From the NCBI GenBank assembly GCA_017305715.1, contig JAFKKG010000016.1:1-64000 (forward strand): 64,000 nt of DNA. Reading direction: 5' to 3'. Source of the stretch: Hyphomicrobiales bacterium (lineage in GTDB: Bacteria; Pseudomonadota; Alphaproteobacteria; Rhizobiales; Xanthobacteraceae). Both the position numbers and the translations under genes were made by a program. Below are positions 1-64,000 of this stretch, piece by piece. How positions within the stretch are numbered: position 1 is the stretch's first letter; each line of letters opens with the position of its first letter. The notes under the pieces are model-generated. The model was not told the origin of the DNA. It saw only the letters and a program-made list of their open reading frames with translations, and made no database searches.

Positions 1-259
1 GCGGCCAGCACTTGCTACCGTCCGGGTGTCCGGCCCTTCAATTAAACGAGGCGGGGTGCGAGATCCCGACGGCCGCCAACGACCTCCCATAAACCCCGCA
101 ACGCCCGCCTCGATCGCCCATCTTAATCGAGCCACCAAGACTTACGACCTTATACATTTTGGATTCCGAAAGGCGCTTCGGGTCTCTATCAAACTGCCGA
201 GGAGGCCGAGGCGGCAGCGAAGCTGGAAGTCTTGTGGCTCTCTGAGGCCACCGAAAAAT

Positions 260-315
260 CAAAGTAGGCCACTCTTAATTTCAAACTAGGCCACTGAGGG
301 TCGAAGTAGGCCAGC
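260..315. repeat. Three imperfect AGTAGGCCAC repeats, possible IS end remnant
   Basis: Three copies of a 14-base unit are spaced 20-22 bases apart: CAAAGTAGGCCACT at 260, CAAACTAGGCCACT at 282 and CGAAGTAGGCCAGC at 302. Multiple short terminal repeats of this kind (read on the other strand as GTGGCCTACTTTG) resemble the ends of IS21-family elements as I recall them. No transposase gene is visible. A short open stretch at 127-266 stops at the first repeat and could be the tail of a lost element gene. The rest of 1-458 shows no convincing gene, only the recA control region. The IS assignment is an inference. Confidence 0.35.
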
Positions 316-331
316 ACCCCCATCCGCAAAA

Positions 332-346
332 GAACATATTGCGAAC
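332..346 (+). promoter_or_regulatory. SOS box (LexA operator) of recA
   Basis: GAAC ATATTGC GAAC is an exact match to GAAC-N7-GAAC, the established LexA-binding motif of alphaproteobacteria. It lies 112 bases upstream of the recA start codon. Cleavage of LexA after DNA damage would derepress recA. The match is direct; the function follows from family knowledge. Confidence 0.88.
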
Positions 347-458
347 ATAGAACAAAGATGGTACAAGTTCTCACCGCCACTCGAATCCCTGAGATCTCCG
401 GTCCCTGAGAATCCTCGCCGTTTGTCCCGCTAGCGAATCCCCGCCATAAGGAGCACCC

Positions 459-1547
<1,089 letters not shown>

Positions 1548-1661
1548 GGTTTTCCGAACCTCAGGTCTCATGACCCGGGTTTCGACATAGCGGGTGCTGA
1601 GGACGTTGAGTTGCCGACGTCTTCGGTGCCCGTTTTGTTTTGCGTATCGCGGGTGACGAAG

Positions 1662-2633
1662 ATGACGCGTCTGATTTTGACATCGAGCGATTCGGCAGCC
1701 GGGTGTCTGCTGGGCGCAGGAGTCGGCGACATCGTGGTTCCGTTCGGCTTCCGATTCGTCTGGGGCGAATTGCCGTCCGCCGAACGGCTGGAAGCGATGT
1801 TGGGGCCGGGCTCGCTGGATCATTTCCCGCAGCACCGGCTTGGAGGATTTGATCCGGGAGAAGCAGGCACGCTCGATCTGTGCGAGCGCTGCGAGACCGT
1901 CGAATTGTGGTTCGATCCGGAGCCGAACGCACAACTCGTGCTCGTGCAGCTTCTGGATTACCTCGCTTCGCGCGAAGGTATCGCTTCGAAGTTGGCCCTG
2001 TTTCAGGCAGATGTCGATATGGCCAATCAAGTTCCGCAAGCGCTTTCCGAATGGAAACCGCCGGGCTTCAAAATCCGGAAAGAGCATCTCGAAGCCGCCA
2101 GCATGGCCTGGCAGGCGTATCGACATCCGACGCCGCAGCACTGGGTTGATTTGCTCGGCAAGGACATCGGCGTCCTGCCGCAACTCCGGCAGGCCGTGCT
2201 GGAATTGCTCGAAGAATTGCCGATGCCTGCAACCGGGATCGGCGCGACCGAAATGCGGATGCTCGAACTGGTCGCGGCGGGTAACGCCACTCCGCCCGAC
2301 GTCTTTCCGGACCACCAGAAGCGCAACACGCGGCGTGTGTTTGGTTATTGGGAAGTTGGAGCGTTGTTGGATGGGTTAGCTCGCGGCCTGGCACCTGCTG
2401 TGGCCGGCCTCGAGGAGGGGCCGTTCACGGATGGGTTGCATGCCGACGAAAGCCGTCACACGCGATACAAACAAAGCAAGCTTTCGCTGACCGCGCTTGG
2501 TGAGGCGGTGTTGGCTCAGGCTGATGATTTCAGCCTGCACAACCCGATCCGCCGCTGGTGGGGCGGGACGAAATTGACCAATGACAATTTGTGGCGCTGG
2601 GACGTTGCGGGCCGCGCGCTAATAGCGCCTTGA
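1662..2633 (+). CDS. DUF1835 domain-containing protein
   Basis: This 323-residue protein begins LILTSSDSAAGCLL, the pattern of the DUF1835 family, followed by a predicted helical region and a conserved C-terminal block NPIRRWWGGTKLTNDNLWRW. Its function is unknown; DUF1835 proteins are cytosolic and often paired with a DUF3658-like C-terminal domain. ATG at 1662 is preferred because the homologous N-terminus starts there; an upstream in-frame start at 1611 would add a non-conserved stretch. It lies 114 bases after recA without a clear own promoter. A truncated second copy follows immediately. The family assignment rests on motif memory and the product remains uncharacterised. Confidence 0.72.
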   Translation: MTRLILTSSDSAAGCLLGAGVGDIVVPFGFRFVWGELPSAERLEAMLGPGSLDHFPQHRLGGFDPGEAGTLDLCERCETVELWFDPEPNAQLVLVQLLDYLASREGIASKLALFQADVDMANQVPQALSEWKPPGFKIRKEHLEAASMAWQAYRHPTPQHWVDLLGKDIGVLPQLRQAVLELLEELPMPATGIGATEMRMLELVAAGNATPPDVFPDHQKRNTRRVFGYWEVGALLDGLARGLAPAVAGLEEGPFTDGLHADESRHTRYKQSKLSLTALGEAVLAQADDFSLHNPIRRWWGGTKLTNDNLWRWDVAGRALIAP

Positions 2634-3069
2634 TCCGGCGCCAAACGATCCGTTGCAACTGGTTTGGCTACTCGACCTCCTTGGTTCGCATCCGGAGATC
2701 GTGGCCAAGTTGAAAGTGCGACTTGCCGATCTCGATTTGCTCATGGTGAGGCCGGAACCACTCGCGAAATGGAAGCTGCCTGCCATCGACGTCACCGAGA
2801 GCGAGATTAAGACGGCACGCATGGCGTGGCAGGCGGGCCTTGACGACGAGTTGCGCACGCTTGACAGGGAGGAGTATCGCGCCCGCCACGAGGCATACCG
2901 GCGAAGCCTGCTGTCGCTAACCGACCTCGACTGGGCAATCGTCGCACACAAGGAAGATTTCGGCCGCTATAACCCGATCGATCGCTGGTGGGCCGGAACC
3001 AGGCTGACCAATGATTCTCTGTGGCGCCGGAATCCGGCGCTTGTGGCGCCTCAGCCATCTCGCGCTTGA
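2626..3069 (+). pseudogene. Truncated tandem copy of the preceding DUF1835-type gene
   Basis: The frame opens after a TAG at 2623 and encodes LDPAPNDPLQLVWLLDLL, which aligns with FDPEPNAQLVLVQLLDYL in the upstream protein. It continues through TARMAWQA (upstream: AASMAWQA) and ends with NPIDRWWAGTRLTNDSLWRR, matching NPIRRWWGGTKLTNDNLWRW. The N-terminal DUF1835 part (about 90 residues) and a middle block of about 100 residues are missing. Homology reaches back across the upstream stop without a Met; the only in-frame start is TTG at 2653. It is most likely a decayed duplicate. A short 138-residue product from TTG cannot be excluded. Confidence 0.68.
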
Positions 3070-3133
3070 TCGACCTTTGTGCATCGGCCCGCAACCCACC
3101 CGACGCGCGAGCCGCTTTGATCGATACGAATGA

Positions 3134-3164
3134 GTTGGCTTCACCGAAGTTCGCTGAAGCCAAC
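3134..3164. terminator. Hairpin between gcvP and the DUF1835 pseudogene
   Basis: GTTGGCTTCA and TGAAGCCAAC form a perfect 10-bp stem with an 11-base loop, 20 bases beyond the gcvP stop and 64 bases after the stop of the convergent pseudogene. There is no T-run on either strand, so it is a possible bidirectional, perhaps Rho-assisted, end rather than a classic intrinsic terminator. Confidence 0.45.
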
Positions 3165-3184
3165 ACCTCCGCGATGCATAAGTA

Positions 3185-6070
3185 TCACTCCGCCGCCTGC
3201 GCGTAATCCTCGACCGGCGGGCACGAGCACACGAGGTTGCGGTCGCCATAGACGTTGTCGACGCGCCCCACGGGACACCAGTATTTGTCCATCCGTGACG
3301 TGCCGGCCGGGAAGCAGCCCTCGGCGCGGCTGTAGGCCCTGTTCCAGCCGTCGTCGGCGATGTCATGCACGGTGTGCGGCGCATGGCGCAGCGGCGAGGC
3401 CTCGATCTTCCAGCGGCCCTGCTCGACCTCGGCGATTTCGTTGCGGATCGCGATCATCGCATCGCAGAATCGATCCAGCTCCGCCTTCGATTCTGATTCG
3501 GTCGGCTCGATCATCAGCGTGCCCGGCACCGGAAAGCTCATGGTCGGGGCGTGGAAGCCGTAATCGATCAGCCGCTTGGCGATGTCGTCGACAGTGACGC
3601 CGCTGGTTGCCTTCAGCGGCCGGGGATCGACGATGCATTCATGCGCGACACGGCCTTTTGCGTTCTTGTAGAGCACCGGGAAATGCGGATCGAGTTTTGC
3701 CGCGATGTAGTTGGCGTTGAGGATTGCGATCTCGGTGGCCCGCGTGAGGCCTTCGCCGCCCATCATCAGGATGTAGATGTAGGAGATCGTCAGGATCGAT
3801 GCCGAGCCGAACGGGGCGGCCGAAACGGGACCAACCGGATGCGGGGCAGTGTCGGTCGCGGGATGGCAATTTGAAGGATGACTTGGCAGGAATGGCGCCA
3901 GATGCTGCTTGACGCCGATCGGTCCCATGCCGGGGCCGCCGCCGCCATGCGGAATGCAGAATGTCTTGTGCAGATTGAGATGGCTGACGTCGGCGCCGTA
4001 ATCGCCGGGCCGCGACAGGCCGACCTGCGCATTCATGTTGGCGCCGTCGAGATAGACCTGTCCGCCATGACCGTGAACGATGTCGCAGATATCGCGGATG
4101 TGTTCCTCGAACACGCCGTGCGTCGAGGGGTAGGTGATCATGATGGCCGCGAGGTTCCTGGAATGTTTTTCGGCCTTCGCGCGCAAATCATTCACATCGA
4201 CGTCGCCACGTGCGTCGCAGGCGACCACGACGACGTCCATGCCGACCATCGCGGCGGAGGCCGGGTTGGTGCCGTGCGCGGAGGAGGGGATCAGGCAGAT
4301 CTTGCGATGCGGCTCGCCGCGTGCGGCGTGATAGGCGCGGATCGCCAGCAGGCCGGCATATTCGCCCTGCGCGCCGGAATTCGGCTGCAGCGAGATCGCG
4401 TCATAGCCGGTGATGTCGCACAGCCATTGTTCCAGCCGTTTGAACAGCGCGTGATAGCCTTTGGCCTGGTCAGCGGGAGCAAACGGGTGCAGGCTGCCGA
4501 ACTCCGCCCAGGTCAACGGGATCATTTCCGCGGTCGCGTTCAGCTTCATGGTGCAGGAGCCGAGCGGAATCATCGCGCGGTCGAGCGCGAGATCGCGATC
4601 TGAAAGCTTGCGCATGTAGCGCAATAGCTCGGTCTCGGAACGGTGGGCGTTGAACACCGGATGCGTCATGAACGCGGTGGCGCGCGCCAATTCAGCCGGA
4701 AGCGCCTCCCGCGCCCCAAGCTCGATCTGCGCGTAAGACAGCTTGCCGCCGAACGCGCGCCACACGGCTTCGATGACCGTGGGCGTCGTGGTTTCATCGA
4801 CCGAAATTCCAACGCTGCCGTCACCGATGCGCAGATTGATCTTCTCGGCACGCGCACGCGCGACGATCTCGTCCTGCTTGCCGCCTGATGCCACCGTGAG
4901 TGTATCGAAGAAGTTTTGCGACACCGGCGCAAAGCCGAGTTTTGCCAGTCCCGCCGCCAGCACGGCGGCACGGCGGTGCACCTGGCGCGCGATGTAGCTC
5001 AAACCTTCTGGGCCGTGATAGACCGCGTACATCGAGGCGATCACCGCCAGCAGCACCTGCGCGGTGCAGATGTTGGACGTCGCCTTCTCACGGCGGATAT
5101 GCTGCTCGCGAGTCTGCAGCGCCAGCCGATAGGCGGGCTCGCCGCGCGAATCCACCGACAATCCCACGATGCGGCCGGGCAGCGACCGCTTCAGCGCATC
5201 GCGCACCGCCATGTAGGCGGCATGCGGGCCGCCATAGCCCATCGGCACGCCAAAACGCTGTGCCGAACCGATCGCGATATCGGCGCCGAGTTCGCCGGGC
5301 GAGGCCAGCAATGTCAGCGCCAGCAGGTCGGCCGCAACGACCGCGAGCCCGCCCTTGGCGCGCAACGAAGCGATCGCAGGCCGCAGGTCGCGCACCGCGC
5401 CGGAACTGCCGGGATATTGCAACAGCGCGCCGAACACGTCTGATTTGTCGAGATCGGTGAGGGGATCGCCGACGACCAGATTCCAGCCGAGTGGCTCCGC
5501 GCGGGTGCGCAGCAGCGCCAGCGTCTGCGGGTGCGTATCGCTGTCGACAAAAAAGGATTTTGCCTTCACGCTGGAAGCCCGCTCCGCCAGCGCCATCGCT
5601 TCGGCCGCGGCCGTCGCCTCATCGAGCAGGGAGGCGTTGGCGACATCGAGGCCGGTCAGATCGCAGATCATGGTCTGGAAGTTGAACAGCGCTTCCAGCC
5701 GGCCCTGGCTGATCTCGGGCTGATACGGCGTATACGCCGTGTACCAGGCCGGGTTTTCGAGAATGTTGCGCTGGATCACGGCGGGCAAAATGGTGCCGGA
5801 ATAGCCTTGGCCGATCAGCGAGGTGAACACCTGGTTCTGCGCGGCGAGTTCGCCCATATGCGCCAGCGCTTCGGTTTCGCTCAACGCGCGCCCGAGATCG
5901 AGCGGCGTCTTCTGCCGGATCGAGGACGGCAGCGTTTGCCCCATCAGTTCGCCAAGGCTTTTCGCGCCGACGCTCTCCAGCATCGCCTGGATGTCGCGGG
6001 GCGAGGGCCCGATATGGCGGCGCACGAAATCGGTGGCGGCCTCGTTGGTAGGCTTGAGCGGCGCGTTCAT
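3185..6070 (-). CDS. gcvP: Glycine dehydrogenase (aminomethyl-transferring), P protein
   Basis: P protein of the glycine cleavage system decarboxylates glycine with pyridoxal phosphate and passes the aminomethyl group to the lipoyl arm of H protein. The 961-residue single chain is full length, with N-terminal FVRRHIGPS and the PLP-lysine segment [19 protein letters not shown] near residue 700. It is the third gene of gcvT-gcvH-gcvP, 10 bases after gcvH, so it should be translated from the same riboswitch-controlled transcript. The ATG at 6070 is the first Met and fits homologues. There is no sign of the split gcvPA/gcvPB arrangement. Confidence 0.97.
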
Positions 6071-6080
6071 GGGCTATTCC

Positions 6081-6446
6081 TCAGGCGGTGTGCTTGGCGT
6101 AGGCGGCTTCGTCCATCAGGCCGTCGAGTTCGCTTTTGTCCGCAATCTTCAGCTTGAAGAACCAGGCCTTGCCGGCGGCATCGGAATTGACCAGCGCGGG
6201 CTCGGCGGCGAGCTCTTCGTTGACTTCGAGCACGTCGCCGGAGATCGGCGCGTAGACGTCGGAAGCGGCTTTCACTGATTCGACGACGGCGGCGGCTTCC
6301 GCCTTCTTCAGGCTGCGGCCGACCTTGGGCAGTTCGACGAACACGACGTCGCCGAGTTGCGACTGCGCGTAATCGGTGACCCCGATGGTGGCGACATCGC
6401 CCTCGATGCGGAGCCATTCATGGTCTGTCGTGTACAAGATCGTCAT
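6081..6446 (-). CDS. gcvH: Glycine cleavage system H protein
   Basis: H protein shuttles the aminomethyl intermediate on a lipoylated lysine between the P, T and L proteins. The 121-residue product has the lipoylation segment [10 protein letters not shown] with Lys59, the N-terminal block [12 protein letters not shown] and the C-terminal WFFKLKI region. ATG at 6446 is chosen because it gives the standard family N-terminus; the reading frame stays open far upstream inside gcvT but without homology. It sits 10 bases after gcvT and 10 bases before gcvP. The dihydrolipoyl dehydrogenase (L protein) is not in the window. Confidence 0.97.
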
Positions 6447-6456
6447 GAGACTTACC

Positions 6457-7602
6457 TCAGCGTTTATAGGTGTTGGGAACGAATGGCATGGGGGTGATCT
6501 GCAAGGGCAGGCGCTGGCCGCGGACTTCGGCGAAGACTTGCGTGCCTGACGCCGAAAGGGATGAGGGCAGATAGCCCATCGCGACGGGGGCGTTGAGGCT
6601 TGGGCCGAACCCGCCTGAGGTAACCTTGCCGACCGGTTCGGCGGACGTCGCGTCCGCAAACAGCACCGCGCCTTCGCGCACCGGCGCGCGGCCTTCCGGA
6701 CGCAGACCAACGCGGCGACGTGCGGCGCCTTTTTCAAAATGGGCAAGAATGGCTTGCGCACCGGGAAAGCCGCCGGCACGGGCGCCACCGCTGCGGCGGC
6801 TTTTCTGCACCGACCATTCCAGCGCGCCTTCGACCGGGCTGGTCGCGGTGTCGATGTCGTGGCCGTAGAGGCAGAGCCCGGCTTCAAGCCTGAGGCTGTC
6901 GCGTGCGCCCAGGCCGATCGGCAGCACGTCGGCGTTTTCCAGCAGCGCCGTCACCAGCGCTTCGGCATGTTCGGCCGGAACCGAAATCTCAAAGCCGTCT
7001 TCGCCGGTGTAACCGGAGCGCGAGACGAAACAGTCGAAGCCCGCGACCTTGCGGGGTCTGGCGTCCATGAAGCGCATCGACGGCGCGTCTGCACAAAATT
7101 TTGCCAGTGCCGATTCGGCCTTCGGCCCCTGCAGCGCGATCAGCGCGCGATCGGCCAGCGAATCGATCACGCAGGCCTCCGAGAGATGGGCGCGCAGATG
7201 CGCTTCGTCCTCGGTTTTGCAGGCGGCGTTGACCACCAGGAACAGATGGTCGCCGAAATTCGCCACCATCAGATCGTCGAGGATGCCGCCTTCGGGATTG
7301 GTGAACTGCGCATAGCGCTGCCGTCCGGGCGCGACCGCCACGATGTCCTGCGGCACCAGCCGCTCCAGCGCCAATGCGGCGTCCTCGACCTTGCCGGATT
7401 TCGGCCGCAGCGCGATTTGGCCCATATGGGACACGTCGAACAGGCCGGCAGCGTTCCGCGTGTGCTGGTGTTCCCGCAGCACGCCGGCGGCGTATTGCAC
7501 TGGCATCTCATAGCCGGCGAACGGAACCATCTTGCCGCCGCGCGCCACATGAAGCGCGTGTAAGGGGGTGCGAAGTAGGGGAGATTCGTCGCGCGCCAGC
7601 AT
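6457..7602 (-). CDS. gcvT: Aminomethyltransferase, glycine cleavage T protein
   Basis: T protein releases ammonia from the H-bound aminomethyl group and transfers the methylene to tetrahydrofolate, giving 5,10-methylene-THF. The product is 381 residues. [24 protein letters not shown] is the typical N-terminal folate-binding region in shape, and DVSHMGQI and the [14 protein letters not shown] block are conserved. The first gene of the gcv operon, it begins about 50 bases downstream of a tandem glycine riboswitch, so expression should rise with glycine. Identity is firm. Confidence 0.96.
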
Positions 7603-7649
7603 TCAGGGACCCTCCAGGGTTCGGGGACCAGCCCCCGAAAACCCGCAGA

Positions 7650-7822
7650 AAGCCCCATCTGTCGCTGTGCCTGAGAGTATTATCCCGTCGGCGGACACCC
7701 CTGGGACCAGGCCCTGCGGCGTCTCTTTCCAGATGCTAGTCCGTCACGCGGTCCGTTTGCCTGAGAGTTTCCGGGGCGGTTGCTCCTTCGGCGCCGGCGC
7801 TTAAGCCGATCTCTCCCGACGT
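7650..7822 (-). promoter_or_regulatory. Tandem glycine riboswitch (gcvT element)
   Basis: Read on the minus strand, two similar modules occur in series: CGGGAGAGATCGG ... ACTCTCAGGCAAACGGACCG (about 7756-7822) and GGAAAGAGACG ... ACTCTCAGGCACAGCGACAG (about 7650-7735). The repeated CTCTCAGGC-A core with the closing GGACAG-like strand is the signature of the glycine aptamer, here in the usual tandem form. It precedes gcvT by about 48 bases. In known cases glycine binding turns on gcv expression. There is no obvious intrinsic terminator between aptamer 2 and gcvT, so control could be on translation initiation. Confidence 0.92.
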
Positions 7823-8029
7823 GACGTCTTGAACAGATAGGAAAGAACCACGGCCGGGCCAAGCCTGTCAACGCGCGGAAGGGCCTATCAACCGGTCTTG
7901 TGTGCTGCGGCAAGCCTATGATCCGCCTGCACAGTTTCTGGACACCGCCTTTGGCCTTGTCTAAAAGCGTTCCGCCGGAAGAAAAGGCTATTTGCGGCCT
8001 GGCCCGGCCCACTTTCCGATTGGATGAAC

Positions 8030-10705
8030 ATGAGCGGCGTCAACGAGATCAGGTCGACTTTTCTGAATTACTTCAAGGCGAACAGCCATGAGATCGTGGC
8101 CTCCTCGCCGCTCGTGCCGCGCAACGACCCGACCCTGATGTTCACCAACGCCGGCATGGTGCAGTTCAAGAACGTCTTCACCGGCGTCGAAAAACGTCCC
8201 TATCAGCGCGCCACCACCTCGCAGAAATGCGTCCGCGCCGGCGGCAAGCACAACGACCTCGACAATGTCGGCTACACCGCGCGGCACCTGACCTTCTTCG
8301 AAATGCTCGGCAATTTCTCGTTCGGCGATTATTTCAAGGAACGCGCGATCGAGCTCGCCTGGAACCTGATCACCAAGGATTTCGGGCTGAAAAAGGACAA
8401 GCTGCTCGTCACCGTCTACCACACCGACGACGAGGCGGCCGGCCTCTGGAAGAAGATCGCGGGCTTTTCCGACGACCGCATCATCCGCATTCCGACCTCG
8501 GACAATTTCTGGGCGATGGGGGACACCGGGCCCTGCGGTCCCTGCTCGGAGATCTTCATCGACCGCGGCGAGCACATCTGGGGCGGCCCGCCCGGCAGCC
8601 CGGAGGAGGATGGCGACCGCTTCCTCGAATTCTGGAATCTCGTCTTCATGCAGTTCGAGCAGGTGACGAAGGAGGAGCGCCAGCCGCTGCCGCGTCCCTC
8701 GATCGACACGGGTTTGGGACTGGAGCGCATGGCCTGCATCCTGCAGGGCGTCGAGAGCGTTTTCGAAACCGATCTGTTCCGCCATCTGATCGACGCGACC
8801 GCTTCCGCGCTCGGGGACGCCCCGCGAGAGCAGAACGTGGCGTCGTTCCGCGTCATCGCCGACCATCTGCGCTCCTCGGCCTTCCTGATTTCCGACGGTG
8901 TGCTGCCGTCGAATGAAGGCCGCGGCTACGTTCTGCGCCGGATCATGCGCCGCGCCATGCGCCACGCGCAGTTGCTCGGCGCGCGCGATCCGCTGATGCA
9001 TCGTCTTGTCTCGGCGCTGGTGCGCGAGATGGGGCAGGCCTATCCGGATCTGGTGCGGGCGGAAAAGCTGATCGAGGAAACGCTGCGGCTGGAAGAGACC
9101 CGCTTCCGCAAGACGCTGGCGCGCGGCCTGTCGATCCTCGACGAGAAGAGCAGCTCGCTGAAGAAGGGCGACATGTTCGACGGCGACACCGCCTTCACGC
9201 TGTACGACACCTATGGTTTCCCGCTCGACCTCACCCAGGACGCGCTGAAGTCGCGCGGCATCAGCGTCGATATCGCCTCGTTCACCGATGCGATGGAAAA
9301 GCAGAAAGAAAAAGCGCGGGCGTCGTGGTCGGGTTCGGGCGATACCGCCAGCGAGAACATCTGGTTTCCGCTGCGCGAAAAGCTCGGCGCCACCGAATTT
9401 TTGGGCTATGAGACCGAGAGCGCCGAGGGCGTGGTTGCCGCGCTGGTGAAAGACGGCAAAGACGCCGACAGCCTCAAGGCCGGCGAGACCGGATCGATCG
9501 TGCTCAACCAGACGCCGTTCTATGCGGAGTCCGGTGGTCAGGTCGGCGATACCGGCGTGATGATCGGCGAGGGCGTCAGGTTTCGCGTCACCGATACGCA
9601 GAAGCGGGCCGGCGATCTGTTCGTGCATCAGGGCACGGTGGAGCAGGGCACGCTGAAAATCGGCACCGCCTTGCAGCTCGAGGTCGATCATTCCAGGCGT
9701 TCCTCGATCCGCGCGCATCACTCGGCGACGCACCTGCTGCACGAGGCGCTGCGCCAGGTGCTCGGCGATCACATCGCCCAGCGCGGCTCGCTGGTGGCGC
9801 CGGACCGGTTGCGATTCGACTTCGTGCATCCGAAGCCGATCACGGCCGAAGAAATCGCGCGCATTGAGGACATCGCCAACGAGGTGGTGCTGGAGAATGA
9901 CGAGGTCACCACGCGCCTGATGGCGGTCGACGACGCCCGTGAGGCCGGGGCACGCGCGTTGTTCGGCGAGAAATATGGCGACGAGGTGCGCGTGGTGTCG
10001 ATGGGCAAGCAGGCCCGCGAGCAGGGCCAGAACGCGCTCGGCTGGTCGGTGGAATTGTGCGGCGGCACCCATGTCCGCCGCACCGGCGATATCGGGCTGA
10101 TTTCGGTGACCGGCGAAAGCGCGGTCGCTTCCGGCGTTCGCCGCATCGAGGCGCTGACCGGGCGCCATGCGCGCAAGCACGCCAACGACACCATGCAACT
10201 CGCCAGGAACGCGGCCGGCGAACTGCGCACCTCGGTCGAGGAGATGCCCGGTCGCATTGCCGCATTGATGGAAGAGCGCAAGAAACTCGAGCGCGACCTG
10301 TCGGATGCGCGCAAGAAGCTCGCGATGGGCGGCGGCGGAGGCAATGGCTCGGCGGCAGCCAGCGGCGTGCGTGAAGCGGGCGGCGTCAAGCTGCTCGCCC
10401 GCGCGGTCGAGGGCGTCGAGACCAAGGACCTGAAGAGCCTCGTCGATGACGGCAAGAAGCAGATCGGCTCCGGCGTGGTCGCGATCGTCGGTGTCACCGA
10501 GGATGGCAAGGCGGGTGTGGTCGTCGGCGTCACTGCCGACCTGACCTCGCGCTTCAGCGCGGTCGATCTGGTCAAGATCGCCTCGGCGACGCTCGGCGGC
10601 AAGGGCGGCGGCGGCCGGCCCGACATGGCGCAGGCCGGCGGACCCGATGGCGCCAAGGCCGATGCCGCGCTGGCGGCGATCGAAAAGGCGATGGCCGGCG
10701 CGTAA
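8030..10705 (+). CDS. alaS: Alanine--tRNA ligase
   Basis: AlaRS activates alanine and charges tRNA-Ala, and edits mischarged Ser/Gly. The protein is 891 residues, normal for the family. The class II core is near the N-terminus ([16 protein letters not shown]), followed by [12 protein letters not shown]. The editing domain carries HSATHLLH near residue 564 and [11 protein letters not shown] near residue 678, supplying the zinc ligands. The C-terminal oligomerisation domain includes a glycine-rich linker (MGGGGGNGS). ATG at 8030 (MSGVNEIR) is preferred because GGA sits 5 bases upstream; ATG at 8024 adds only two residues. In related genomes alaS also follows recA. Confidence 0.98.
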
Positions 10706-10728
10706 CTTCGGAATCTCCGGTCCTGTCG

Positions 10729-11265
10729 CTACCCCTTGCGCAGGAAGACGTAGTCCGCCGAATAAGGCTCGTTCAGGAAGCTGCCGACGGTCTCGCATGC
10801 GCCGTCGCGCTTGCCGCCTTTGGTATTGATCCGCTGCACCGTGGTGACATCGGCGAGCACGCCGCTGCCGCGCCGCGAGGTCACTTCAAGCTTCAGCCAG
10901 GGAATATCGTTCGCAGTCGTGCCCGGCGCATTGCCGGCGACTTTTGCGGCCACGCCGCTGCCGTCGCTATAGTCCCAGTTCGGTCCGGCATAATGACGGC
11001 CCACCGTCTTGCCGTCGGCCATCAGCGTCGCGATCGGCTCACGGAACGACCAGATCGGCTTGCCGTCGGCGCCGGCCTTGCATTCGTAGACCTGCGCGCC
11101 TTCGGCGTGCAGGGTCAGGACGGCGGTTTGGCCCGGTGCGGCGATCGCGTCGGGAAGCGGCCCGGCGGCGCGCGCGCCCGCAAGCGAAGCTGACAGCGTC
11201 AGCATTGCGAGCGCGATGTTCCTGGGAGAGTTTTTGGGGAGTGGCATGGTCACATTGATCCACAT
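10729..11265 (-). CDS. Exported DUF3455 domain-containing protein
   Basis: The 178-residue product has a basic start, a hydrophobic stretch (NIALAMLTLSASLAGARA) and a likely cleavage after ARA, so it is probably periplasmic. The mature part contains LTLHAEGAQVYECKAG, followed by WSFREPIATL and a C-terminal region with KRDGACETVGSF, the pattern of DUF3455 proteins. Two cysteines (in YECKAG and GACET) could pair. Function is unknown. ATG at 11265 is favoured for its upstream GGGGG; ATG at 11247 also leaves a workable signal peptide. It lies between the convergent alaS and the upstream icd, on the icd strand, 38 bases after the icd start region is excluded; co-transcription with icd is not expected because it precedes icd in the same direction only as its downstream neighbour. 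Confidence 0.8.
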   Translation of the reverse strand: MWINVTMPLPKNSPRNIALAMLTLSASLAGARAAGPLPDAIAAPGQTAVLTLHAEGAQVYECKAGADGKPIWSFREPIATLMADGKTVGRHYAGPNWDYSDGSGVAAKVAGNAPGTTANDIPWLKLEVTSRRGSGVLADVTTVQRINTKGGKRDGACETVGSFLNEPYSADYVFLRKG

Positions 11266-11303
11266 TGAGACCCCCAAAAACAGCTAACCCCGGCAAGGGC
11301 GGC

Positions 11304-12521
11304 TTATTTCGCCGCCATCGCCTTGGTGAGGTTTTCCGCGACCTTGTCGAGGAAGCCCGTGGTGGAGAGCCAGCGCTGGTCGGCGCCGACCAGGAGCGCG
11401 AGATCCTTGGTCATGTAGCCGGACTCGACGGTGTCGACACAGACCTTCTCCAGCGTGTCGGCAAACTTCGCCAGTTCCGCGTTATTGTCGAGCTTGGCGC
11501 GGTGCGACAGGCCGCGAGTCCATGCGAAGATCGACGCGATCGAGTTGGTCGAGGTTTCCTTGCCCTTCTGGTGTTCGCGGTAGTGCCGGGTCACGGTACC
11601 GTGGGCGGCTTCGGCCTCGACCGTGTTGCCGTCCGGCGTCATCAGCACCGAGGTCATCAGGCCGAGCGAGCCGTAGCCCTGCGCGACCGTGTCGGACTGC
11701 ACGTCGCCGTCGTAGTTCTTGCAGGCCCAGACATACCCGCCCGACCACTTCATCGCCGCGGCGACCATGTCGTCGATCAGGCGGTGTTCGTAGGTGATCT
11801 TCTTGGCCTCGAACTTCGCCTTGAACTCGTTGTCGTAGATCTCCTGGAAGATGTCCTTGAACCGCCCGTCATAGGTCTTCAGGATGGTGTTCTTGGTCGA
11901 CAGATAGACCGAATAGCCCTTGGCGAGGCCCTGGTTCAGCGAGGCGCGGGCGAAATCGGCGATCGAATCGTCGAGGTTATACATCGCGAGCGCGATGCCG
12001 GCGCCCGGCGACTTGTAGACTTCACGTTCAATCACCTTGCCGTCGTCGCCGACGAATTTCATCGTCAGCGTGCCCTTGCCGGGGAATTTGAAGTCGGTAG
12101 CGCGGTACTGGTCGCCGAAGGCGTGACGGCCGATGATGATCGGCTTGGTCCAGCCGGGCACCAGGCGGGGCACGTTCTTGCAGATGATAGGTTCGCGGAA
12201 TACCACGCCGCCGAGGATGTTGCGGATGGTGCCGTTGGGCGACTTCCACATTTCCTTGAGGCCGAATTCCTTCACCCGGGCCTCGTCCGGGGTGATGGTG
12301 GCGCATTTGACGCCGACGCCGACCTTTTTGATGGCGTTGGCGGCGTCGATCGTGACCTGGTCATTGGTCTTGTCGCGGTATTCCATCCCGAGGTCGAAAT
12401 ACATCAGGTTTACGTCAAGGAAGGGGTTGATCAGCTTGTCCTTGATGTACTGCCAGATGATCCGGGTCATCTCGTCGCCATCGAGTTCGACGACGGGGTT
12501 GGTCACCTTGATTTTTGCCAT
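11304..12521 (-). CDS. icd: NADP-dependent isocitrate dehydrogenase
   Basis: It converts isocitrate to 2-oxoglutarate, CO2 and NADPH in the TCA cycle. The 405-residue sequence is the eukaryote-like, homodimeric type: [20 protein letters not shown] at the N-terminus, the substrate loop [12 protein letters not shown], and the metal/substrate region with NYDGDVQSD and [14 protein letters not shown]. This differs from the E. coli-type enzyme and is normal for rhizobia. ATG at 12521 is the family start. It is separated from the hydrolase gene upstream by 140 bases, which must hold its promoter. Identity is firm. Confidence 0.97.
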
Positions 12522-12661
12522 GACGGAGGGGGCCTTTTTTGGAAAACCGCGCGGTGGTGCGGGGTTGCGTGATTATGCTCGGGCTATAGCACTGCAAACC
12601 GCCTGGCGAAAGCCAAGCCGTTATGCAGTTTCCGCCATCTTTTCGGTCAGAATGCGTGGGG

Positions 12662-14389
12662 TCAGAACGCCGCCTGCGTCGCCGTGCCCGCCACCACGTA
12701 CCAGGTCACGAACAGGCCGCAGATCAGGGCGCCCGGGAGGCTGGAGCCGGTCCGCCGCCAGGTGAAGGTCGCGACCACGGCACAAATGGCCAGCAGCGGC
12801 ACGAACTGGATGGCGACGATGGTCGAGAGCGGGACGAAGCCGGGATCCGGCAGCGGGTTGAACAGCTTTCCGGTCAGCCACAGCGTGCCATATTGCAGCG
12901 CCAGCAGCACGGTGAACCCCGATGTCAGCGCCAGGATGTTGGTGAGGTAGAGGGTGGCGCGGCCGGCTGCCATGGTCGAGAAATTCCGGTGCAGCACATG
13001 CAGCGCGATCACGAAAAACGCCGTGAACGGCACCAGGTAGATCAGGAAAATCAGGGCTTGTTTGGCGCTCATCAGTTTCAGCGCCACGATCCAGAACCGG
13101 AAGTCGATCTTGAAGGCGAGGTCGGCCAGCCACAGCGCCGCGTAACCGATCGCGACGGTCGCGACCGCAATAATGACCGACTGACCGATGATCCCGGCCC
13201 GGCTGGCCCGCTTGGGCGCGAACGGCATCAACGCCAGCGTGATCAGGGCATTGATGACGGCCCAGACCAGGATCTGGTTGGTGATCCCCTGCGGCAGCCA
13301 GGCCGATGGTTTGACAAAAGTGCCGGCCAGCGCAAAGGCCGGATAGTAGGTCAGCGCCGGGATGAACGCCGACAGGATGAAGGCTGTGGTCCAGCGCCGG
13401 CCGCTCGCGGCCGAATGGGCCGGCATGGTGCCGTCGGCGATCTCGGGGAGCCGCAGGCGGGAGTACATTTTGGCTTCCAGCAGGGCATCGAAGGCCCCGA
13501 TCAGGAGGGCGACAAAACCGAGCAGGGCGATCAGCGTGCCGATTTCCTTGCGGAACCAGATCTGGTTGTCGGATGGCAGCGGGGTGCCGCCCTTCAGCGT
13601 CCGGGCGAACCAGTCGAGGCTGTAGCCGATCGCCTCATGGGAGATGTGTTCGGCCGGGTGGGTGATGGCGGGGGTGTAGAGCACCCGCGCGGTTCCGTCA
13701 GCGATGTCGCCATAGACCTTGCCAGGTTCGACCGGCCCCTGGGTTCCGAACAGGGCCCACAATTTCGCGCTCTGGGTGACATCCCGGGCCCGATCGACGC
13801 CCCACATCAGGGTCGAAAACTCCTCATATTGGGCGAACACGAGGGCGACATTCCGCGGCCAGGTCGCGGTGCCATCGGCGGCGAACGGCTTGCCGGTGGA
13901 CGAGCCTTCAAGGACCATCGACTGGTAGTCGTTGGGCATGGCGGTTGCTGCGGCCAGCACGGTCCAGCCGCCCATCGAGTGACCCTCGAGGCCGATATTG
14001 GTCTTGTCGACGACGTCGAGGCTGCGGAGGTAAGCCAGTCCGTCCGGACCGCCGAACCCGTTCGCGAAGGCCGGCGGGTCGCTATAGCCGTGGCCGGTCT
14101 GGTCGAGGGCGAGGACCACATAGCCGCGGCGGGCGAATTCGATGGCAAAACCGTCCTGGGTTTCGCGCGAATTGATGTAGCCGTGCACCGCCAGAATCCC
14201 CGGCGCCGGAATCTGCGGTGTGGCGTTGGCGGGGATGTAGAGCAGGGCACTCATGGTGTTGCCCTTGGCGCCCTTGAATCTGACGTCCTGAATGCGAATG
14301 CCACCGGCGGTCTGGGTCAGATGGGCCAGCCATCCGCCGGCCAGAATGAGGAGGATACCGACAATCGCCAACGACCATCTGCCGCGCAT
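12662..14389 (-). CDS. Membrane protein with N-terminal alpha/beta-hydrolase domain
   Basis: The 575-residue protein starts with one membrane helix (LAIVGILLILAGGWLAHL), followed by an alpha/beta-hydrolase domain: GILAVHGYINSRE with the oxyanion region, ALDQTGHGYS, and the nucleophile elbow GLEGHSMGGW near residue 116. THPAEHISHEA may hold the catalytic histidine. After residue 270 there are about eight further hydrophobic segments, so the second half is a polytopic membrane domain of unknown role. The hydrolase domain probably faces the periplasm, judging from the N-terminal anchor. Substrate is unknown. The start at 14389 is the first Met before the anchor helix. It is divergent from the trmJ-like gene. 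Confidence 0.75.
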   Translation of the reverse strand: MRGRWSLAIVGILLILAGGWLAHLTQTAGGIRIQDVRFKGAKGNTMSALLYIPANATPQIPAPGILAVHGYINSRETQDGFAIEFARRGYVVLALDQTGHGYSDPPAFANGFGGPDGLAYLRSLDVVDKTNIGLEGHSMGGWTVLAAATAMPNDYQSMVLEGSSTGKPFAADGTATWPRNVALVFAQYEEFSTLMWGVDRARDVTQSAKLWALFGTQGPVEPGKVYGDIADGTARVLYTPAITHPAEHISHEAIGYSLDWFARTLKGGTPLPSDNQIWFRKEIGTLIALLGFVALLIGAFDALLEAKMYSRLRLPEIADGTMPAHSAASGRRWTTAFILSAFIPALTYYPAFALAGTFVKPSAWLPQGITNQILVWAVINALITLALMPFAPKRASRAGIIGQSVIIAVATVAIGYAALWLADLAFKIDFRFWIVALKLMSAKQALIFLIYLVPFTAFFVIALHVLHRNFSTMAAGRATLYLTNILALTSGFTVLLALQYGTLWLTGKLFNPLPDPGFVPLSTIVAIQFVPLLAICAVVATFTWRRTGSSLPGALICGLFVTWYVVAGTATQAAF

Positions 14390-14626
14390 GGACGTCTCCT
14401 CTTTTGGCTGCTTTGGATCCTGGGCCGTCGAACCGGCCGGCTGTTTATTTGCAGCTTCGCTTTGAGTGTGATTGTTAGCCTATCCGAAAGCAGGGCGCGT
14501 ACAAGCCACCTGCGGTTTGGCCCAATTGAGGCTTTGACCGAACTTTCGGAAACGCTACTAACCCTGTTGTCTGGCTTGAGAATTCCGGTTGCTGTCGTGG
14601 CCGGTCATCGAGACATGCAATGAGAC

Positions 14627-14682
14627 TTTGAATCAGGTGCTTCGCATCCTGATTCAAAACCTTCAGAAGTTGAATCAACTTC
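14627..14682. promoter_or_regulatory. Two perfect inverted repeats built around GANTC sites
   Basis: TTTGAATCAGG (14627-14637) and CCTGATTCAAA (14648-14658) form a perfect 11-bp inverted repeat with a 10-base loop. GAAGTTGA-A-TCAACTTC (14666-14682) is a second perfect palindrome 7 bases later. Together they contain three GANTC sites, the target of the CcrM cell-cycle methylase. They lie 30-85 bases before the trmJ-like start in the 322-base divergent gap 14390-14711. They may be an operator pair or a methylation-sensitive promoter element. Nothing else stands out in the gap. Confidence 0.5.
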
Positions 14683-14711
14683 CGAGCTTGAATTGGAAAG
14701 TGACGTGAGAA

Positions 14712-15911
14712 ATGTCCGGATCTGGGACCGATAAAACCAAGTCTGGTTTGGACTTAAGCGGACCTGTTGTGATCCTCGTCGAACCACAACTCGGCGAGAA
14801 TATCGGCATGGCTGCGCGAGCGATGGGCAACTTCGCTCTTTCGCGTTTAAGAATCGTGAATCCGCGCGATGGCTGGCCGAACGTCGCCGCGCAACGCGCC
14901 GCGGCCGGCGCCGACCAGATCCTGGAGAGCGCCGAATTGTTCGAGACGGTCGAGCAGGCGGTGGCGGATCTGACGCTGCTGTTTGCCACCACTGCCCGCG
15001 CCCACGACCAGGCCAAGCCGGTGGTCGGACCATCGGATGCAGCAGGTCAGATCGTTGCCCATGTCGCCCAGGGCGGCGGGGCTGGAATCCTGTTCGGCCG
15101 CGAGCGCTACGGACTCCAGAACGAGGAGGTCGCGCTCGCCAACCGGATCATCACCTTTCCGGTCAATCCCGGTTTCGCCTCTCTCAATCTGGCGCAGGCG
15201 GTGCTGCTGGTCGGCTATGAATGGTTCAAGCTCTCGACCGGCGGCGCGTTGCCGTTCACGATGCCGGAACATTCGGAGCCGGCTTCCCAGCACCAGATGC
15301 AGGCCTTCTTCGACAATCTGGTCCGGGAACTCGACAAGGTCGAGTTCCTGCGGCCCGCGGAGAAGCGGGAGACCATGCTGGTCAATTTGCGCAACATTTT
15401 CAGCCGGATGGACCCGACCAAGCAGGACATGCACACCCTGCATGGGGTCGTCATGGCGATCGCCGAGGGCCGCAAGGGTCCGGCCAAGGGCGGCGTGCTC
15501 GACGGCGAGCAGGCGACAAGGTTGCGCGCACTGTTGGCCGAACACGGGCAGGCGGCCTCGCCGGGCGAGAATGGAACCGTCCGCGGGCTGGCCCGGCTGC
15601 TCCGCCGTAACCCGACCGATGCCGAGCGGATGCTGTGGCAGGCGCTGACCCGGGACCGCCGCTTCGCCGGCCAGTTCAAGCGCCAGACCCCGGTCGGCCG
15701 CCACATCCCGGACTTCGTCTCCTTCGTGCACCGCATCGCGATCGAACTGGTCAATCCGGTTGAGTCGGAGGCGATCGTGGCCGACCGCGCCGGGCGGCGG
15801 ATCTGGATGGAGGCCCGCGACTACCGGGTGGTCGAGATGCGGGTGACGGATGTGGAGCGGGATCTGGAGGCCGAACTGGTGCGGCTGGAGGCGAGCCTTC
15901 AGGCGCAATGA
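14712..15911 (+). CDS. TrmJ-type tRNA/rRNA methyltransferase fused to a DUF559-like domain
   Basis: Residues 15-250 form a SpoU/TrmJ methyltransferase: motif 1 EPQLGENIGMAARAM with Asn30, motif 2 LFGRERYGLQNEE (128-139) and motif 3 NPGFASLNLAQAV (152-164), the trefoil-knot AdoMet site. TrmJ methylates the 2'-O of nucleotide 32 in tRNAs. Residues 290-390 match DUF559, a Vsr/restriction-endonuclease-like fold: RRNPTDAERMLWQAL, FKRQTPVGRHIPDFV and YRVVEM. The usual IELDGGQH is IELVNPVE here, so Asp334 and Glu345 remain but the third acidic residue is Val347; nuclease activity is unlikely. The appended domain may act as an RNA-binding module. The start ATG at 14712 has only a weak ribosome site. 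Confidence 0.85.
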   Translation: MSGSGTDKTKSGLDLSGPVVILVEPQLGENIGMAARAMGNFALSRLRIVNPRDGWPNVAAQRAAAGADQILESAELFETVEQAVADLTLLFATTARAHDQAKPVVGPSDAAGQIVAHVAQGGGAGILFGRERYGLQNEEVALANRIITFPVNPGFASLNLAQAVLLVGYEWFKLSTGGALPFTMPEHSEPASQHQMQAFFDNLVRELDKVEFLRPAEKRETMLVNLRNIFSRMDPTKQDMHTLHGVVMAIAEGRKGPAKGGVLDGEQATRLRALLAEHGQAASPGENGTVRGLARLLRRNPTDAERMLWQALTRDRRFAGQFKRQTPVGRHIPDFVSFVHRIAIELVNPVESEAIVADRAGRRIWMEARDYRVVEMRVTDVERDLEAELVRLEASLQAQ

Positions 15912-16004
15912 CCTCTTCGCGTCACTCGGTTAGCGGGATGGGGACTTGAGTGCGCGACCCTCTCCATTGCGTCGTCCCGCGGCCGGCTTTGCCACGGGCG
16001 CGCG

Positions 16005-17213
16005 CTACGCGGCGGCGCCGCGATCGACGGCCGCTGCCGTGGCTTTCTCTGTGAGCCGGCGCAGCGCCGCGACATTGGTGGTCGCAGAGGCCATGCGGCA
16101 GCGGGCCTTGCCCTCCGACTTCGCCTCGTAGAGGGCGGCGTCGGCGACCGCCAGCAATTCCTCGGCCTCGGTACCGTGCTCCGGGGAGACCGCGATGCCC
16201 ACGCTGACGCCGACCGTGGCTGAGACGCCGCCGGCTAGCTGATAGGGCATGGTGACGGTCTGGATGATGCGCTGTCCGACTGCCAGCGCCTGCTCGACGC
16301 CGGCGCGGCTCGCCAGGACCACGAACTCGTCGCCGCCCAGTCGCGCGATCACGTCGGTCTCGGGCAAAGCGCGACGCAACCGTTCAGCCGCCAGCATCAG
16401 CACCTGGTCGCCGGCTGCGTGTCCGTAGGTGTCGTTGACGGGCTTGAAATTGTCGAGGTCGAAGAACAGCAGCGCGAAGGGCTTGCCGTTGGCGGCGGAG
16501 GCTTCCAGCGCGGCGACGAAGCCCGCGCGATTGCGCAGGCCCGTCAGCGTGTCGTGATGCGCGAGATGGCCGTTCTCGCGCTCGGCGCGCATGGTCGCGA
16601 TCAGCATCTTGTTGAGGCGGAAAGCCGCCACCGTCATCGCCGACAGATAGAGCGGCACCTGCATGAACACGATGTATATCAGCGGCTCGCCGGCCAAGGC
16701 GGCGCCGGGCACGATCGGGCCGAGGCTGAGCAGGATCATGGTTCCGGCCAGACGCGGCGCGCTGAAATTGCGGAAGCAGATGCCGCCGACCATCGCCGCG
16801 GCCGACAACGCGGCCAGCATCGCGACCACCCAGTCGCCGCTCGCGAGGCTGATCAGGATACCAAAGCCGACGCTGGCGCTCCAGGCGACCGCTAGCAGAA
16901 GATGAAGGTCGGTCGGTGTCGGACGGCGTTCGCGCGCGGCGCGATGGGCAACGACCAGCACCGCCAGTCGCGACAGGCAGATCACCAGTTCGAGGATGAG
17001 CCAAAGGATGAACGGCGCGGTCGGCTCGCGGATCGCGATGACAGCCGCGACCGCGACCGTGTTGACCGCGCCGGCGGCGAACACCGGCAGCGAGCCGTAG
17101 AGGTCTGCGATCAGTGCCAGGCGAATGTCGTTCGGCACGCCCGGACCGGCATCGGCGAGCCAGCGCGTGAAGCCCCAGCGCGGCTGGCTGTATCGTCCTT
17201 TTTCGGACTGCAT
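16005..17213 (-). CDS. Membrane-bound GGDEF protein, putative diguanylate cyclase
   Basis: The 402-residue product has about six hydrophobic segments between residues 40 and 210 (for example FAAGAVNTVAVAAVIAI and MLAALSAAAMVGGICF), then a GGDEF domain beginning HHDTLTGLRNRAGF. DLDNFKPVNDTYGHAAGD and ARLGGDEFVVL (about 291-296) give an intact active site, so synthesis of cyclic di-GMP is likely. The inhibitory site normally reads RxxD five residues before GGDEF; here it is PETD, so product inhibition is probably lost. No EAL domain follows. The membrane part may sense an unknown signal. The start at 17213 is ATG; the gene stands alone. Confidence 0.88.
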   Translation of the reverse strand: MQSEKGRYSQPRWGFTRWLADAGPGVPNDIRLALIADLYGSLPVFAAGAVNTVAVAAVIAIREPTAPFILWLILELVICLSRLAVLVVAHRAARERRPTPTDLHLLLAVAWSASVGFGILISLASGDWVVAMLAALSAAAMVGGICFRNFSAPRLAGTMILLSLGPIVPGAALAGEPLIYIVFMQVPLYLSAMTVAAFRLNKMLIATMRAERENGHLAHHDTLTGLRNRAGFVAALEASAANGKPFALLFFDLDNFKPVNDTYGHAAGDQVLMLAAERLRRALPETDVIARLGGDEFVVLASRAGVEQALAVGQRIIQTVTMPYQLAGGVSATVGVSVGIAVSPEHGTEAEELLAVADAALYEAKSEGKARCRMASATTNVAALRRLTEKATAAAVDRGAAA

Positions 17214-17481
17214 TGTTGTTGTCCCGTCTCTTCACGGGCCAACTGACATCACCGGCCCTAACAGACTTTTAAGGCCTGTTCCGATGACGAGGCGTGCTTG
17301 ACGACCGGTAAACTCAGGGGACCGCGGGACGCGCCGACGATGGATACTGACGCACACTTGCGACGATTGGTTGCGAAAAATCCCGCGGCTGCACGCGTGG
17401 ATGGTGCAGGTCAGCCCAGCGGATCATCGTCGCCGGGGTCATCGTCGCCAAAAGATCAAGGAACGTTGCAGGTCCTCTGCG

Positions 17482-18144
17482 TCACACCGCGACGAGCTGC
17501 GCAGCGCCTGCCGTTCGTTTCGGCTTCTTCACCTTCGACGGCCCGAACAGCGATCCGGCGGCCAATCCTGCAGTGTCGGCGACGGCGGGATCCCGCGACA
17601 CCATGGCGGCGACGATGGCGCCGTCGATCAAGAGCGCCAGTTGATGCGCCAGGCTTTCGGGATCGGCCGCGCCCATTTCTCCGGCGAGCTTTTCGATGTG
17701 CGACAGCACCACCTTCTTGTGGCGCAGCGCGATGGCGCGGAACTGTTTTGCATCTTTGTCATGTTCAGCGACCGCGTTGATGAACGGGCAGCCGTAGAAG
17801 CGTTCTTCGCCGAACCAGCTTTTCAGCGCCGGAAAGATTCGCGTCAGCTTTGCCTGCGCATCGCCGCCGCCTTGCTCCATCGCGCCGATGAACCATTCGC
17901 GCCACGCCTTGCCCTCGCTCTCCAGCACGGCATGCACGAGGTTGGTTTTCGAGCCGAACAATTTGTACAGCGTCGTCTTCGCGGTGCCGGCCTCATGGAT
18001 GATGGCGTCGATGCCGGTGGCGTTGATTCCGTTCTTGCAGAACAAATGCGTCGCTGCGCTCAGCAGGCGGCCACGCGCCGATTCTTCGTCGTTTGCGCTG
18101 AGCGCTGCGGCGACAGCCTGTTTCTTCGAAACTGATTTGCCCAT
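17482..18144 (-). CDS. TetR/AcrR family transcriptional regulator
   Basis: The 220-residue protein has an N-terminal helix-turn-helix: RLLSAATHLFCKNGINATGIDAIIHEAGTA then KTTLYKLFGSKTNLV, the classic TetR recognition helix pattern. The C-terminal ligand domain is alpha helical, with a GCPFINAVAEHD segment common in a TetR group of short-chain/reactive-compound sensors. ATG at 18144 (MGKSVSKKQ) is favoured over upstream Mets that lack homology. It is divergent from the OsmC-like gene, with 232 bases between the starts, so it is the obvious candidate regulator of that cluster and of itself. The inducer is unknown. Confidence 0.85.
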   Translation of the reverse strand: MGKSVSKKQAVAAALSANDEESARGRLLSAATHLFCKNGINATGIDAIIHEAGTAKTTLYKLFGSKTNLVHAVLESEGKAWREWFIGAMEQGGGDAQAKLTRIFPALKSWFGEERFYGCPFINAVAEHDKDAKQFRAIALRHKKVVLSHIEKLAGEMGAADPESLAHQLALLIDGAIVAAMVSRDPAVADTAGLAAGSLFGPSKVKKPKRTAGAAQLVAV

Positions 18145-18316
18145 GGGCGACAGTAAATCGAACCGCGGCAAAATCATCAAGTCGCATCTTCATGCGCGCA
18201 AAATAATCGCGGCTGCGCGGCAATTGCATCGGCTTTGAGCAAGGTGCGGCTGATCAATTTCCGTGCAGCCACCGCTAAGCGGCGAGAGTAGTTCGGCTTT
18301 TGGTTTTGCTGGCGTC

Positions 18317-18332
18317 TGGCACGCTTCGTGCA
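18317..18332 (+). promoter_or_regulatory. Putative sigma-54 (RpoN) promoter of the OsmC-to-cyanase cluster
   Basis: TGGCACG-CTTC-GTGCA matches the consensus TGGCACG-N4-TTGCW with one mismatch (first T to G) and keeps the essential GG (18318-18319) and GC (18330-18331) exactly 10 bases apart. The predicted start near 18343 leaves a leader of about 34 bases to ATG 18377. A short inverted repeat ACCGTTCGGT lies at 18341-18350. An imperfect repeat GGTGCGGCTG/CAGCCACC (18243-18273) further upstream could hold an activator. RpoN control would fit a nitrogen-scavenging cluster ending in cyanase. Motif is seen; function is inferred. Confidence 0.6.
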
Positions 18333-18376
18333 GGAAACAGACCGTTCGGTATCCTACTCCCAGGGAGAAAACAACG

Positions 18377-18919
18377 ATGACCGCGGTCGCTCAGAAAACA
18401 GTGCTCACAGGCTGCCTCGCCCCGATCGACAAAGGCGGACTGGAGCAGCTCATCGCCAACGGCAAGGCCAATCCGAAGGTCATCAAGACCTTGAAATGCA
18501 AGACGGTGGCGGAGGGCAAGTTCCGCCACGCCAACTACATCCGCAACCTCGCGCCCTACATCGTCGACGAACCGCCCGGCCTGCTCGGCGACGACACCGC
18601 CCCCAATCCGTCGGAAGCCTCACTGGCCGCGCTCGGCTCCTGCCTGGCGGTCGGCCTCCACGCCAACGCGGTTCACCGCGGCTGGACCGTCAACAAGCTC
18701 GAACTCGAGCTCGAGGGCGATCTCAACATCACCGCGGTCTGGGGCACCGGCGACGTCAGCGAGAAGCCGGTCGGCTTCACCGACGTCCGCGTCAAGGTCG
18801 ACATGGTCTGCGAAGGCGTGCCGCAGAGCGAGATCGATGCGCTGGTGGCCCACGTCAAGAAATGGTCGCCGGTCGCCAACACGTTTACGCGCCCGGTCAA
18901 TCTCGAGGTCAGCGCCTAG
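18377..18919 (+). CDS. OsmC family protein
   Basis: The 180-residue product matches the OsmC/Ohr peroxidase fold: NPSEASLAALGSCLAVGLHANA carries the first cysteine and VRVKVDMVCEGVPQSEID the second, followed by VKKWSPVANTFTRPV. OsmC proteins reduce organic peroxides or, in some subgroups, bind small thiol or sulfur compounds. An N-terminal extension of about 35 residues (TGCLAPIDKGGLEQLI) precedes the common core. ATG 18377 follows the ribosome site AGGGAGA. It is the first gene of the cluster, 33 bases before an acyl-CoA-dehydrogenase-like gene, and behind a sigma-54-like promoter. The role in cyanate or sulfur handling is inferred from context only. Confidence 0.85.
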   Translation: MTAVAQKTVLTGCLAPIDKGGLEQLIANGKANPKVIKTLKCKTVAEGKFRHANYIRNLAPYIVDEPPGLLGDDTAPNPSEASLAALGSCLAVGLHANAVHRGWTVNKLELELEGDLNITAVWGTGDVSEKPVGFTDVRVKVDMVCEGVPQSEIDALVAHVKKWSPVANTFTRPVNLEVSA

Positions 18920-18952
18920 CCGAACGCGAAACACCGGGTGCGGGAGACGATC

Positions 18953-20068
18953 ATGGGTTCACTGGCTTTATCACGGGTCGAAGCGCTTGATCGGCCCGCA
19001 CCTTCGATATCAGACGAAGTGGCGCGGATCGCGCGGCAGGAATTGGCGCCGCTCGCCTCCGGCATCGATGCCGGCACGATCTATCCGGCCGAATTGCTCC
19101 GCAGCCTCGGCAAGGTTGGCGCGTGGCGCAGCCATGTCCCGCAGGAAGGCCCTGCCGATCTGCGCTGTGCCATCCAGTCGATCGCCGCGCTGGGCGAGGT
19201 CTGCGGCGCGACCGCCTTCATGGCGTGGTGTCAGAACACGCTGGTCTGGTATGTCGCGAACTCGAACAACCTGAAGCTCGCGCAGCGCTTCGGTGACGAC
19301 TTTTCGAGCGGAGCGCGGCTCGGGGGCACCGGGCTTTCCAACCCGATGAAGACCTTCTTCGGCATCGAGAAATTCAAGCTGAAAGGCCGCAAGGTCGAGG
19401 GCGGCTATGTCGTCAAGGGCGCGCTGCCCTGGGTGTCGAATCTCGGGCCCGACCATTTCTTCGGCACTATTTTCGAACGCGAGGACGAGCCCGGCAGCAT
19501 CGTGATGTTTCTCGCCGATTGTGCCGATCCCGCGGTCACACTGCAGCCCTGCAAGCCGTTCCTCGCCATGGACGGCACAGGAACGTATGGCGTCCAGTTC
19601 CGCGAATTGTTTGTGCCCGACGAATTGATCCTTGCGACGACGGCCGCGGCTTTCGTCAAGAAAATCCGTGCCGGATTCATTCTGCTTCAGGTCGGCATGG
19701 GGCTCGGTCTGATCAAGGACTGCATCCAGATCATGGACGAGGTCCATCCGCCGCTTGGCCACGTCAACCGCTATCTGCCGCAACAGCCGACCCAGTTCCG
19801 CGAACTGCATGCCGAGTTCGAGAAGGAGGCGATGGCGCTCGCCGCCGATCCCTACAATGCCGAGGACAGCTATTGGCGCCGCGTCATCGCGCTGCGATTG
19901 CGGCTTGGCGACGCCAGCGTCGCGGCGGCCCACGCGGCGATGCTCCATTGCGGCGCGCGCGGGTATTTGAAAAGCCACCGCGCCCAGCGCCGGCTGCGCG
20001 AAGCCTATTTCGTCGCCATCGTCACCCCCGCCACCAAGCAGCTTCGCAAGATGCTGGCCGGCGATTGA
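18953..20068 (+). CDS. Acyl-CoA dehydrogenase family flavoprotein
   Basis: The 371-residue protein has the three-part layout of the family: an N-terminal helical domain, a central beta domain (GGYVVKGALPWVSNLGP, FRELFVPDELI) and a C-terminal helical bundle ending HRAQRRLREAYFVAIVTPAT. The superfamily includes true acyl-CoA dehydrogenases and FMN-dependent monooxygenases acting on organosulfur or other small compounds (DszC, SfnC types). No fatty-acid genes are nearby; the neighbours are OsmC, rhodanese and cyanase, so oxidation of a small N- or S-containing substrate is more plausible than beta-oxidation. ATG 18953 follows GGGAGACGATC. The exact reaction is unknown. Confidence 0.8.
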   Translation: MGSLALSRVEALDRPAPSISDEVARIARQELAPLASGIDAGTIYPAELLRSLGKVGAWRSHVPQEGPADLRCAIQSIAALGEVCGATAFMAWCQNTLVWYVANSNNLKLAQRFGDDFSSGARLGGTGLSNPMKTFFGIEKFKLKGRKVEGGYVVKGALPWVSNLGPDHFFGTIFEREDEPGSIVMFLADCADPAVTLQPCKPFLAMDGTGTYGVQFRELFVPDELILATTAAAFVKKIRAGFILLQVGMGLGLIKDCIQIMDEVHPPLGHVNRYLPQQPTQFRELHAEFEKEAMALAADPYNAEDSYWRRVIALRLRLGDASVAAAHAAMLHCGARGYLKSHRAQRRLREAYFVAIVTPATKQLRKMLAGD

Positions 20069-20127
20069 GCCCAAAGGATTTTTTCGGTTCGACCCCAACT
20101 GCAACCCCAAAACAGGAGAGGCCTGCC

Positions 20128-21006
20128 ATGACGGACGTGCTGATTACTGCCGGCGAACTCGTCGAATTCCTGAAAAAAGAGCCGTGTGTCGTGATCGACA
20201 CCCGCAACCCCGATGCCTATGGCGCGGGACACCTGCCCAATGCGGTCAACGTCCACGAAATCTTCACCTACCTTGCGACCTCGACGCCGGAGGGCATGCA
20301 GGAATTGAAGACGAAGTTCGCCGATGCGTTCGGCGCCGCCGGGCTTTCCGGCAAGGAAACCGCCGTCATCTACGAGCAGTCGATGAACTCCGGCTTCGGC
20401 CAGTCCTGCCGCGGCTACTATCTGCTCACGATGCTCGGCTATCCCAAGATCAAGGTGCTGCATGGCGGCTACGATGCCTGGGTCGCCGCGGGTCTTCCCG
20501 TGACCACCGATGTGCCGTCGCCGGTGAAAGCGTCATTCTCGATCGTGCCGGAAGCCGGCGACATCCTGATCGACGCCAAGACCATGCTGGCGGCGCTCGG
20601 CAAGCCCGGCATCGCGCTGCTCGACGTGCGCGATGTCGATGAATGGATCGGCGACAGTTCCTCGCCCTACGGCAAAGACTTCTGTCCGCGCAAGGGACGG
20701 ATTCCCGGTGCCGTCTGGCTGGAATGGTACCGCATGATGAAGCCGACGGCGGAAGGTCCGCGTTTCAAGTCCAAGGACGAGATTTTGGCGGAATGCGCCA
20801 CCGTCGGCATTTCCGAAAATACGCCGGTCTATCTCTATTGCTTCAAGGGCGCGCGGGCCTCGAACACCTTCCTTGCCTTGAAGAATGCGGGGGTAAAGGA
20901 CGTCCGGATGTATTTCGGCTCCTGGAACGAATGGTCGCGCGATCCCTCGCTGCCGATCGATGAGGGCTTGCCGACCGCTGCCCGTTTAACAGGCAAAGCG
21001 GCATAG
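20128..21006 (+). CDS. Two-domain rhodanese-like sulfurtransferase
   Basis: The 292-residue product has two rhodanese domains. The first (about 1-125) contains CVVIDTRNPDAYGAGHLPNA and has no catalytic cysteine in the loop position. The second (about 150-285) contains LLDVRDVDEWIGD and the active loop YLYCFKGARAS with Cys as the sulfur carrier. This is the layout of thiosulfate or 3-mercaptopyruvate sulfurtransferases, which move sulfane sulfur to cyanide or thiols. ATG 20128 follows AGGAGAGG. It sits 59 bases after the flavoprotein gene and 109 before the importer gene. In context it may handle sulfur released from an N-C-S compound, which is inference. Confidence 0.88.
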   Translation: MTDVLITAGELVEFLKKEPCVVIDTRNPDAYGAGHLPNAVNVHEIFTYLATSTPEGMQELKTKFADAFGAAGLSGKETAVIYEQSMNSGFGQSCRGYYLLTMLGYPKIKVLHGGYDAWVAAGLPVTTDVPSPVKASFSIVPEAGDILIDAKTMLAALGKPGIALLDVRDVDEWIGDSSSPYGKDFCPRKGRIPGAVWLEWYRMMKPTAEGPRFKSKDEILAECATVGISENTPVYLYCFKGARASNTFLALKNAGVKDVRMYFGSWNEWSRDPSLPIDEGLPTAARLTGKAA

Positions 21007-21115
21007 AACATGCATGTTTCCCACGGCCCGGCAAAACAGGCCAGGCCGTGAAAAAAATTGCCGGAACGCGGCGGAACGGGACTTCCGCCGCGCCGGTGTG
21101 ACAAAGGGGCGCAGC

Positions 21116-22501
21116 ATGTCTACCTTCGATGATCCGTTCGATGCCGACCGTGACCTCAAGCGCGCCGGCTGTGCCTGCGGCCAGCATCGCTCCGCGGCCG
21201 AGCACGAACATGCCGCGCTGGCCCTGCGCTGCGAGCCCGCCGGGAGCGAGGAGAAACGCTATGAAGGTGTGGTCGCGTCCGCCGTGGTGCGGGCGATGTT
21301 CCCCAGGGACGCCGCGCGCCGCGCCTTCCTGAAATCGGTCGGCGCCTCGACGGCGCTGGCCGCGATCTCGCAATTCTTCCCGATCAAGGCGGCAACCGAA
21401 GCCTTTGCCGATTCCGGCACGCCGGAGAAGAAGGACCTCAAGGTCGGCTTCATCCCGATCACCTGCGCGACGCCGATCATCATGGCGGCACCGCTCGGCT
21501 TCTATTCGAAATACGGTCTCAACGTCGAAGTGGTGAAGACTGCCGGCTGGGCCGTGATCCGCGACAAGACCATGAACAAGGAATACGACGCGGCCCACAT
21601 GCTGGCGCCGATGCCGATCGCGATCACGCTGGGACTCGGCGCCAACGCCGTGCCGTTCACGGTGCCGGCGATCGAAAACATCAACGGGCAGGGCATCACG
21701 CTCGCCATGAAGCACAAGGACAAGCGCGATCCCAAGGACTGGAAAGGCATGAAGTTCGCCATTCCGTTCGATTACTCCATGCACAATTATCTGTTGCGCT
21801 ATTATCTCGCCGAACATGGCATCGATCCCGATACCGACGTGCAATTGCGTTCGGTGCCGCCGCCGGAGATGGTCGCCAACCTGCGCGCCGACAACATCGA
21901 CGGCTTCCTCGCGCCCGACAATATCTGCCAGCGCGCGATCTATGACGGCGTCGGCTTCATGCACATCCTCTCCAAGGAAATCTGGGACGGACATCCCTGT
22001 TGCAGCTTTGCCGCGAGCCGCGAGTTCATCACGCAGTCGCCGAACAGTTTTGCGGCGCTGACACGCGCGATCGTCGATGCGACGGCCTATGCATCGAAAG
22101 CCGAAAACCGCAAGCAGATCGCCGAGGCGATCGCGCCGGCCAATTACATCAATGCGCCGGTGACGGTGCTGGAGCAGGTGCTCACGGGAACCTATGCCGA
22201 CGGACTTGGCGGCGTCAAAACCGACGCCAAGCGCGTCGATTTCGATCCGTTCCCCTGGCAGTCCTTTGCGGTGTGGATGATGACGCAGATGAAGCGCTGG
22301 GGCCAGATCAAGGGCGATGTCGATTACAAGGCGGTGGCCGAGCAGGTCTATCTTGCGACCGACACCGCCAAGGTGATGAGGGAAATGGGTTTGGCGCCGC
22401 CATCGACGGCCTACAAATCCTTCGCGGTGATGGGCAAGACCTTCGATCCCACAAAACCCGACGACTATCTCGCCGGCTTCAAGATCAGGAAGTCTTCGTG
22501 A
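21116..22501 (+). CDS. NrtA/CmpA-type ABC transporter substrate-binding protein
   Basis: The 461-residue protein belongs to the nitrate/bicarbonate/cyanate-type binding family: VGFIPITCATPIIMAAPLGFYSKYGL, then WKGMKFAIPFDYSMHNYLLRYYL, and a late WPWQ-like block FDPFPWQSFAVWMM. A twin-arginine-like signal (RRAFLKSVGASTALAAI) starts only at residue 68, behind a 65-residue cytosolic-looking extension with GCACGQHRSAAEHEH, a possible metal-binding motif. Similar extended proteins exist in related genomes as I recall. The ATG at 21116 follows AAGGGGCGC. The linked cyanase suggests cyanate or a related nitrogen anion as ligand, but the family cannot fix the substrate. Confidence 0.87.
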   Translation: MSTFDDPFDADRDLKRAGCACGQHRSAAEHEHAALALRCEPAGSEEKRYEGVVASAVVRAMFPRDAARRAFLKSVGASTALAAISQFFPIKAATEAFADSGTPEKKDLKVGFIPITCATPIIMAAPLGFYSKYGLNVEVVKTAGWAVIRDKTMNKEYDAAHMLAPMPIAITLGLGANAVPFTVPAIENINGQGITLAMKHKDKRDPKDWKGMKFAIPFDYSMHNYLLRYYLAEHGIDPDTDVQLRSVPPPEMVANLRADNIDGFLAPDNICQRAIYDGVGFMHILSKEIWDGHPCCSFAASREFITQSPNSFAALTRAIVDATAYASKAENRKQIAEAIAPANYINAPVTVLEQVLTGTYADGLGGVKTDAKRVDFDPFPWQSFAVWMMTQMKRWGQIKGDVDYKAVAEQVYLATDTAKVMREMGLAPPSTAYKSFAVMGKTFDPTKPDDYLAGFKIRKSS

Positions 22502-22523
22502 GACGCGGCGTCGCTCTCTCTTC

Positions 22524-22656
22524 ACCTCTCCCCGCTTGCGGGGAGAGGTCGGATCGCGTTTGCGATCCGGGTGAGGGGGTACAAGTCTATCAATTCACAC
22601 CAGCCGTGCGGAGAGTCCCCCTCATCCCAACCTTCTCCCCGCAAGCGGGGAGAAGG
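22524..22656. repeat. 133-bp nested palindromic repeat inside the importer operon
   Basis: The element has three hairpins: ACCTCTCCCCGC/GCGGGGAGAGGT (22524-22549), GGATCGC/GCGATCC (22551-22568) and CCTTCTCCCCGC/GCGGGGAGAAGG (22631-22656). The outer arms GGGTGAGGGGG (22569) and CCCCCTCATCCC (22617) also pair, so the whole block is one large palindrome. It is typical of dispersed repeats in Bradyrhizobium-like genomes. Its last arm ends 2 bases before the permease ATG and supplies GGGGAGAAGG as ribosome site, so folding of the repeat could limit permease translation. Confidence 0.88.
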
Positions 22657-22658
22657 AG

Positions 22659-23498
22659 ATGACCTTCTCGCTCCGCTTTCGCGCGGCGATCGTGTCGCTG
22701 GTGCTGTTCGCCGCCTTCCTCGGCATCTGGCATCTCGCCACGCGCAGCACTGCCGCCGTCGCCAACATGACACCGGAATACGCCAAACTGATGGGGCTGA
22801 CCGCGACCGCCGGCAAATCGGCGATGCCCGGTCCGTTCGATGTCGGCGCCAAGCTGTGGGAGCATTTGAAGCGGCCGTTCTACGACAACGGGCCGAACGA
22901 CAAGGGCCTCGGCATCCAACTCGGCTATTCCATCGCCCGCGTCGGCCTCGGCTATCTGCTGGCGGTGCTGGTCGCGATCCCGCTCGGCTTCCTGATCGGC
23001 ATGTCGCCTCTGATCAGCAAGGCGCTCGATCCGTTCATCCAGGTGCTGAAGCCGATCTCGCCGCTGGCCTGGATGCCGCTCGCTCTCTACACCATCAAGG
23101 ATTCCAGCATTTCCGCGATCTTCGTGATCTTCATCTGCTCGGTATGGCCGATGCTGCTCAACACCGCGTTCGGCGTTGCCGCGGTGCGCAAGGAATGGAT
23201 CAACGTCGCCCGCACGCTGGAAGTCGGCACCATCAGGCGCGCCTTCACCGTGATCCTGCCGGCCGCGGCGCCGACCATTCTCACGGGCATGCGGATCTCG
23301 ATCGGGATCGCCTGGCTGGTGATCGTCGCCGCCGAGATGCTGGTCGGCGGCACCGGCATCGGCTATTTCGTCTGGAACGAGTGGAATAACCTCTCGATCA
23401 CCAATGTCATCATCGCGATCCTGCTGATCGGCATCGTCGGCATGCTGCTCGACCAGGTCCTTGCGCGCTTTGCGCGCATGGTCACGTTCCCGGAGTAG
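22659..23498 (+). CDS. ABC transporter permease, NrtB/CynB-like
   Basis: The 279-residue inner-membrane protein has an N-terminal helix (AAIVSLVLFAAFLGIWHLA), a periplasmic loop and about five further helices. The EAA-type cytoplasmic loop reads NVARTLEVGTIRRAFTVILPAAAPTIL, which couples to the ATPase. The family imports nitrate, cyanate, taurine and similar small anions. ATG 22659 is placed directly after the palindromic repeat, which supplies the Shine-Dalgarno sequence. It is followed 4 bases later by the ATPase gene. As the middle gene of a three-gene importer next to cyanase, it most likely forms the channel for cyanate or a related compound. Confidence 0.9.
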   Translation: MTFSLRFRAAIVSLVLFAAFLGIWHLATRSTAAVANMTPEYAKLMGLTATAGKSAMPGPFDVGAKLWEHLKRPFYDNGPNDKGLGIQLGYSIARVGLGYLLAVLVAIPLGFLIGMSPLISKALDPFIQVLKPISPLAWMPLALYTIKDSSISAIFVIFICSVWPMLLNTAFGVAAVRKEWINVARTLEVGTIRRAFTVILPAAAPTILTGMRISIGIAWLVIVAAEMLVGGTGIGYFVWNEWNNLSITNVIIAILLIGIVGMLLDQVLARFARMVTFPE

Positions 23499-23502
23499 CG
23501 CG

Positions 23503-24414
23503 ATGACCGACAAATTCATCTCGATCGAAGGCATCGCGCGGCGCTATCCCGGCGCCGATGGCGGCCGGATCAGCGTATTCGAAAATCTCTGGCTGTCGAT
23601 GTCGCGCGGCGAGTTCGGCTGCGTGATCGGCCATTCCGGTTGCGGCAAAACCACCGTGCTGAATATCCTCGCCGGGCTCGACGAACCCAGCGAAGGCGCC
23701 GTCATCGTCGACGGGCAGGCGATCGAGGGCACCAGCCTCGACCGCGCGGTTATCTTCCAGAGCCATGCGCTGCTGCCGTGGCGCACGGTGCTCGGCAACG
23801 TTTCCTATGCCGTGACTTCGAAATGGCGCAAATGGGACCGCGCCAGGGTCAAGGCGCATGCGCAGAAGTTCATCGATCTGGTCGGGCTGACCGGTTCCGA
23901 GCACAAGCGGCCGTCGGAATTGTCCGGCGGCATGAAGCAGCGCGTCGGCATCGCGCGGGCGCTGTCGATCAGCCCGAAAATCATGCTGATGGACGAGCCG
24001 TTCTCGGCGCTGGATGCGCTGACGCGGGGCACGCTGCAGGACGAGGTCCGGCGCATCTGTCTGGAGACCGGGCAGACCGCCTTCATGATCACGCATGACG
24101 TGGACGAGGCGATCTACCTTGCCGACAAGATTTTCCTGATGACCAACGGACCCGGCGCGGTGCTGGCCGAGATCGTCGAAAATCCGCTGCCAAAGGATCG
24201 CGGCCGCATCGATCTGCACCGCCACCCCTATTACTACGCGCTGCGAAACCACATCGTCGATTTCCTGGTCAGCCGCAGCAAGAATTTCGCGGCCACGGTC
24301 GCCAATCACGATCCGCGTAACGTGCCGACGGTACGGCCGGGTTTGGGCGATCCGACCATCGTCTCGACGCCGAAAGTGGTCGAGACCCATCCGGCCCAGA
24401 CGGCCGCGCGCTAG
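23503..24414 (+). CDS. ABC transporter ATP-binding protein, NrtD/CynD-like
   Basis: The 303-residue ATPase has Walker A GHSGCGKTT (about 45-53), Q-loop FQSHALLPW, signature LSGGMKQRVGIARAL, Walker B IMLMDEPFSALD and the switch histidine in ITHDVDEA. A tail of about 60 residues after the ATPase core includes HRHPYYYALRNHIVDFL, common in NrtD/SsuB-type proteins. ATG 23503 is 4 bases after the permease stop, so translation is probably coupled. It energises the importer formed with the binding protein and permease upstream. Identity as an ABC ATPase is certain; the substrate is inferred from cyanase 23 bases downstream. Confidence 0.93.
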   Translation: MTDKFISIEGIARRYPGADGGRISVFENLWLSMSRGEFGCVIGHSGCGKTTVLNILAGLDEPSEGAVIVDGQAIEGTSLDRAVIFQSHALLPWRTVLGNVSYAVTSKWRKWDRARVKAHAQKFIDLVGLTGSEHKRPSELSGGMKQRVGIARALSISPKIMLMDEPFSALDALTRGTLQDEVRRICLETGQTAFMITHDVDEAIYLADKIFLMTNGPGAVLAEIVENPLPKDRGRIDLHRHPYYYALRNHIVDFLVSRSKNFAATVANHDPRNVPTVRPGLGDPTIVSTPKVVETHPAQTAAR

Positions 24415-24437
24415 CAAATCACCAAGGGAGACGTAAC

Positions 24438-24926
24438 ATGAAACGCGAAGATCTCACCGAAAAGCTGCTCGACATCAAGCGCGAGAAGGGCTGGAGCTGG
24501 AAGCATATCTGCGAGAAGATCGGCGGCTATTCCGAGGTGCTGATCGTCGGCGCCATCCTCGGCCAGATGAAACTGACAAAACCGCAGGCTGCGAATGCGG
24601 CGGAATTGTTCGGCCTGACGAAATCCGAGACCGCGATGCTGAACGAGGTGCCGATGCGCGGCACCGGGACGCCGATGCCGCCGACCGATCCGCTGATCTA
24701 TCGCTTCTACGAGATGGTGATGGTCAACGGCCCCGCCTGGAAGGCGCTGATCGAAGAGGAATTCGGCGACGGCATCATGTCGGCGATCGACTTCGACATG
24801 GCGATGGAACGCGTCGCCAATCCCAAGGGCGACCGCGTCAAGATCACCATGTCCGGCAAATTCCTGCCGTATAAATATTACGGCGCCAGCGGCAACGTGC
24901 CGGAGTATGGATTCAAGGAAGGGTAG
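24438..24926 (+). CDS. cynS: Cyanate hydratase (cyanase)
   Basis: Cyanase converts cyanate and bicarbonate to ammonia and CO2 via carbamate. The 162-residue product has an N-terminal helix-turn-helix-like domain (KREKGWSWKHICEKIGGYSE) and the catalytic C-terminal half: LIYRFYEMVMVNGPAWKALI provides the conserved Arg and Glu, and FGDGIMSAIDF the catalytic Ser. The C-terminus KFLPYKYYGASG is close to family form. ATG 24438 follows AAGGGAGACG. It is the last gene of the cluster, 23 bases after the ATPase gene, and its presence is the main clue to what the importer brings in. Identity is firm. Confidence 0.96.
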   Translation: MKREDLTEKLLDIKREKGWSWKHICEKIGGYSEVLIVGAILGQMKLTKPQAANAAELFGLTKSETAMLNEVPMRGTGTPMPPTDPLIYRFYEMVMVNGPAWKALIEEEFGDGIMSAIDFDMAMERVANPKGDRVKITMSGKFLPYKYYGASGNVPEYGFKEG

Positions 24927-24930
24927 GGAC

Positions 24931-24990
24931 GCGAATGGCGAATAGCGAATAGCGAGTGGACTTCCCCATTCGCTGACTCCCTATTCGCCT
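24931..24990. repeat. GCGAATAGCGA-type palindromic repeat at convergent gene ends
   Basis: GCGAATGGCGAATAGCGAATAGCG is answered by CCATTCGCTGACTCCCTATTCGCC, forming an imperfect hairpin between the 3' ends of cynS and the convergent PEP-mutase-like gene. The right arm supplies the last two codons and the stop of the latter (GGCGAATAG). A sibling copy lies at 26804-26864. It may serve as a two-way transcription end. Confidence 0.72.
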
Positions 24991-25802
24991 CTTGCGAACA
25001 TCTCCCTCACTTCCTTCGTCGGCGCCATCTCGCGCACATAGGTGAATGCGCCCTGATCCTTCATTTCGCGGGCGCATTTCAGGAAAGCGGCAAGCGCGTA
25101 GCGCTCCATCGCGCCGCCGACGCTGATGCGCTTGACGCCGGCGGCGGCGATCTGCGGGACGGTCAGCGTCGGGTCGGCAAACCCCATCACCAGATTGAAG
25201 GGTTTGCCGATCGACGACACGACGGTGCGGATGGTGCCGATGTCGTGCACGCCGGGCGAATACAGCACGTCGGCGCCGGCGGCCTCGAACGCCTGCAGGC
25301 GCTTGATGGTGTCGTCGAGATCGTTGCGGCCCCACAGCAGGTTTTCGGCGCGCGCCGTCAGCGTAAACGGGAAAGGCAGCGCGCGGGCGGCTTCGACCGC
25401 GGCATGCACCCGCTCGACGGCAAGCGCGAAATCATAGATCGGCCGGCCTGGATCGCCGGTCGAATCCTCGATCGAGCCGCCGACCACGCCGGCCTCGGCC
25501 GCGCGCGCAATGGCCTTGGCCGCCGTCTTCGGATCGTCCGCGCCGCAATTTTCCAGGTCCGCATTGACGGGCAGGTCGGTGGCGCCGGCGATGGCGCGGC
25601 AATTTTCGATGATGGCATCCAGGCTGACGGTGGCGCTGCCGAGCGTATTGGCAAGGCCAAGACTCGTGGTCGCGAGCGCCTCGAAACCCATCGCGGCGAG
25701 CAGTTTGGCGGTGCCGGCATCCCACGGATTGGGGATGATGAAGGCGCCGGGCCGCGCATGCAGGGCACGAAACAGTTCGGCTTTTTCCTTCTGGCTGCGC
25801 AT
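24981..25802 (-). CDS. Isocitrate lyase/PEP mutase family protein
   Basis: The 273-residue protein matches the ICL/PEPM superfamily: FIIPNPWDAGTAKLLAAMGF, then TTSLGLANTLG, VNADLENCGAD with acidic metal ligands, and GGSIEDSTGDPGRP. Members make or break C-C or C-P bonds (PEP mutase, methylisocitrate lyase, oxaloacetate hydrolase), but this oxidised-looking subgroup has no proven substrate. The KKCGH motif of true isocitrate lyases is absent. ATG 25802 (MRSQKEK) is preferred, with GGGGGAAAA upstream. It is divergent from a LysR gene 112 bases away, its likely regulator. The C-terminal residues come from a palindromic repeat. Confidence 0.85.
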   Translation of the reverse strand: MRSQKEKAELFRALHARPGAFIIPNPWDAGTAKLLAAMGFEALATTSLGLANTLGSATVSLDAIIENCRAIAGATDLPVNADLENCGADDPKTAAKAIARAAEAGVVGGSIEDSTGDPGRPIYDFALAVERVHAAVEAARALPFPFTLTARAENLLWGRNDLDDTIKRLQAFEAAGADVLYSPGVHDIGTIRTVVSSIGKPFNLVMGFADPTLTVPQIAAAGVKRISVGGAMERYALAAFLKCAREMKDQGAFTYVREMAPTKEVREMFARGE

Positions 25803-25914
25803 CGATCGTTTTCCCCCAAATTGGTTGCTTCGCGCCAAAACATAGTGGGCTTCCGTCCATCAGCCTAATTTGTTATTTTTCTTTGAACCATCAGCTTTTC
25901 GCATGGACGGGAAA

Positions 25915-26820
25915 ATGGACAGCGATGCGCTCAACACCTTTCTCACGGTTCACCGCCGCGGTGGAATCTCGAGTGCTGCAAAAGTGCTGCATCGGTCGCA
26001 GCCGGCGATATCCCGGCGCATTGCACTGCTGGAGCAGGAACTCGGCGTGCCCTTGTTCGAGCGGATCGCCGGGCGAACGATGTTGAGCGACGCCGGCCGG
26101 GTGATGGTGCCGTATGCCGAGCGCGCGGTCGCCCCCGCGCAAGACGCCGAGAACGCGGTGCGTGCCCTGGCACGCCCGGATTCGGGGCCGGTCGCGCTCG
26201 CGGTGGTCGGCACGCTCGCCGGCGGGCGGCTGTCTGAAATCCTCAAGCGGTTCGCGGCCGAATATCCCGGGGTCGAATTGAGCCTTCGGACAGCGACGAG
26301 CGCTGAGGTCAGCGATCTGATCCGGCGCGGCGAGGCGACGATCGGCTTGCGCTACGACCGCGACCGCTCGCGCGATCTCGATTGCGAATTGCTGCTCGCC
26401 GAACGGCTGCAGGTGGTGTGCGCGGCCGATCATCCGCGCGCCGGCCGCCGGGTCGCGAAGCTGGCCGATTTGCGCGGGGAACGCTGGATCGCGTTTCCGG
26501 TTCTGCCGGGGCGACGCGAGATCACGGCGTCACATGTGTTCGCGCTGTTTCAGACCCATGGATTGGGAGAGGTCGACTGGACCCCGGTCGACAGCCTCAC
26601 CGCGCAGAAGCGCCTGGTCGAAGCCGGCCTCGGCATCGCCTTGCTGTCGGAGAGCAACGCGGCGGAAGAATTGAGATACGGCTCGATCTCCACGATCCGC
26701 GTCGGCGATCTCAAGGCAAGCCACGATGTCGTGGCGGTGACCCGCCGGGGCGGCTTTCTCAGCGCGGCGTCGCGGCGGCTGCTGGAGATTGTGAAGGCGC
26801 GGATGGCGAATGGCGAGTAG
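25915..26820 (+). CDS. LysR family transcriptional regulator
   Basis: The 301-residue product has the LysR helix-turn-helix: DALNTFLTVHRRGGISSAAKVLHRSQPAISRRI in shape, with LEQELGVPLFER following. A periplasmic-binding-like effector domain starts near residue 90 (GPVALAVVGTLAGGRL). ATG 25915 follows GGACGGGAAA; ATG 25903 is an alternative adding four residues. It is divergent from the PEP-mutase-like gene, the usual LysR arrangement, so it probably controls that gene and itself; the effector is unknown. The C-terminal MANGE and stop are encoded by a palindromic repeat, so the original C-terminus may have been altered. Confidence 0.88.
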   Translation: MDSDALNTFLTVHRRGGISSAAKVLHRSQPAISRRIALLEQELGVPLFERIAGRTMLSDAGRVMVPYAERAVAPAQDAENAVRALARPDSGPVALAVVGTLAGGRLSEILKRFAAEYPGVELSLRTATSAEVSDLIRRGEATIGLRYDRDRSRDLDCELLLAERLQVVCAADHPRAGRRVAKLADLRGERWIAFPVLPGRREITASHVFALFQTHGLGEVDWTPVDSLTAQKRLVEAGLGIALLSESNAAEELRYGSISTIRVGDLKASHDVVAVTRRGGFLSAASRRLLEIVKARMANGE

Positions 26821-26864
26821 CGAATGGAATGGTGCCCATTCGCTACCCGCCACTCCCTTTTCGC
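26804..26864. repeat. GCGAATGGCGA-type palindromic repeat, second copy
   Basis: CGAGTAGCGAATGG (26814-26827) pairs with CCATTCGCTACCCG (26836-26849) with one mismatch, flanked by GGCGAATGG and TCCCTTTTCGC. It lies between the convergent LysR and DUF1476 genes, and its left arm encodes the last LysR residues and stop. Same family as the copy at 24931-24990. Confidence 0.72.
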
Positions 26865-26869
26865 AAGCC

Positions 26870-27193
26870 TTACGTTCCTGCCTTCACCTGGATGATGGCG
26901 GTTGCCATCAGCTCATCCATCTTGGCGCGCAGGTCCTGATCGGTGAGAGCGACGCCCTTGGCCTTGAAATCTCCGCTCACCTTGCGGAACACGTCGCCAT
27001 CGCCGGCTTCCTCGAAGTCGGCGGCGACGACTTCCTTGGCGTAGGCGGTGGCGGCGTCACCGGTAATTCCGAGCTTCTCCGCTGCCCAAGTTCCGAGCAG
27101 CTTGTTGCGGCGTGCCTCCGCCTTGAACTTCAGCTCCTCGTCGAGGGCGAACTTCTTCTCGAAACCTTCCTCGCGCTTGTCGAAAGTACTCAT
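26870..27193 (-). CDS. DUF1476 protein, probable F1-ATPase inhibitor (zeta subunit)
   Basis: The 107-residue protein begins STFDKREEGFEKKFALDEEL, the hallmark of DUF1476, and continues with ARRNKLLGTWAAEKLG and a C-terminal helical part. In Paracoccus this family is the zeta subunit, which uses its N-terminal segment to block reverse rotation of F1Fo-ATP synthase, like mitochondrial IF1. It acts in the cytoplasm on F1. ATG 27193 is the family start. It stands alone, convergent with the LysR gene. ATPase genes are not in the window, which is normal for this family. Function is from family knowledge. Confidence 0.87.
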   Translation of the reverse strand: MSTFDKREEGFEKKFALDEELKFKAEARRNKLLGTWAAEKLGITGDAATAYAKEVVAADFEEAGDGDVFRKVSGDFKAKGVALTDQDLRAKMDELMATAIIQVKAGT

Positions 27194-27512
27194 ATTCTGG
27201 GTTCCAATCCCTGCCAGATGGACGCGAGGGCCGCGTTGTGGCGGCCCCGTCGCCTACCTAGATAGAGGGGGCGAATCGGCAAAACAACGGGCCGTTAAGC
27301 CGCAGTCTACAGGTATAAAGTGGGCCCAAATGGGCCGGATCGATTGTGCTGGATAGCCCAATCGGATAGGTTGCCGACAGGCTTGGTTCCTGTTCTGTTT
27401 CGGTCGTAATGTCCGGGTTCCAAACCTTCACGGCAGCTCCGTCGTGGTCGCAAACCCTTGTCATCCGGAGCACACCAAATTCATGGATTTCAACAAAACA
27501 CGGTACATCCCT
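27194..27512. other. Divergent intergenic region before purC
   Basis: This 319-base gap must hold the promoters of the DUF1476 gene and purC. A perfect 7-bp hairpin GGGCCGC-GTTGTG-GCGGCCC lies at 27228-27247 in the probable DUF1476 leader. No recognised riboswitch or purine operator was found. An in-frame extension of purC upstream of 27513 is possible from ATG 27483 but is not conserved in known PurC. Confidence 0.5.
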
Positions 27513-28280
27513 ATGAGCCGTCGACGCCGCATTTATGAAGGCAAGGCCAAGGTCCTGTATGAAGGCCCGGAGCCGGGAACCCTGATCCAGCACTTCAAGG
27601 ACGATGCGACCGCGTTCAATGCCAAGAAACACCAGGTGATCGAGGGCAAGGGCGTCCTCAACAACCGGATTTCGGAGTACCTGTTTCAGCACCTCAACGA
27701 CATCGGGGTGCCGACCCATTTCATCCGCCGCCTCAACATGCGCGAACAGCTGATTCGCGAGGTCGAGATCGTGCCGCTGGAGGTGGTGGTGCGGAACGTG
27801 GCGGCGGGATCGCTGTCGCAGCGCCTCGGCATCGAGGAAGGCACCCAACTGCCGCGCTCGATCATCGAGTTCTATTACAAGAACGACCAACTCAACGACC
27901 CGATGGTCTCCGAAGAGCACATCACCGCGTTCGGCTGGGCGACGCCGCAGGAAATCGACGACATCATGGCGCTCGCCATCCGCGTCAACGACTTCCTGAC
28001 CGGGCTTTTCCTCGGCATCGGCATCCGTCTGGTCGATTTCAAGATGGAATGCGGCCGCCTGTTCGAAAACGAGATGATGCGGATCATCGTCGCCGACGAG
28101 ATCTCGCCCGACTCATGCCGGCTGTGGGATATCAAGTCGAACGAGAAGCTCGACAAGGATCGCTTCCGCCGCGATCTCGGCGGCCTGCTGGAGGCCTATA
28201 CCGAGGTGGCAAAACGTCTGGGCATCCTGATGGAGAACGAGCGGCCGGCGGGTTCGGGTCCGGTGCTGGTGAAGAGCTAG
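27513..28280 (+). CDS. purC: Phosphoribosylaminoimidazole-succinocarboxamide synthase
   Basis: PurC joins CAIR and aspartate with ATP to form SAICAR in purine synthesis. The 255-residue product has [29 protein letters not shown] in the ATP-binding N-terminus (spanning the P-loop-like region), [15 protein letters not shown], and VDFKMECGR with metal and substrate contacts. ATG 27513 gives the family start [13 protein letters not shown]; an in-frame ATG at 27483 is less likely. It begins a run purC-purS-purQ on the same strand; purS follows after 110 bases containing a palindromic repeat, so some transcript may end or be processed there. Identity is firm. Confidence 0.96.
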
Positions 28281-28282
28281 TC

Positions 28283-28386
28283 CGTCATTCCGGGGCGCGG
28301 GCGAAGACCGCGAGCCCGGAATCTAGAGATTGCATGCGCGAGATTCCGGATCGACCCGCTGCGCGGTTCGTCCGGAATGACGAGGT
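28283..28386. repeat. Palindromic intergenic repeat between purC and purS
   Basis: CGTCATTCCGGGGCGCGG at the left end and CGTCCGGAATGACG at the right end pair, with inner arms GAGCCCGGAATCT and GAGATTCCGGATCG. The right end abuts the purS leader (ATG 28391). A related element lies at 50022-50104. Dispersed repeats of this type are common in Bradyrhizobium-like genomes. Confidence 0.8.
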
Positions 28387-28390
28387 TGAA

Positions 28391-28630
28391 ATGAAAGCAC
28401 GTGTTACCGTTACCTTGAAGTCCGGCATTCTCGATCCGCAGGGCAAGGCCATCGAAGGCGCGCTGAAATCGCTCGGCGTCGATGGGGTTGCCAGCGTTCG
28501 TCAGGGCAAGGTGTTCGACATCGAACTGTCAGGCTCGGACAAGGCCAAGGCCGAGGCGGCGTTGAAAGACGCCGCCGACAAGCTGCTGGCCAACACCGTG
28601 ATCGAGAATTATCGGGTCGAACTGCTCTAG
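28391..28630 (+). CDS. purS: Phosphoribosylformylglycinamidine synthase subunit PurS
   Basis: PurS is the small scaffold of the three-part FGAM synthase (PurL small-type, PurQ, PurS) and helps channel ammonia from PurQ to PurL. The 79-residue product is typical: MKARVTVTLKSGILDPQGKA, then LGVDGVASVRQGKVFDIEL. ATG 28391 lies just after the palindromic repeat, and purQ begins 9 bases after its stop, so the two are co-translated. The small-type purL occurs 3.6 kb downstream, which is consistent with the separate-subunit enzyme. Confidence 0.95.
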   Translation: MKARVTVTLKSGILDPQGKAIEGALKSLGVDGVASVRQGKVFDIELSGSDKAKAEAALKDAADKLLANTVIENYRVELL

Positions 28631-28639
28631 GCGCACTCC

Positions 28640-29341
28640 ATGAAATCAGCCGTTCTCGTCTTCCCCGGCATCAATCGCGAGCGCGACATGGCGCGGGCGC
28701 TCAAACTCGCATCGGGCCATGAGGCCGCGATGGTCTGGCATGCCGAGACCGCGTTGCCCAAGGGCACCGATCTCGTGGTGGTGCCCGGCGGGTTTTCCTA
28801 TGGCGACTATCTGCGCTGCGGGGCGATTGCGGCGCGTGCGCCGGTGATGGACGCGGTGCGGGACTTTGCCGGCAAGGGCGGCCTCGTGCTCGGCGTCTGC
28901 AACGGTTTTCAGATCCTCTGCGAAGCCGGCCTGCTGCCGGGCGTCCTGATGCGCAACGCGCGGCTGAAATTCATCTGCAAGGACGTGCACCTGCGCGTCG
29001 AACGTTCCGACACGCCGTTCACGCGCGGTTACAATGCCGGCCAGATCATCCGCGTGCCGGTCGCGCATGGCGAAGGCAATTACGAGGCCGATGAAGAGAC
29101 GGTCAAACGGCTCGAAGGCGAGGGGCGGGTGCTCTACCGCTACTGTTCGGCCGATGGCGTGGTGGACGAAAGCTCCAACATCAACGGTGCCGCACAATCG
29201 ATCGCCGGCATCGTCAGCGAGCGCGGCAATGTGCTCGGCATGATGCCGCATCCGGAAAACCACGTCGAAGACATCATGGGTTGCACCGACGGCCGCGGCC
29301 TGTTCGCCGGCCTCGTCGCACATCTGGAAAACGCGGCGTGA
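28640..29341 (+). CDS. purQ: Phosphoribosylformylglycinamidine synthase subunit PurQ
   Basis: PurQ is the class I glutaminase of FGAM synthase and feeds ammonia to PurL. The 233-residue product has [19 protein letters not shown], the nucleophile elbow [10 protein letters not shown] with Cys near residue 94, and the late [11 protein letters not shown] with catalytic His and Glu. ATG 28640 follows 9 bases after purS. Its TGA overlaps the GTG start of the next gene, a TctC-type binding protein, indicating translational coupling with a functionally unrelated gene. Identity is firm. Confidence 0.97.
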
Positions 29342-30303
29342 TCGCGGTCACCAGGCGGCTGTTGATCGCCGTGGCGGCTTTGTCATTGGCGACCGCCGCC
29401 CACGCGCAAGACTATCCAAAACGTCCCATCTCCATGATCGTGCCGTTCGCGGCCGGCGGCACTTCGGATGTGATCGCGCGCGTGGTGGCCGAGGAGATGT
29501 CGAAATCGCTCGGGCAGCCGATCGTGATCGAGAACATCGCGGGCGCCGGCGGTTCGACCGCACTGACGCGGGCGGCGCGCGCCGAGGCCGACGGCTACAC
29601 CATCGCGATCGGTAATGCCGGCACCAGTGCGGCGACTTATACGATCTATCCGAAACTGCCGTTCACGCCGGAGTCCTTTGTCCCGATCGCGATGGTGGCG
29701 AAGACCTTTGGCATCGTCGCGCTGCGCAAGGATTTTCCGGCGAAAAACCTCGGGGAATTCATCGCCTACGCGAAGAAGAATCCCGGCAAGATCAATCTCG
29801 GACATGCCGGCATCGGCTCGTCGAATTTCCTGATCTGCAAGAGTTTTGAGCAGGCCGCCGGCATTGAAATCACGCTGGTCGGCTACCGTGGTGCCGCGCC
29901 GGCGCTGACGGACGCGATCGGCGGCCAGATCGATGGCGTCTGCGACGCGGCGGCTTCGGTGTCGCAGGCGATCGACGACAAGCTGGTAAAGGCTGTTGTG
30001 GTCGGCTCGACGGTGCGGCTTGCGACCTTGCCCGATCTGCCGACCTCGGCGGAAGCAGGCCTTCCCGAATTCGAGGCGCAGGGCTGGAACGGCCTGTTTG
30101 CCCCAAAAGGCACCCCGCCGGCGATCATCGCGAAACTGAACGCGGCGGCAAAGAGCGCGGTGGAGAGCGATGCCGTCAAAAAGCGGTTTCGCGATCTCTC
30201 GACGGTTGCCCCCGATGCCAACGAACACACCCCGGAAGTGCTGCAACAACTCGTGACGCGAGACGTCGAGAAATACCGCAAGCTGCTGGAAGACAAGAAA
30301 TAG
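29338..30303 (+). CDS. TctC/Bug family tripartite-transporter substrate-binding protein
   Basis: The 321-residue protein has a signal peptide ([18 protein letters not shown], cleaved before QDYP) and the Bug fold signature [20 protein letters not shown], followed by [11 protein letters not shown] and [19 protein letters not shown]. Such periplasmic proteins bind carboxylates for tripartite tricarboxylate transporters; many in Bradyrhizobiaceae are orphans, as here, with no TctA/TctB nearby. The GTG start at 29338 overlaps the purQ stop. Expression with purQ is likely by read-through. Ligand unknown. Confidence 0.88.
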
Positions 30304-30310
30304 CGCGGCG

Positions 30311-30562
30311 CTACGAGACCCAGACGATGGGCGGCTTGTTGCCGGAGATCACAGCTTCCGGAATCGCAGCGGGATAGCCGAGGCACAGCACCGCAACCGG
30401 CGTCAGCGTTGCCGGTATGCCTAACTCGGCTTTCACTTCCGGCGTCGTCAACCAGAGCATCGGCGAGCCAACCCAGCACGTTACCAATCCGCGCGCATAC
30501 GCGGACAGCATCAGGTTCTGACCGGCTAGCCGGGCCGGTCCAGCCGTCCCGGCCGGGTTCAT
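30311..30562 (-). pseudogene. C-terminal fragment of a nitroreductase family protein
   Basis: The frame encodes LAGQNLMLSAYARGLVTCWV, followed by TPEVKAELGIPATLTPVAVL and LGYPAAIPEAV, the last third of FMN-dependent nitroreductases. A full protein is about 190-220 residues; here only about 75 homologous residues remain, and an in-frame TGA occurs 30 bases before the only Met. The N-terminal FMN-binding half is missing on both sides of the frame. It is downstream of the EamA gene on the same strand and convergent with the TctC-type gene. It is best read as a decayed remnant. Confidence 0.65.
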
Positions 30563-30644
30563 CGCGGCGGTGTTGTCGGGTGTAGTCCATCACGCGCGCG
30601 CCATAGGCCGCGATGCGCGGGGCGCCCTGCGCCCCCGAAATCGT

Positions 30645-31595
30645 CTATACTCCGCGGCCTTTCGGCCCGCCGCGCAGCCGGTCGATCCACTTGCCATAGC
30701 GATCGCCGGGAATGGTCATGGCGGCGACGCCCGCCATCACGAGCACGAGCCCGAGCGCGAGATTCGCCGGCACGCTCTCGCCGAGCAGCAGTACCGAGAG
30801 GCCGACGCCGATCGGGATGCGCAGATACCCTTGCGAGTTGGTGGTCAGCGTGCCGAGCCGACTCAGGCACATGTAGAACAGCATCAGCCCGAGCGCGCTC
30901 GAGACGATCCCCATCGCGAGGGTCGCTGCCAGCGCTTCCGCCGTCGGCCGCAGGGTCCATGGATGATCGATGATCAGCGATGCCGGCAACAGCACGAGGC
31001 CGCCGAACACCAGCGAACCCGCGGCCACTACCATCGGATCGTACTCGGTCAGGCGCAGCCCGAAGATCGTGGCGCAGGCGAAGGAGAGTGTGGCGAGCAG
31101 GATGACGATCTCGGCGAAGATGTCACTGCTGAGGCCGCCCAGCGCATCGAGGCCAATGACGACCGCCGTTCCGGCAAGGCCCAGGACCGCGCCGACGAGC
31201 TTTAAAAGCGTCGCCGGCTCGTGCCGCGTGATGCCCCAGGTGATGAGAAAGGCAAAGATCGGCGTCGTCGAGGCCAGCACCACGGTGCTCGATGCCGGCA
31301 CATATTGCTGCGCCCAGGTGATCATCAGGAAGGGAAGGGTCGAGTTGATCGTCTGCTGCTGGCCGAACAGCTTCCAGGCCTTGGCGTCGGTCGGAAGCCG
31401 CAGTCCACGTGCGTACAGGATGACAAGCAAAAAGGCCGCGGCGATCAGCGAGCGGGCCGAGATGAAGGTGATCGGCGGGATCGAAGCGAGGCCGATCTTG
31501 GTCAGCGGATAGGTCGAGCTCCAGCAGCACGCCAGCGCCAGCAGCAGCGCATAGTCGCGCCAGCTCCGATCGACCTTGGGAGTGCTAGGTGGCAA
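30645..31595 (-). CDS. EamA/DMT family transporter
   Basis: The 316-residue protein has ten hydrophobic segments in two EamA repeats, for example YALLLALACCWSSTYPLTK at the start and a second repeat beginning near AEIVILLATLSFACATIFG. DMT transporters export metabolites or amino acids. The only usable start is TTG at 31595, which overlaps the upstream thioesterase gene by 11 bases, so the two are likely translated together. Substrate unknown. A nitroreductase remnant follows downstream. Confidence 0.87.
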   Translation of the reverse strand: MPPSTPKVDRSWRDYALLLALACCWSSTYPLTKIGLASIPPITFISARSLIAAAFLLVILYARGLRLPTDAKAWKLFGQQQTINSTLPFLMITWAQQYVPASSTVVLASTTPIFAFLITWGITRHEPATLLKLVGAVLGLAGTAVVIGLDALGGLSSDIFAEIVILLATLSFACATIFGLRLTEYDPMVVAAGSLVFGGLVLLPASLIIDHPWTLRPTAEALAATLAMGIVSSALGLMLFYMCLSRLGTLTTNSQGYLRIPIGVGLSVLLLGESVPANLALGLVLVMAGVAAMTIPGDRYGKWIDRLRGGPKGRGV

Positions 31596-32073
31596 TTGCG
31601 CCCGCGTCGTTCCGCGGCTTCCACTTCACCCGCTTGATGGTGCCCGAATAGGTGAACAGCGTCCGCCCGGCCGATTTCAGCGTGCCACGCACGAAAATCA
31701 GTGAACCGCCGGCGCGGGTGATCTCGCCGGTCCCCTCCACCAGCTCGCCTTCGCGGGCCGCGTCGAGGAATTCGCAGGCGAACGATACCGTCACACCGGG
31801 TCCCTGGAGCACCGAAGAAGCGAGTGCGAACAGGCAGTAATCCCCGAACGACATGAAGCAGCCGCCGTGGACGTTGCGCATGCCGTTGAGATGCTTCTTT
31901 TCGACCCGAAAGGCGCATTGCACCTGGCCGTTTTCGTCCATCCGGTGCCAGAACGGCCCGTTATGGGTCTCGAAACTGTCACGGGTCCAGGTGCGCCAGC
32001 CGGCGAATTCACCCTCGGTTTCGACGTGGATGTCGGGACGGCGGAGGAATACGGTTTTGGGGAGCTCGTTCAC
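31585..32073 (-). CDS. PaaI-type hotdog thioesterase
   Basis: The 162-residue protein contains NGMRNVHGGCFMSFGDYCLF, the HGG motif and following helix of PaaI/YbgC-like hotdog thioesterases, and a long beta region (VSFACEFLDAAREGELVEG). Such enzymes hydrolyse acyl-CoA thioesters, often aromatic or hydroxylated, in the cytosol. The start is GTG at 32073 with a weak ribosome site. It overlaps the EamA transporter gene by 11 bases and is divergent from purL. Substrate not deducible. Confidence 0.86.
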   Translation of the reverse strand: MNELPKTVFLRRPDIHVETEGEFAGWRTWTRDSFETHNGPFWHRMDENGQVQCAFRVEKKHLNGMRNVHGGCFMSFGDYCLFALASSVLQGPGVTVSFACEFLDAAREGELVEGTGEITRAGGSLIFVRGTLKSAGRTLFTYSGTIKRVKWKPRNDAGAIAT

Positions 32074-32233
32074 GGAATCCGGCCTTCAATTGCGATGCTC
32101 CAGCCCTTAAATCCGATCCAGCCACGATGTGCAAACGCTGTTCCCGCACAGGCCTCTGCAAAGCTCTGGACAGGGCGGAAATGCGCCGTAAAAGGCCTTT
32201 TCGCAGCCCTCCGATCTTCCTATGAAGGGACCC

Positions 32234-34441
32234 ATGAACGAGCCCCAGATCACTCCCGAACTCGTCGCCAGCCACGGGCTGAAGCCGGACGAGTATGAGC
32301 GCATCCTCAAGCTGATCGGACGGGTACCGAGTTTCACCGAACTCGGGATTTTTTCCGCGATGTGGAACGAGCACTGCTCGTACAAATCCTCGCGCATCCA
32401 TCTGCGCGGGCTGCCGACCAAGGCGCCCTGGGTGATCCAGGGTCCGGGCGAGAACGCGGGCGTCATCGACATCGGCGACGGTCAGGCCGTGGTGTTCAAG
32501 ATGGAGAGCCACAACCACCCGAGCTACATCGAGCCCTATCAGGGCGCGACCACGGGCGTGGGCGGCATCCTGCGCGACGTGTTCACGATGGGCGCGCGCC
32601 CGATCGCGTGTCTCAATGCGCTCTCCTTTGGCGCGCCGGAGCATCCCAAAACCCGCCATCTGGTGTCGGGCGTGGTCGCCGGCGTCGGCGGCTACGGCAA
32701 TTCGTTCGGGGTGCCGACCGTCGGCGGGCAGGTGCGTTTCCACACCCGTTATGACGGCAACATTCTGGTCAACGCGATGGCCGTCGGCCTCGCCGATACC
32801 GACAAGATCTTTTATGCGGCCGCATCCGGCGTGAACATGCCGATCGTCTATCTCGGCTCCAAGACCGGCCGCGACGGCATTCATGGCGCGTCGATGGCGT
32901 CGGCCGAATTCGATGATGACAGCGCCGAGAAGCGCCCGACCGTGCAGGTCGGCGATCCCTTCGCGGAGAAGCTGCTGCTGGAAGCCTGCCTCGAAATCAT
33001 GGAAGCCGATTGCGTGATCGCGATCCAGGACATGGGCGCGGCCGGGCTGACCTGTTCGGCGGTCGAGATGGGCGCCAAGGGCGACCTCGGCGTCGATCTC
33101 GATCTCGATGCGGTGCCGACGCGCGAAACCGGCATGAGCGCCTATGAGATGATGCTCTCGGAAAGCCAGGAGCGCATGCTCATGGTGCTCAAGCCCGAGA
33201 AGGAAAAGGAAGCCGAGGCGATCTTCAGGAAATGGGGGCTCGACTTCGCCGTGGTCGGCTACACCACGCCGAGCAAACGCTTCGTGGTCAAGCATGGCGG
33301 CGACGTCATGGCCGATTTGCCGATCAAGGAACTCGGCGACGAGGCGCCGCTCTACGACCGGCCGCATGTCGCGTCTGCCTTGCAGCCGGTGCTGCGCGCG
33401 CAAGATGTCAAGCCGCCGATCGGCATTTCGGCGGCGCTGGAAAAGCTGATCGCAACGCCCGAGCTGTGTTCGCGGCGCTGGGTCTGGGAGCAATATGACC
33501 ACGTCATTCTCGGCAATACCGTGCAGCGCCCCGGCGGCGATGCCGCCGTGGTGCGCGTGCAGGACGGGCCGAAGGGTCTCGCGCTCACCGTCGACGTGAC
33601 GCCGCGTTACTGCGAGGCCGATCCTTATCAAGGTGGGATGCAGGCGGTGGCCGAGGCCTGGCGCAACATCACGGCCGTCGGTGGCAGGCCGCTGGCGATC
33701 ACCGACAACCTCAATTTCGGCAATCCGGAACGGCCCGAGATCATGGGCCAGTTCGTCGGCTGCCTGAAGGGCATCGCGGAAGCCTGCCGTTCGCTCGACT
33801 TCCCGGTCGTGTCCGGCAATGTCTCGCTCTACAACGAGACCAACGGCCGCGGCATCCTGCCGACCCCTTCGATCGGCGGCGTCGGGCTGTTGGATGATTT
33901 CACCAAATCCGCCACGCTCGCGTTCAAGGCGGCTGACGAGGCGATCCTCCTGATCGGCGACACCCAGGGCTGGCTCGGTCAGTCCGTGTATCTGCGCGAC
34001 GTCTGCGGCCGCGAAGAGGGCGCGCCGCCGCCGGTGGATCTGGCCGCCGAAAAGCGCAATGGCGACGTGGTTCGCGGCATGATCCATGCCGGTACGGCAA
34101 CCGCGGTGCATGACATTTCCGACGGCGGGCTCCTGATCGCGCTCGCCGAGATGGCGATTGCCGGCGGCATCGGCGCGCAGCTGTTGGCCGCGCCGGGCGC
34201 GATCGTGCCGCATGCCTGGTGGTTCGGCGAAGACCAGGCGCGCTACATCGTGACGGTGCCGGCCGCGGAAGCCGGACTGGTGCTGGCGAAGATGAAGGGC
34301 GCGGGCGTGCCGTGTGCGCGCATCGGTACCACCGGTGGCGATGCGATCGCGGTGGCCGGCGAAACGCCGGTCGCGGTCACATCGCTCAACACGGCGTTCG
34401 AAAGCTGGCTGCCGGCCTATATGAGCGGCAAGGCTTCCTAG
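32234..34441 (+). CDS. purL: Phosphoribosylformylglycinamidine synthase subunit PurL
   Basis: PurL is the ATP-dependent synthetase part of FGAM synthase and works with PurQ and PurS. The 735-residue product is the small type, matching the separate purS and purQ in this window. Landmarks are [27 protein letters not shown], the [18 protein letters not shown] loop and, in the second half, [23 protein letters not shown] 32234 (MNEPQITPE) follows GAAGGGA; ATG 32222 is an alternative. In many relatives bolA and grxD follow directly, but here 4 kb intervene. Identity is firm. Confidence 0.97.
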
Positions 34442-34470
34442 GCCGTGGATGACGGCGGCCGTATGGCCCG

Positions 34471-34929
34471 CTAGTTTGTCAGGGCTGATATTTGATCGGT
34501 GTCGAAGCGGGCTCTCAGCTTGGCGATGGCTTCGGCGTCCGGCGGGCTGCCATGGCTGACTGCATTTGCAAGCTCTTCGAAATAGCGCTCGTGTCCGGGC
34601 GGTGACACCGTCATGAGCACGCGCGCCGGCGTGTCGGTGGCGTTGGCGATGTTGTGCGGCACGCCCGGCGGAATGAACAGAAAGGTGCCCGGCGTGGCGC
34701 GAATGCGGCGATCGCCGACCTGCCAATCGCACTCGCCCTCCAGGACGTAAAAAGTCTCTTCCTGGGTGCGATGGACATGCAGACCTGTCGAAAACCGAGC
34801 GGGTATCGTCCAATCGAACATTGACGTGTGTTTGGTGTCCTCGCCTGTCACGAGAAATCCCATCGGATGGCCGGCAAGCACCACCCCCTTGGCCTCGCCC
34901 GGCATTCGAACAACTGGTTTGGCGCTCAT
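34471..34929 (-). CDS. Cupin domain protein
   Basis: The 152-residue protein carries the cupin motifs GLHVHRTQEETFYVLEGECD and, later, PGTFLFIPPGVPHNIAN, with His-His-Glu and His as likely metal ligands. Single-domain cupins include dioxygenases, isomerases and sugar- or quercetin-type enzymes; none can be picked out. ATG 34929 follows GGGAGGACTCT. It is divergent from the winged-helix/TPR regulator gene 119 bases away and convergent with purL. No signal peptide. Confidence 0.85.
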   Translation of the reverse strand: MSAKPVVRMPGEAKGVVLAGHPMGFLVTGEDTKHTSMFDWTIPARFSTGLHVHRTQEETFYVLEGECDWQVGDRRIRATPGTFLFIPPGVPHNIANATDTPARVLMTVSPPGHERYFEELANAVSHGSPPDAEAIAKLRARFDTDQISALTN

Positions 34930-35048
34930 AGAGTCCTCCCTGGTTTGACGCATCTTCTCGGCAGGTAGCGAAGCACGGCGTCGGCTTGAGGTCCCGAAGC
35001 GGTTCGGAAAATATTGCAAAATTGTTCCGAATGGTGCCCACTTCGGTG

Positions 35049-36602
35049 ATGGCGGAGATCTACAAATTCGGCCTGTTTCGTCTCGACCCGGATGCCGGAA
35101 TATTGTTTCTCGGCGCCGAACCGAAAATGATTGGGCAGCGCGCGGTTGCGCTGCTTCGCGTGCTTCTTGCCAAGCCCGGAATGCCGGTTTCCAAGGACGT
35201 GCTGATCGACGCGGCCTGGTCGGGGCTTGCGGTAGAGGAGAGCAACCTGACGGTTCAGATGGCTGCGTTGCGCCGGGCTTTGGCGGCGCAGGCCGGAGGA
35301 GAAAACTGGATCGAGACGTTGTCGCGACGGGGCTATCGCTATGTCGGGCCGGTGGTCGCGGTCGGTGATTTGAATGCCGAGGCGACTGCGCAAAAATCGC
35401 CTGAATTGATCCTGCCGGATACTCCCTCCATTGCCGTGCTGCCGTTTTTAAACCTGGGCGGCGATTCCGAGCAGGAGTATTTCGCCGACGGTATCGTCGA
35501 CGACATCATCACCGGCCTGTCGCGGATCAAATGGCTTTTCGTCATCGCCCGAAACTCGAGCTTTGCTTTTCGCGGCCGGTCGGTGAATCTGAAGCACGTC
35601 GGACGCGAGCTTGGCGTGCGCTACATACTCGAAGGCAGCGTGCGAAAGGCCGACGATCGCGTGCGAGTTAACGGCCAGCTTGTGGATGCTGCGACGGGTC
35701 TGCATGTCTGGGCCGAGCGATATGATCGGAAGTTCGACGACATTTTTGCCCTGCAGGACGAAATCGCCATATCGGTGGTTGGCGCCATCGAGCCAAGCTT
35801 GCGCCAGGCCGAAGTGGCGCGGGTCAAGCGCAAACGGCCCGACAGCCTCGACGCATACGATCTCGTGTTGCAAGCCCAGGACGACATCTACTCCGGAATG
35901 CCCGAGCGCTCCGCAAAGGCGCTCGTGCTTCTCGAACGCGCACTTGCCCTCGATCCCGACTATGCGCTGGGGCACGGTTTTGCCGCGATGGGCTATCACA
36001 ACCGATTTCTTCGTGCCGGACTGCATGAAGCGGACAGGACGGCCGCTATCCGTCATGCTCGGGCCGCGCTCGCAAACGGGCAGGATGACGCTCTCGCTCT
36101 GACGTTCGCCGGGTTTTCCATCGGTATGGATGCCCACGATCGCACCTCCGCCTTCACTGCGTTCCAGACGGCACTCGCGGTCAGTTCATCAACGGCTCTC
36201 GCCTACATTCTGGGCAGCGTCGTCTACAGCTGGGCTGGACAGGCTGAGCGCGCGATCGAATGGGGCGAGCAGGGAATGCGCCTCAGCCCATTCGATCCAT
36301 GGGCGTTTGCCGCTTTCGGCTCGCTTGCGCTGGGTCATTTTCTGCGCGGCCGCTACGATGAGGCTGTACACGCCTCCTATCAGGCGGTTCAATCAAATCC
36401 TGGCCACAGTATCAACTATGTGCTTCTGGCGGCGACGCTGGCTAAGGTCGGGCGACTCGAGGAAGCCAGGGCCGCCGCTTCCCGGGTCCTGGAATTGCAA
36501 CCCGCGTTTCGATACGGCCGGCAATTCTCAGGCGTCGATTGCGCGCCGGAGCTTGCTGTTGCCCTTGGCGAAATGCTTGATGCTTCCGGGCTGCCGAAAT
36601 GA
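35049..36602 (+). CDS. Winged-helix regulator with TolB-like and TPR region
   Basis: The 517-residue protein has an OmpR-type winged-helix domain at residues 1-100 (VALLRVLLAKPGMPVSKDVL, TVQMAALRRAL and RGYRYVGPV). Then comes SIAVLPFLNLGGDSEQEYFA, a TolB-N-like domain common in adenylate-cyclase-linked and CadC-like regulators, and from about 260 onward TPR-like helical repeats (ALALDPDYALGHG, GMRLSPFDPWAF, AVQSNPGHS). There is no receiver domain or membrane segment, so it is a cytosolic one-component regulator of unknown input. Start choice is uncertain; ATG 35031 or 35049. It is divergent from the cupin gene. Confidence 0.82.
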   Translation: MAEIYKFGLFRLDPDAGILFLGAEPKMIGQRAVALLRVLLAKPGMPVSKDVLIDAAWSGLAVEESNLTVQMAALRRALAAQAGGENWIETLSRRGYRYVGPVVAVGDLNAEATAQKSPELILPDTPSIAVLPFLNLGGDSEQEYFADGIVDDIITGLSRIKWLFVIARNSSFAFRGRSVNLKHVGRELGVRYILEGSVRKADDRVRVNGQLVDAATGLHVWAERYDRKFDDIFALQDEIAISVVGAIEPSLRQAEVARVKRKRPDSLDAYDLVLQAQDDIYSGMPERSAKALVLLERALALDPDYALGHGFAAMGYHNRFLRAGLHEADRTAAIRHARAALANGQDDALALTFAGFSIGMDAHDRTSAFTAFQTALAVSSSTALAYILGSVVYSWAGQAERAIEWGEQGMRLSPFDPWAFAAFGSLALGHFLRGRYDEAVHASYQAVQSNPGHSINYVLLAATLAKVGRLEEARAAASRVLELQPAFRYGRQFSGVDCAPELAVALGEMLDASGLPK

Positions 36603-36624
36603 TGATGCCAACGGCCCACTCAAT

Positions 36625-37824
36625 TCACAACACCCGCTTGGCGCCCGGGATCTGCCGCAACGCGCGCGTCAGCGCCCAGCTCAGCACGACCGTCAGGGCG
36701 AATCCGATCGGCGCTTTCGCGGTCGCCGGCATATCGAAGTCGAACAGCCAATATTGCAGCCACAGCGCGATCGGGTAGTGCACCAGGAACATGCCGTAGG
36801 CATCGCCCTGCATCGGATCGAGTACGCTCTTGCCTGACTGCGCGAACCTCAGGAAATAGGCCAGGATCAGGAACAGGATGGCCACGCTGAACACCGTGAA
36901 GCAGACGGCGTAGGCGCCTTCATACCAGTCCGGCAAGTCCACCGGATTGCCGAGATTTTCGCGCTTGATGCCGATCAGCACCCACATCAGGTAATACGGA
37001 ACGATCGCCAGGATCATCCAGTCCCAGCTCACCTTCGCCATCCGGCCGTCCGCCGCGAGCAGCCCGCGATCCATCATCTGAACGCCGATACCTGCGCCGA
37101 AAAAGAAATAAGTGGCGTAGAGCAGCACGCGGCCGTGCTGGACCGAGAACGGCCCGAATTCGAACCAGCTGCCGGCTCCGAAATGAATCCGCCCGGGAAT
37201 GTAGACCGCGGCGGTGACCGCAAGCATGACCGCGAAGAACACGGCTGGCCGGCGGCGCCCATGCAGCGAGAGGCGATTGATCGGATCGAGCGCGTTAGGC
37301 GACAGCCGGAACAACAGGCAGGCGACCAGGTCGAAGGCGAACAGCACCCAGAGGAACCAGATCGGTCCGCTCGGCCACGGTCCCTTCGTGATCATATTCC
37401 ACCAGAACTCCGAAAAGCCGGTCGCGGGATGCTGCCGCAGCGAGATGGCGTAGTAGGCGAGCGGAATCACGGTGAGCGCGCAGATCACGAACGGCAAGCC
37501 AAGCCGCAGCAGGCGATCCTTCAAGTAATTCAGCGGTCCCTTCCGGGCGATGCCCGGCCACACGAACAGCCCCGACAGGAAAAAGAACATCGCCATGAAG
37601 AAACTGTCGGTGGCGAGCACGATCATGTCGAAGCCGAAGAATTCCTTCGGGTCGGTATGACCGTAATAGGTATAGGGAATGACGGCGTGGTGCAGCAGCA
37701 CCACCAGCGTCAGGAAGGTGCGGGCGCGGTCGAGCGAAAGGTTTCGCGATTTGACCTTCGGTACGGCGTGCGCGTCGGGTACGGCCGGAGCGTCGGCGTG
37801 TCCCACGGTGGAAATCGATGTCAT
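36625..37824 (-). CDS. Acyltransferase 3 family membrane protein
   Basis: The 399-residue protein has about ten membrane helices and the acyltransferase 3 signature region SLDRARTFLTLVVLLHHAVIP (the catalytic histidine lies in LLHHAV), followed by FFLSGLFVWPGIARKG. These enzymes transfer acetyl or succinyl groups to glucans, exopolysaccharides or lipids (OpgC, OafA types). No polysaccharide genes are adjacent, so its substrate is unknown. ATG 37824 is the first Met. Convergent with the TPR regulator. Confidence 0.87.
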   Translation of the reverse strand: MTSISTVGHADAPAVPDAHAVPKVKSRNLSLDRARTFLTLVVLLHHAVIPYTYYGHTDPKEFFGFDMIVLATDSFFMAMFFFLSGLFVWPGIARKGPLNYLKDRLLRLGLPFVICALTVIPLAYYAISLRQHPATGFSEFWWNMITKGPWPSGPIWFLWVLFAFDLVACLLFRLSPNALDPINRLSLHGRRRPAVFFAVMLAVTAAVYIPGRIHFGAGSWFEFGPFSVQHGRVLLYATYFFFGAGIGVQMMDRGLLAADGRMAKVSWDWMILAIVPYYLMWVLIGIKRENLGNPVDLPDWYEGAYAVCFTVFSVAILFLILAYFLRFAQSGKSVLDPMQGDAYGMFLVHYPIALWLQYWLFDFDMPATAKAPIGFALTVVLSWALTRALRQIPGAKRVL

Positions 37825-37959
37825 GGACGTCTCCCGGCAGCGGCCGTTCGTCCCGAATGTTGCCGCCGGGAATCCGATTCAGCAAGTCCTTACGACACTG
37901 GACCAATGCGCAATATCAAAAGCCTTTATGACAACTTTGTCAGGTCGAGGGTGGCCGGC

Positions 37960-38319
37960 TCAAGCAACTTCCTCGATCTTGACCTTGTCCGGATAGAACG
38001 CCAGATGACCGGCAATCTCGGCCATCGCCGGAAACGGCGCCTCATAGGTCCAGATCGCGTTGTCCAGCGTCTTGCCGTTGGCGTTGATGCTGAAGTAATT
38101 CGCGTCCCCCTTGTAGGGACAATGGGTGGTCCGCTCGGTGCGGGCCAACAGCGCCATATTGGCATCGCTCCGGGGCACATATTGCACAGCCGGATAGCTC
38201 GCTTCCTTCAGGGTCAGGGCATGGGTGGTGTCGGCAATGACGACGCCGCCGGCCGAGACCCGGACGCGCTTCGGATTGGCGATAATGGTGATCGGATGGT
38301 CGGGACCGGGGAGTTTCAT
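37960..38319 (-). CDS. DUF427 domain-containing protein
   Basis: The 119-residue protein contains VRVSAGGVVIADTTHALTLK, then YPAVQYVPRSD, CPYKGDANYFSI and WTYEAPFPAM, the classic DUF427 pattern. Function is unproven; the fold is a small beta barrel, and members occur singly in many bacteria and fungi. ATG 38319 is the first Met. It is divergent from bolA, with a 185-base gap. No export signal. Confidence 0.9.
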   Translation of the reverse strand: MKLPGPDHPITIIANPKRVRVSAGGVVIADTTHALTLKEASYPAVQYVPRSDANMALLARTERTTHCPYKGDANYFSINANGKTLDNAIWTYEAPFPAMAEIAGHLAFYPDKVKIEEVA

Positions 38320-38504
38320 GGTTCTGAGCCTTTTTTTGGGTCAGCTGGATGTGACCGGACGCCTCAGCACGAAAGGGGTTTAAAACGTCTGGACCGGGAA
38401 TATAGTGGCGGAAAGGGTGACCTAGAAGGGCGTACGCGCTAGGTTTATCCGTCACGGTCGCGAGAGCTGGCGGTGATTCGAAACATCTGACGGAGATTTG
38501 CTGG

Positions 38505-38741
38505 ATGCCGATGGACGCCCACGATATCGAATCGATGATCAAGGCAGCCATACCCGATGCCGAGGTGACGATCCGCGATCTGGCCGGCGACGGCGATCAT
38601 TACGCCGCGACCGTGATTTCGGAATCCTTCCGCGGCAAGTCGCGGGTCCAGCAGCATCAGATCGTCTACCAATCCCTCAAGGGACAGATGGGCGGCGTGC
38701 TGCACGCGCTGGCGCTGCAAACCGGCGTACCTGAAGGCTGA
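38505..38741 (+). CDS. BolA family protein
   Basis: The 78-residue product has the BolA core: ESMIKAAIPDAEVTIRDL, FRGKSRVQQHQIVYQSLKG, with HQIVY containing the conserved His that, with glutaredoxin CGFS proteins, binds a [2Fe-2S] cluster. A partner of the monothiol glutaredoxin encoded 4.6 kb downstream is expected. In related genomes bolA is adjacent to grxD, often after purL; here the order is kept but unrelated genes separate them. ATG 38505 is used; ATG 38511 is possible. Confidence 0.92.
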   Translation: MPMDAHDIESMIKAAIPDAEVTIRDLAGDGDHYAATVISESFRGKSRVQQHQIVYQSLKGQMGGVLHALALQTGVPEG

Positions 38742-38777
38742 TCCAACCGAATCCTTAACGAACCTTGGGGCGCGCCG

Positions 38778-39959
38778 ATGCCGGCGGACAATGCACGCGG
38801 CGCGCTGTACCGCCCGATGGTGCCCAACCAGCACAGCCGGGTGACCTACGCCGAGCTGTTCTTCGACCTCGTCTTCGTCTTCGCGGTCACGCAGCTGTCG
38901 CACACGCTGCTCGCCCACTTCACGCCGCTGGGCGGCCTGCAGGTCACGCTGTTGTTCCTCGCGGTCTGGTGGGTGTGGGTCTTCACCTCCTGGATCACCA
39001 ACTGGCTCAATCCAGAAAAGACCCCGGTCCGGCTGCTGCTGTTCGCGCTGACGCTTGGCGGGCTGGTGCTTTCGACCTCGATCCCGAAGGCATTCGACGA
39101 TCGCGGGCTGTGGTTTGCACTGGCCTATGCCTCGATGCAGGTCGGCAAGACGGTGTTCCTGTGGGTATCGACGCCGCCGTCGCAACCTCTCGCGCGCATG
39201 AATGCGATCCGGATTACATCCTGGCTGGCGCTGTCGGCGGTATTCTGGATATCGGGCGGATTTGCCACCGGACAGACGCGGCTGGCGCTGTGGGCGATGG
39301 CGCTTGGCATCGAATACATCTCGCCGGCGGTGCGGTTCTGGATCCCGCGATACGGCGCGTCGTCGGTGGCCGATTGGGTGGTCGAGGGCGGCCACATGGC
39401 CGAGCGGTGCGCCGGCTTCATCATCATCGCACTCGGCGAATCCATCGTCGTGACCGGGGCGACGTTTGCCGAACTGACCTGGACCACCGAAACCGTGCTT
39501 GCCTTCGTGTCGGCCTTTGTCGGGACGCTCGCGATGTGGTGGATCTATTTCCACAAGGGCGCCGAAGCCGGCTCCGAGCAGATTTCAAGATCGAGCGAGC
39601 CGGGCCGGCTGGCGCGCCTAGCCTATACCTATCTGCATATGCCGATCGTGGCCGGCATCATCGTCACCGCCGTCGCCGATGAACTCGTGTTGAAACATCC
39701 GCACGGTCATTCCGATCTCAAGACGATCCTGAGCGCGATCGGAGGGCCGCTGCTGTTCCTGATCGGCACCATCCTGTTCAAGCACAGCTTTCGCGGATTC
39801 CTTCAGCTCTCGCACGGCGTCGGCATCCTTGCGCTGTGCGCGCTCGCCTGGTTCGCCGGCGGGTTGTCGCCGCTGTGGCTTTCGATCCTCACATCCGCGA
39901 TCATGGTGGTGGTCGCGGTGTGGGAGTCGATGTCGCTACGATCCAGCGAACACGAATAG
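38778..39959 (+). CDS. Low-temperature-requirement protein A (LtrA) family
   Basis: The 393-residue polytopic membrane protein begins RVTYAELFFDLVFVFAVTQLSH, the LtrA signature, with about ten helices and the conserved ERCAGFIIIALGESIVVTG, which carries charged residues in the membrane. LtrA was first linked to cold growth in Listeria; its biochemical activity is unknown. ATG 38778 is 36 bases after the bolA stop, so it may be on the same transcript. It appears to be one of several genes inserted between bolA and grxD. Confidence 0.88.
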   Translation: MPADNARGALYRPMVPNQHSRVTYAELFFDLVFVFAVTQLSHTLLAHFTPLGGLQVTLLFLAVWWVWVFTSWITNWLNPEKTPVRLLLFALTLGGLVLSTSIPKAFDDRGLWFALAYASMQVGKTVFLWVSTPPSQPLARMNAIRITSWLALSAVFWISGGFATGQTRLALWAMALGIEYISPAVRFWIPRYGASSVADWVVEGGHMAERCAGFIIIALGESIVVTGATFAELTWTTETVLAFVSAFVGTLAMWWIYFHKGAEAGSEQISRSSEPGRLARLAYTYLHMPIVAGIIVTAVADELVLKHPHGHSDLKTILSAIGGPLLFLIGTILFKHSFRGFLQLSHGVGILALCALAWFAGGLSPLWLSILTSAIMVVVAVWESMSLRSSEHE

Positions 39960-39988
39960 CCAGTCGGCATGTCGCACGAGCCGCGCGA

Positions 39989-40186
39989 CTATTTCTGTGC
40001 GATGACGTTCTTGAGGACCAGATCGGAGAGCTGGACAACAAGGGCACGAAGCCTGACATTTTCCTCGATCAGCGACGCCAGCGTGGCGTTCACGCCGGTA
40101 TCGGGTCCCTCGTTTTCATCATCGTGGGCAGAGGAAGGTCCGAAGCGGTGCTTCTGGTTTCCGGAGGTTGGATACGCGTTCCCCAT
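39989..40186 (-). CDS. Small conserved hypothetical protein
   Basis: The 65-residue product ends LRALVVQLSDLVLKNVIAQK, a helical tail that I recall from short Bradyrhizobium hypotheticals. The N-terminal half is polar and likely disordered (GPSSAHDDENEGPD). ATG 40186 follows AGGGAACATAGTC; a longer start at 40237 is possible. No signal peptide or membrane segment. It is convergent with the LtrA gene. No function can be assigned. Confidence 0.5.
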   Translation of the reverse strand: MGNAYPTSGNQKHRFGPSSAHDDENEGPDTGVNATLASLIEENVRLRALVVQLSDLVLKNVIAQK

Positions 40187-40469
40187 GACTATGTTCCCTG
40201 GCACGAACTCACCCCAGCCAAGCCGTCCCGCCAGCATCGGCTGAGTCCGAGTCGAAATTTGGACGTTTCGAAGGGGAAACGGCAGCGCCGGTGCAGCGAA
40301 TTGCTGGCGTAGATCGACGAAATTGCAATTTTGTTAAGCATTTGCTTTCATAGGGGCTGTGAAGGTGCCGGTGCGCGGCGGCGCGGCCCACCTTTCCTTG
40401 CAAGTGCAATCTGACCAGCGCGGTCAACTCAGTTGCCACGGTTTTGACCGTGGGCGAGAACGCGCGCCG

Positions 40470-40745
40470 ATGAAGCAAAGCGAAGCAAGGGTCCTGATAC
40501 TGCAACAATGGGACAACTGGATTTTGACGCAAGCGGTCGATCCGGGCGGACCCACCGGCAAGGACTCGCTGCGGTTCTTCTACGAACTACAGGACGATGG
40601 ATCGCCGCTGCTGGATTTCCAGGCGCGGGGGCAGGACAAATGGCGGATCATTCACGCCTGGCTGTTGGGTGCCGGGCGATTGTCGGATCATTGGACGACG
40701 CCTGCGCCGCGGCCGGCGCGCGGCAAGACGGGTGCGAAGAACTGA
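40470..40745 (+). CDS. Conserved hypothetical protein
   Basis: The 91-residue product has a compact aromatic-rich core (LILQQWDNWILTQ, LRFFYELQDDGSPLLDF, WRIIHAWLLGAG) and a basic tail (RPARGKTGAKN). No known domain is recognised. ATG 40470 lacks a strong ribosome site (upstream GGGCGAGAA). It is convergent with egtD, with 7 bases between the stops. GC3 bias and composition look like a real gene. The 283-base gap before it shows no other feature. Confidence 0.55.
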   Translation: MKQSEARVLILQQWDNWILTQAVDPGGPTGKDSLRFFYELQDDGSPLLDFQARGQDKWRIIHAWLLGAGRLSDHWTTPAPRPARGKTGAKN

Positions 40746-40752
40746 GGCGGCT

Positions 40753-41724
40753 TCAGTCGAAAGCCGCCAACGCGTGAACCGAGAACATCCTGTTCTTGTC
40801 GGTCCAGGATTCCCGCACCCTCCAGCCGGCGTCGCGCGCCAGCGCGGTGAAGCGCTCGAAGCTGTATTTATAGCTGCTTTCGGTGTGGATGCTCTCGCCT
40901 GGACGGAACGAGAAATTGTGTCCGAGCACGCGGACATTCTGCGCCTTGCGGCTGATCAGGTGCATCTCGATGCGATGGCGGTCGCGATTGTAGATCGAAC
41001 GGTGGGTGAAGGCAGAAAGGTCGAAATTGCCGCCGAGCTCGCGGTTGATGCGCACCAGCACATTGAGGTTGAAGCGCGCGGTGACGCCTGCGGAATCATT
41101 ATAGGCGTCATAGAGCACACGCTCGTCTTTTTCGAGATCGACCCCGATGATCATCTGCGCGCCGTCGCCGAGGATCTCGCGGGCGGTGCGCAGGAAAGCG
41201 CTCGCTTCCGGCGGCTCGAAATTGCCGAGCGTCGATCCCGGAAAGAAGCCGAGCTTCGGCATGTTGGCGATCTCGGTCGGTAGCGCAAAGGGGGCGGTGA
41301 AATCCGCAGCCACCGGATAGACGTCGAGAGCGGGGAAATCCTTGCGCAGCGCATCGGCCTGCGCCTTGAGGAAGTCGCCGGAAATGTCGACCGGGACGTA
41401 GGCGCCGAAGTCGCTGCGTTCCAGCAACAGGCGTACTTTCGTGGTCGCCCCGGCGCCGAATTCCACCAGCGCCGCACCCTTCGCGATGATGGCGGCGATC
41501 GCATCGCCGCGGTCGCGCAGGATGTCGAGTTCGGTGCGGGTCGGATAATATTCCGGCAACAGCGTGATCTGTTCGAACAGCTCCGATCCTGTGGCGTCGT
41601 AGAAATATTTCGGTGACAGCCGTTTCGGATGCTGCGCGAGGTTGCCGATCACGTCTTCCGCGAAGGCGGAAGTCTGTTCGTCGAACTCGTGCGTTTTGGC
41701 CAAAGCCTGGGCATGCACATTCAT
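40753..41724 (-). CDS. egtD: L-histidine N-alpha-methyltransferase EgtD
   Basis: EgtD trimethylates histidine to hercynine with three AdoMet, the first step of ergothioneine synthesis. The 323-residue protein shows LSPKYFYDATGSELFEQITL, then EYYPTRTELDIL, LVEFGAGATTKVRLLL for AdoMet binding, and FFPGSTLGNFEP. ATG 41724 is the family start. It lies 102 bases after egtB on the same strand; the gap holds a dispersed palindromic repeat. EgtA, EgtC and EgtE are not in the window. Identity is firm. Confidence 0.95.
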   Translation of the reverse strand: MNVHAQALAKTHEFDEQTSAFAEDVIGNLAQHPKRLSPKYFYDATGSELFEQITLLPEYYPTRTELDILRDRGDAIAAIIAKGAALVEFGAGATTKVRLLLERSDFGAYVPVDISGDFLKAQADALRKDFPALDVYPVAADFTAPFALPTEIANMPKLGFFPGSTLGNFEPPEASAFLRTAREILGDGAQMIIGVDLEKDERVLYDAYNDSAGVTARFNLNVLVRINRELGGNFDLSAFTHRSIYNRDRHRIEMHLISRKAQNVRVLGHNFSFRPGESIHTESSYKYSFERFTALARDAGWRVRESWTDKNRMFSVHALAAFD

Positions 41725-41756
41725 GATACTCTCCTGAACGCGCTTTCCGGCGCGCT

Positions 41757-41822
41757 TTGATCATCGGTTGGGCATGATCTGTCCCGGAAGAGCGCTCGGC
41801 GGCTTCCGGATCATGCTTGAGA
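41757..41822. repeat. GATCATG-type palindromic repeat between egtB and egtD
   Basis: GATCATCGG, GGCATGATCTGTCCCGGAAG and CTTCCGGATCATGCTTGAGAA form an imperfect inverted repeat (TCCGGATCATGC against GCATGATCTGTCCCGGA). It fills the gap in the egt operon. I recall very similar repeats, with GCATGATCCGGAAA cores, scattered through Bradyrhizobium genomes. Confidence 0.6.
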
Positions 41823-41826
41823 AAAG

Positions 41827-43077
41827 TCAGGCGTAGTCGGCGAGGCGCAATCCCGTAAATTGCCAGCGGTGGTGCGGGTAAAAGAAGTTGCGATAGGTGA
41901 TGCGGCTGTGTCCGGCGGGCGTTGCAAGCGAGGAGCCGCGCAGCACCAGCTGGTTGACCATGAACTTGCCGTTGTATTCGCCGAGCGCGCCCTCGATGGC
42001 GCGATAGCCGGGATAGGGCGAATATGAACTGCGGGTCCACTGCCAGACGATGCCGAAGGCGTCGCTCAGCTGGCCGGCGCGCGCCGCGACTTCCCACTCC
42101 ATCTCGGTCGGCAAATGTTTTCCGCGCCAGCGCGCGAACGCATCCGCCTCGTAATAGCTGACATGGCTTACCGGGCCCGACGGATCGATCGGCTGCAAGC
42201 CGCCGAGCGTCATGATCTGCCATTCGCCATTGACGTGGCGCCAATGGCCGGGGGCCTGCCAGCCCTCATTGCCAACGGCGGCGAAACCGTCCATCAGCCA
42301 CAGCGTCGCCGTGGCGTAGCCGCCGTCCTTCATGAAGGTGAGCCATTCGCCATTGGTGACGAGGTTGCGGGCGAGTTTGACCGGGCCGACCAGCGCGCGG
42401 TGGGCGGGCTTCTCATTGTCGAAATGGAAGCTGTCATCCACATGGCCGACCGTATGTATGCCCTCGTTGAGGGTGACCCATTCTTCGCCGCCCCGGGTCG
42501 CGGCGGGAAAGCGCCAAGCCGTATCATAGGCCGGCGGGATCGGGTTCTGCGCGAAGGCGTGCAGGATGTCGGTGAGCATCAATTCCTGGTGCTGCTGCTC
42601 GTGGTTGAGGCCGACTTCGACCAGCGGCACCAGCCCTGCCAGGGTGTCCTCGCCGGCGCTCTGGAAGAACTTCACCACGGCGGCGTCGACATGGCGGCGA
42701 TAAGCGGTGACTTCGTCCGCGCTCGGGCGGGTCAGATGACCGCGCTGGTGGCGGGCGTGGCGGGGACCGGCGCTGACATAATAGGAGTTGAACAGGAAGG
42801 CGTAGTCGGGGTGGAAGACCTGGTAGCTTTCGCAGTGCTCGCCGAGCAGGAATTGCTCGAAGAACCAGGTGGTATGGGCGCGGTGCCACTTTGCAGGGCT
42901 CGCGTCCGGCATGGACTGGATCAGCTGGTCCTCGGGGCTCAAGGGGGCTGCCCGGCGCTCGGTCTCGCCCCGCACGGCAAGGTAGGCCTCGACCAGGCGC
43001 TGGGCGAGGGTCCCGGAATCGGAGAAAAGTGACGGGGTGGGGGTGGCTAACGCGGCCGCGGATACTGATTTCGTCAC
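41827..43077 (-). CDS. egtB: Ergothioneine biosynthesis protein EgtB (sulfoxide synthase)
   Basis: EgtB is a non-heme iron enzyme that joins hercynine with gamma-glutamylcysteine or cysteine and O2 to give the sulfoxide. The 416-residue product has an N-terminal DinB-like domain with KWHRAHTTWFFEQFLL (His65/His68 region) and NHEQQHQE (His159, His163, Glu165), giving the iron ligands, followed by a C-terminal FGE-sulfatase domain (VTNGEWLTFMKDGGY, HLPTEMEWEVAARAG). GTG 43077 follows CGGAGACACC. It is upstream of egtD. Absence of egtA and egtC nearby hints at direct cysteine use, but they may lie elsewhere. Confidence 0.94.
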   Translation of the reverse strand: MTKSVSAAALATPTPSLFSDSGTLAQRLVEAYLAVRGETERRAAPLSPEDQLIQSMPDASPAKWHRAHTTWFFEQFLLGEHCESYQVFHPDYAFLFNSYYVSAGPRHARHQRGHLTRPSADEVTAYRRHVDAAVVKFFQSAGEDTLAGLVPLVEVGLNHEQQHQELMLTDILHAFAQNPIPPAYDTAWRFPAATRGGEEWVTLNEGIHTVGHVDDSFHFDNEKPAHRALVGPVKLARNLVTNGEWLTFMKDGGYATATLWLMDGFAAVGNEGWQAPGHWRHVNGEWQIMTLGGLQPIDPSGPVSHVSYYEADAFARWRGKHLPTEMEWEVAARAGQLSDAFGIVWQWTRSSYSPYPGYRAIEGALGEYNGKFMVNQLVLRGSSLATPAGHSRITYRNFFYPHHRWQFTGLRLADYA

Positions 43078-43377
43078 TGGTGTCTCCGGTTGAGGAGAGA
43101 ACGTTGTTATGGCGGACAGGTTCCCGACGGACAGTCCGTCCTAGATAGGGCGTCCCGCCCGGGATAAAAGCCTCCCGGAGCCATGACATTGCTGTCATCA
43201 GACTATGGGGCGGAGGGGCCTTTTGGGCGTTTGGCACGGGGACGCATGCCAGCTCCTCGCCATTTTACTTTGGATGCACAACGGTTTGGGCTACATATAT
43301 AGGCAGTATCGGGTTAAACCGGACCAGCCGGCCCGTAAGGCTAAGCCGCAGGGGGCTGGCCCCAAAAGGAAACGAAT
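43078..43377. other. Divergent intergenic region egtB/grxD
   Basis: This 300-base gap must hold both promoters. A weak promoter-like pair for grxD is TTGGAT at 43270 with CATATA at 43294 (18-base spacing). No palindrome or known operator stands out. AAAGGAAACGAAT before 43378 is a usable ribosome site. Confidence 0.4.
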
Positions 43378-43716
43378 ATGAGCATCGAGCAATTCATCGA
43401 CAACGAAGTGAAGTCGAACGACGTCGTGCTGTTCATGAAGGGTACGCCGCAATTTCCGCAGTGCGGTTTCTCCGGTCAGGTCGTCCAGATCCTCGATCAC
43501 GTCGGCGTCGGCTACAAGGGGCTGAACGTTCTGGAATCCGCCGACCTGCGCAACGGCATCAAGACCTACTCCAACTGGCCGACCATTCCGCAGCTCTACG
43601 TCAAGGGCGAGTTCGTCGGCGGTTGCGACATCATCCGCGAGATGTTCCAGGCCGGTGAATTGCAGAAGCTGTTCGCCGACAAGGGCGTCACCGTCAACGC
43701 GGCGGCCTCAGCCTGA
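43378..43716 (+). CDS. grxD: Monothiol glutaredoxin, Grx4 family
   Basis: The 112-residue protein has the CGFS active site in [20 protein letters not shown] and the glutathione-binding [23 protein letters not shown] glutaredoxins bind and deliver [2Fe-2S] clusters with glutathione, often in complex with BolA. ATG 43378 follows AAAGGAAACG. The macrodomain gene starts 2 bases after its stop, so the pair is an operon. bolA lies 4.6 kb upstream on the same strand. Confidence 0.95.
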
Positions 43717-43718
43717 GC

Positions 43719-44267
43719 TTGAGCGTGCGCCAGATCGGCACGGCGCGACTGGAAGTCATCGTTGCCGACATCACGACGTTAAGCGTTGACGCCATCGTCA
43801 ACGCCGCGAATTCGTCCTTGCTCGGCGGGGGCGGTGTCGATGGCGCGATCCATGATGCAGCCGGGCCCGAATTGTTGGCCGAGTGTCGCACGTTGAACGG
43901 CTGCGCGACTGGCGACGCCAAGATCACCAAAGGATATCTGCTCCCCGCGCGGCATGTGATCCATGCCGTCGGGCCAGTTTGGTACGGCGGCAGCCGTGGG
44001 GAGGAAGCGCAGCTAGCCTCGTGCTATCGCCGCGCGATCGAGCTTTGCCGTGACAACAATCTTGAGTCTGTGGCATTTCCTGCGATTTCGACCGGCGCCT
44101 TCCGGTTTCCTGCGGATCGAGCCGCGAAAATTGCGGTCGCCACAACGGTAAGCGCACTGCGGTCGGCACCCTCGTTGATCCGCGTCATTTTTTGCTGCTT
44201 CTCTCGCGACAGCGCCGAGCTGCATGAGGAGGCTGCGGAAGCCTTTGGCAGCCCTTGCCCCTACTGA
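43719..44267 (+). CDS. Macrodomain protein, probable O-acetyl-ADP-ribose deacetylase
   Basis: The 182-residue protein matches the MacroD/YmdB group: VDAIVNAANSSLLGGGGVDGAIH provides the ADP-ribose pocket (Asn-Ala-Ala-Asn and the GGGVD loop), and FPAISTGAFRFPADRAA the second loop. These enzymes remove ADP-ribose from proteins or hydrolyse O-acetyl-ADP-ribose. The start is TTG 43719 or GTG 43725, both with the grxD 3' end as leader; coupling to grxD is likely. Confidence 0.9.
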   Translation: MSVRQIGTARLEVIVADITTLSVDAIVNAANSSLLGGGGVDGAIHDAAGPELLAECRTLNGCATGDAKITKGYLLPARHVIHAVGPVWYGGSRGEEAQLASCYRRAIELCRDNNLESVAFPAISTGAFRFPADRAAKIAVATTVSALRSAPSLIRVIFCCFSRDSAELHEEAAEAFGSPCPY

Positions 44268-44307
44268 CCCCTCGGCTACACTCCGGCCATTAATCCGGGA
44301 GGGGTTG

Positions 44308-45594
44308 ATGTATTTGAGAAGTTCGTTGCTCCGGCCGCTGGCCGGTGCGTTGTTGGTGCTGTCCGCCGTGTCGCCTGTCGCGGCCGAAGGCACTTTCGAT
44401 ATGCCCGCCGGTGCGCGTTTCAATGAGGCGAAGCTCGCCAGGATCACCGAGTTCTTCGCCAACGAGGTGGCGACCGGCAAGATCGCCGGCGCCAATGTCC
44501 TGATCCAGCAGCACGGCAAGCCGGTCTATCATCAGATATTCGGCGTGCAGGATGTCGCCTCCAAGGCTCCGATCACGGACAAGACCATCTTTCGGCTGTC
44601 GTCGCTGACCAAGGTGATCACGTCGGTCGTGGCGATGGAACTGCTCCAGGACGGCAAATTTGGGCTCGACGACCCCGTTTCGAAATACATTCCATCCTTC
44701 GCCAATGTGAAGGTCGGGGTGGAGAAAAAAGCCGAGGACGGCAGCAAGACGCTCGAACTGGTCCCGCTGGTCCGCCCCATCACCATTCTCGACCTGCTGC
44801 GCCACACCTCCGGCATCACCTATGGTTTCTATGGCGACAGCCTGGTGCGCAAGGCCTACAAGGAGGCCAACATCTATGCCGGCGATTTCGATCTTGCCGA
44901 ATTCGCCGAGCGGATCGCCAAACTGCCGCTGCACAACCAGCCGGGCACGCTCTGGCAATACGGCCATTCCACCGACATCCTGGCGCGGATCATGGAGATC
45001 GTGTCCGGAAAATCATTGTTCGAGATCGAAAAGCAAAAGCTGCTCGATCCGCTCGGCATGGTCGACACCGGCTTCTTCGTCACCGAACCGGAGCGATTGC
45101 AGCGGCTCGCCCAGCCGCTGCCGAACGACAGCGATTTCAGGGTTGGCCGCCAGTACCGGACCGAGGTTCGCCAGAAATGGGAATCCGCCAGCGGCGGCAT
45201 GGTTTCGACCATGGCAGATTTCTCGCGCTTTACGCAGATGCTGCTCAATGGCGGGACATTCGAAGGCAAGACCTATCTCAGCCCGAAGACGTTCGAATTG
45301 ATGGCGTCGGACCATATCGGCAAGGGCTCCGGCGTCGAGCGGGATTATTTCTATTTTCCCGGTGACGGCTTTGGCATGGGGCTCGGCTTTGCCGTGCGGA
45401 CCGATCCCGGCAATGCCAAGCCGCCGCCGCCGGGATCTCTGGGCGAATTGAAATGGGATGGTGCTGCGGGCTGCTACATGGTGATTGACCGCAAGCAGGA
45501 CATGTTCTTCGTGCTGCTGGAACAGACCCCCACCGAGCGGCAGCGCGTCCAGCGCACCCTCAAGCAGTTGGTGTATGAAGCGATGGAGAACTGA
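44308..45594 (+). CDS. Exported serine hydrolase, class C beta-lactamase family (copy 1)
   Basis: The 428-residue protein has a signal peptide (LLRPLAGALLVLSAVSPVAA) and a beta-lactamase/transpeptidase-like domain. SSLTK in IFRLSSLTKVITSVVAM is the Ser-x-x-Lys nucleophile and YGHST takes the Tyr-x-Asn position. The family includes class C beta-lactamases, D-aminopeptidases and EstB-type esterases; the Tyr-Gly-His form suggests an esterase or peptidase rather than a true AmpC. ATG 44308 follows GGGAGGGG. The paralogue copy 2 begins 5 bases after its stop. Confidence 0.88.
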   Translation: MYLRSSLLRPLAGALLVLSAVSPVAAEGTFDMPAGARFNEAKLARITEFFANEVATGKIAGANVLIQQHGKPVYHQIFGVQDVASKAPITDKTIFRLSSLTKVITSVVAMELLQDGKFGLDDPVSKYIPSFANVKVGVEKKAEDGSKTLELVPLVRPITILDLLRHTSGITYGFYGDSLVRKAYKEANIYAGDFDLAEFAERIAKLPLHNQPGTLWQYGHSTDILARIMEIVSGKSLFEIEKQKLLDPLGMVDTGFFVTEPERLQRLAQPLPNDSDFRVGRQYRTEVRQKWESASGGMVSTMADFSRFTQMLLNGGTFEGKTYLSPKTFELMASDHIGKGSGVERDYFYFPGDGFGMGLGFAVRTDPGNAKPPPPGSLGELKWDGAAGCYMVIDRKQDMFFVLLEQTPTERQRVQRTLKQLVYEAMEN

Positions 45595-45598
45595 CGCC

Positions 45599-46870
45599 GT
45601 GACGCGCTATCGTCTGGTCGCAGCGGCGCTCGCGGCACTGGTCGTCGTCGGTTCGGCGAATCTTGCGCGTGCCGGCGAGGAACCGTCGGCCGCCGCAAGC
45701 TTTTCGCGCGAGGGCCTGGCGCGCGTCGGCGATTACATCCGCAACGAAATCGCAACCGGCAAGATCCCCGGTGCGATCCTGCTGATCCAGCAGCACGGCA
45801 AGCCGGTCTATTTCGAGAGTTTCGGCGTCCGCGATATCGCGACCAAACTGCCGATGACCGAGGACACGATCTTCCGCCTCTACTCGATGTCGAAGCCGAT
45901 CACCTCGGTGGCGGCGATGATGCTGGTCGAGGACGGTAAGTTGAAACTCGACGATCCCGTCTCGAAATACATCCCGGCCTTTGCGGAGACGAAGGTCGGC
46001 GTCGAAAAGCGCAGCGACGACGGCACGCTGACGCTGGTGGAGGAGCCCCTCGAGCGGCCGATCACGATCACGGATTTGCTGCGTCATACCTCCGGTCTGC
46101 CCTACGGTTACATCGGAGGAGGCCTCGTACGGGCCCGTCACGCCGAGGCTGGTCTTGTCCGCCGCAACCTGAGCAATGCCGAATTTGCCGAGCAGGTCGC
46201 AAAACTGCCGTTGGTCGAGCAGCCGGGCACGCGATGGGACTATGGCCTTTCCACCGACGTACTGGGTCGCGTGATCGAGGTGGCGTCGGGAAAGTCCCTG
46301 CTTGAATTCGAGAAGGAGCGGTTGCTTGGCCCGCTCGGGATGAGCGAGACGGCCTTCATCCTCACCGATCCGGCCATGCGCCCTCGTATCGCCGAGCCGA
46401 TGCCGACCGATCGCGCGATCAGCCCGGTCACCAATGTCCGCGATCCGATGGAGCCGAGGAAAATGCAGTCCGGCGGCGGCGGCATGGTAGGCACCATCGG
46501 CGACTATGCCCGCTTTGCGCAGATGCTGCTGAATGGCGGCACCTTCGAGGGCCGGCGCTATCTCAAGCCGGAGACGATCGCGCTGATGACGTCCGACCAC
46601 ATCGGGCCGGAAACGAAGATCGCGCGCGACTATGCCTACTACCCCGGCGAAAGCAGCGGCTTCGGCCTCGGCTTCGCCGTGCGCACGTCGGTGCCGCCGA
46701 ACACGTCGTGGCCGATCGGCGAATACCGCTGGGACGGCGTCGCCGGCACGTTCTTCTTCGTCGATCCCAAGGACGATATGTTCGCGATCTTCATGGTCCA
46801 GACGCCCTCGCAGCGCGGCCGCATTCAGACCGGATTGAAGACACTGATCTATCAGGCGATGGGAAAGTGA
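45599..46870 (+). CDS. Exported serine hydrolase, class C beta-lactamase family (copy 2)
   Basis: The 423-residue protein parallels copy 1 along its length: signal peptide (VAAALAALVVVGSANLARA), SMSK in RLYSMSKPITSV as Ser-x-x-Lys, and YGLST where copy 1 has YGHST. Shared blocks include QQHGKPVY, DDPVSKYIP, LLRHTSG and FAQMLLNGGTFEG. The pair arose by tandem duplication and diverged. GTG 45599 is used and lies 5 bases after the copy 1 stop, so the two are an operon. Periplasmic hydrolase of unknown substrate. Confidence 0.87.
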   Translation: MTRYRLVAAALAALVVVGSANLARAGEEPSAAASFSREGLARVGDYIRNEIATGKIPGAILLIQQHGKPVYFESFGVRDIATKLPMTEDTIFRLYSMSKPITSVAAMMLVEDGKLKLDDPVSKYIPAFAETKVGVEKRSDDGTLTLVEEPLERPITITDLLRHTSGLPYGYIGGGLVRARHAEAGLVRRNLSNAEFAEQVAKLPLVEQPGTRWDYGLSTDVLGRVIEVASGKSLLEFEKERLLGPLGMSETAFILTDPAMRPRIAEPMPTDRAISPVTNVRDPMEPRKMQSGGGGMVGTIGDYARFAQMLLNGGTFEGRRYLKPETIALMTSDHIGPETKIARDYAYYPGESSGFGLGFAVRTSVPPNTSWPIGEYRWDGVAGTFFFVDPKDDMFAIFMVQTPSQRGRIQTGLKTLIYQAMGK

Positions 46871-46874
46871 GCCG

Positions 46875-47945
46875 TTAGGCCCCGCGCGCGATCTCGCGCA
46901 CGAAACCAACTGTCTCCTCGATCATGTCAGCCGTCACGTCGAGATGCGTACAGGCGCGGATCCGGCCGTCCATCATCGCCAGCAGCACGCCGCGCTGGCG
47001 CAAGGCCTCGACCATCTTGTCGCCGCTGATGCCGGCGCCGTCGGGCTTGAAGAACACCAGATTGGTCTCGGGCTGCTGCACCTCGATCCCGTTGATCTGC
47101 GACAGCCCCCGCGCCAGCGCCCGCGCATTGGCGTGATCGTCGGCGAGGCGGTCGACGTGATGGTCGAGCGCATAGACGCATGCCGCCGCGCAGATGCCGG
47201 CCTGCCGCATCGAGCCGCCGAGCCGCTGCTTCCAGCGCCAGACATTGTCGATGAAATCGCGCGAGCCGGCGATGGCGCCGCCGACCGGCGCGCCGAGGCC
47301 CTTCGAGAAATCGATCCAGGCCGAATCCCAGCCGGTGGCCATGTCGCGCGCGGAGATGCCGGTAGCGACGCAGGCATTGAGCAGGCGCGCGCCGTCCATA
47401 TGGGTGACGAGGCCGTTGGCCTTGGCGATGCTGACGACCCCGTCGAGGGCGGCCTTCTTCCAGATCGTGCCGCCGCCGATATTGGCGGTCTGCTCGACGC
47501 TGACGACGGTCTGCGGCGGCTGGTAGCGCGAGCGCGGGTGCAACGCGGCACGGAACGTCTCCGGCGTGAACTGGCCGTCATCGCCCGGCAGCGGCGTGAT
47601 CTGGAATCCGCCGAGCGCGGCATGTGCGCCGCCTTCGCGGGCGATGATGTGGGCGCTGACATGCGCCAGGATCTCGTCACCCGGCCGGCACCACGACAAT
47701 GTCGCCGCGACGTTGCACATGGTGCCCGAGGGCATGAACACGGCGGCTTCCTTGCCGAGCAGGTCAGCGACGCGCTCGCACAGCAGATTGACGGTCGGGT
47801 CGTCTCCGATCTGCTCGTCGCCGACCTCCGCCCGCGCCATCGCCTCGCGCATCGCGGATGTCGGCCGGGTCTGGGTGTCCGACAGCAGATTGATGCGGAC
47901 CGGCGCGGCCTTGGGATCGCGCGGAGGAGGGGTGTAGTGGGTCAT
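46875..47945 (-). CDS. Low-specificity L-threonine aldolase family, PLP enzyme
   Basis: The 356-residue protein belongs to the beta-eliminating lyase/threonine aldolase group: LLSDTQTRPTSAMREAMARAEVGDEQ, FMPSGTMCNVAATL and DFSKGLGAPVGGAIAG, whose lysine binds PLP. The reaction is cleavage of L-threonine or allo-threonine to glycine and acetaldehyde. Related members act on other beta-hydroxy amino acids. ATG 47945. It is convergent with the hydrolase pair, with 4 bases between stops. Same strand as the oxidase gene upstream, 46 bases away, so possibly one operon. Confidence 0.89.
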   Translation of the reverse strand: MTHYTPPPRDPKAAPVRINLLSDTQTRPTSAMREAMARAEVGDEQIGDDPTVNLLCERVADLLGKEAAVFMPSGTMCNVAATLSWCRPGDEILAHVSAHIIAREGGAHAALGGFQITPLPGDDGQFTPETFRAALHPRSRYQPPQTVVSVEQTANIGGGTIWKKAALDGVVSIAKANGLVTHMDGARLLNACVATGISARDMATGWDSAWIDFSKGLGAPVGGAIAGSRDFIDNVWRWKQRLGGSMRQAGICAAACVYALDHHVDRLADDHANARALARGLSQINGIEVQQPETNLVFFKPDGAGISGDKMVEALRQRGVLLAMMDGRIRACTHLDVTADMIEETVGFVREIARGA

Positions 47946-47991
47946 AACTGGCTCTCGGCATTTGCAACGTGATCGGGGGAGACGAGGGGGA

Positions 47992-49137
47992 CTATCTGAA
48001 CCGCAGGTTTTCGCGTGACAATTGGTCGATCGATGTGCAGCCCATCAGCTTCATGTCGCGCTCGATCTCGGTCCGCATCAGTCCGAGCGCGCGTTCGACG
48101 CCGGGCTGGCCGGCAGCGGCCAGAGGATAGAGATAGAAGCGGCCGACGCCAACCGCTTTGGCTCCGAGCGACAATGCCTTCAGGACATGGGTGCCGCGCT
48201 GGATTCCGCCATCCATGATCACGTCGATGCGATCCCCGACGGCGTCGACGATTTCAGCCAGTTGATCGAACGCGGCGCGCGAACCGTCGAGTTGCCGGCC
48301 GCCATGGTTGGACAGGATGATGCCGGTGCAGCCGATTTCAACGGCGCGTTTGGCATCGGCGACCGACATGATGCCCTTCAGGCAGAACTGCCCGTTCCAT
48401 AGCTTCACCATCTCGGCGACGTCGTCCCAGGTCATGGAGGGATCGAGCATTTCGGTGAAATAGCGGCCGATCGACATGGCGCCGCCGCTCATGTCGACGT
48501 GCTCGTCGAGTTGCGGCAGCTTGAAGCCCTCATGCGTGAGGTAGTTGATGCCCCACATCGGCTTGATCGCGAACTGGGCCATTCCGCCCAGCGTCAGGCG
48601 GAAGGGAATCGAGAATCCGGTGCGCAGATCGCGTTCGCGATTTCCCCCGGTGATGCTGTCCACGGTGAGCATCATGACATTGACGCCCGCGTCCTTGGCC
48701 CGCTGCATCATGGCGCGGTTGAGCCCGCGGTCGCGGTGGAAATAGAACTGATAGACCTGCGGCGTATCATGCGCCTTGCGCAATTCCTCGAGGCTTACCG
48801 TGCCGAGCGAGGAGACGCCGAACATCGTGCCGTATTTCGCGGCGGCCGCCGCCACCGCGCGTTCGCCGGTATGGTGGAACAGCCGTTGCAGGGCGGTCGG
48901 CGAGCAATAGACCGGCATCGCCAACCTCTGGCCCATGACGGTCACCGACATGTCGATGGCTTGCACGCCGCGCAGCACGTTGGGAACGAGATCGCAACGC
49001 TCGAAGCTCGCCGTGTTCTGCCGCAGCGTCGTCTCGTCGTCGGCGGCGCCGTCGATATAGTTGAAGATCGGGCCGGGCAAACGCTGCCGCGCCAGCTTTC
49101 GGAAATCATGGAAATTGTGGCAGTCGCTCAGGCGCAT
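47992..49137 (-). CDS. FMN-dependent alpha-hydroxy-acid oxidase/L-lactate dehydrogenase
   Basis: The 381-residue protein matches the family: NYIDGAADDETTLRQN, YCSPTALQRLFHHTGE, VSSLGTVSLEEL, YFHRDRGL, and the active-site SNHGGRQLDG with catalytic His and the Arg. It oxidises L-lactate or related 2-hydroxy acids, using FMN. ATG 49137 follows GGGGGAAACGCC; an upstream in-frame ATG at 49161 overlaps the rpsD terminator and is less likely. It may share a transcript with the aldolase gene downstream. Confidence 0.9.
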   Translation of the reverse strand: MRLSDCHNFHDFRKLARQRLPGPIFNYIDGAADDETTLRQNTASFERCDLVPNVLRGVQAIDMSVTVMGQRLAMPVYCSPTALQRLFHHTGERAVAAAAAKYGTMFGVSSLGTVSLEELRKAHDTPQVYQFYFHRDRGLNRAMMQRAKDAGVNVMMLTVDSITGGNRERDLRTGFSIPFRLTLGGMAQFAIKPMWGINYLTHEGFKLPQLDEHVDMSGGAMSIGRYFTEMLDPSMTWDDVAEMVKLWNGQFCLKGIMSVADAKRAVEIGCTGIILSNHGGRQLDGSRAAFDQLAEIVDAVGDRIDVIMDGGIQRGTHVLKALSLGAKAVGVGRFYLYPLAAAGQPGVERALGLMRTEIERDMKLMGCTSIDQLSRENLRFR

Positions 49138-49158
49138 GGCGTTTCCCCCGCGGGGCAG

Positions 49159-49188
49159 CAAAAAGGCCCCGGTTTTCCCGGGGCCTTT
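49159..49188 (-). terminator. Intrinsic terminator downstream of rpsD
   Basis: On the minus strand AAAGGCCCCGG-GAAAA-CCGGGGCCTTTTT is a strong GC-rich hairpin followed by a T-run, 23 bases after the rpsD stop. The plus-strand reading also ends in TTTGT, so it is partly two-way. It separates rpsD from the oxidase gene. Confidence 0.87.
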
Positions 49189-49210
49189 GTAGCTCGAAAA
49201 TCCGCAGCTA

Positions 49211-49828
49211 TCAGCGCGAATAGAATTCGACGATCAGATGCGGCTCCATCTGCACCGCGAACGGCACGTCCGACAGCGCCGGGATGCGGGTGAACTTCGC
49301 GGTCATCTTGGAGTGATCGGCTTCGATGAAATCGGGCACGTCGCGCTCGCCGAGCTGGCTGGCTTCCAGCACCGGGGTGAGCTGCTTGGAGGATTCCTTG
49401 ATCTCGATGACGTCGCCGGGCTTGACCTTGTAGCTCGAAATGTTGACGCGGCGGCCGTTCACCTTGATGTGGCCGTGGTTGATGAACTGGCGCGCGGCGA
49501 ACATGGTGGCGACGAACTTGGCGCGGTAGACCACGGTGTCGAGACGGCGCTCCAGCAGGCCGATCAGGTTTTCACCGGTGTCGCCCTTCATCCGGCCGGC
49601 CTCGACATAGATGCCGTGGAACTGGCGCTCGGAAATGTTGGCGTAATAGCCCTTGAGCTTCTGCTTGGCGCGGAGCTGGACGCCAAAGTCGCTCAGCTTG
49701 CCCTTGCGGCGCTGGCCGTGCTGGCCCGGGCCGTATTCACGGCGGTTGACGGGGCTCTTGGGGCGGCCCCAGATATTCTGGCCCATACGGCGATCGATCT
49801 TGTATTTCGCCTCACTGCGCTTAGTCAT
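49211..49828 (-). CDS. rpsD: 30S ribosomal protein S4
   Basis: S4 is a primary 16S rRNA-binding protein of the small subunit body and a translation-fidelity protein. The 205-residue product has the N-terminal [20 protein letters not shown], the alphaproteobacterial [20 protein letters not shown] and the S4 RNA-binding domain with [12 protein letters not shown] and [15 protein letters not shown]. As usual in rhizobia it is a single gene, not in the alpha operon. ATG 49828; a strong terminator follows. Confidence 0.98.
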
Positions 49829-50021
49829 CGCGTCCTCTTTGATAAGTTTGAGTTTGAGGAGACGCGCCCTCCTGTGCGCCGGGAATTTCCCGGTGCCGAC
49901 AGGTCCGCCTCAAAAGCATTGGGGAGGACCACGGGTCGCGAAACGCAACGCGGGCCGAAAGCGGCCCGCGAGCAAGCGGGTTATTAGGCGGGAAGGGCCG
50001 TCCTGTCAACGACGAGGGCTC

Positions 50022-50104
50022 GTCATTCCGGGGCCGATGCGTAAGCATTGAACCCGGAATCGCGAGATCCCGGGCTCGCTTCGGGCCCCGGGATGACGGC
50101 CTTC
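50022..50104. repeat. Palindromic repeat, same family as 28283-28386
   Basis: CGTCATTCCGGGGCCGATGCG at the left is answered by GGGCCCCGGGATGACGG at the right, with inner arms GAACCCGGAATCGCGAG and GATCCCGGGCTCG. It lies between rpsD and the E2-like gene, directly beyond the stop of the latter. Confidence 0.77.
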
Positions 50105-50109
50105 GGCCG

Positions 50110-50889
50110 TCAGGTCGCCACCTTCCGCACCGGTTTCGGCTCGGTTTGCTGCCGATTCGCCCGCAATTCGGCTGCGATTTCGTTGTTCAGCACCTGTTCC
50201 AGCCGGATCAGGACGTGGGCGATCAGGGCGGCGTCGGAAATCCGGTGGTCCCAGCGCAAGACCACGCCGATGGTGTGATCCGGCTCGGTCATCCCGTAGC
50301 TGAGGATGAACGGCCCCGGACCCAACGCATGCAATTCACCCGGCCCGAAAGCCGCCACCGACGTCACCCCGAAACTGCCGAAATAATTGGCGCGCTGGCG
50401 GCCCCAATTGAGCCCCAGCCACCAGATGAATCGCCGAAACGGCAGCGGCAGCCGGGTGGCCATCAGCATCTTCCGAAACGCCGGCACCTCGTCCACCGGC
50501 GCCTCCTTGGCGTGCCGGAGCACCGCATCGATTTCGGAGAGCGGCATTTCATCCGGCGCGCGCATCCTTTGCAGCAGCACGGCATCCTTGCCGTCGTGGC
50601 CCCGCGCGATCGTCACGAACCCGACACTGCGCGGCAACTCGTAAAAATGCGGCCAGGGCCATTTGATATAGAGTGTCCGCAGGATGGGCTCATTCTTCGC
50701 CACCAGCGCGAACGCCTTGACGAAGATCGCGGCCCAGCCGGGCGGCCGCGTGGCCTGCGCGCGAGCGTCGAGCAGCGCGCGTATGTCGAGCGGCCGCGCC
50801 AGCGAGACAAAAGGCACGCCGCGCGAGGCGTGCATGAGGTCGGCGACGAAGCGACGCGGTATTGTGATTCTTCGAACCGTTCCGCGCAT
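50110..50889 (-). CDS. Orphan 2-oxo-acid dehydrogenase E2 catalytic-domain-like protein
   Basis: The 259-residue protein has a C-terminal region VLRWDHRISDAALIAHVLIRLEQ, matching the His-Arg-x-x-Asp active-site motif of E2 acyltransferases and chloramphenicol acetyltransferase, with FGSFGVTSVAAFGPGEL in the core. There is no lipoyl or peripheral-subunit-binding domain and no E1/E3 gene nearby, so it is not a normal E2 chain. It may be a stand-alone CoA-dependent acyltransferase. ATG 50889 is preferred over TTG 50922. The His of the motif is kept and the Gly usually following DHR-x-x-D is Ala. Confidence 0.72.
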   Translation of the reverse strand: MRGTVRRITIPRRFVADLMHASRGVPFVSLARPLDIRALLDARAQATRPPGWAAIFVKAFALVAKNEPILRTLYIKWPWPHFYELPRSVGFVTIARGHDGKDAVLLQRMRAPDEMPLSEIDAVLRHAKEAPVDEVPAFRKMLMATRLPLPFRRFIWWLGLNWGRQRANYFGSFGVTSVAAFGPGELHALGPGPFILSYGMTEPDHTIGVVLRWDHRISDAALIAHVLIRLEQVLNNEIAAELRANRQQTEPKPVRKVAT

Positions 50890-50989
50890 CGCTCCGCTCG
50901 AGTTCCTGCAATCGACAATCAAGAGCCTGCGGGCCGCAAGTTAGGCCCGCCTGTCTCTGATGTAGCATGAACCGGCCGGTTCGCCAGCC

Positions 50990-51376
50990 TTATGGCGCCG
51001 GTTTGGCCAGCGGTTCGCCTGCCTTGACGACGTAAACCCCAAGCACTTTGAACGGCTTGTCGCCGGCCTTGGCGTCGTGAACCGCGCCTTCCGGGATCTG
51101 GTAGGATTCGCCGGCCTTGATCTTCACCGGCGGCTTGCCGTCGATAACGAGCTCGAGCTCGCCTTCGAGCACGTAGCCGGTCTCGGCGCCGGGGTGGGTA
51201 TGGCGGCCCGCGGCGCCCCCGGCAGGCACTTCCGCGATGGCGGTGACGGTGTTGTAGCCGGGCGGGAAATCGAGCTTTTGCAGCGGGGTGCGCTTGATCC
51301 CGCTTTGCTGGGCAATCGCGACACCGGCGCCGGTGAAGGCAATGACGGTCAGTCCGAGCAGAATTTTCTTGAGCAT
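50990..51376 (-). CDS. Exported cupin domain protein
   Basis: The 128-residue product has a signal peptide (KILLGLTVIAFTGAGVAIA, cleaved before QQSG) and a cupin core: GRHTHPGAETGYVLEGELEL and ESYQIPEGAVHDAKAGD, with His-His-Glu and His metal ligands. Small periplasmic cupins of this type occur widely in rhizobia without known activity. ATG 51376 follows CAGGGAGAAAC. It stands alone, beside the dispersed repeat region. Confidence 0.85.
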   Translation of the reverse strand: MLKKILLGLTVIAFTGAGVAIAQQSGIKRTPLQKLDFPPGYNTVTAIAEVPAGGAAGRHTHPGAETGYVLEGELELVIDGKPPVKIKAGESYQIPEGAVHDAKAGDKPFKVLGVYVVKAGEPLAKPAP

Positions 51377-51534
51377 GATGTTTGTTTCTCCCTGTGGGCG
51401 GAGACTAGCAGCGCGGGCGCGGCGCGCAAAGGTGGCTGGCGCCGATCCCTCAAGCCCGGCGCGATGCGCTCGCCGGTGAGATTTCTGATTCAATTGTCAA
51501 ACAGCAACAGGATATGCAGCCGCTATCTCGTGGC

Positions 51535-52000
51535 GCGATGCACCCGAGCTTTGCCAGAACTTCTTCGCCCTCTTCAAATGGAGGGCGCAGGGAATGCCGG
51601 ATGCGCGCTGCACCCGCGGTCTCATGTGCAATGTGCACAAAAGAGTGCGCACATGAGCATACAGGGCAGCGGAGAACATCCGACATTCCCTGCGCGATGG
51701 CTTTACGGCTTATCACGTGCTCTCCCCGGAGAACGGCTCTTTTGCCTCCGTTGCGCCCTGGGAAGTCGAACGCCCCCAGGTGCATGGACGCCAGCATCGC
51801 GGCGTCAGGACCACACGCTTTTGCCGTACGCCTTTGTCGCGCGCGTCAAGCGCCACATCAGCGTCCACCGCTCCCCGCCCAACGTCCGTGACGACGGCCG
51901 ACGCCCTTCTGACTAGGACGGGATGGGCAATACGTGCCACTGATTTGCCATTCCATAAAAGCGAAATATTTTTCATTTTGGGGCTTGACATTGATTCTGA
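51535..52000. repeat. Long dispersed intergenic repeat, Bradyrhizobium type
   Basis: This segment contains CCCTCTTCAAATGGAGGGCG, GCAGGGAATGCCGGATGCGC, GAACATCCGACATTCCCTGC and CTTTACGGCTTATCACGTGC, in the order I recall from a roughly 450-bp repeat present in many copies in Bradyrhizobium genomes. The inverted GGGAATG...CATTCCC pair is internal. It has several spurious reading frames on both strands, none with a ribosome site or homology. The rest of 51377-52217 holds only the leaders of the cupin and beta-lactamase genes. Confidence 0.65.
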
Positions 52001-52217
52001 ATAACAGAAGTGATTTGCTGTGGGTTTCCCTGGAGGGGTTGCGCCTGGCGCGGCCGTCGGGTGGATTTGTCGCGGTCCAGGTCGCGAAAGCGTGCTCGCG
52101 AGCGGGGCGACGCAGTTGGTGTGCGCAATTCCGGCTCTGCTCGCATGGAACATTTGCTGCCATGCGGCCGCCGCGTTCTGACGTCAGACTCTCGTGTGCA
52201 ATTAATCGGGAGTGACC

Positions 52218-53075
52218 ATGATTCTCAATCGACGCGCCTTGCTGGCCGCTGCATCCGGCCTCGTTGTCTGGCCGGCATTTGCCGAAGAAGCGCCGCCGGC
52301 GCTGGCCGCCTATGAGCGCGAAACCGGCGGGCGGATCGGCGTCTATGCCGAAAACCTCGCATCCGGCGCGAAGATCACCTGGCGTGCCGACGAGCGTTTT
52401 GTGATGTGCAGTACCTTCAAGGCCTCGCTCGCCGCTTTCGTGCTGGCGCGGGTCGACCGTGGCGAAGACAAACTGGACGCGATGGTGAGCTACGGTCCGA
52501 ACGACCTGCTGGACTATGCGCCCGTCGCCAAACAGAATCTCGCCCGCGGCGCGATGCCGGTCGCCGACATGTGCAAGGCGATCGTCGAACTTTCCGACAA
52601 TACCTGCGCCAATCTGCTGCTGGCGCGTGCCGGCGGTCCGGCCGCCCTGACCGCGTTCTGGCGCGCGACGGGAGACACGGTCTCGCGGCTCGATCACAAC
52701 GAGCCGGAACTCAACCGCTCACCGCCGGGCGATCCGAACGACACCACCACACCGGAGGCGATGGCGGGCAATGTGCGCCGCTTGCTGCTCGGCGGCACCT
52801 TGTCGCAAGCCTCACGCGAGCAGCTCACGGAGTGGATGGTGAATTGCAAGACCGGCGACAACCGGCTGCGCGCAGGGCTGCCCAAGAACTGGAAGATCGG
52901 CGACAAGACCGGCAACAATGGCAAGGACGCCTCCGGCGACATTGCAATGGCTTGGCCGACGCCAGGAAGGCCGATCGTGGTGTGCGCCTATACGCAAGGC
53001 GGCGCGCCAAAACCCGAGCATTTTACAGCGGTTTTTGCCGAGATCGGGCGTTTGGTCGGCGGCAGGCTGGGGTAG
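52218..53075 (+). CDS. bla: Class A beta-lactamase
   Basis: The 285-residue enzyme has a signal peptide with paired arginines (NRRALLAAASGLVVWPAFA) and all class A motifs: Ser-Thr-Phe-Lys at 65-68 within CSTFKAS, SDN at 126-128, EPELN at 162-166 with the general-base Glu, and KTG at 230-232. It should hydrolyse penicillins in the periplasm. Cys64 before the active Ser and Cys130 after SDN, near Cys69/Cys238-type positions, could form a disulfide, as in carbapenemase-like subgroups, but this is uncertain. ATG 52218 follows GGGAGTGACC. No ampR-type regulator adjoins it. Confidence 0.94.
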   Translation: MILNRRALLAAASGLVVWPAFAEEAPPALAAYERETGGRIGVYAENLASGAKITWRADERFVMCSTFKASLAAFVLARVDRGEDKLDAMVSYGPNDLLDYAPVAKQNLARGAMPVADMCKAIVELSDNTCANLLLARAGGPAALTAFWRATGDTVSRLDHNEPELNRSPPGDPNDTTTPEAMAGNVRRLLLGGTLSQASREQLTEWMVNCKTGDNRLRAGLPKNWKIGDKTGNNGKDASGDIAMAWPTPGRPIVVCAYTQGGAPKPEHFTAVFAEIGRLVGGRLG

Positions 53076-53097
53076 CGCCGCCGACGCGCTGTCGCAG

Positions 53098-53172
53098 CGG
53101 CTATTTCAGCGCCGATGTCATCACCGACTTCAACACGAACGAAGATTCGATCCTGTTCCAGACGTCGTCGCC
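53098..53172 (+). pseudogene. Possible fragment of an RTX/serralysin-type C-terminus
   Basis: One frame reads GYFSADVITDFNTNEDSILF, resembling the DVITDFN-x-x-EDxI end of hemolysin-type calcium-binding proteins. It lacks a start, lies right after the beta-lactamase stop and breaks off within about 25 codons. It may be a leftover of a lost gene. The match is short, so confidence is low. Confidence 0.35.
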
Positions 53173-53307
53173 CAGGGGCTCCTCGTCCCACTATGCCGAA
53201 CATTTGCTGGGCGCCGGCTACGGCGAAGGGGTTGCCGTCTCTCCCTGAGTCTCGCTGCGAAGCGGCAGGGCAATCGCTTGTGGTGCTGCGAACGTGCCCG
53301 GCCCCAT

Positions 53308-53420
53308 GGTTCGAGACGCCCGGCTTGCGGGCTCCGCACCATGAGGGTCTGAGCGTTAGCCGCAAAACAAGAACTCACCCTGAGGAGCCCGCTGAAGGCG
53401 GGCGTCTCGAAGGGGGGCCG
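53308..53420. repeat. GAGACGCCCG-type palindromic repeat
   Basis: GGTTCGAGACGCCCGGCTTG...CACCATGAGGGTCTGAG on the left is answered by ACTCACCCTGAGGAGCCCGC...GGGCGTCTCGAAGG on the right. The arms GAGACGCCCG/CGGGCGTCTC and CCATGAGGGT/ACCCTGAGG pair imperfectly. It lies downstream of the beta-lactamase gene and of the convergent membrane protein gene. Confidence 0.72.
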
Positions 53421-53440
53421 CAACAGGGCCAATTTGCGGT

Positions 53441-55450
53441 TCAGTTGGTTATTTCGCGCAATTCCCAACCGAACGCGTCGGTGAGTATCAGCCGCGACTT
53501 CGGCAGCAGATAGCGCATGAATTGATACGCCATCTCGACATGGCGCGGGTTGTCGCCGCCCCCGTCGAGACGATGCGCGAGCAGCGGCGTGATGGACGGG
53601 CAATAGACGAAGTAGCGAAGGCCCCTGGCTCGAATGAACCGATCATAGTCGGATGGGTCCTTCGGCAGTTCGGACCAGGGCAGTATCCACACGCCCTGTC
53701 GTCCTCCCGTGTAAGCGGAGGGATAAAAGGAGGCGCCGATATCGAAGGGTTGAAGGACGACCTTCAGGTCGTGCTCTCCGATGTATCGATAGATCTGGTA
53801 ACCCCCAATATTCCTGGAAAGCGATTCATCGAGACCGTTTGGCTGGAGCGTGGCAACGGCCAGATATTCGGGTAGCCATTTCGGGAATGCCGCCTGCATG
53901 CCCACGGTGCTCACGCGGTGAAGCGCGACCGCGGCGACGTAGAGCGCGAGGGCGGCACTTGCGCCGCGCGCCAGCCCTGATGGCGTCAAGCGGGTGATCC
54001 CCCCAAACGGCGATGGCCGGCTATCCCCCGCGGCAGCAATTTTGTCGGCGGCTCTGTCGAGGAACTCCATGAACACCAATAATGTCATGGTCGACAGCAG
54101 CATCATGGCCGGCAGGCCCCAGCGATAGGTCATGTTGCCGATGATGTACCAGAACACCCACATGCTGAATGTCCAGACGGCAAACCAGACCAGCGCATAG
54201 CTGCGCAGGAAGATCAGCCCTGCCGCGACGATCGCAAGGACCGAGGCCTTCAGCTTCCATGTCGACAGAAACACCTGCCAGACAGCCATGGCGAAGTCGC
54301 GCCAGCCCGCCATTGTAAAGAGGTTCTGCGAATAGGTGAGGAAGACCGGATCGAGCGGATTGGAGAACTCGGTCTTCAGTGCCGACATGTACTCGTCCGA
54401 TAGCCCGGCGTGACCGAACAGGAACGGATAGATCGGGTTGTGCAACAAGACCAGATTCCGCACATAGGGATAGATGCCGATCGCAAGGGTCGCGGCCGAG
54501 AAAACCAGAACGGCGCGCCAGCCGTCGCGCTTGCGCCCGATCCATGCCGGAAGCAGCGATAGGCCGATCAGCATAGGCGTGAGCAATTCGGTATATTTGC
54601 CGGCAATGGCGCCTCCCGCCAGCAATCCCGACGCGAGCAGGAAGTAAATCTGGCCGCGGCGCAAATACTGGTAGGCGAACACGAACGCCAGGGTCGAAAA
54701 GCAGATCCGCGTCGTGTCGGTCATCAGATCCGCCGTCCCGAAGGAAAAGAACGGCGCCTCGATGATGAGGTAGGACATCAGCAGAACGATCACGGCGCGG
54801 CAGCGTCTCGCGAACACGACGAGCGAGAGCAGGAAGCCGAGATAGATCATCGCATTCGCGGTCTTTGCCGCGACGATGCTGTCGGCGAACAGCAGGGCTT
54901 GCGCGAAGAATATGTGATGAAACAGCGGATAGCTGCCGTAGAACATGCTGTCGATCTGCGGCATGCGAAAGCCGCGGTGATCGACGATGCTTTTTGCGAG
55001 CGGGAAGTTATGGTGCCAGATGTCGATGCCGGCGGACGGCACCAGCGACTCGGCCAGCATGCCGGCAGTCGTCTGGAGAAAGATCGCGGCCGCCACCACG
55101 ATCATCAAATTGCCCTGCATCAGCGACGTCAGCGACCTTCCGGCAATCGTCCTGATCGCCGCCAGCGTCGCCATCGCATCGCGCCGGAAAACCACCACGA
55201 TGAGGGCCATGACGGCGAGGTAGGACCACAGATAAAAGGCCTGGATGGCCGCAAGGAGGGTGCCGACGGTGCCTGCAAGCACAAGCCCGGGCAGCAATCC
55301 AAATCCGAGCAGGTCACCTTCGTCGATCGCGGCCGATCCGCGGGCGTCCCGCTTCAGTATCTGGCGAGCAAGCGCGCGGTGCAGGACCAGCCCGGGATAC
55401 AACACGAATATCAGCTGAATCGCGAGGTAGAATGCGGCAAGGGCCATCAT
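53441..55450 (-). CDS. Large polytopic membrane protein, possible GT-C glycosyltransferase
   Basis: The 669-residue protein has about twelve to thirteen membrane helices in its first 520 residues and a soluble C-terminal domain (from about 530, with GGYQIYRYIGEHDLKVVLQP). The layout, with a large loop after the first pair of helices containing GIDIWHHNFPLAKSIVDHRGF, resembles GT-C fold lipid-linked sugar transferases such as PMT or ArnT-like proteins, but no DxD-type motif could be fixed. ATG 55450 is used; ATG 55447 is possible. No neighbours in a polysaccharide locus. Function unknown. Confidence 0.72.
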   Translation of the reverse strand: MMALAAFYLAIQLIFVLYPGLVLHRALARQILKRDARGSAAIDEGDLLGFGLLPGLVLAGTVGTLLAAIQAFYLWSYLAVMALIVVVFRRDAMATLAAIRTIAGRSLTSLMQGNLMIVVAAAIFLQTTAGMLAESLVPSAGIDIWHHNFPLAKSIVDHRGFRMPQIDSMFYGSYPLFHHIFFAQALLFADSIVAAKTANAMIYLGFLLSLVVFARRCRAVIVLLMSYLIIEAPFFSFGTADLMTDTTRICFSTLAFVFAYQYLRRGQIYFLLASGLLAGGAIAGKYTELLTPMLIGLSLLPAWIGRKRDGWRAVLVFSAATLAIGIYPYVRNLVLLHNPIYPFLFGHAGLSDEYMSALKTEFSNPLDPVFLTYSQNLFTMAGWRDFAMAVWQVFLSTWKLKASVLAIVAAGLIFLRSYALVWFAVWTFSMWVFWYIIGNMTYRWGLPAMMLLSTMTLLVFMEFLDRAADKIAAAGDSRPSPFGGITRLTPSGLARGASAALALYVAAVALHRVSTVGMQAAFPKWLPEYLAVATLQPNGLDESLSRNIGGYQIYRYIGEHDLKVVLQPFDIGASFYPSAYTGGRQGVWILPWSELPKDPSDYDRFIRARGLRYFVYCPSITPLLAHRLDGGGDNPRHVEMAYQFMRYLLPKSRLILTDAFGWELREITN

Positions 55451-55608
55451 GAATTCCGGTCAGGCAATGCGAACGTCGCGATAAAAACGCTAGATAGCGA
55501 GTATGCGGCGCGCAATCTACCGCCAAGATGCTCTGGTGCCGGGAGGTTCGGCCTGTCGGCATCGTCGAGCACCGGGCCACGGCTCATCGGTGCAACCCGG
55601 CGCAGGCC

Positions 55609-55911
55609 TCACATCTCGATATCAGGCCTCAGCAATGCGCGGACGGTCCATTTCATTTGTGGCTGGCTCTGTCGCACGCAATATCGTCCGTCAACGATCG
55701 GAATTTTGAGCACCCCCGAAGGCTTGCCACCGCAGCATTGCTGAATGCTGTCCGGGAAGCCGGGCTGGTAGACGTAGAAACGGGTGTAAAACGGCTCGAC
55801 GGACACCACGAAATTCATCGATCGAACGTTGGGAGGGAGCTTGCCGCTGAGATCAATCAGGCGATCGCCCGGTAGGCAGGCCAATGACGCGACGAGCAGC
55901 AGCTTTTCCAA
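55609..55911 (-). CDS. Small hypothetical protein, possibly exported
   Basis: From TTG 55911 a 100-residue product would start MEKLLLVASLACLPGDRLID, with a weak hydrophobic N-terminus. It contains four cysteines (ACLPG, QCCGG, YCVRQ) and FVVSVEPFYTRFYVYQPGF. TTG follows AGGGAG at a spacing of 7. The frame extends further upstream to 56064 without homology. No known domain. It lies upstream of the large membrane protein gene on the same strand. Confidence 0.42.
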   Translation of the reverse strand: MEKLLLVASLACLPGDRLIDLSGKLPPNVRSMNFVVSVEPFYTRFYVYQPGFPDSIQQCCGGKPSGVLKIPIVDGRYCVRQSQPQMKWTVRALLRPDIEM

Positions 55912-56268
55912 CGATGTCTCCCTTGCCTCATCAAATCTATCGGCTAGCGGTGTAAATAAAAAGACCGCCGGAGGGGACTCCGCTCGGGCGCGAGGATTGG
56001 GCGACAGCGCGGCGTGATGATGGCGGCGGCGCCAAGCCGCGCGCCCCAGCAGCAGCGAAGCCAATCGTCGGCATGGTCCAGGTCCGGGCCTCGGGAACGG
56101 CTGCGCAACGCCGGTGCGGTCGAGTCAAACGTCAAGGGATTCCTTCTCGTTCCTGCGCCGGCTGAAGCAGTATCGCACTGTTTTGGTGCGTGCGCTGCAC
56201 AACAGCTTTCGCTTGGCAATCGAGGGAATCACGGCACACTCGGGCCATCGGTCATGACGGGGACGAGC
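55912..56268. other. Intergenic region with no clear gene
   Basis: No reading frame here shows a convincing start, ribosome site or domain. Composition is normal for the window. The region probably holds the promoter of the small protein at 55609-55911 and the leader of the tiny frame at 56269. Confidence 0.45.
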
Positions 56269-56376
56269 ATGGACACGATTGAAACAGTGCTGTTCTGGAT
56301 GCTTGCGATCTGGGGCCCGAGCTTCCTGCTGATGGCCTATTTGCTGATCCCCTGGCATCGACGGCAAACGGATTGA
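56269..56376 (+). CDS. Possible 35-residue membrane peptide
   Basis: ATG 56269 follows GGGGACGAG and encodes METI-like DTIETVLFWMLAIWGPSFLL, a single hydrophobic helix, then WHRRQTD. A longer form starts at ATG 56254. Small single-helix proteins of this kind are often real, but there is no homology evidence here. It is convergent with murI. Confidence 0.35.
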   Translation: MDTIETVLFWMLAIWGPSFLLMAYLLIPWHRRQTD

Positions 56377-56430
56377 GCCGACTTGTCCGCCGCAGAACGA
56401 AGGCGGAAGGCGTAACCCGCGATCCGAATT

Positions 56431-57219
56431 TCAGGCCGGCACGCGCCCGCCGAAAAATGGCATCAGGGCCTTGCTCAGCGTGTGCGGCCGTTTCGATGTG
56501 AAGATCATCTTGGCGCCGGCGGTGTCGGCTTCACGCACCGGTCCGCCGAGCAGATCGGAGACGCGCCGCGCGATCGCGGGCGCCGGATCGATCCAGTCGA
56601 CCGGCCATGGCGCGAGATTCTTGAGGCGATCCAGCAGCAGCGGATAATGCGTGCAGGCCAGCACGACGGTGTCGGTGCGGGCGTTGCCATGATCGACGAA
56701 GCAGGGGGCGATCTCGGCGGCGATATCCTCGTCGCTCACCGCGTTGCCGCTGAGCGCGCGTTCGGCCAGGGCGGCGAGTTCCGCCGAACCCACCAGCGTC
56801 ACCTCGCAGCCCTGCGCGAAATCGTCGATCAGCTTTCTGGTGTATTCCCGCTTCACCGTGCCCTTGGTGCCAAGTACCGACACGCGCTTTGTTTTCGAAC
56901 TGGCGCAGGCCGGCTTGATCGCGGGCACGGTGCCGACGAACGGCACCTCATACGCGCTGCGCAAATGCGCCATGACCAGCGTGGAAGCGGTGTTACAGGC
57001 GATCACCACGAGATCAGGGGCGTGGGCCGCGATCAGTTCGCCGACCAGCGGCACCACGCGGGCGATGATCTGCTCCTCGCTGTGGTGGCCATAAGGAAAA
57101 AACGCGTCGTCGGCGACATAGACGTAATGCGCATCGGGCCGGCTGCTGACGATCTCACGCAACACCGTGAGGCCGCCAAGGCCGGAGTCGAAGACGAGAA
57201 TCGTTGGAGGGGATGCCAC
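56431..57219 (-). CDS. murI: Glutamate racemase
   Basis: MurI makes D-glutamate for peptidoglycan, using two cysteines as acid and base. The 262-residue protein has VFDSGLGGLTVLREI at the start, LVVIACNTAST with Cys75 and VVLACTHYPLLL with Cys189. ADDAFFPYGHHSEEQI is the family's substrate loop. The start is GTG 57219. It is divergent from the cytochrome b561 gene; the shared 185-base gap carries an Irr-box-like site nearer the cytochrome gene. Confidence 0.95.
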   Translation of the reverse strand: MASPPTILVFDSGLGGLTVLREIVSSRPDAHYVYVADDAFFPYGHHSEEQIIARVVPLVGELIAAHAPDLVVIACNTASTLVMAHLRSAYEVPFVGTVPAIKPACASSKTKRVSVLGTKGTVKREYTRKLIDDFAQGCEVTLVGSAELAALAERALSGNAVSDEDIAAEIAPCFVDHGNARTDTVVLACTHYPLLLDRLKNLAPWPVDWIDPAPAIARRVSDLLGGPVREADTAGAKMIFTSKRPHTLSKALMPFFGGRVPA

Positions 57220-57291
57220 GCTGCGACCTTAGCCGATCCGCGGTTGCGGTTCAGGTGATTTGAGGGCCCAGCCCAGTCTGGAGCGCTTCAA

Positions 57292-57308
57292 TTTGGAATG
57301 ATTCAAAT
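57292..57308 (+). promoter_or_regulatory. Iron control element (Irr box)-like site 1
   Basis: TTTGGAATGATTCAAAT agrees with the ICE consensus TTTAGAA-N3-TTCTAAA, as I recall it, at 11 of 14 fixed positions. It lies 97 bases before the cytochrome b561 gene of an iron-uptake operon. Irr represses or activates such genes under iron limitation in Bradyrhizobium. The motif is seen; function is inferred from family and context. Confidence 0.6.
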
Positions 57309-57404
57309 CGCCTTGGCAAGGGCCGAAAGCTATCAGGGCAGGCTGCCGCGGGCCGGAAATCCCGCGGGAACGGCAGGTTCGAGACGCCGGAGGCTGCGGC
57401 AGAC

Positions 57405-57956
57405 ATGATCCGAAATACGTCATCGAGCTGGGGAAGTCTGGCCCGCGGATTCCACTGGATACTCGGCGTCAGCATCATCGGCATGATCGCCTATGGCTGG
57501 TGGATGAACCATTTTCCGGCGCGGCCGGACCGCTTCTTCTATCGCTCGATCCATGCCGATATCGGCTATGCCGTGCTGCTCCTGATGGTGCTCCGCCTGG
57601 TCTGGCGCGGGCTCAACCCGACGCCGGCGCTGCCTTCGCCATCGCCGCGCTGGGAACGGATCGCGGCGCGGGTCAGCCATGGCGCGCTCTATGCGGTCAC
57701 CATTCTGGTGGCGGTGCTGGGCTGGGCGCATTCCGGCGCGCGGACGCCAAACTATTCGGACTGGTTCGGCCTGTTTCGTGTCCCGCAATTCACCTCGCCG
57801 GACAAGGCCGCGGCCGAGGCGTATGAAGACCGTCATATTTTCTTCGCCTATGTGCTGCTGGCGCTGATCGTGCTCCATTTTGCCGCCGCGCTCTGGCATC
57901 ATTTCATCAGGCGCGACCGCGTCGCCGCGCGCATGATCGATGGCGCCCCTGGTTGA
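57405..57956 (+). CDS. Cytochrome b561 family protein
   Basis: The 183-residue protein has four membrane helices and heme-ligand histidines: RGFHWILGVSIIG, RSIHADIGYAVLL, and late FFAYVLLALIVLHFAAALWH, the pattern of the YceJ/CybB group. It could pass electrons across the membrane to reduce ferric iron or supply reducing power for iron transport. ATG 57405. It is first in a three-gene run with a cupredoxin and an FTR1 permease, under an Irr-box-like site. The role in iron uptake is inferred from context. Confidence 0.9.
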   Translation: MIRNTSSSWGSLARGFHWILGVSIIGMIAYGWWMNHFPARPDRFFYRSIHADIGYAVLLLMVLRLVWRGLNPTPALPSPSPRWERIAARVSHGALYAVTILVAVLGWAHSGARTPNYSDWFGLFRVPQFTSPDKAAAEAYEDRHIFFAYVLLALIVLHFAAALWHHFIRRDRVAARMIDGAPG

Positions 57957-57964
57957 TCCGCCAA

Positions 57965-57981
57965 TTTAGAACGACTCCAAT
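57965..57981 (+). promoter_or_regulatory. Iron control element (Irr box)-like site 2
   Basis: TTTAGAA-CGA-CTCCAAT keeps the left half of the ICE consensus exactly and 4 of 7 positions in the right half. It lies in the 132-base gap between the cytochrome gene and the cupredoxin gene, 108 bases before the latter's start. A second regulated promoter inside the operon is possible. Confidence 0.5.
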
Positions 57982-58088
57982 TTGATCGTGCCATTTGCCC
58001 CTTCACGGCATGGCGCCCGGCAGCGTATGCCATCGCCCGATACCTTGCGTTGCCCGTCACCGTTGCTGCTCTCATTGAAAGAACCGAT

Positions 58089-58427
58089 ATGTCCCTTTCG
58101 AAAGCAATCCTGTTCGCCGCTGTCGCTCTGCTCCCGATCACCGGCGCCGCCCGCGCGCAGAATGCCACCGAGATCCAGCTCAGCTACAAAGACAAGAAAT
58201 TCGATCCCGCCGAGATCAGCGCGCCCGCCAACACGCCGATCGTGATCAAATTGAAAAACCTCGACGGCAAGGCGATGGAATTCGAAAGCAAGACCCTGAA
58301 GGTCGAGAAGGTGGTCGCCGGCTCCAGCGACGCCACCATCAACGTCCGCGCCCAGAAGCCGGGCCGCTACGAATTCTTCGACGAGTATAACGAAAAAGTC
58401 GCCCGCGGCGCGCTGGTCGTCAAGTAA
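58089..58427 (+). CDS. Periplasmic cupredoxin-domain protein, FtrB-like
   Basis: The 112-residue protein has a signal peptide (SKAILFAAVALLPITGAARA, cleaved before QNAT) and a cupredoxin-like domain: TEIQLSYKDKKFDPAEISAP, FESKTLKVEKVVAG and KPGRYEFFDEYN. In FTR1-type bacterial iron systems such as FtrABCD a protein like this oxidises or presents iron to the permease. Typical copper ligands (His-Cys-His-Met) are mostly missing, so it may bind iron or act structurally. ATG 58089. It is 9 bases before the FTR1 gene. Confidence 0.86.
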   Translation: MSLSKAILFAAVALLPITGAARAQNATEIQLSYKDKKFDPAEISAPANTPIVIKLKNLDGKAMEFESKTLKVEKVVAGSSDATINVRAQKPGRYEFFDEYNEKVARGALVVK

Positions 58428-58436
58428 GCCGACATC

Positions 58437-59267
58437 GTGATCGCCGCACTGATCATCGTTTTTCGCGAAGTCTTCGAGGCCGGCCTGATCGTCGGCATCG
58501 TGCTCGCGGTGACGCGCACGGTGTCGCATCGCAACCGGTGGATCGGCGGCGGCGTGATCGCGGGCGTTCTCGCCGCCTGCCTCGTCGCGGTCTTTGCCGG
58601 CGCGTTGTCCAACCTGTTCGCCGGCATGGGGCAGGAACTGTTCAACGCGCTGATCCTCATCATCGCCGTCGTGATGCTGACGTGGCACAATGTCTGGATG
58701 GCGCGGCACGGCAGCGAGCTTGCGGGCGAATTGCGCGCGGCGGGGCAGGCGGTGGTCGAGGGATCGAAGTCGCTGCTGGCGCTGGCCGTCGTGGTCGGGG
58801 TCGCGGTGCTGCGCGAGGGCAGCGAGGTCGTGCTGTTCCTCTATGGCGTGGTTGCGGGCAGCGACGATTCCGCGCTCAGCGTCGGGCTTGGCGGCTTTAT
58901 CGGGCTGTTGCTCGGCGCGCTGGTCTGCGTGCTGACCTATGCCGGCCTGGTGCGGATTCCGGCGCGAAAACTGTTTGCGGTCACGACCGTGCTGATCGCG
59001 CTGCTGGCCGCGGGCATGGCGGCGCAGGCGGCCTCGTTCCTGGAAAAGGCCAATCTGCTGACGGCACTGAACAACGTGGTCTGGGATTCGGCCTGGCTGC
59101 TGTCGGACACCAGCATCCCCGGCAAAGCGCTGCACACGTTGATCGGCTACACCGATCAACCGACCGCGATGCAGCTCGTGGTGTATGCCGCGGTGCTGGC
59201 CGTGACCTTCGTGCTCATGCGGATGTATGGCGGGCCGGTGAAGACGGCGGCGGTGGCGCGGGGCTGA
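58437..59267 (+). CDS. FTR1 family iron permease
   Basis: The 276-residue inner-membrane protein has seven helices and the two iron-binding motifs of the family: REVFEAG at the start of helix 1 and REGSEVV in helix 4. It imports ferric iron, usually after oxidation of ferrous iron, and works with the cupredoxin encoded just upstream. The start is GTG 58437, 9 bases after the cupredoxin stop. Convergent with purB across a palindromic repeat. Confidence 0.94.
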   Translation: MIAALIIVFREVFEAGLIVGIVLAVTRTVSHRNRWIGGGVIAGVLAACLVAVFAGALSNLFAGMGQELFNALILIIAVVMLTWHNVWMARHGSELAGELRAAGQAVVEGSKSLLALAVVVGVAVLREGSEVVLFLYGVVAGSDDSALSVGLGGFIGLLLGALVCVLTYAGLVRIPARKLFAVTTVLIALLAAGMAAQAASFLEKANLLTALNNVVWDSAWLLSDTSIPGKALHTLIGYTDQPTAMQLVVYAAVLAVTFVLMRMYGGPVKTAAVARG

Positions 59268-59291
59268 TACTTTCGCTCTTGGTCGTTGCCG

Positions 59292-59375
59292 TGGGCCTGA
59301 CCCGGCAATCCATCACTTCAAAGACTTCTTGCGCAGCGGAATGGATGCCCGGGTCAAGCCCGGGCATAACGGAGT
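59292..59375. repeat. CCCGGGCAT-type palindromic repeat between FTR1 and purB
   Basis: ATGCCCGGG-TCAAG-CCCGGGCAT (59345-59367) is a perfect 9-bp hairpin, and outer parts GACCCGGCAATCCAT and GAATGGATGCCCGGGTC also pair. It lies between convergent gene ends, 12 bases before the purB stop codon region. Such repeats are frequent in this family and can act as two-way terminators. Confidence 0.75.
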
Positions 59376-59386
59376 TTGCTGCTTGC

Positions 59387-60694
59387 TCAGCTCTCGCCGA
59401 ACACGCGCTCGAAGATCGTGTCGACGTGCTTGAAGTGGTAGCCGAGGTCGAACCGCTCCTCGATCTCGGCGTCGCTCAGATGCTTCTTCACGTCGGGATC
59501 TTTTTTCAGCAGCGTCAGGAAGTCGCCTTCGCCGCGCCACACCGGCATTGCGTTGCGCTGGACGTATTTGTAGGCGTCCTCGCGGCTGGCGCCCTTTTGC
59601 GTCAGGGCGAGCAGGATGCGCTGCGAATGCACGAGGCCGCCGAGGCGGTCGAGGTTCTTCTGCATGTTCTCGGGGTAGATCAGCAGCTTGTCGATCAGGC
59701 CGGCGAGGCGATTCAGCGCGAAATCGAGCGTCACGGTGGCGTCCGGCCCGATCATGCGCTCGACGGACGAATGCGAGATGTCGCGCTCGTGCCAGAGCAC
59801 GACGTTCTCCATCGCCGGCATCGCATAGCCGCGCACCATGCGGGCGAGGCCGGAAAGGTTTTCCGACAGCACCGGGTTGCGCTTGTGCGGCATCGCCGAG
59901 GAGCCCTTCTGGCCCTCGGAGAAGAATTCTTCGGCCTCCAGCACTTCGGTGCGCTGCAGGTGACGGATTTCGGTGGCGAGGCGTTCGACCGAGGAGGCGA
60001 TGACGCCGAGCGTTGCAAAATACATCGCGTGGCGGTCGCGCGGGATCACCTGCGTCGAGATCGGCTCCGGCGTCAGTCCCATGGCCTTGGCGACATGTTC
60101 TTCGACGCGCGGATCGATCTGGGCAAAGGTGCCGACCGCGCCCGAGATGGCGCAGGTCGCGACTTCCTTGCGCGCGGCGATCAGCCGTTCGCGGGCGCGG
60201 GCGAATTCCGCATAGGCGTAAGCAAGCTTGAGGCCGAAGGTGACCGGCTCGGCGTGGATGCCGTGGGAGCGGCCGATGGTCGGCGTCATCTTGTGTTCGA
60301 AGGCGCGCTTCTTCAGCGCCGTCAGAACCTTGTCGAGATCGGCGATCAGGATGTCGGCGGCGCGGGTCAGCTGGACGTTGAAGCAGGTGTCGAGCACGTC
60401 GGAGGAGGTCATGCCCTGGTGGACGAAGCGCGCATCGGGGCCGACGATTTCGGCGAGATGCGTCGTGAAGGCGAGGACGTCGTGCTTGGTTTCGCGCTCG
60501 ATCTCGTCGATCCGGGCGATGTCGAACGTGACGTTGCGCGCCTTGGCCCAGACGGTCTTGGCGGCTTCCTTGGGGATGACGCCAAGCTCCGCCTGCGCGT
60601 CGGCCGCATGCGCCTCGATCTCGAACCAGATCTTGAAGCGCGTTTGAGGCTCCCAGATGGAGGCCATTTCCGGGCGGGTGTAGCGGGGGATCAT
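59387..60694 (-). CDS. purB: Adenylosuccinate lyase
   Basis: PurB cleaves SAICAR and adenylosuccinate, releasing fumarate, at two steps of purine synthesis. The 435-residue protein starts MIPRYTRPEMASIWEPQTRF and carries the superfamily signature GQKGSSAMPHKRNP, with catalytic Ser in the flexible loop, and TSSDVLDTCFNVQL and RSHGIHAEPVTFG. ATG 60694. It is separate from the purC-purS-purQ-purL genes of the same window. Identity is firm. Confidence 0.97.
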   Translation of the reverse strand: MIPRYTRPEMASIWEPQTRFKIWFEIEAHAADAQAELGVIPKEAAKTVWAKARNVTFDIARIDEIERETKHDVLAFTTHLAEIVGPDARFVHQGMTSSDVLDTCFNVQLTRAADILIADLDKVLTALKKRAFEHKMTPTIGRSHGIHAEPVTFGLKLAYAYAEFARARERLIAARKEVATCAISGAVGTFAQIDPRVEEHVAKAMGLTPEPISTQVIPRDRHAMYFATLGVIASSVERLATEIRHLQRTEVLEAEEFFSEGQKGSSAMPHKRNPVLSENLSGLARMVRGYAMPAMENVVLWHERDISHSSVERMIGPDATVTLDFALNRLAGLIDKLLIYPENMQKNLDRLGGLVHSQRILLALTQKGASREDAYKYVQRNAMPVWRGEGDFLTLLKKDPDVKKHLSDAEIEERFDLGYHFKHVDTIFERVFGES

Positions 60695-60935
60695 CGACGA
60701 CTCCGGGAAGATTGTTTTTTACGCCGTGCTTTAACAGAGCCACCGCAGTGAGACAAACGCGCGAGGCAAATCGCTGTGGCCAACGGCAAGGACCGCAGGC
60801 GGAGCGGGACCCGGTGGCTGCGCACGCCGCCGGGGCGGGGCGGGCGTCCCCTGGGCGGGCCCGGGCACCGGCGGGCGGGCCCGGATGGGACACCCGCCGA
60901 AGGCCGGACAGGGGGTGTCAATCACGAAAAACTGA
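60695..60935. other. GC-rich intergenic region upstream of purB
   Basis: A very GC-rich tract (about 60800-60900) with GGGCGGG runs is unusual for the window, but no gene, hairpin terminator or known motif was found. It must hold the purB promoter. The region then runs into the TetR operator at 60936. Confidence 0.5.
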
Positions 60936-60959
60936 CTGACAGATATTGAAATCTGTCAG
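60936..60959. promoter_or_regulatory. Perfect TetR-type operator palindrome with overlapping promoter
   Basis: CTGACAGAT-ATTGAA-ATCTGTCAG is a perfect 9-bp inverted repeat, the size and shape of a TetR/AcrR operator. A promoter overlaps it: TTGAAA (60946-60951) and TATATC (60970-60975), with 18-base spacing. The TetR gene 277 bases downstream is the natural candidate for binding, giving autoregulation. The palindrome is direct; the rest is inference. Confidence 0.78.
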
Positions 60960-61054
60960 CGAGATATGCTATATCCTTTTTCGACGCTGCGGATAGGGGC
61001 GTCGCCTCGGGCTCGCTGGCACTGAGCCCCGGGAACTTGAAGAGGACTTAAGCC

Positions 61055-61165
61055 ATGACCATCGAAATCATTTACCTGACGACACAAATCCAGCGCTGGC
61101 TGAACGCCCAGGTGGCCCGCCATCTGGAAGCTCAGGCCGCCCGTTTGGGACCGCTGAAAAGCTGA
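61055..61165 (+). CDS. 36-residue leader peptide upstream of TetR gene
   Basis: ATG 61055 follows GAGG and encodes TIEIIYLTTQIQRWLNAQ then VARHLEAQAARLGPLKS, a predicted amphipathic helix. It is the first frame after the operator-promoter at 60936-60975 and is well placed as the first cistron of the TetR transcript. It may be a real small protein that shares TetR control or a leader for translation control. No family is recognised. Confidence 0.5.
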   Translation: MTIEIIYLTTQIQRWLNAQVARHLEAQAARLGPLKS

Positions 61166-61200
61166 ACTTTCCGGGGTTCCAGGGGTTACAAGGGGATCAA

Positions 61201-61239
61201 ATGACCACCCATTCCATCATTCCGCAGGTGCGCGCATGA
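61201..61239 (+). other. 12-codon mini-cistron overlapping the TetR start
   Basis: AAGGGGATCAA precedes ATG 61201, a strong ribosome site. The frame encodes MTTHSIIPQVRA and stops at TGA 61237, which overlaps the TetR ATG 61236 in ATGA. The TetR gene itself has no good Shine-Dalgarno sequence, so it is probably translated by coupling from this mini-cistron. Confidence 0.55.
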
Positions 61240-61832
61240 ACGAAGCCGTGGTTTTGACCCCTGAGCGAATTCTCGAGGTCACCGAGGACGTATTGCGCCG
61301 CTTCGGGCTGACCAAGGCCACCGTGGTGGACGTTGCCCGTGCGCTGGATGTCAGCCACGGCAGCGTGTACCGGCATTTCCCCAGCAAGGCCTCCTTGCGC
61401 CAGGCGGTTGCAAAACGCTGGCTGGACCGCGCCAACGCGCCGCTGCAGCAGATCGCGGAAGCCTCCGGCCCGGCGCCGGCCCGGCTGGAGAAATGGGTGC
61501 GCACGATGTTCGAAATCAAGCGCCAGAAGGTCACCGAAGATCCCGAGATGTTCCAGACCTATCTGACGCTGGCGCGCGAAGCCTGCCAGGCTGTCAAGGC
61601 GCACAGGGAGCGCCTGATGGGGCAGCTCGCGCACATCCTGGCCGACGGCGTCAAGCAGGGCGCCTTCCAGGTCACCGACGTCAACGTGGCGGCACGCGCG
61701 CTGTTCGACGCCACCACACGATACCACCACCCGGCGCATGCCGACGAGTGGACCGATCCGGAGACGCCGGCCCGCTTCGACGCCTTGCTGGCGTTGTTGC
61801 TCAAGAGCGTGGAAGCACCGAAGAAGCGCTGA
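61236..61832 (+). CDS. TetR/AcrR family transcriptional regulator
   Basis: The 198-residue protein has the TetR helix-turn-helix: ERILEVTEDVLRRFGLTKAT, VVDVARALDVSHGSVYRHFP and SKASLRQAV. The C-terminal ligand domain includes YLTLAREACQAVKAHRERL. ATG 61236 overlaps the stop of a 12-codon upstream frame; coupling is likely. It probably binds the palindrome at 60936-60959 and so represses its own transcript and the small leader gene. No divergent efflux genes are in reach; the effector is unknown. Confidence 0.9.
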   Translation: MNEAVVLTPERILEVTEDVLRRFGLTKATVVDVARALDVSHGSVYRHFPSKASLRQAVAKRWLDRANAPLQQIAEASGPAPARLEKWVRTMFEIKRQKVTEDPEMFQTYLTLAREACQAVKAHRERLMGQLAHILADGVKQGAFQVTDVNVAARALFDATTRYHHPAHADEWTDPETPARFDALLALLLKSVEAPKKR

Positions 61833-61923
61833 TCTGGCGCGCGCCCGCCCTCTGCGTCATTGCGGACGGCAAGCCTCCCATTGTCTGATAGTCATTGAGA
61901 CGCGCGCCGGCGGCGGCGCGATC

Positions 61924-62682
61924 ATGGGCGCGGAGGAAAGCGTGCGTCTTGCGCTGTTTGCGGATATCCATGCCAACCGGCAGGCGTTCAGCGCCTGCCT
62001 CGAGGCCGCGCGGACACGCGGCGCGGAGCGGATCATCTGCCTCGGCGACATCGTCGGCTATGGCGCCGATCCGGAATGGGCGGTCGACACCGTGATGGGT
62101 CTGGTGGACGACGGCGCCATCGCGCTGCGCGGCAACCATGACAACGCCATCGGCACGCCGTCGGAAAGCATGAATGCCGAGGCGACCGCCGCGATCGAAT
62201 GGACCCGCGGCCGGCTCAGCGCGCCGCAGCGGCGGTTCCTCGCCGAACTGCCGCTGACGCAACGGGAAGACGATCGCCTCTACGTGCATGCCGACGCCAG
62301 CAGCCCGGCGCGCTGGCGCTATATCAGGGACACGCCGGACGCCGCCCGCAGCATCGAGGCGACCGACGCGCACGTCACCTTCTGCGGCCACATTCACCGG
62401 CCCGCGCTCTATTCGATGTCGTCGGCGGCGAAGATGACGAGTTTCATTCCGACCACGGATGTCCCGGTGCAATTGCTCGGGGGCCGGCGCTGGCTCGCCG
62501 TGATCGGCTCCGTCGGCCAGCCGCGCGACGGCAATCCGGCGGCGGCGTTCGCGATGCTGGATACGGCCTCGCGCGAAATCACCTATTGCCGCGTGCCGTA
62601 CGATGTCGAGACCGCGGCGGAGCGGATTCGCGCCAACGGCCTGCCGCATTGGCTGGCCGATCGCCTGCTCGGGGGAAGGTGA
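61924..62682 (+). CDS. Metallophosphoesterase family protein
   Basis: The 252-residue protein has the calcineurin-like metal motifs: FADIHANRQAF (Asp-x-His), LGDIVGYGADPEW (Gly-Asp), LRGNHDNAIG (Gly-Asn-His-Asp/Glu) and, late, CGHIHRPALYS. It is a dinuclear-metal phosphoesterase related to the YfcE/Apah-like group; substrate unknown. ATG 61924. Its stop is 3 bases before the kinase ATG at 62686, so the two form an operon, and it could act as a phosphatase partner. Confidence 0.92.
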   Translation: MGAEESVRLALFADIHANRQAFSACLEAARTRGAERIICLGDIVGYGADPEWAVDTVMGLVDDGAIALRGNHDNAIGTPSESMNAEATAAIEWTRGRLSAPQRRFLAELPLTQREDDRLYVHADASSPARWRYIRDTPDAARSIEATDAHVTFCGHIHRPALYSMSSAAKMTSFIPTTDVPVQLLGGRRWLAVIGSVGQPRDGNPAAAFAMLDTASREITYCRVPYDVETAAERIRANGLPHWLADRLLGGR

Positions 62683-62685
62683 GCG

Positions 62686-64000
62686 ATGGCCAGACCCGCC
62701 ATTGAGCCGGGCGCGCAGCTCGACGGTTTCACGATCGGCGCGCGCGTCCATCAGGGCGGCATGGCGACGCTGTGGAGCGTGACCCATCCCGGCATCAATG
62801 TGCCGCTGCTGATGAAGGTGCCAAAGGTTTCCGAAGGCGAGGATCCGGCCGCGATCGTCTCTTTCGAGATGGAGCAGATGATCGTGCCGCGGCTCGCCGG
62901 CCCGCACGTTCCCCTCTGTTTCGGCTCGGGCGATTTCGACCGGCAGCCTTATGTCGTGATCGAGCGCATTCCCGGCAAGACGCTCTATGCCCGGCTCGGC
63001 GATCTGCCGCTATCTTACGAAGAAGCGCGGGGGATCGCCGGCAAGATCGCCACCGCACTGGCCGATCTGCACCGGCAGAACGTGATCCATCACGACATCA
63101 AACCGAGCAGCATCATGTTTCGCGACAGCGGCGAGGCAGTACTGATCGATTTCGGGCTGTCGCATCACAATCAACTGCCCGATCTATTGCAGGAGGAATT
63201 CCGCCTGCCCTATGGCACCGCGCCCTACATGGCGCCGGAGCGCCTGCTCGGCGTGCGCGACGATCCGCGCAGCGATCTGTTTTCGCTGGGCGTTCTGCTG
63301 TATTTCTTCACCACCGGCGTGCGGCCGTTCGGCGAGTCCGAGACCCTGCGCGGCATGAAACGGCGGCTGTGGCGCGATCCCACGCCGCCGCGCCAGCTCA
63401 AGGGCGATTATCCGCCTTGGCTTCAGGAAATCGTGCTGCGGTGCCTGGAGATCGAACCGGTCTGGCGGCACCCGACGGCGTCGCAACTGGCGTTTGAACT
63501 GGCGCATCCCGATCAGGTCAAACTCACCGCGCGGTCGGAGCGCTTGCGGCGCGATCCGATCACCACGGTGTGGCGCCGCCGCTTCAATCGCGGGCTGACC
63601 CTGCCAAAACCGAAATCGGATGTGGCGGCGCAACTGGCGTCGGGACCGATCGTGGCGGTCGCGCTCGATACCGAGGAAGGTTCGGGACCGCTCCATGAAT
63701 GCCTGCGCGCGACCGCCGAACAATTGCTGTCGACGTTGCCGTCCGCGCGGCTCGCCTGCATCAATGTCCTCAAACTCGGCCGCATCACCATCGACCGGAC
63801 GCTGGATGAGGAGGGCAACAACAAGCATATCGACCGCCTGGTCGCCTTGCGGCACTGGGCGTCGCCACTGAAGCTCGATGAAAGCAGGCTCACCGTGCAT
63901 GTGCTGGAAGCGGTCGATCCCGCATCCGCCATTCTGGAATTCACTCGGATAAATCAGGTCGACCATATCGTGATCGGCGCGCGGCAGAATTCGATGTTGC
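62686..64000 (+). CDS. Serine/threonine kinase fused to universal stress protein domain (partial)
   Basis: The product, open to the window end (438 residues seen), has a protein kinase domain at about 12-280: glycine loop VHQGGMATLW, Lys in LLMKVPK, catalytic loop VIHHDIKPSSIMF with Asp and Lys (His-Arg-Asp is His-His-Asp here), DFG in LIDFGLSHH, and APE in YMAPERLLG. After about 310 a universal stress protein domain begins (GPIVAVALDTEEG), and NQVDHIVIGARQNSML is its nucleotide-binding end, cut by the window. It likely senses stress through nucleotide binding. ATG 62686. The gene continues beyond the window; residues 64000 onward are not seen. Confidence 0.88.
   Translation, partial: MARPAIEPGAQLDGFTIGARVHQGGMATLWSVTHPGINVPLLMKVPKVSEGEDPAAIVSFEMEQMIVPRLAGPHVPLCFGSGDFDRQPYVVIERIPGKTLYARLGDLPLSYEEARGIAGKIATALADLHRQNVIHHDIKPSSIMFRDSGEAVLIDFGLSHHNQLPDLLQEEFRLPYGTAPYMAPERLLGVRDDPRSDLFSLGVLLYFFTTGVRPFGESETLRGMKRRLWRDPTPPRQLKGDYPPWLQEIVLRCLEIEPVWRHPTASQLAFELAHPDQVKLTARSERLRRDPITTVWRRRFNRGLTLPKPKSDVAAQLASGPIVAVALDTEEGSGPLHECLRATAEQLLSTLPSARLACINVLKLGRITIDRTLDEEGNNKHIDRLVALRHWASPLKLDESRLTVHVLEAVDPASAILEFTRINQVDHIVIGARQNSML

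Follow-up and report, generated by a model that had tools for sequence, protein, structure and literature searches.

What might an OsmC-like protein, an acyl-CoA-dehydrogenase-fold flavoprotein and a rhodanese have to do with the anion importer and cyanase encoded directly behind them? In the window (the whole stretch of 64,000 nucleotides that was analysed), ORF positions and Pfam and NCBIfam profiles place seven genes at 18377-24926, all co-directional on the + strand (Table 1), in agreement with the positions and strand given in the preliminary description. From osmC to cynS the intergenic gaps are 33, 59, 109, 157, 4 and 23 bp, as calculated from the coordinates, and a palindromic repeat element lies inside the 157-bp cynA-cynB gap. 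The importer directly upstream of cynS is of the NrtABC type, with an ATPase marginally below its curated cut-off, and the CynA leader is twin-arginine-like, its motif being judged by eye. The divergent TetR gene and the sigma54 promoter were absent from the preliminary description. Specifically, the locus is two joined modules, a TetR-flanked core (osmC, flavoprotein, rhodanese) and the known cyanate operon cynABDS without its CynF regulator.

Table 1. Features of the core and cyn genes in the window.
Feature	Position	Strand	Remarks
TetR-family repressor gene	17482..18180	-	Divergent from osmC; PF00440 2.7e-13, PF16925 9.2e-7
sigma54 (-24/-12) promoter TGGCACGCTTCGTGCA	18317..18332	+	60 bp before osmC start; 11/12 consensus matches
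Palindrome ACCGTTCGGT, candidate TetR operator	18341..18350	n/a	Immediately 3' of the sigma54 box
osmC, OsmC-like single-cysteine protein, 180 aa	18377..18919	+	PF02566 1.7e-19
Acyl-CoA-dehydrogenase-fold flavoprotein, 371 aa	about 18953..20068	+	PF02771 only, 6e-7; candidate oxygenase/oxidase
Rhodanese (sulfurtransferase), two-domain, 292 aa	20128..21006	+	PF00581 in two stretches; active loop CFKGAR
cynA, NrtA/CmpA-type binding protein	21116..22501	+	PF13379 (NMT1_2) 1.1e-81; NrtA 2g29 2.9e-49
Palindromic repeat element, cynA-cynB gap	22520..22655	n/a	Two CTCTCCCCGCTTGCGGGGAGAGG-like units, at 22525 and 22632
cynB, permease	22659..23498	+	TIGR01183 ntrB 227.6 bits, above cut-off 209.05
cynD, ATPase	about 23503..24414	+	TIGR01184 ntrCD 284.6 bits, just under cut-off 291.8
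cynS, cyanase	24438..24926	+	TIGR00673 151 vs 113.3 bits; PRK02866 221.6 vs 150; PF02560, PF21291

The cynFABDS operon of Pseudomonas pseudoalcaligenes CECT5344, as excerpted from its description (PMC6627978), shares the CynABD importer and CynS with the window, and its CynF-like sigma54 activator, divergent from cynA and accompanied by a sigma54 box, recurs in those relatives of the window that keep cynF. The window differs from that operon in having neither cynF nor a cynA sigma54 box, and in carrying osmC, flavoprotein and rhodanese in front under their own sigma54 box and next to a TetR gene. The best sigma54 candidate upstream of the window's cynA has 8/12 consensus matches, and no CynF-like match above 49% identity was found in the window genome. 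Compared with its relatives, the window has its cyn genes directly behind the core, without a regulator or sigma54 box of their own.

One scan gave 80 named loci from Bradyrhizobium or near kin, 67 of which have sufficient flank. All 67 show a tetR gene divergent from osmC-flavoprotein-rhodanese and a downstream cynS, indicating that the grouping is beyond chance. cynF is retained between the core and the cyn genes in 41 of these 67. Among Bradyrhizobium loci, cynA has its own sigma54 box in 41/44 with CynF and in 0/20 without it (window included), and the osmC box is kept in both sets (44/44 and 20/20). On a quick-method tree of Bradyrhizobium-type flavoproteins (83 rows, namely 81 Bradyrhizobium-type and 2 outgroup; 70 with a state), cynF presence switches at least 11 times. 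At genome level, flavoprotein and cynS co-occurrence (65/68 vs 136/228 genomes, p 9e-10) is weak as evidence because the genomes are related; by genus the figures are 11/11 vs 25/36 (p 0.046). A quite improbable reading of these arrangements is that two independent sigma54-regulated nitrogen-scavenging operons stand side by side, with cyanate imported and the core unrelated to it. The placement of cynF between the two modules would suit this reading, as would G220, a flavoprotein-free genome of the same genus in which cynFABDS occupies this site and the core is missing, and two genera, g26 and g28, in which core and cyn are apart. It is opposed by the joint disappearance of cynF and the cynA box, by the retention of cynS in six loci without an importer, and by repeated adjacency in distant lineages having different importers.

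The six importer-less loci, all from Bradyrhizobium, read osmC-flavoprotein-rhodanese-cynS with a gap of about 100 bp, cynABD being absent. No CynA homologue above 36% was found in the 5 of the 6 genomes covered by the search, and the quick Bradyrhizobium-type flavoprotein tree calls for at least 3 changes in importer presence. The six loci are close relatives. Since cyanase is kept where the importer is gone, the core enzymes, judged by gene content, probably generate cyanate inside the cell.

Counts of motifs and residues refer to distinct sequences, namely 132 regions upstream of osmC, 126 OsmC proteins and 117 rhodaneses; simple mononucleotide shuffles served as motif controls. An osmC sigma54 box of at least 10/12 matches is present in 117/132 upstream regions (88/89 from Bradyrhizobium, 29/43 from others) and in about 1% of shuffles. 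The palindrome ACCGnnCGGT lies within 150 bp upstream of osmC in 76/112 distinct regions with tetR versus 1/20 without, and in 0.6% of shuffles. Some other relatives have ACAGAnCGnTCTGT-like forms of the palindrome. We see about an even chance that the whole cluster forms a single operon, dependent on sigma54 and repressed by TetR, whose products would free the nitrogen, and probably the sulfur, of a small S-C-N compound, with thiocyanate the most likely candidate.

In more distant relatives, cynS lies near the flavoprotein in Marinobacter, Acetobacter, Caballeronia and family f17, where it sits between the rhodanese and a ferredoxin reductase; the cyanases of these lineages are divergent, 50-55% identical to that of the window. 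On a wider tree, likewise made by a quick method and with long branches flagged, this adjacency switches at least 7-8 times. This tree holds 69/76 rows (L033, L035, L039, L185, L187, L190 and L202 were dropped as near-duplicate or truncated), with the states of L175 and L059 assigned manually and L044 and L046 left without a state. The cynS match at L041 is a 41-residue fragment and was not taken as a linked cyanase; the tree count is unchanged without L041.

The preliminary description had treated the seven genes as one set, naming relatives with cyanase and importer apart from the other genes as evidence to the contrary. Genus g26 is such a case, with cynS near the core in 0/15 genomes: it is on the same contig but megabases off in 6, on other contigs in 7, and absent from 2. 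Five g26 cyn loci were examined, four being cynFABDS and one cynABDS without a CynF call. Likewise, cynS is near the core in 0/11 genomes of g28 (4 far, 7 on other contigs), in 0/7 of g38, g17, g30, g37 and g9 pooled, and in none of 13 more distant copies (40-43% identical), and the sbpX-osmC-flav clade has no cynS in any of 7 judgeable loci out of 8. A fixed unit is rejected because g26 and g28 hold core and cyn apart; what was taken for one is really a four-gene core (tetR, osmC, flavoprotein, rhodanese) beside a standard cyn locus. The association of a flavoprotein and sulfur-transfer module with cyanase, the other half of the earlier account, is supported by the importer-less loci and the distant lineages. 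The separation of core or flavoprotein from cynS counts against the thiocyanate reading and suggests that this family of flavoproteins may have more than one substrate.

The three core proteins were compared with known families. OsmC/Ohr peroxidases have two redox cysteines. Cys89 is kept in 125/126 distinct OsmC proteins, the remaining one being unaligned at that position, and the second cysteine position is Ser164 in 126/126, so the canonical two-cysteine peroxidase role is rejected. The rhodanese has the 1e0c sulfurtransferase as its nearest solved chain (4.5e-25), and the active Cys238 of its C-terminal domain, in the CFKGAR loop, is present in 115/117 distinct proteins, the other 2 being unaligned there.

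The Pfam match of the flavoprotein is limited to the acyl-CoA-dehydrogenase N-terminal domain PF02771. Its AlphaFold2 model (mean pLDDT 90) has a predicted acyl-CoA-dehydrogenase (ACAD) fold, with a query-normalised TM of 0.71-0.83 among the 50 PDB matches listed. These matches share 13-22% identity with it and are either acyl-CoA dehydrogenases or Thermus project entries from the same family. The motifs GGT.LSN.MK, GARGY and RE..F.A.VTP are invariant across 18 aligned members. Fold and N-terminal domain are thus common to the flavoprotein and acyl-CoA dehydrogenases, but the known catalytic glutamate positions differ: alignment to 4kto shows no Glu at MCAD-376 or IVD-254, the catalytic sites of ACAD enzymes, and Pro359 and Leu245 stand there instead. 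There is also no electron-transfer flavoprotein (ETF) gene among the seven cluster genes; for this reason, and because the catalytic glutamates are missing, a role as an acyl-CoA dehydrogenase in carbon catabolism was discounted. Redox partners adjoin the flavoprotein in relatives, namely a ferredoxin reductase, a rubredoxin-reductase fusion or a 2Fe-2S ferredoxin. It is only from the missing glutamates and these neighbouring reductases that an oxygenase activity can be proposed. The reductase calls in g26 (L050 and L067 checked) are 35% partial matches, probably to a neighbouring lipoamide dehydrogenase, and were not counted. Within the window cluster there is no reductase; homologues elsewhere in the genome are at 44% and less. 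Both this absence and a fold closest to ordinary acyl-CoA dehydrogenases count against a thiocyanate operon.

The preliminary description had further proposed that an N-C-S compound is split oxidatively, giving sulfane sulfur and cyanate. The comparative data are most simply read in this way, and we infer such a splitting for an S-C-N compound, thiocyanate being the most likely substrate. The anion would enter the cytoplasm via the CynABD importer or by another route. The flavoprotein, reduced via a ferredoxin or rubredoxin whose gene lies at another site in the genome, would oxidise the sulfur with O2 and release cyanate. The OsmC-like single-cysteine protein and the rhodanese would accept the sulfane sulfur as a persulfide for assimilation or oxidation, and cyanase would convert the cyanate to ammonia and CO2, a reaction established for the family and backed by mutant data in the excerpted text of PMC6627978. 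The gene set suggests that the purpose is scavenging of nitrogen, perhaps also of sulfur. Several heterotrophs use thiocyanate as a nitrogen source, according to part of a published account (PMC5328954), and searches of the open-licence PMC literature showed neither a description of this gene set nor an enzyme with such a set for thiocyanate use.

Two known routes can be set beside this proposal. The 'cyanate pathway' of thiocyanate dehydrogenase in Thioalkalivibrio, Thiohalobacter and Afipia shares the net idea of thiocyanate giving sulfane sulfur and cyanate, followed by cyanase, but that enzyme is a copper protein, whereas the window flavoprotein has the acyl-CoA-dehydrogenase fold (excerpts of PMC8061750 and PMC5328954). 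The copper fold is not among the seven cluster proteins, all of which are assigned to other families. Loci for thiocyanate hydrolase (the COS pathway) carry, like the window, a NitT/TauT-type ABC importer and sulfur-transfer proteins, and that of Thiobacillus thioparus also includes a cyanase; the same excerpted source warns that a cyanase beside a thiocyanate enzyme is no proof of the cyanate pathway (PMC5328954). The three hydrolase subunits (scnABC) have no counterpart in the window cluster. The window genome does hold, at C25 and at a distance from the window, a strong, full NHase_alpha match accompanied by a beta-like and a small accessory ORF; one further match is partial. From its layout the C25 group appears to be a nitrile hydratase.

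Other substrates were also considered. A different organosulfur substrate for the core (an isothiocyanate, thioamide, thiocarbamate or sulfonate), with cyanase clearing by-product cyanate or isocyanate, is unlikely. In some lineages an SsuA-type importer does accompany the core (TIGR01728 4.7e-34, below cut-off), one clade with such an importer lacks cynS in all 7 judged of 8 loci, and HCCA-isomerase-like DsbA-fold proteins adjoin the core in relatives. However, the importer in Bradyrhizobium, Acetobacter and Caballeronia is of the small-anion NrtA type, and the persistence of cyanase in the six importer-less loci fits a stoichiometric product over a trace by-product. Very doubtful, too, is a cyanide-detoxifying cycle with catalytic sulfur, in which the rhodanese would turn cyanide into thiocyanate and the flavoprotein would turn thiocyanate, or cyanide directly, into cyanate for cyanase. 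Rhodanese chemistry with cyanide is established, and here rhodanese and cyanase share one apparent operon. However, the rubredoxin-reductase clade has a rhodanese in only 1/10 rows of the scan (L176) and a Blh-like neighbour in 4/10, one of them weak, which together suggest net sulfur release from the substrate. P. pseudoalcaligenes, moreover, degrades cyanide without its cyn genes, according to the excerpt of PMC6627978.

Sulfur genes also occur around more distant members. A Blh-like sulfur dioxygenase domain lies near the core in L175 and L046 (1.6e-114 and 1.1e-119, both below the cut-off of the full-length model), and a homologue of 30% identity is on a Synechococcus plasmid. According to older papers, Synechococcus PCC 7942 mutated in cysR is unable to use thiocyanate as a sulfur source, and plasmid pANL reportedly carries CysR-regulated genes; both statements are given as background and not as evidence. 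The plasmid with the homologue is rich in sulfur genes, as excerpted in PMC8049743.

It is possible, though we would not call it probable, that the flavoprotein is a thiocyanate monooxygenase. Such an enzyme would represent a third, flavin- and O2-dependent way of breaking thiocyanate, related to neither the copper dehydrogenase nor thiocyanate hydrolase. It would pass sulfur to a single-cysteine OsmC-like acceptor and to a rhodanese, and would be common in Bradyrhizobium with a scattered occurrence in Proteobacteria. The loci form a natural series (adjacent, fused, importer absent) that makes the hypothesis directly testable. If true, a small, testable thiocyanate operon would be present in many strains of Bradyrhizobium and in other soil bacteria, its flavin chemistry would be new, and OsmC proteins would gain a role as sulfur acceptors.

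Domain searches upheld the names that the preliminary description had given to seven genes of the window, for the flavoprotein by its N-terminal domain only. We refer to tetR, osmC and the flavoprotein and rhodanese genes as the core, and to cynABDS, with or without the gene for the sigma54 activator CynF, as the cyn locus. The window's genome (G000) also encodes an alpha/beta pair resembling nitrile hydratase, accompanied by a small accessory gene (L225, G000:C25:92685-93230).

Features of the core and cyn locus in the window
Feature	Position	Strand	Basis or remark
TetR gene	17482-18180	-	divergent from osmC
osmC	18377-18919	+	domain search
acyl-CoA-dehydrogenase-fold flavoprotein	about 18953-20068	+	N-terminal acyl-CoA-dehydrogenase domain only
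two-domain rhodanese	20128-21006	+	domain search
NrtA-type binding protein (cynA)	21116-22501	+	domain search
palindromic repeat element	22520-22655		two copies of 23-bp unit; between cynA and cynB, within operon
permease (cynB)	22659-23498	+	domain search
ATPase (cynD)	about 23503-24414	+	domain search
cyanase (cynS)	24438-24926	+	domain search

The flavoprotein was found at E<=1e-20 in 98 of 296 genomes of the window's family, 68 of them with a copy at least 50% identical, and cynS is present in 201 of the 296. cynS lies within 12 kb of the flavoprotein in 32 of the 68, namely 17/17 in the window's own genus and 15/51 in other genera (g41, 12/12; g34, 2/5; g6, 1/1; g26, 0/15; g28, 0/11; g38 and g17, 0/2 each; g30, g37 and g9, 0/1 each), some misses being genomes that carry cynS on a different contig. 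No cynS lies near any of 13 more distant flavoprotein copies. Four of five cyn loci read in g26 consist of cynF and cynABDS and the fifth of cynABDS without a CynF call; both loci read in g28 have CynF, cynA, cynD and cynS, and in one of them no permease was called. Core and cyn locus are thus two separable modules: no cynS lies within 12 kb of the flavoprotein in g26, g28 and other genera, and in G220, a genome of the window's genus lacking the flavoprotein, cynFABDS occupies the same site in the absence of the core. The cluster had previously been interpreted as one unit splitting an N-C-S compound, a reading that is partly supported; it is a real, conserved extension of the cyn operon. We found no description of this gene set in the literature reached by searching.

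A scan of GTDB species genomes gave at least 566 confirmed relatives, and among the best 80, all Bradyrhizobium or near kin, 67 had enough flank to read gene order: core, cynF and cynABDS (41 loci), core with cynABDS immediately behind it, the window's own arrangement (17), core followed by cynS alone (6) and loci with an additional binding protein (3). This CynA-like protein, placed between rhodanese and cynF in L064 and the three named Bradyrhizobium loci, is perhaps dedicated to the core's own substrate. In the core-cynS loci about 100 bp separate the rhodanese gene from cynS, and in the five of six genomes searched, an NrtA homologue was either only 35-36% identical (four) or not found at E<=1e-30 (one). 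Since cyanase is kept though the cyanate importer is missing, we argue that the core would make cyanate inside the cell, our strongest argument, drawn from six strains that are close relatives.

Of 132 distinct osmC upstream regions, 117 carry a sigma54 box matching at least 10 of 12 consensus positions within 300 bp of the gene (Bradyrhizobium, 88/89; elsewhere, 29/43), versus about 1% of mononucleotide shuffles; the 14 non-Bradyrhizobium regions without it mostly belong to loci with SsuA-type importers. Downstream of the box is a palindrome. Among 81 loci including the window, sorted by rules slightly unlike those of the gene-order count and with 11 truncated or other, cynA has a box in 41/44 loci with cynF versus 0/20 without, and osmC has one in 44/44, 20/20 and, for the core-cynS class, 6/6. 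On a quick tree, cynF presence changes at least 11 times and importer presence at least three. Nothing in the window's genome matches CynF at more than 49% identity. On these grounds the window's cyn genes would most simply be transcribed from the osmC promoter. PMC13207237 reports lower expression of cynS and an OsmC-like gene in rpoN mutants of Bradyrhizobium sp. DOA9, and gives the latter's box as TGGCACGCTCCATGC at -58, identical to that of locus L134; this gene is likely the orthologue.

Of 398 genomes drawn from the phylum, 22 have a flavoprotein match at E<=1e-50 (several in the window's own genus), as do 3 of 385 drawn from the class; 33 plasmid records also match, 18 of them Pseudosulfitobacter. 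cynS is present in Marinobacter (ABC-sigma54 regulator-OsmC-flavoprotein-FAD oxidoreductase-cynS), Acetobacter (OsmC-flavoprotein-rubredoxin protein-NrtA-ntrB-ATPase-cynS), Caballeronia (sigma54 regulator-osmC-flavoprotein-rubredoxin reductase-NrtABC-like-cynS-weakly Blh-like protein) and family f17 (osmC-flavoprotein-rhodanese-cynS-ferredoxin reductase-ferredoxin); no cynS occurs within the stretch read beside the flavoprotein in Pseudosulfitobacter, Methylocystis, Moraxella, SC52 and Synechococcus pANL. A Blh-like sulfur dioxygenase domain matches strongly in loci L175 and L046, yet under the two-domain model's cut-off. A quick tree built from 69 flavoproteins (31 with cynS, 30 without, 8 of unknown state) shows at least 7-8 changes in cynS adjacency, each a gain or loss. 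In a far branch (L178, L184, L185, L187 and L188; 28-30% identical), an AhpD-like peroxidase-related protein replaces OsmC and an SsuA-type importer is present. An AhpD-like protein, flavoprotein relative and rubredoxin are also grouped in a Neisseria gonorrhoeae record (L202) and a 1.8-Mb genome (L183, 8587-9135 onward), where no importer of the window's type was seen in 8-10 kb flanks; host mucosa is high in thiocyanate. On the Synechococcus plasmid pANL (L194), a 30% flavoprotein homologue is accompanied by DUF4242 and an ABC importer; the plasmid also encodes two cysteine synthases, a catalase-family peroxidase and an encapsulin system.

The flavoprotein, single-copy in the window's genome at E<=1e-10, gave a confident AlphaFold2 model (mean pLDDT 90). 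Each of the 50 PDB matches listed for it is either an acyl-CoA dehydrogenase or a same-family Thermus project entry (identity 13-22%, query-normalised TM 0.71-0.83). Aligned to 4kto, Leu245 and Pro359 occupy the two places able to hold the catalytic glutamate of acyl-CoA dehydrogenases. The motifs GGT.LSN.MK, GARGY and RE..F.A.VTP are common to 18 aligned members. Cys89 of the OsmC-like protein is kept in 125 of 126 distinct proteins and rhodanese Cys238 (CFKGAR loop) in 115 of 117, the others being unaligned there. The second OsmC cysteine position is serine (Ser164) in 126/126. A two-cysteine peroxidase cycle is therefore unlikely, and the OsmC-like protein is possibly a persulfide acceptor.

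We propose that the flavoprotein would convert thiocyanate, O2 and reduced flavin to cyanate and sulfane sulfur, the latter passing to OsmC Cys89 and the rhodanese, and that cyanase would convert cyanate to ammonia and CO2. Sulfur is implicated by the rhodanese in the core and the sulfur dioxygenase in other lineages, and redox partners by the reductases accompanying the flavoprotein in relatives; in the window strain, whose reductase homologues are at most 44%, they would be encoded outside the cluster. According to PMC5328954, cyanase by itself proves nothing, and known thiocyanate hydrolase loci have similar accessory genes. For this last reason, and because the proposed product is cyanate and the importer of small-anion type, thiocyanate is the preferred candidate substrate, and the cluster may be a new, plausible and unproven, thiocyanate route.
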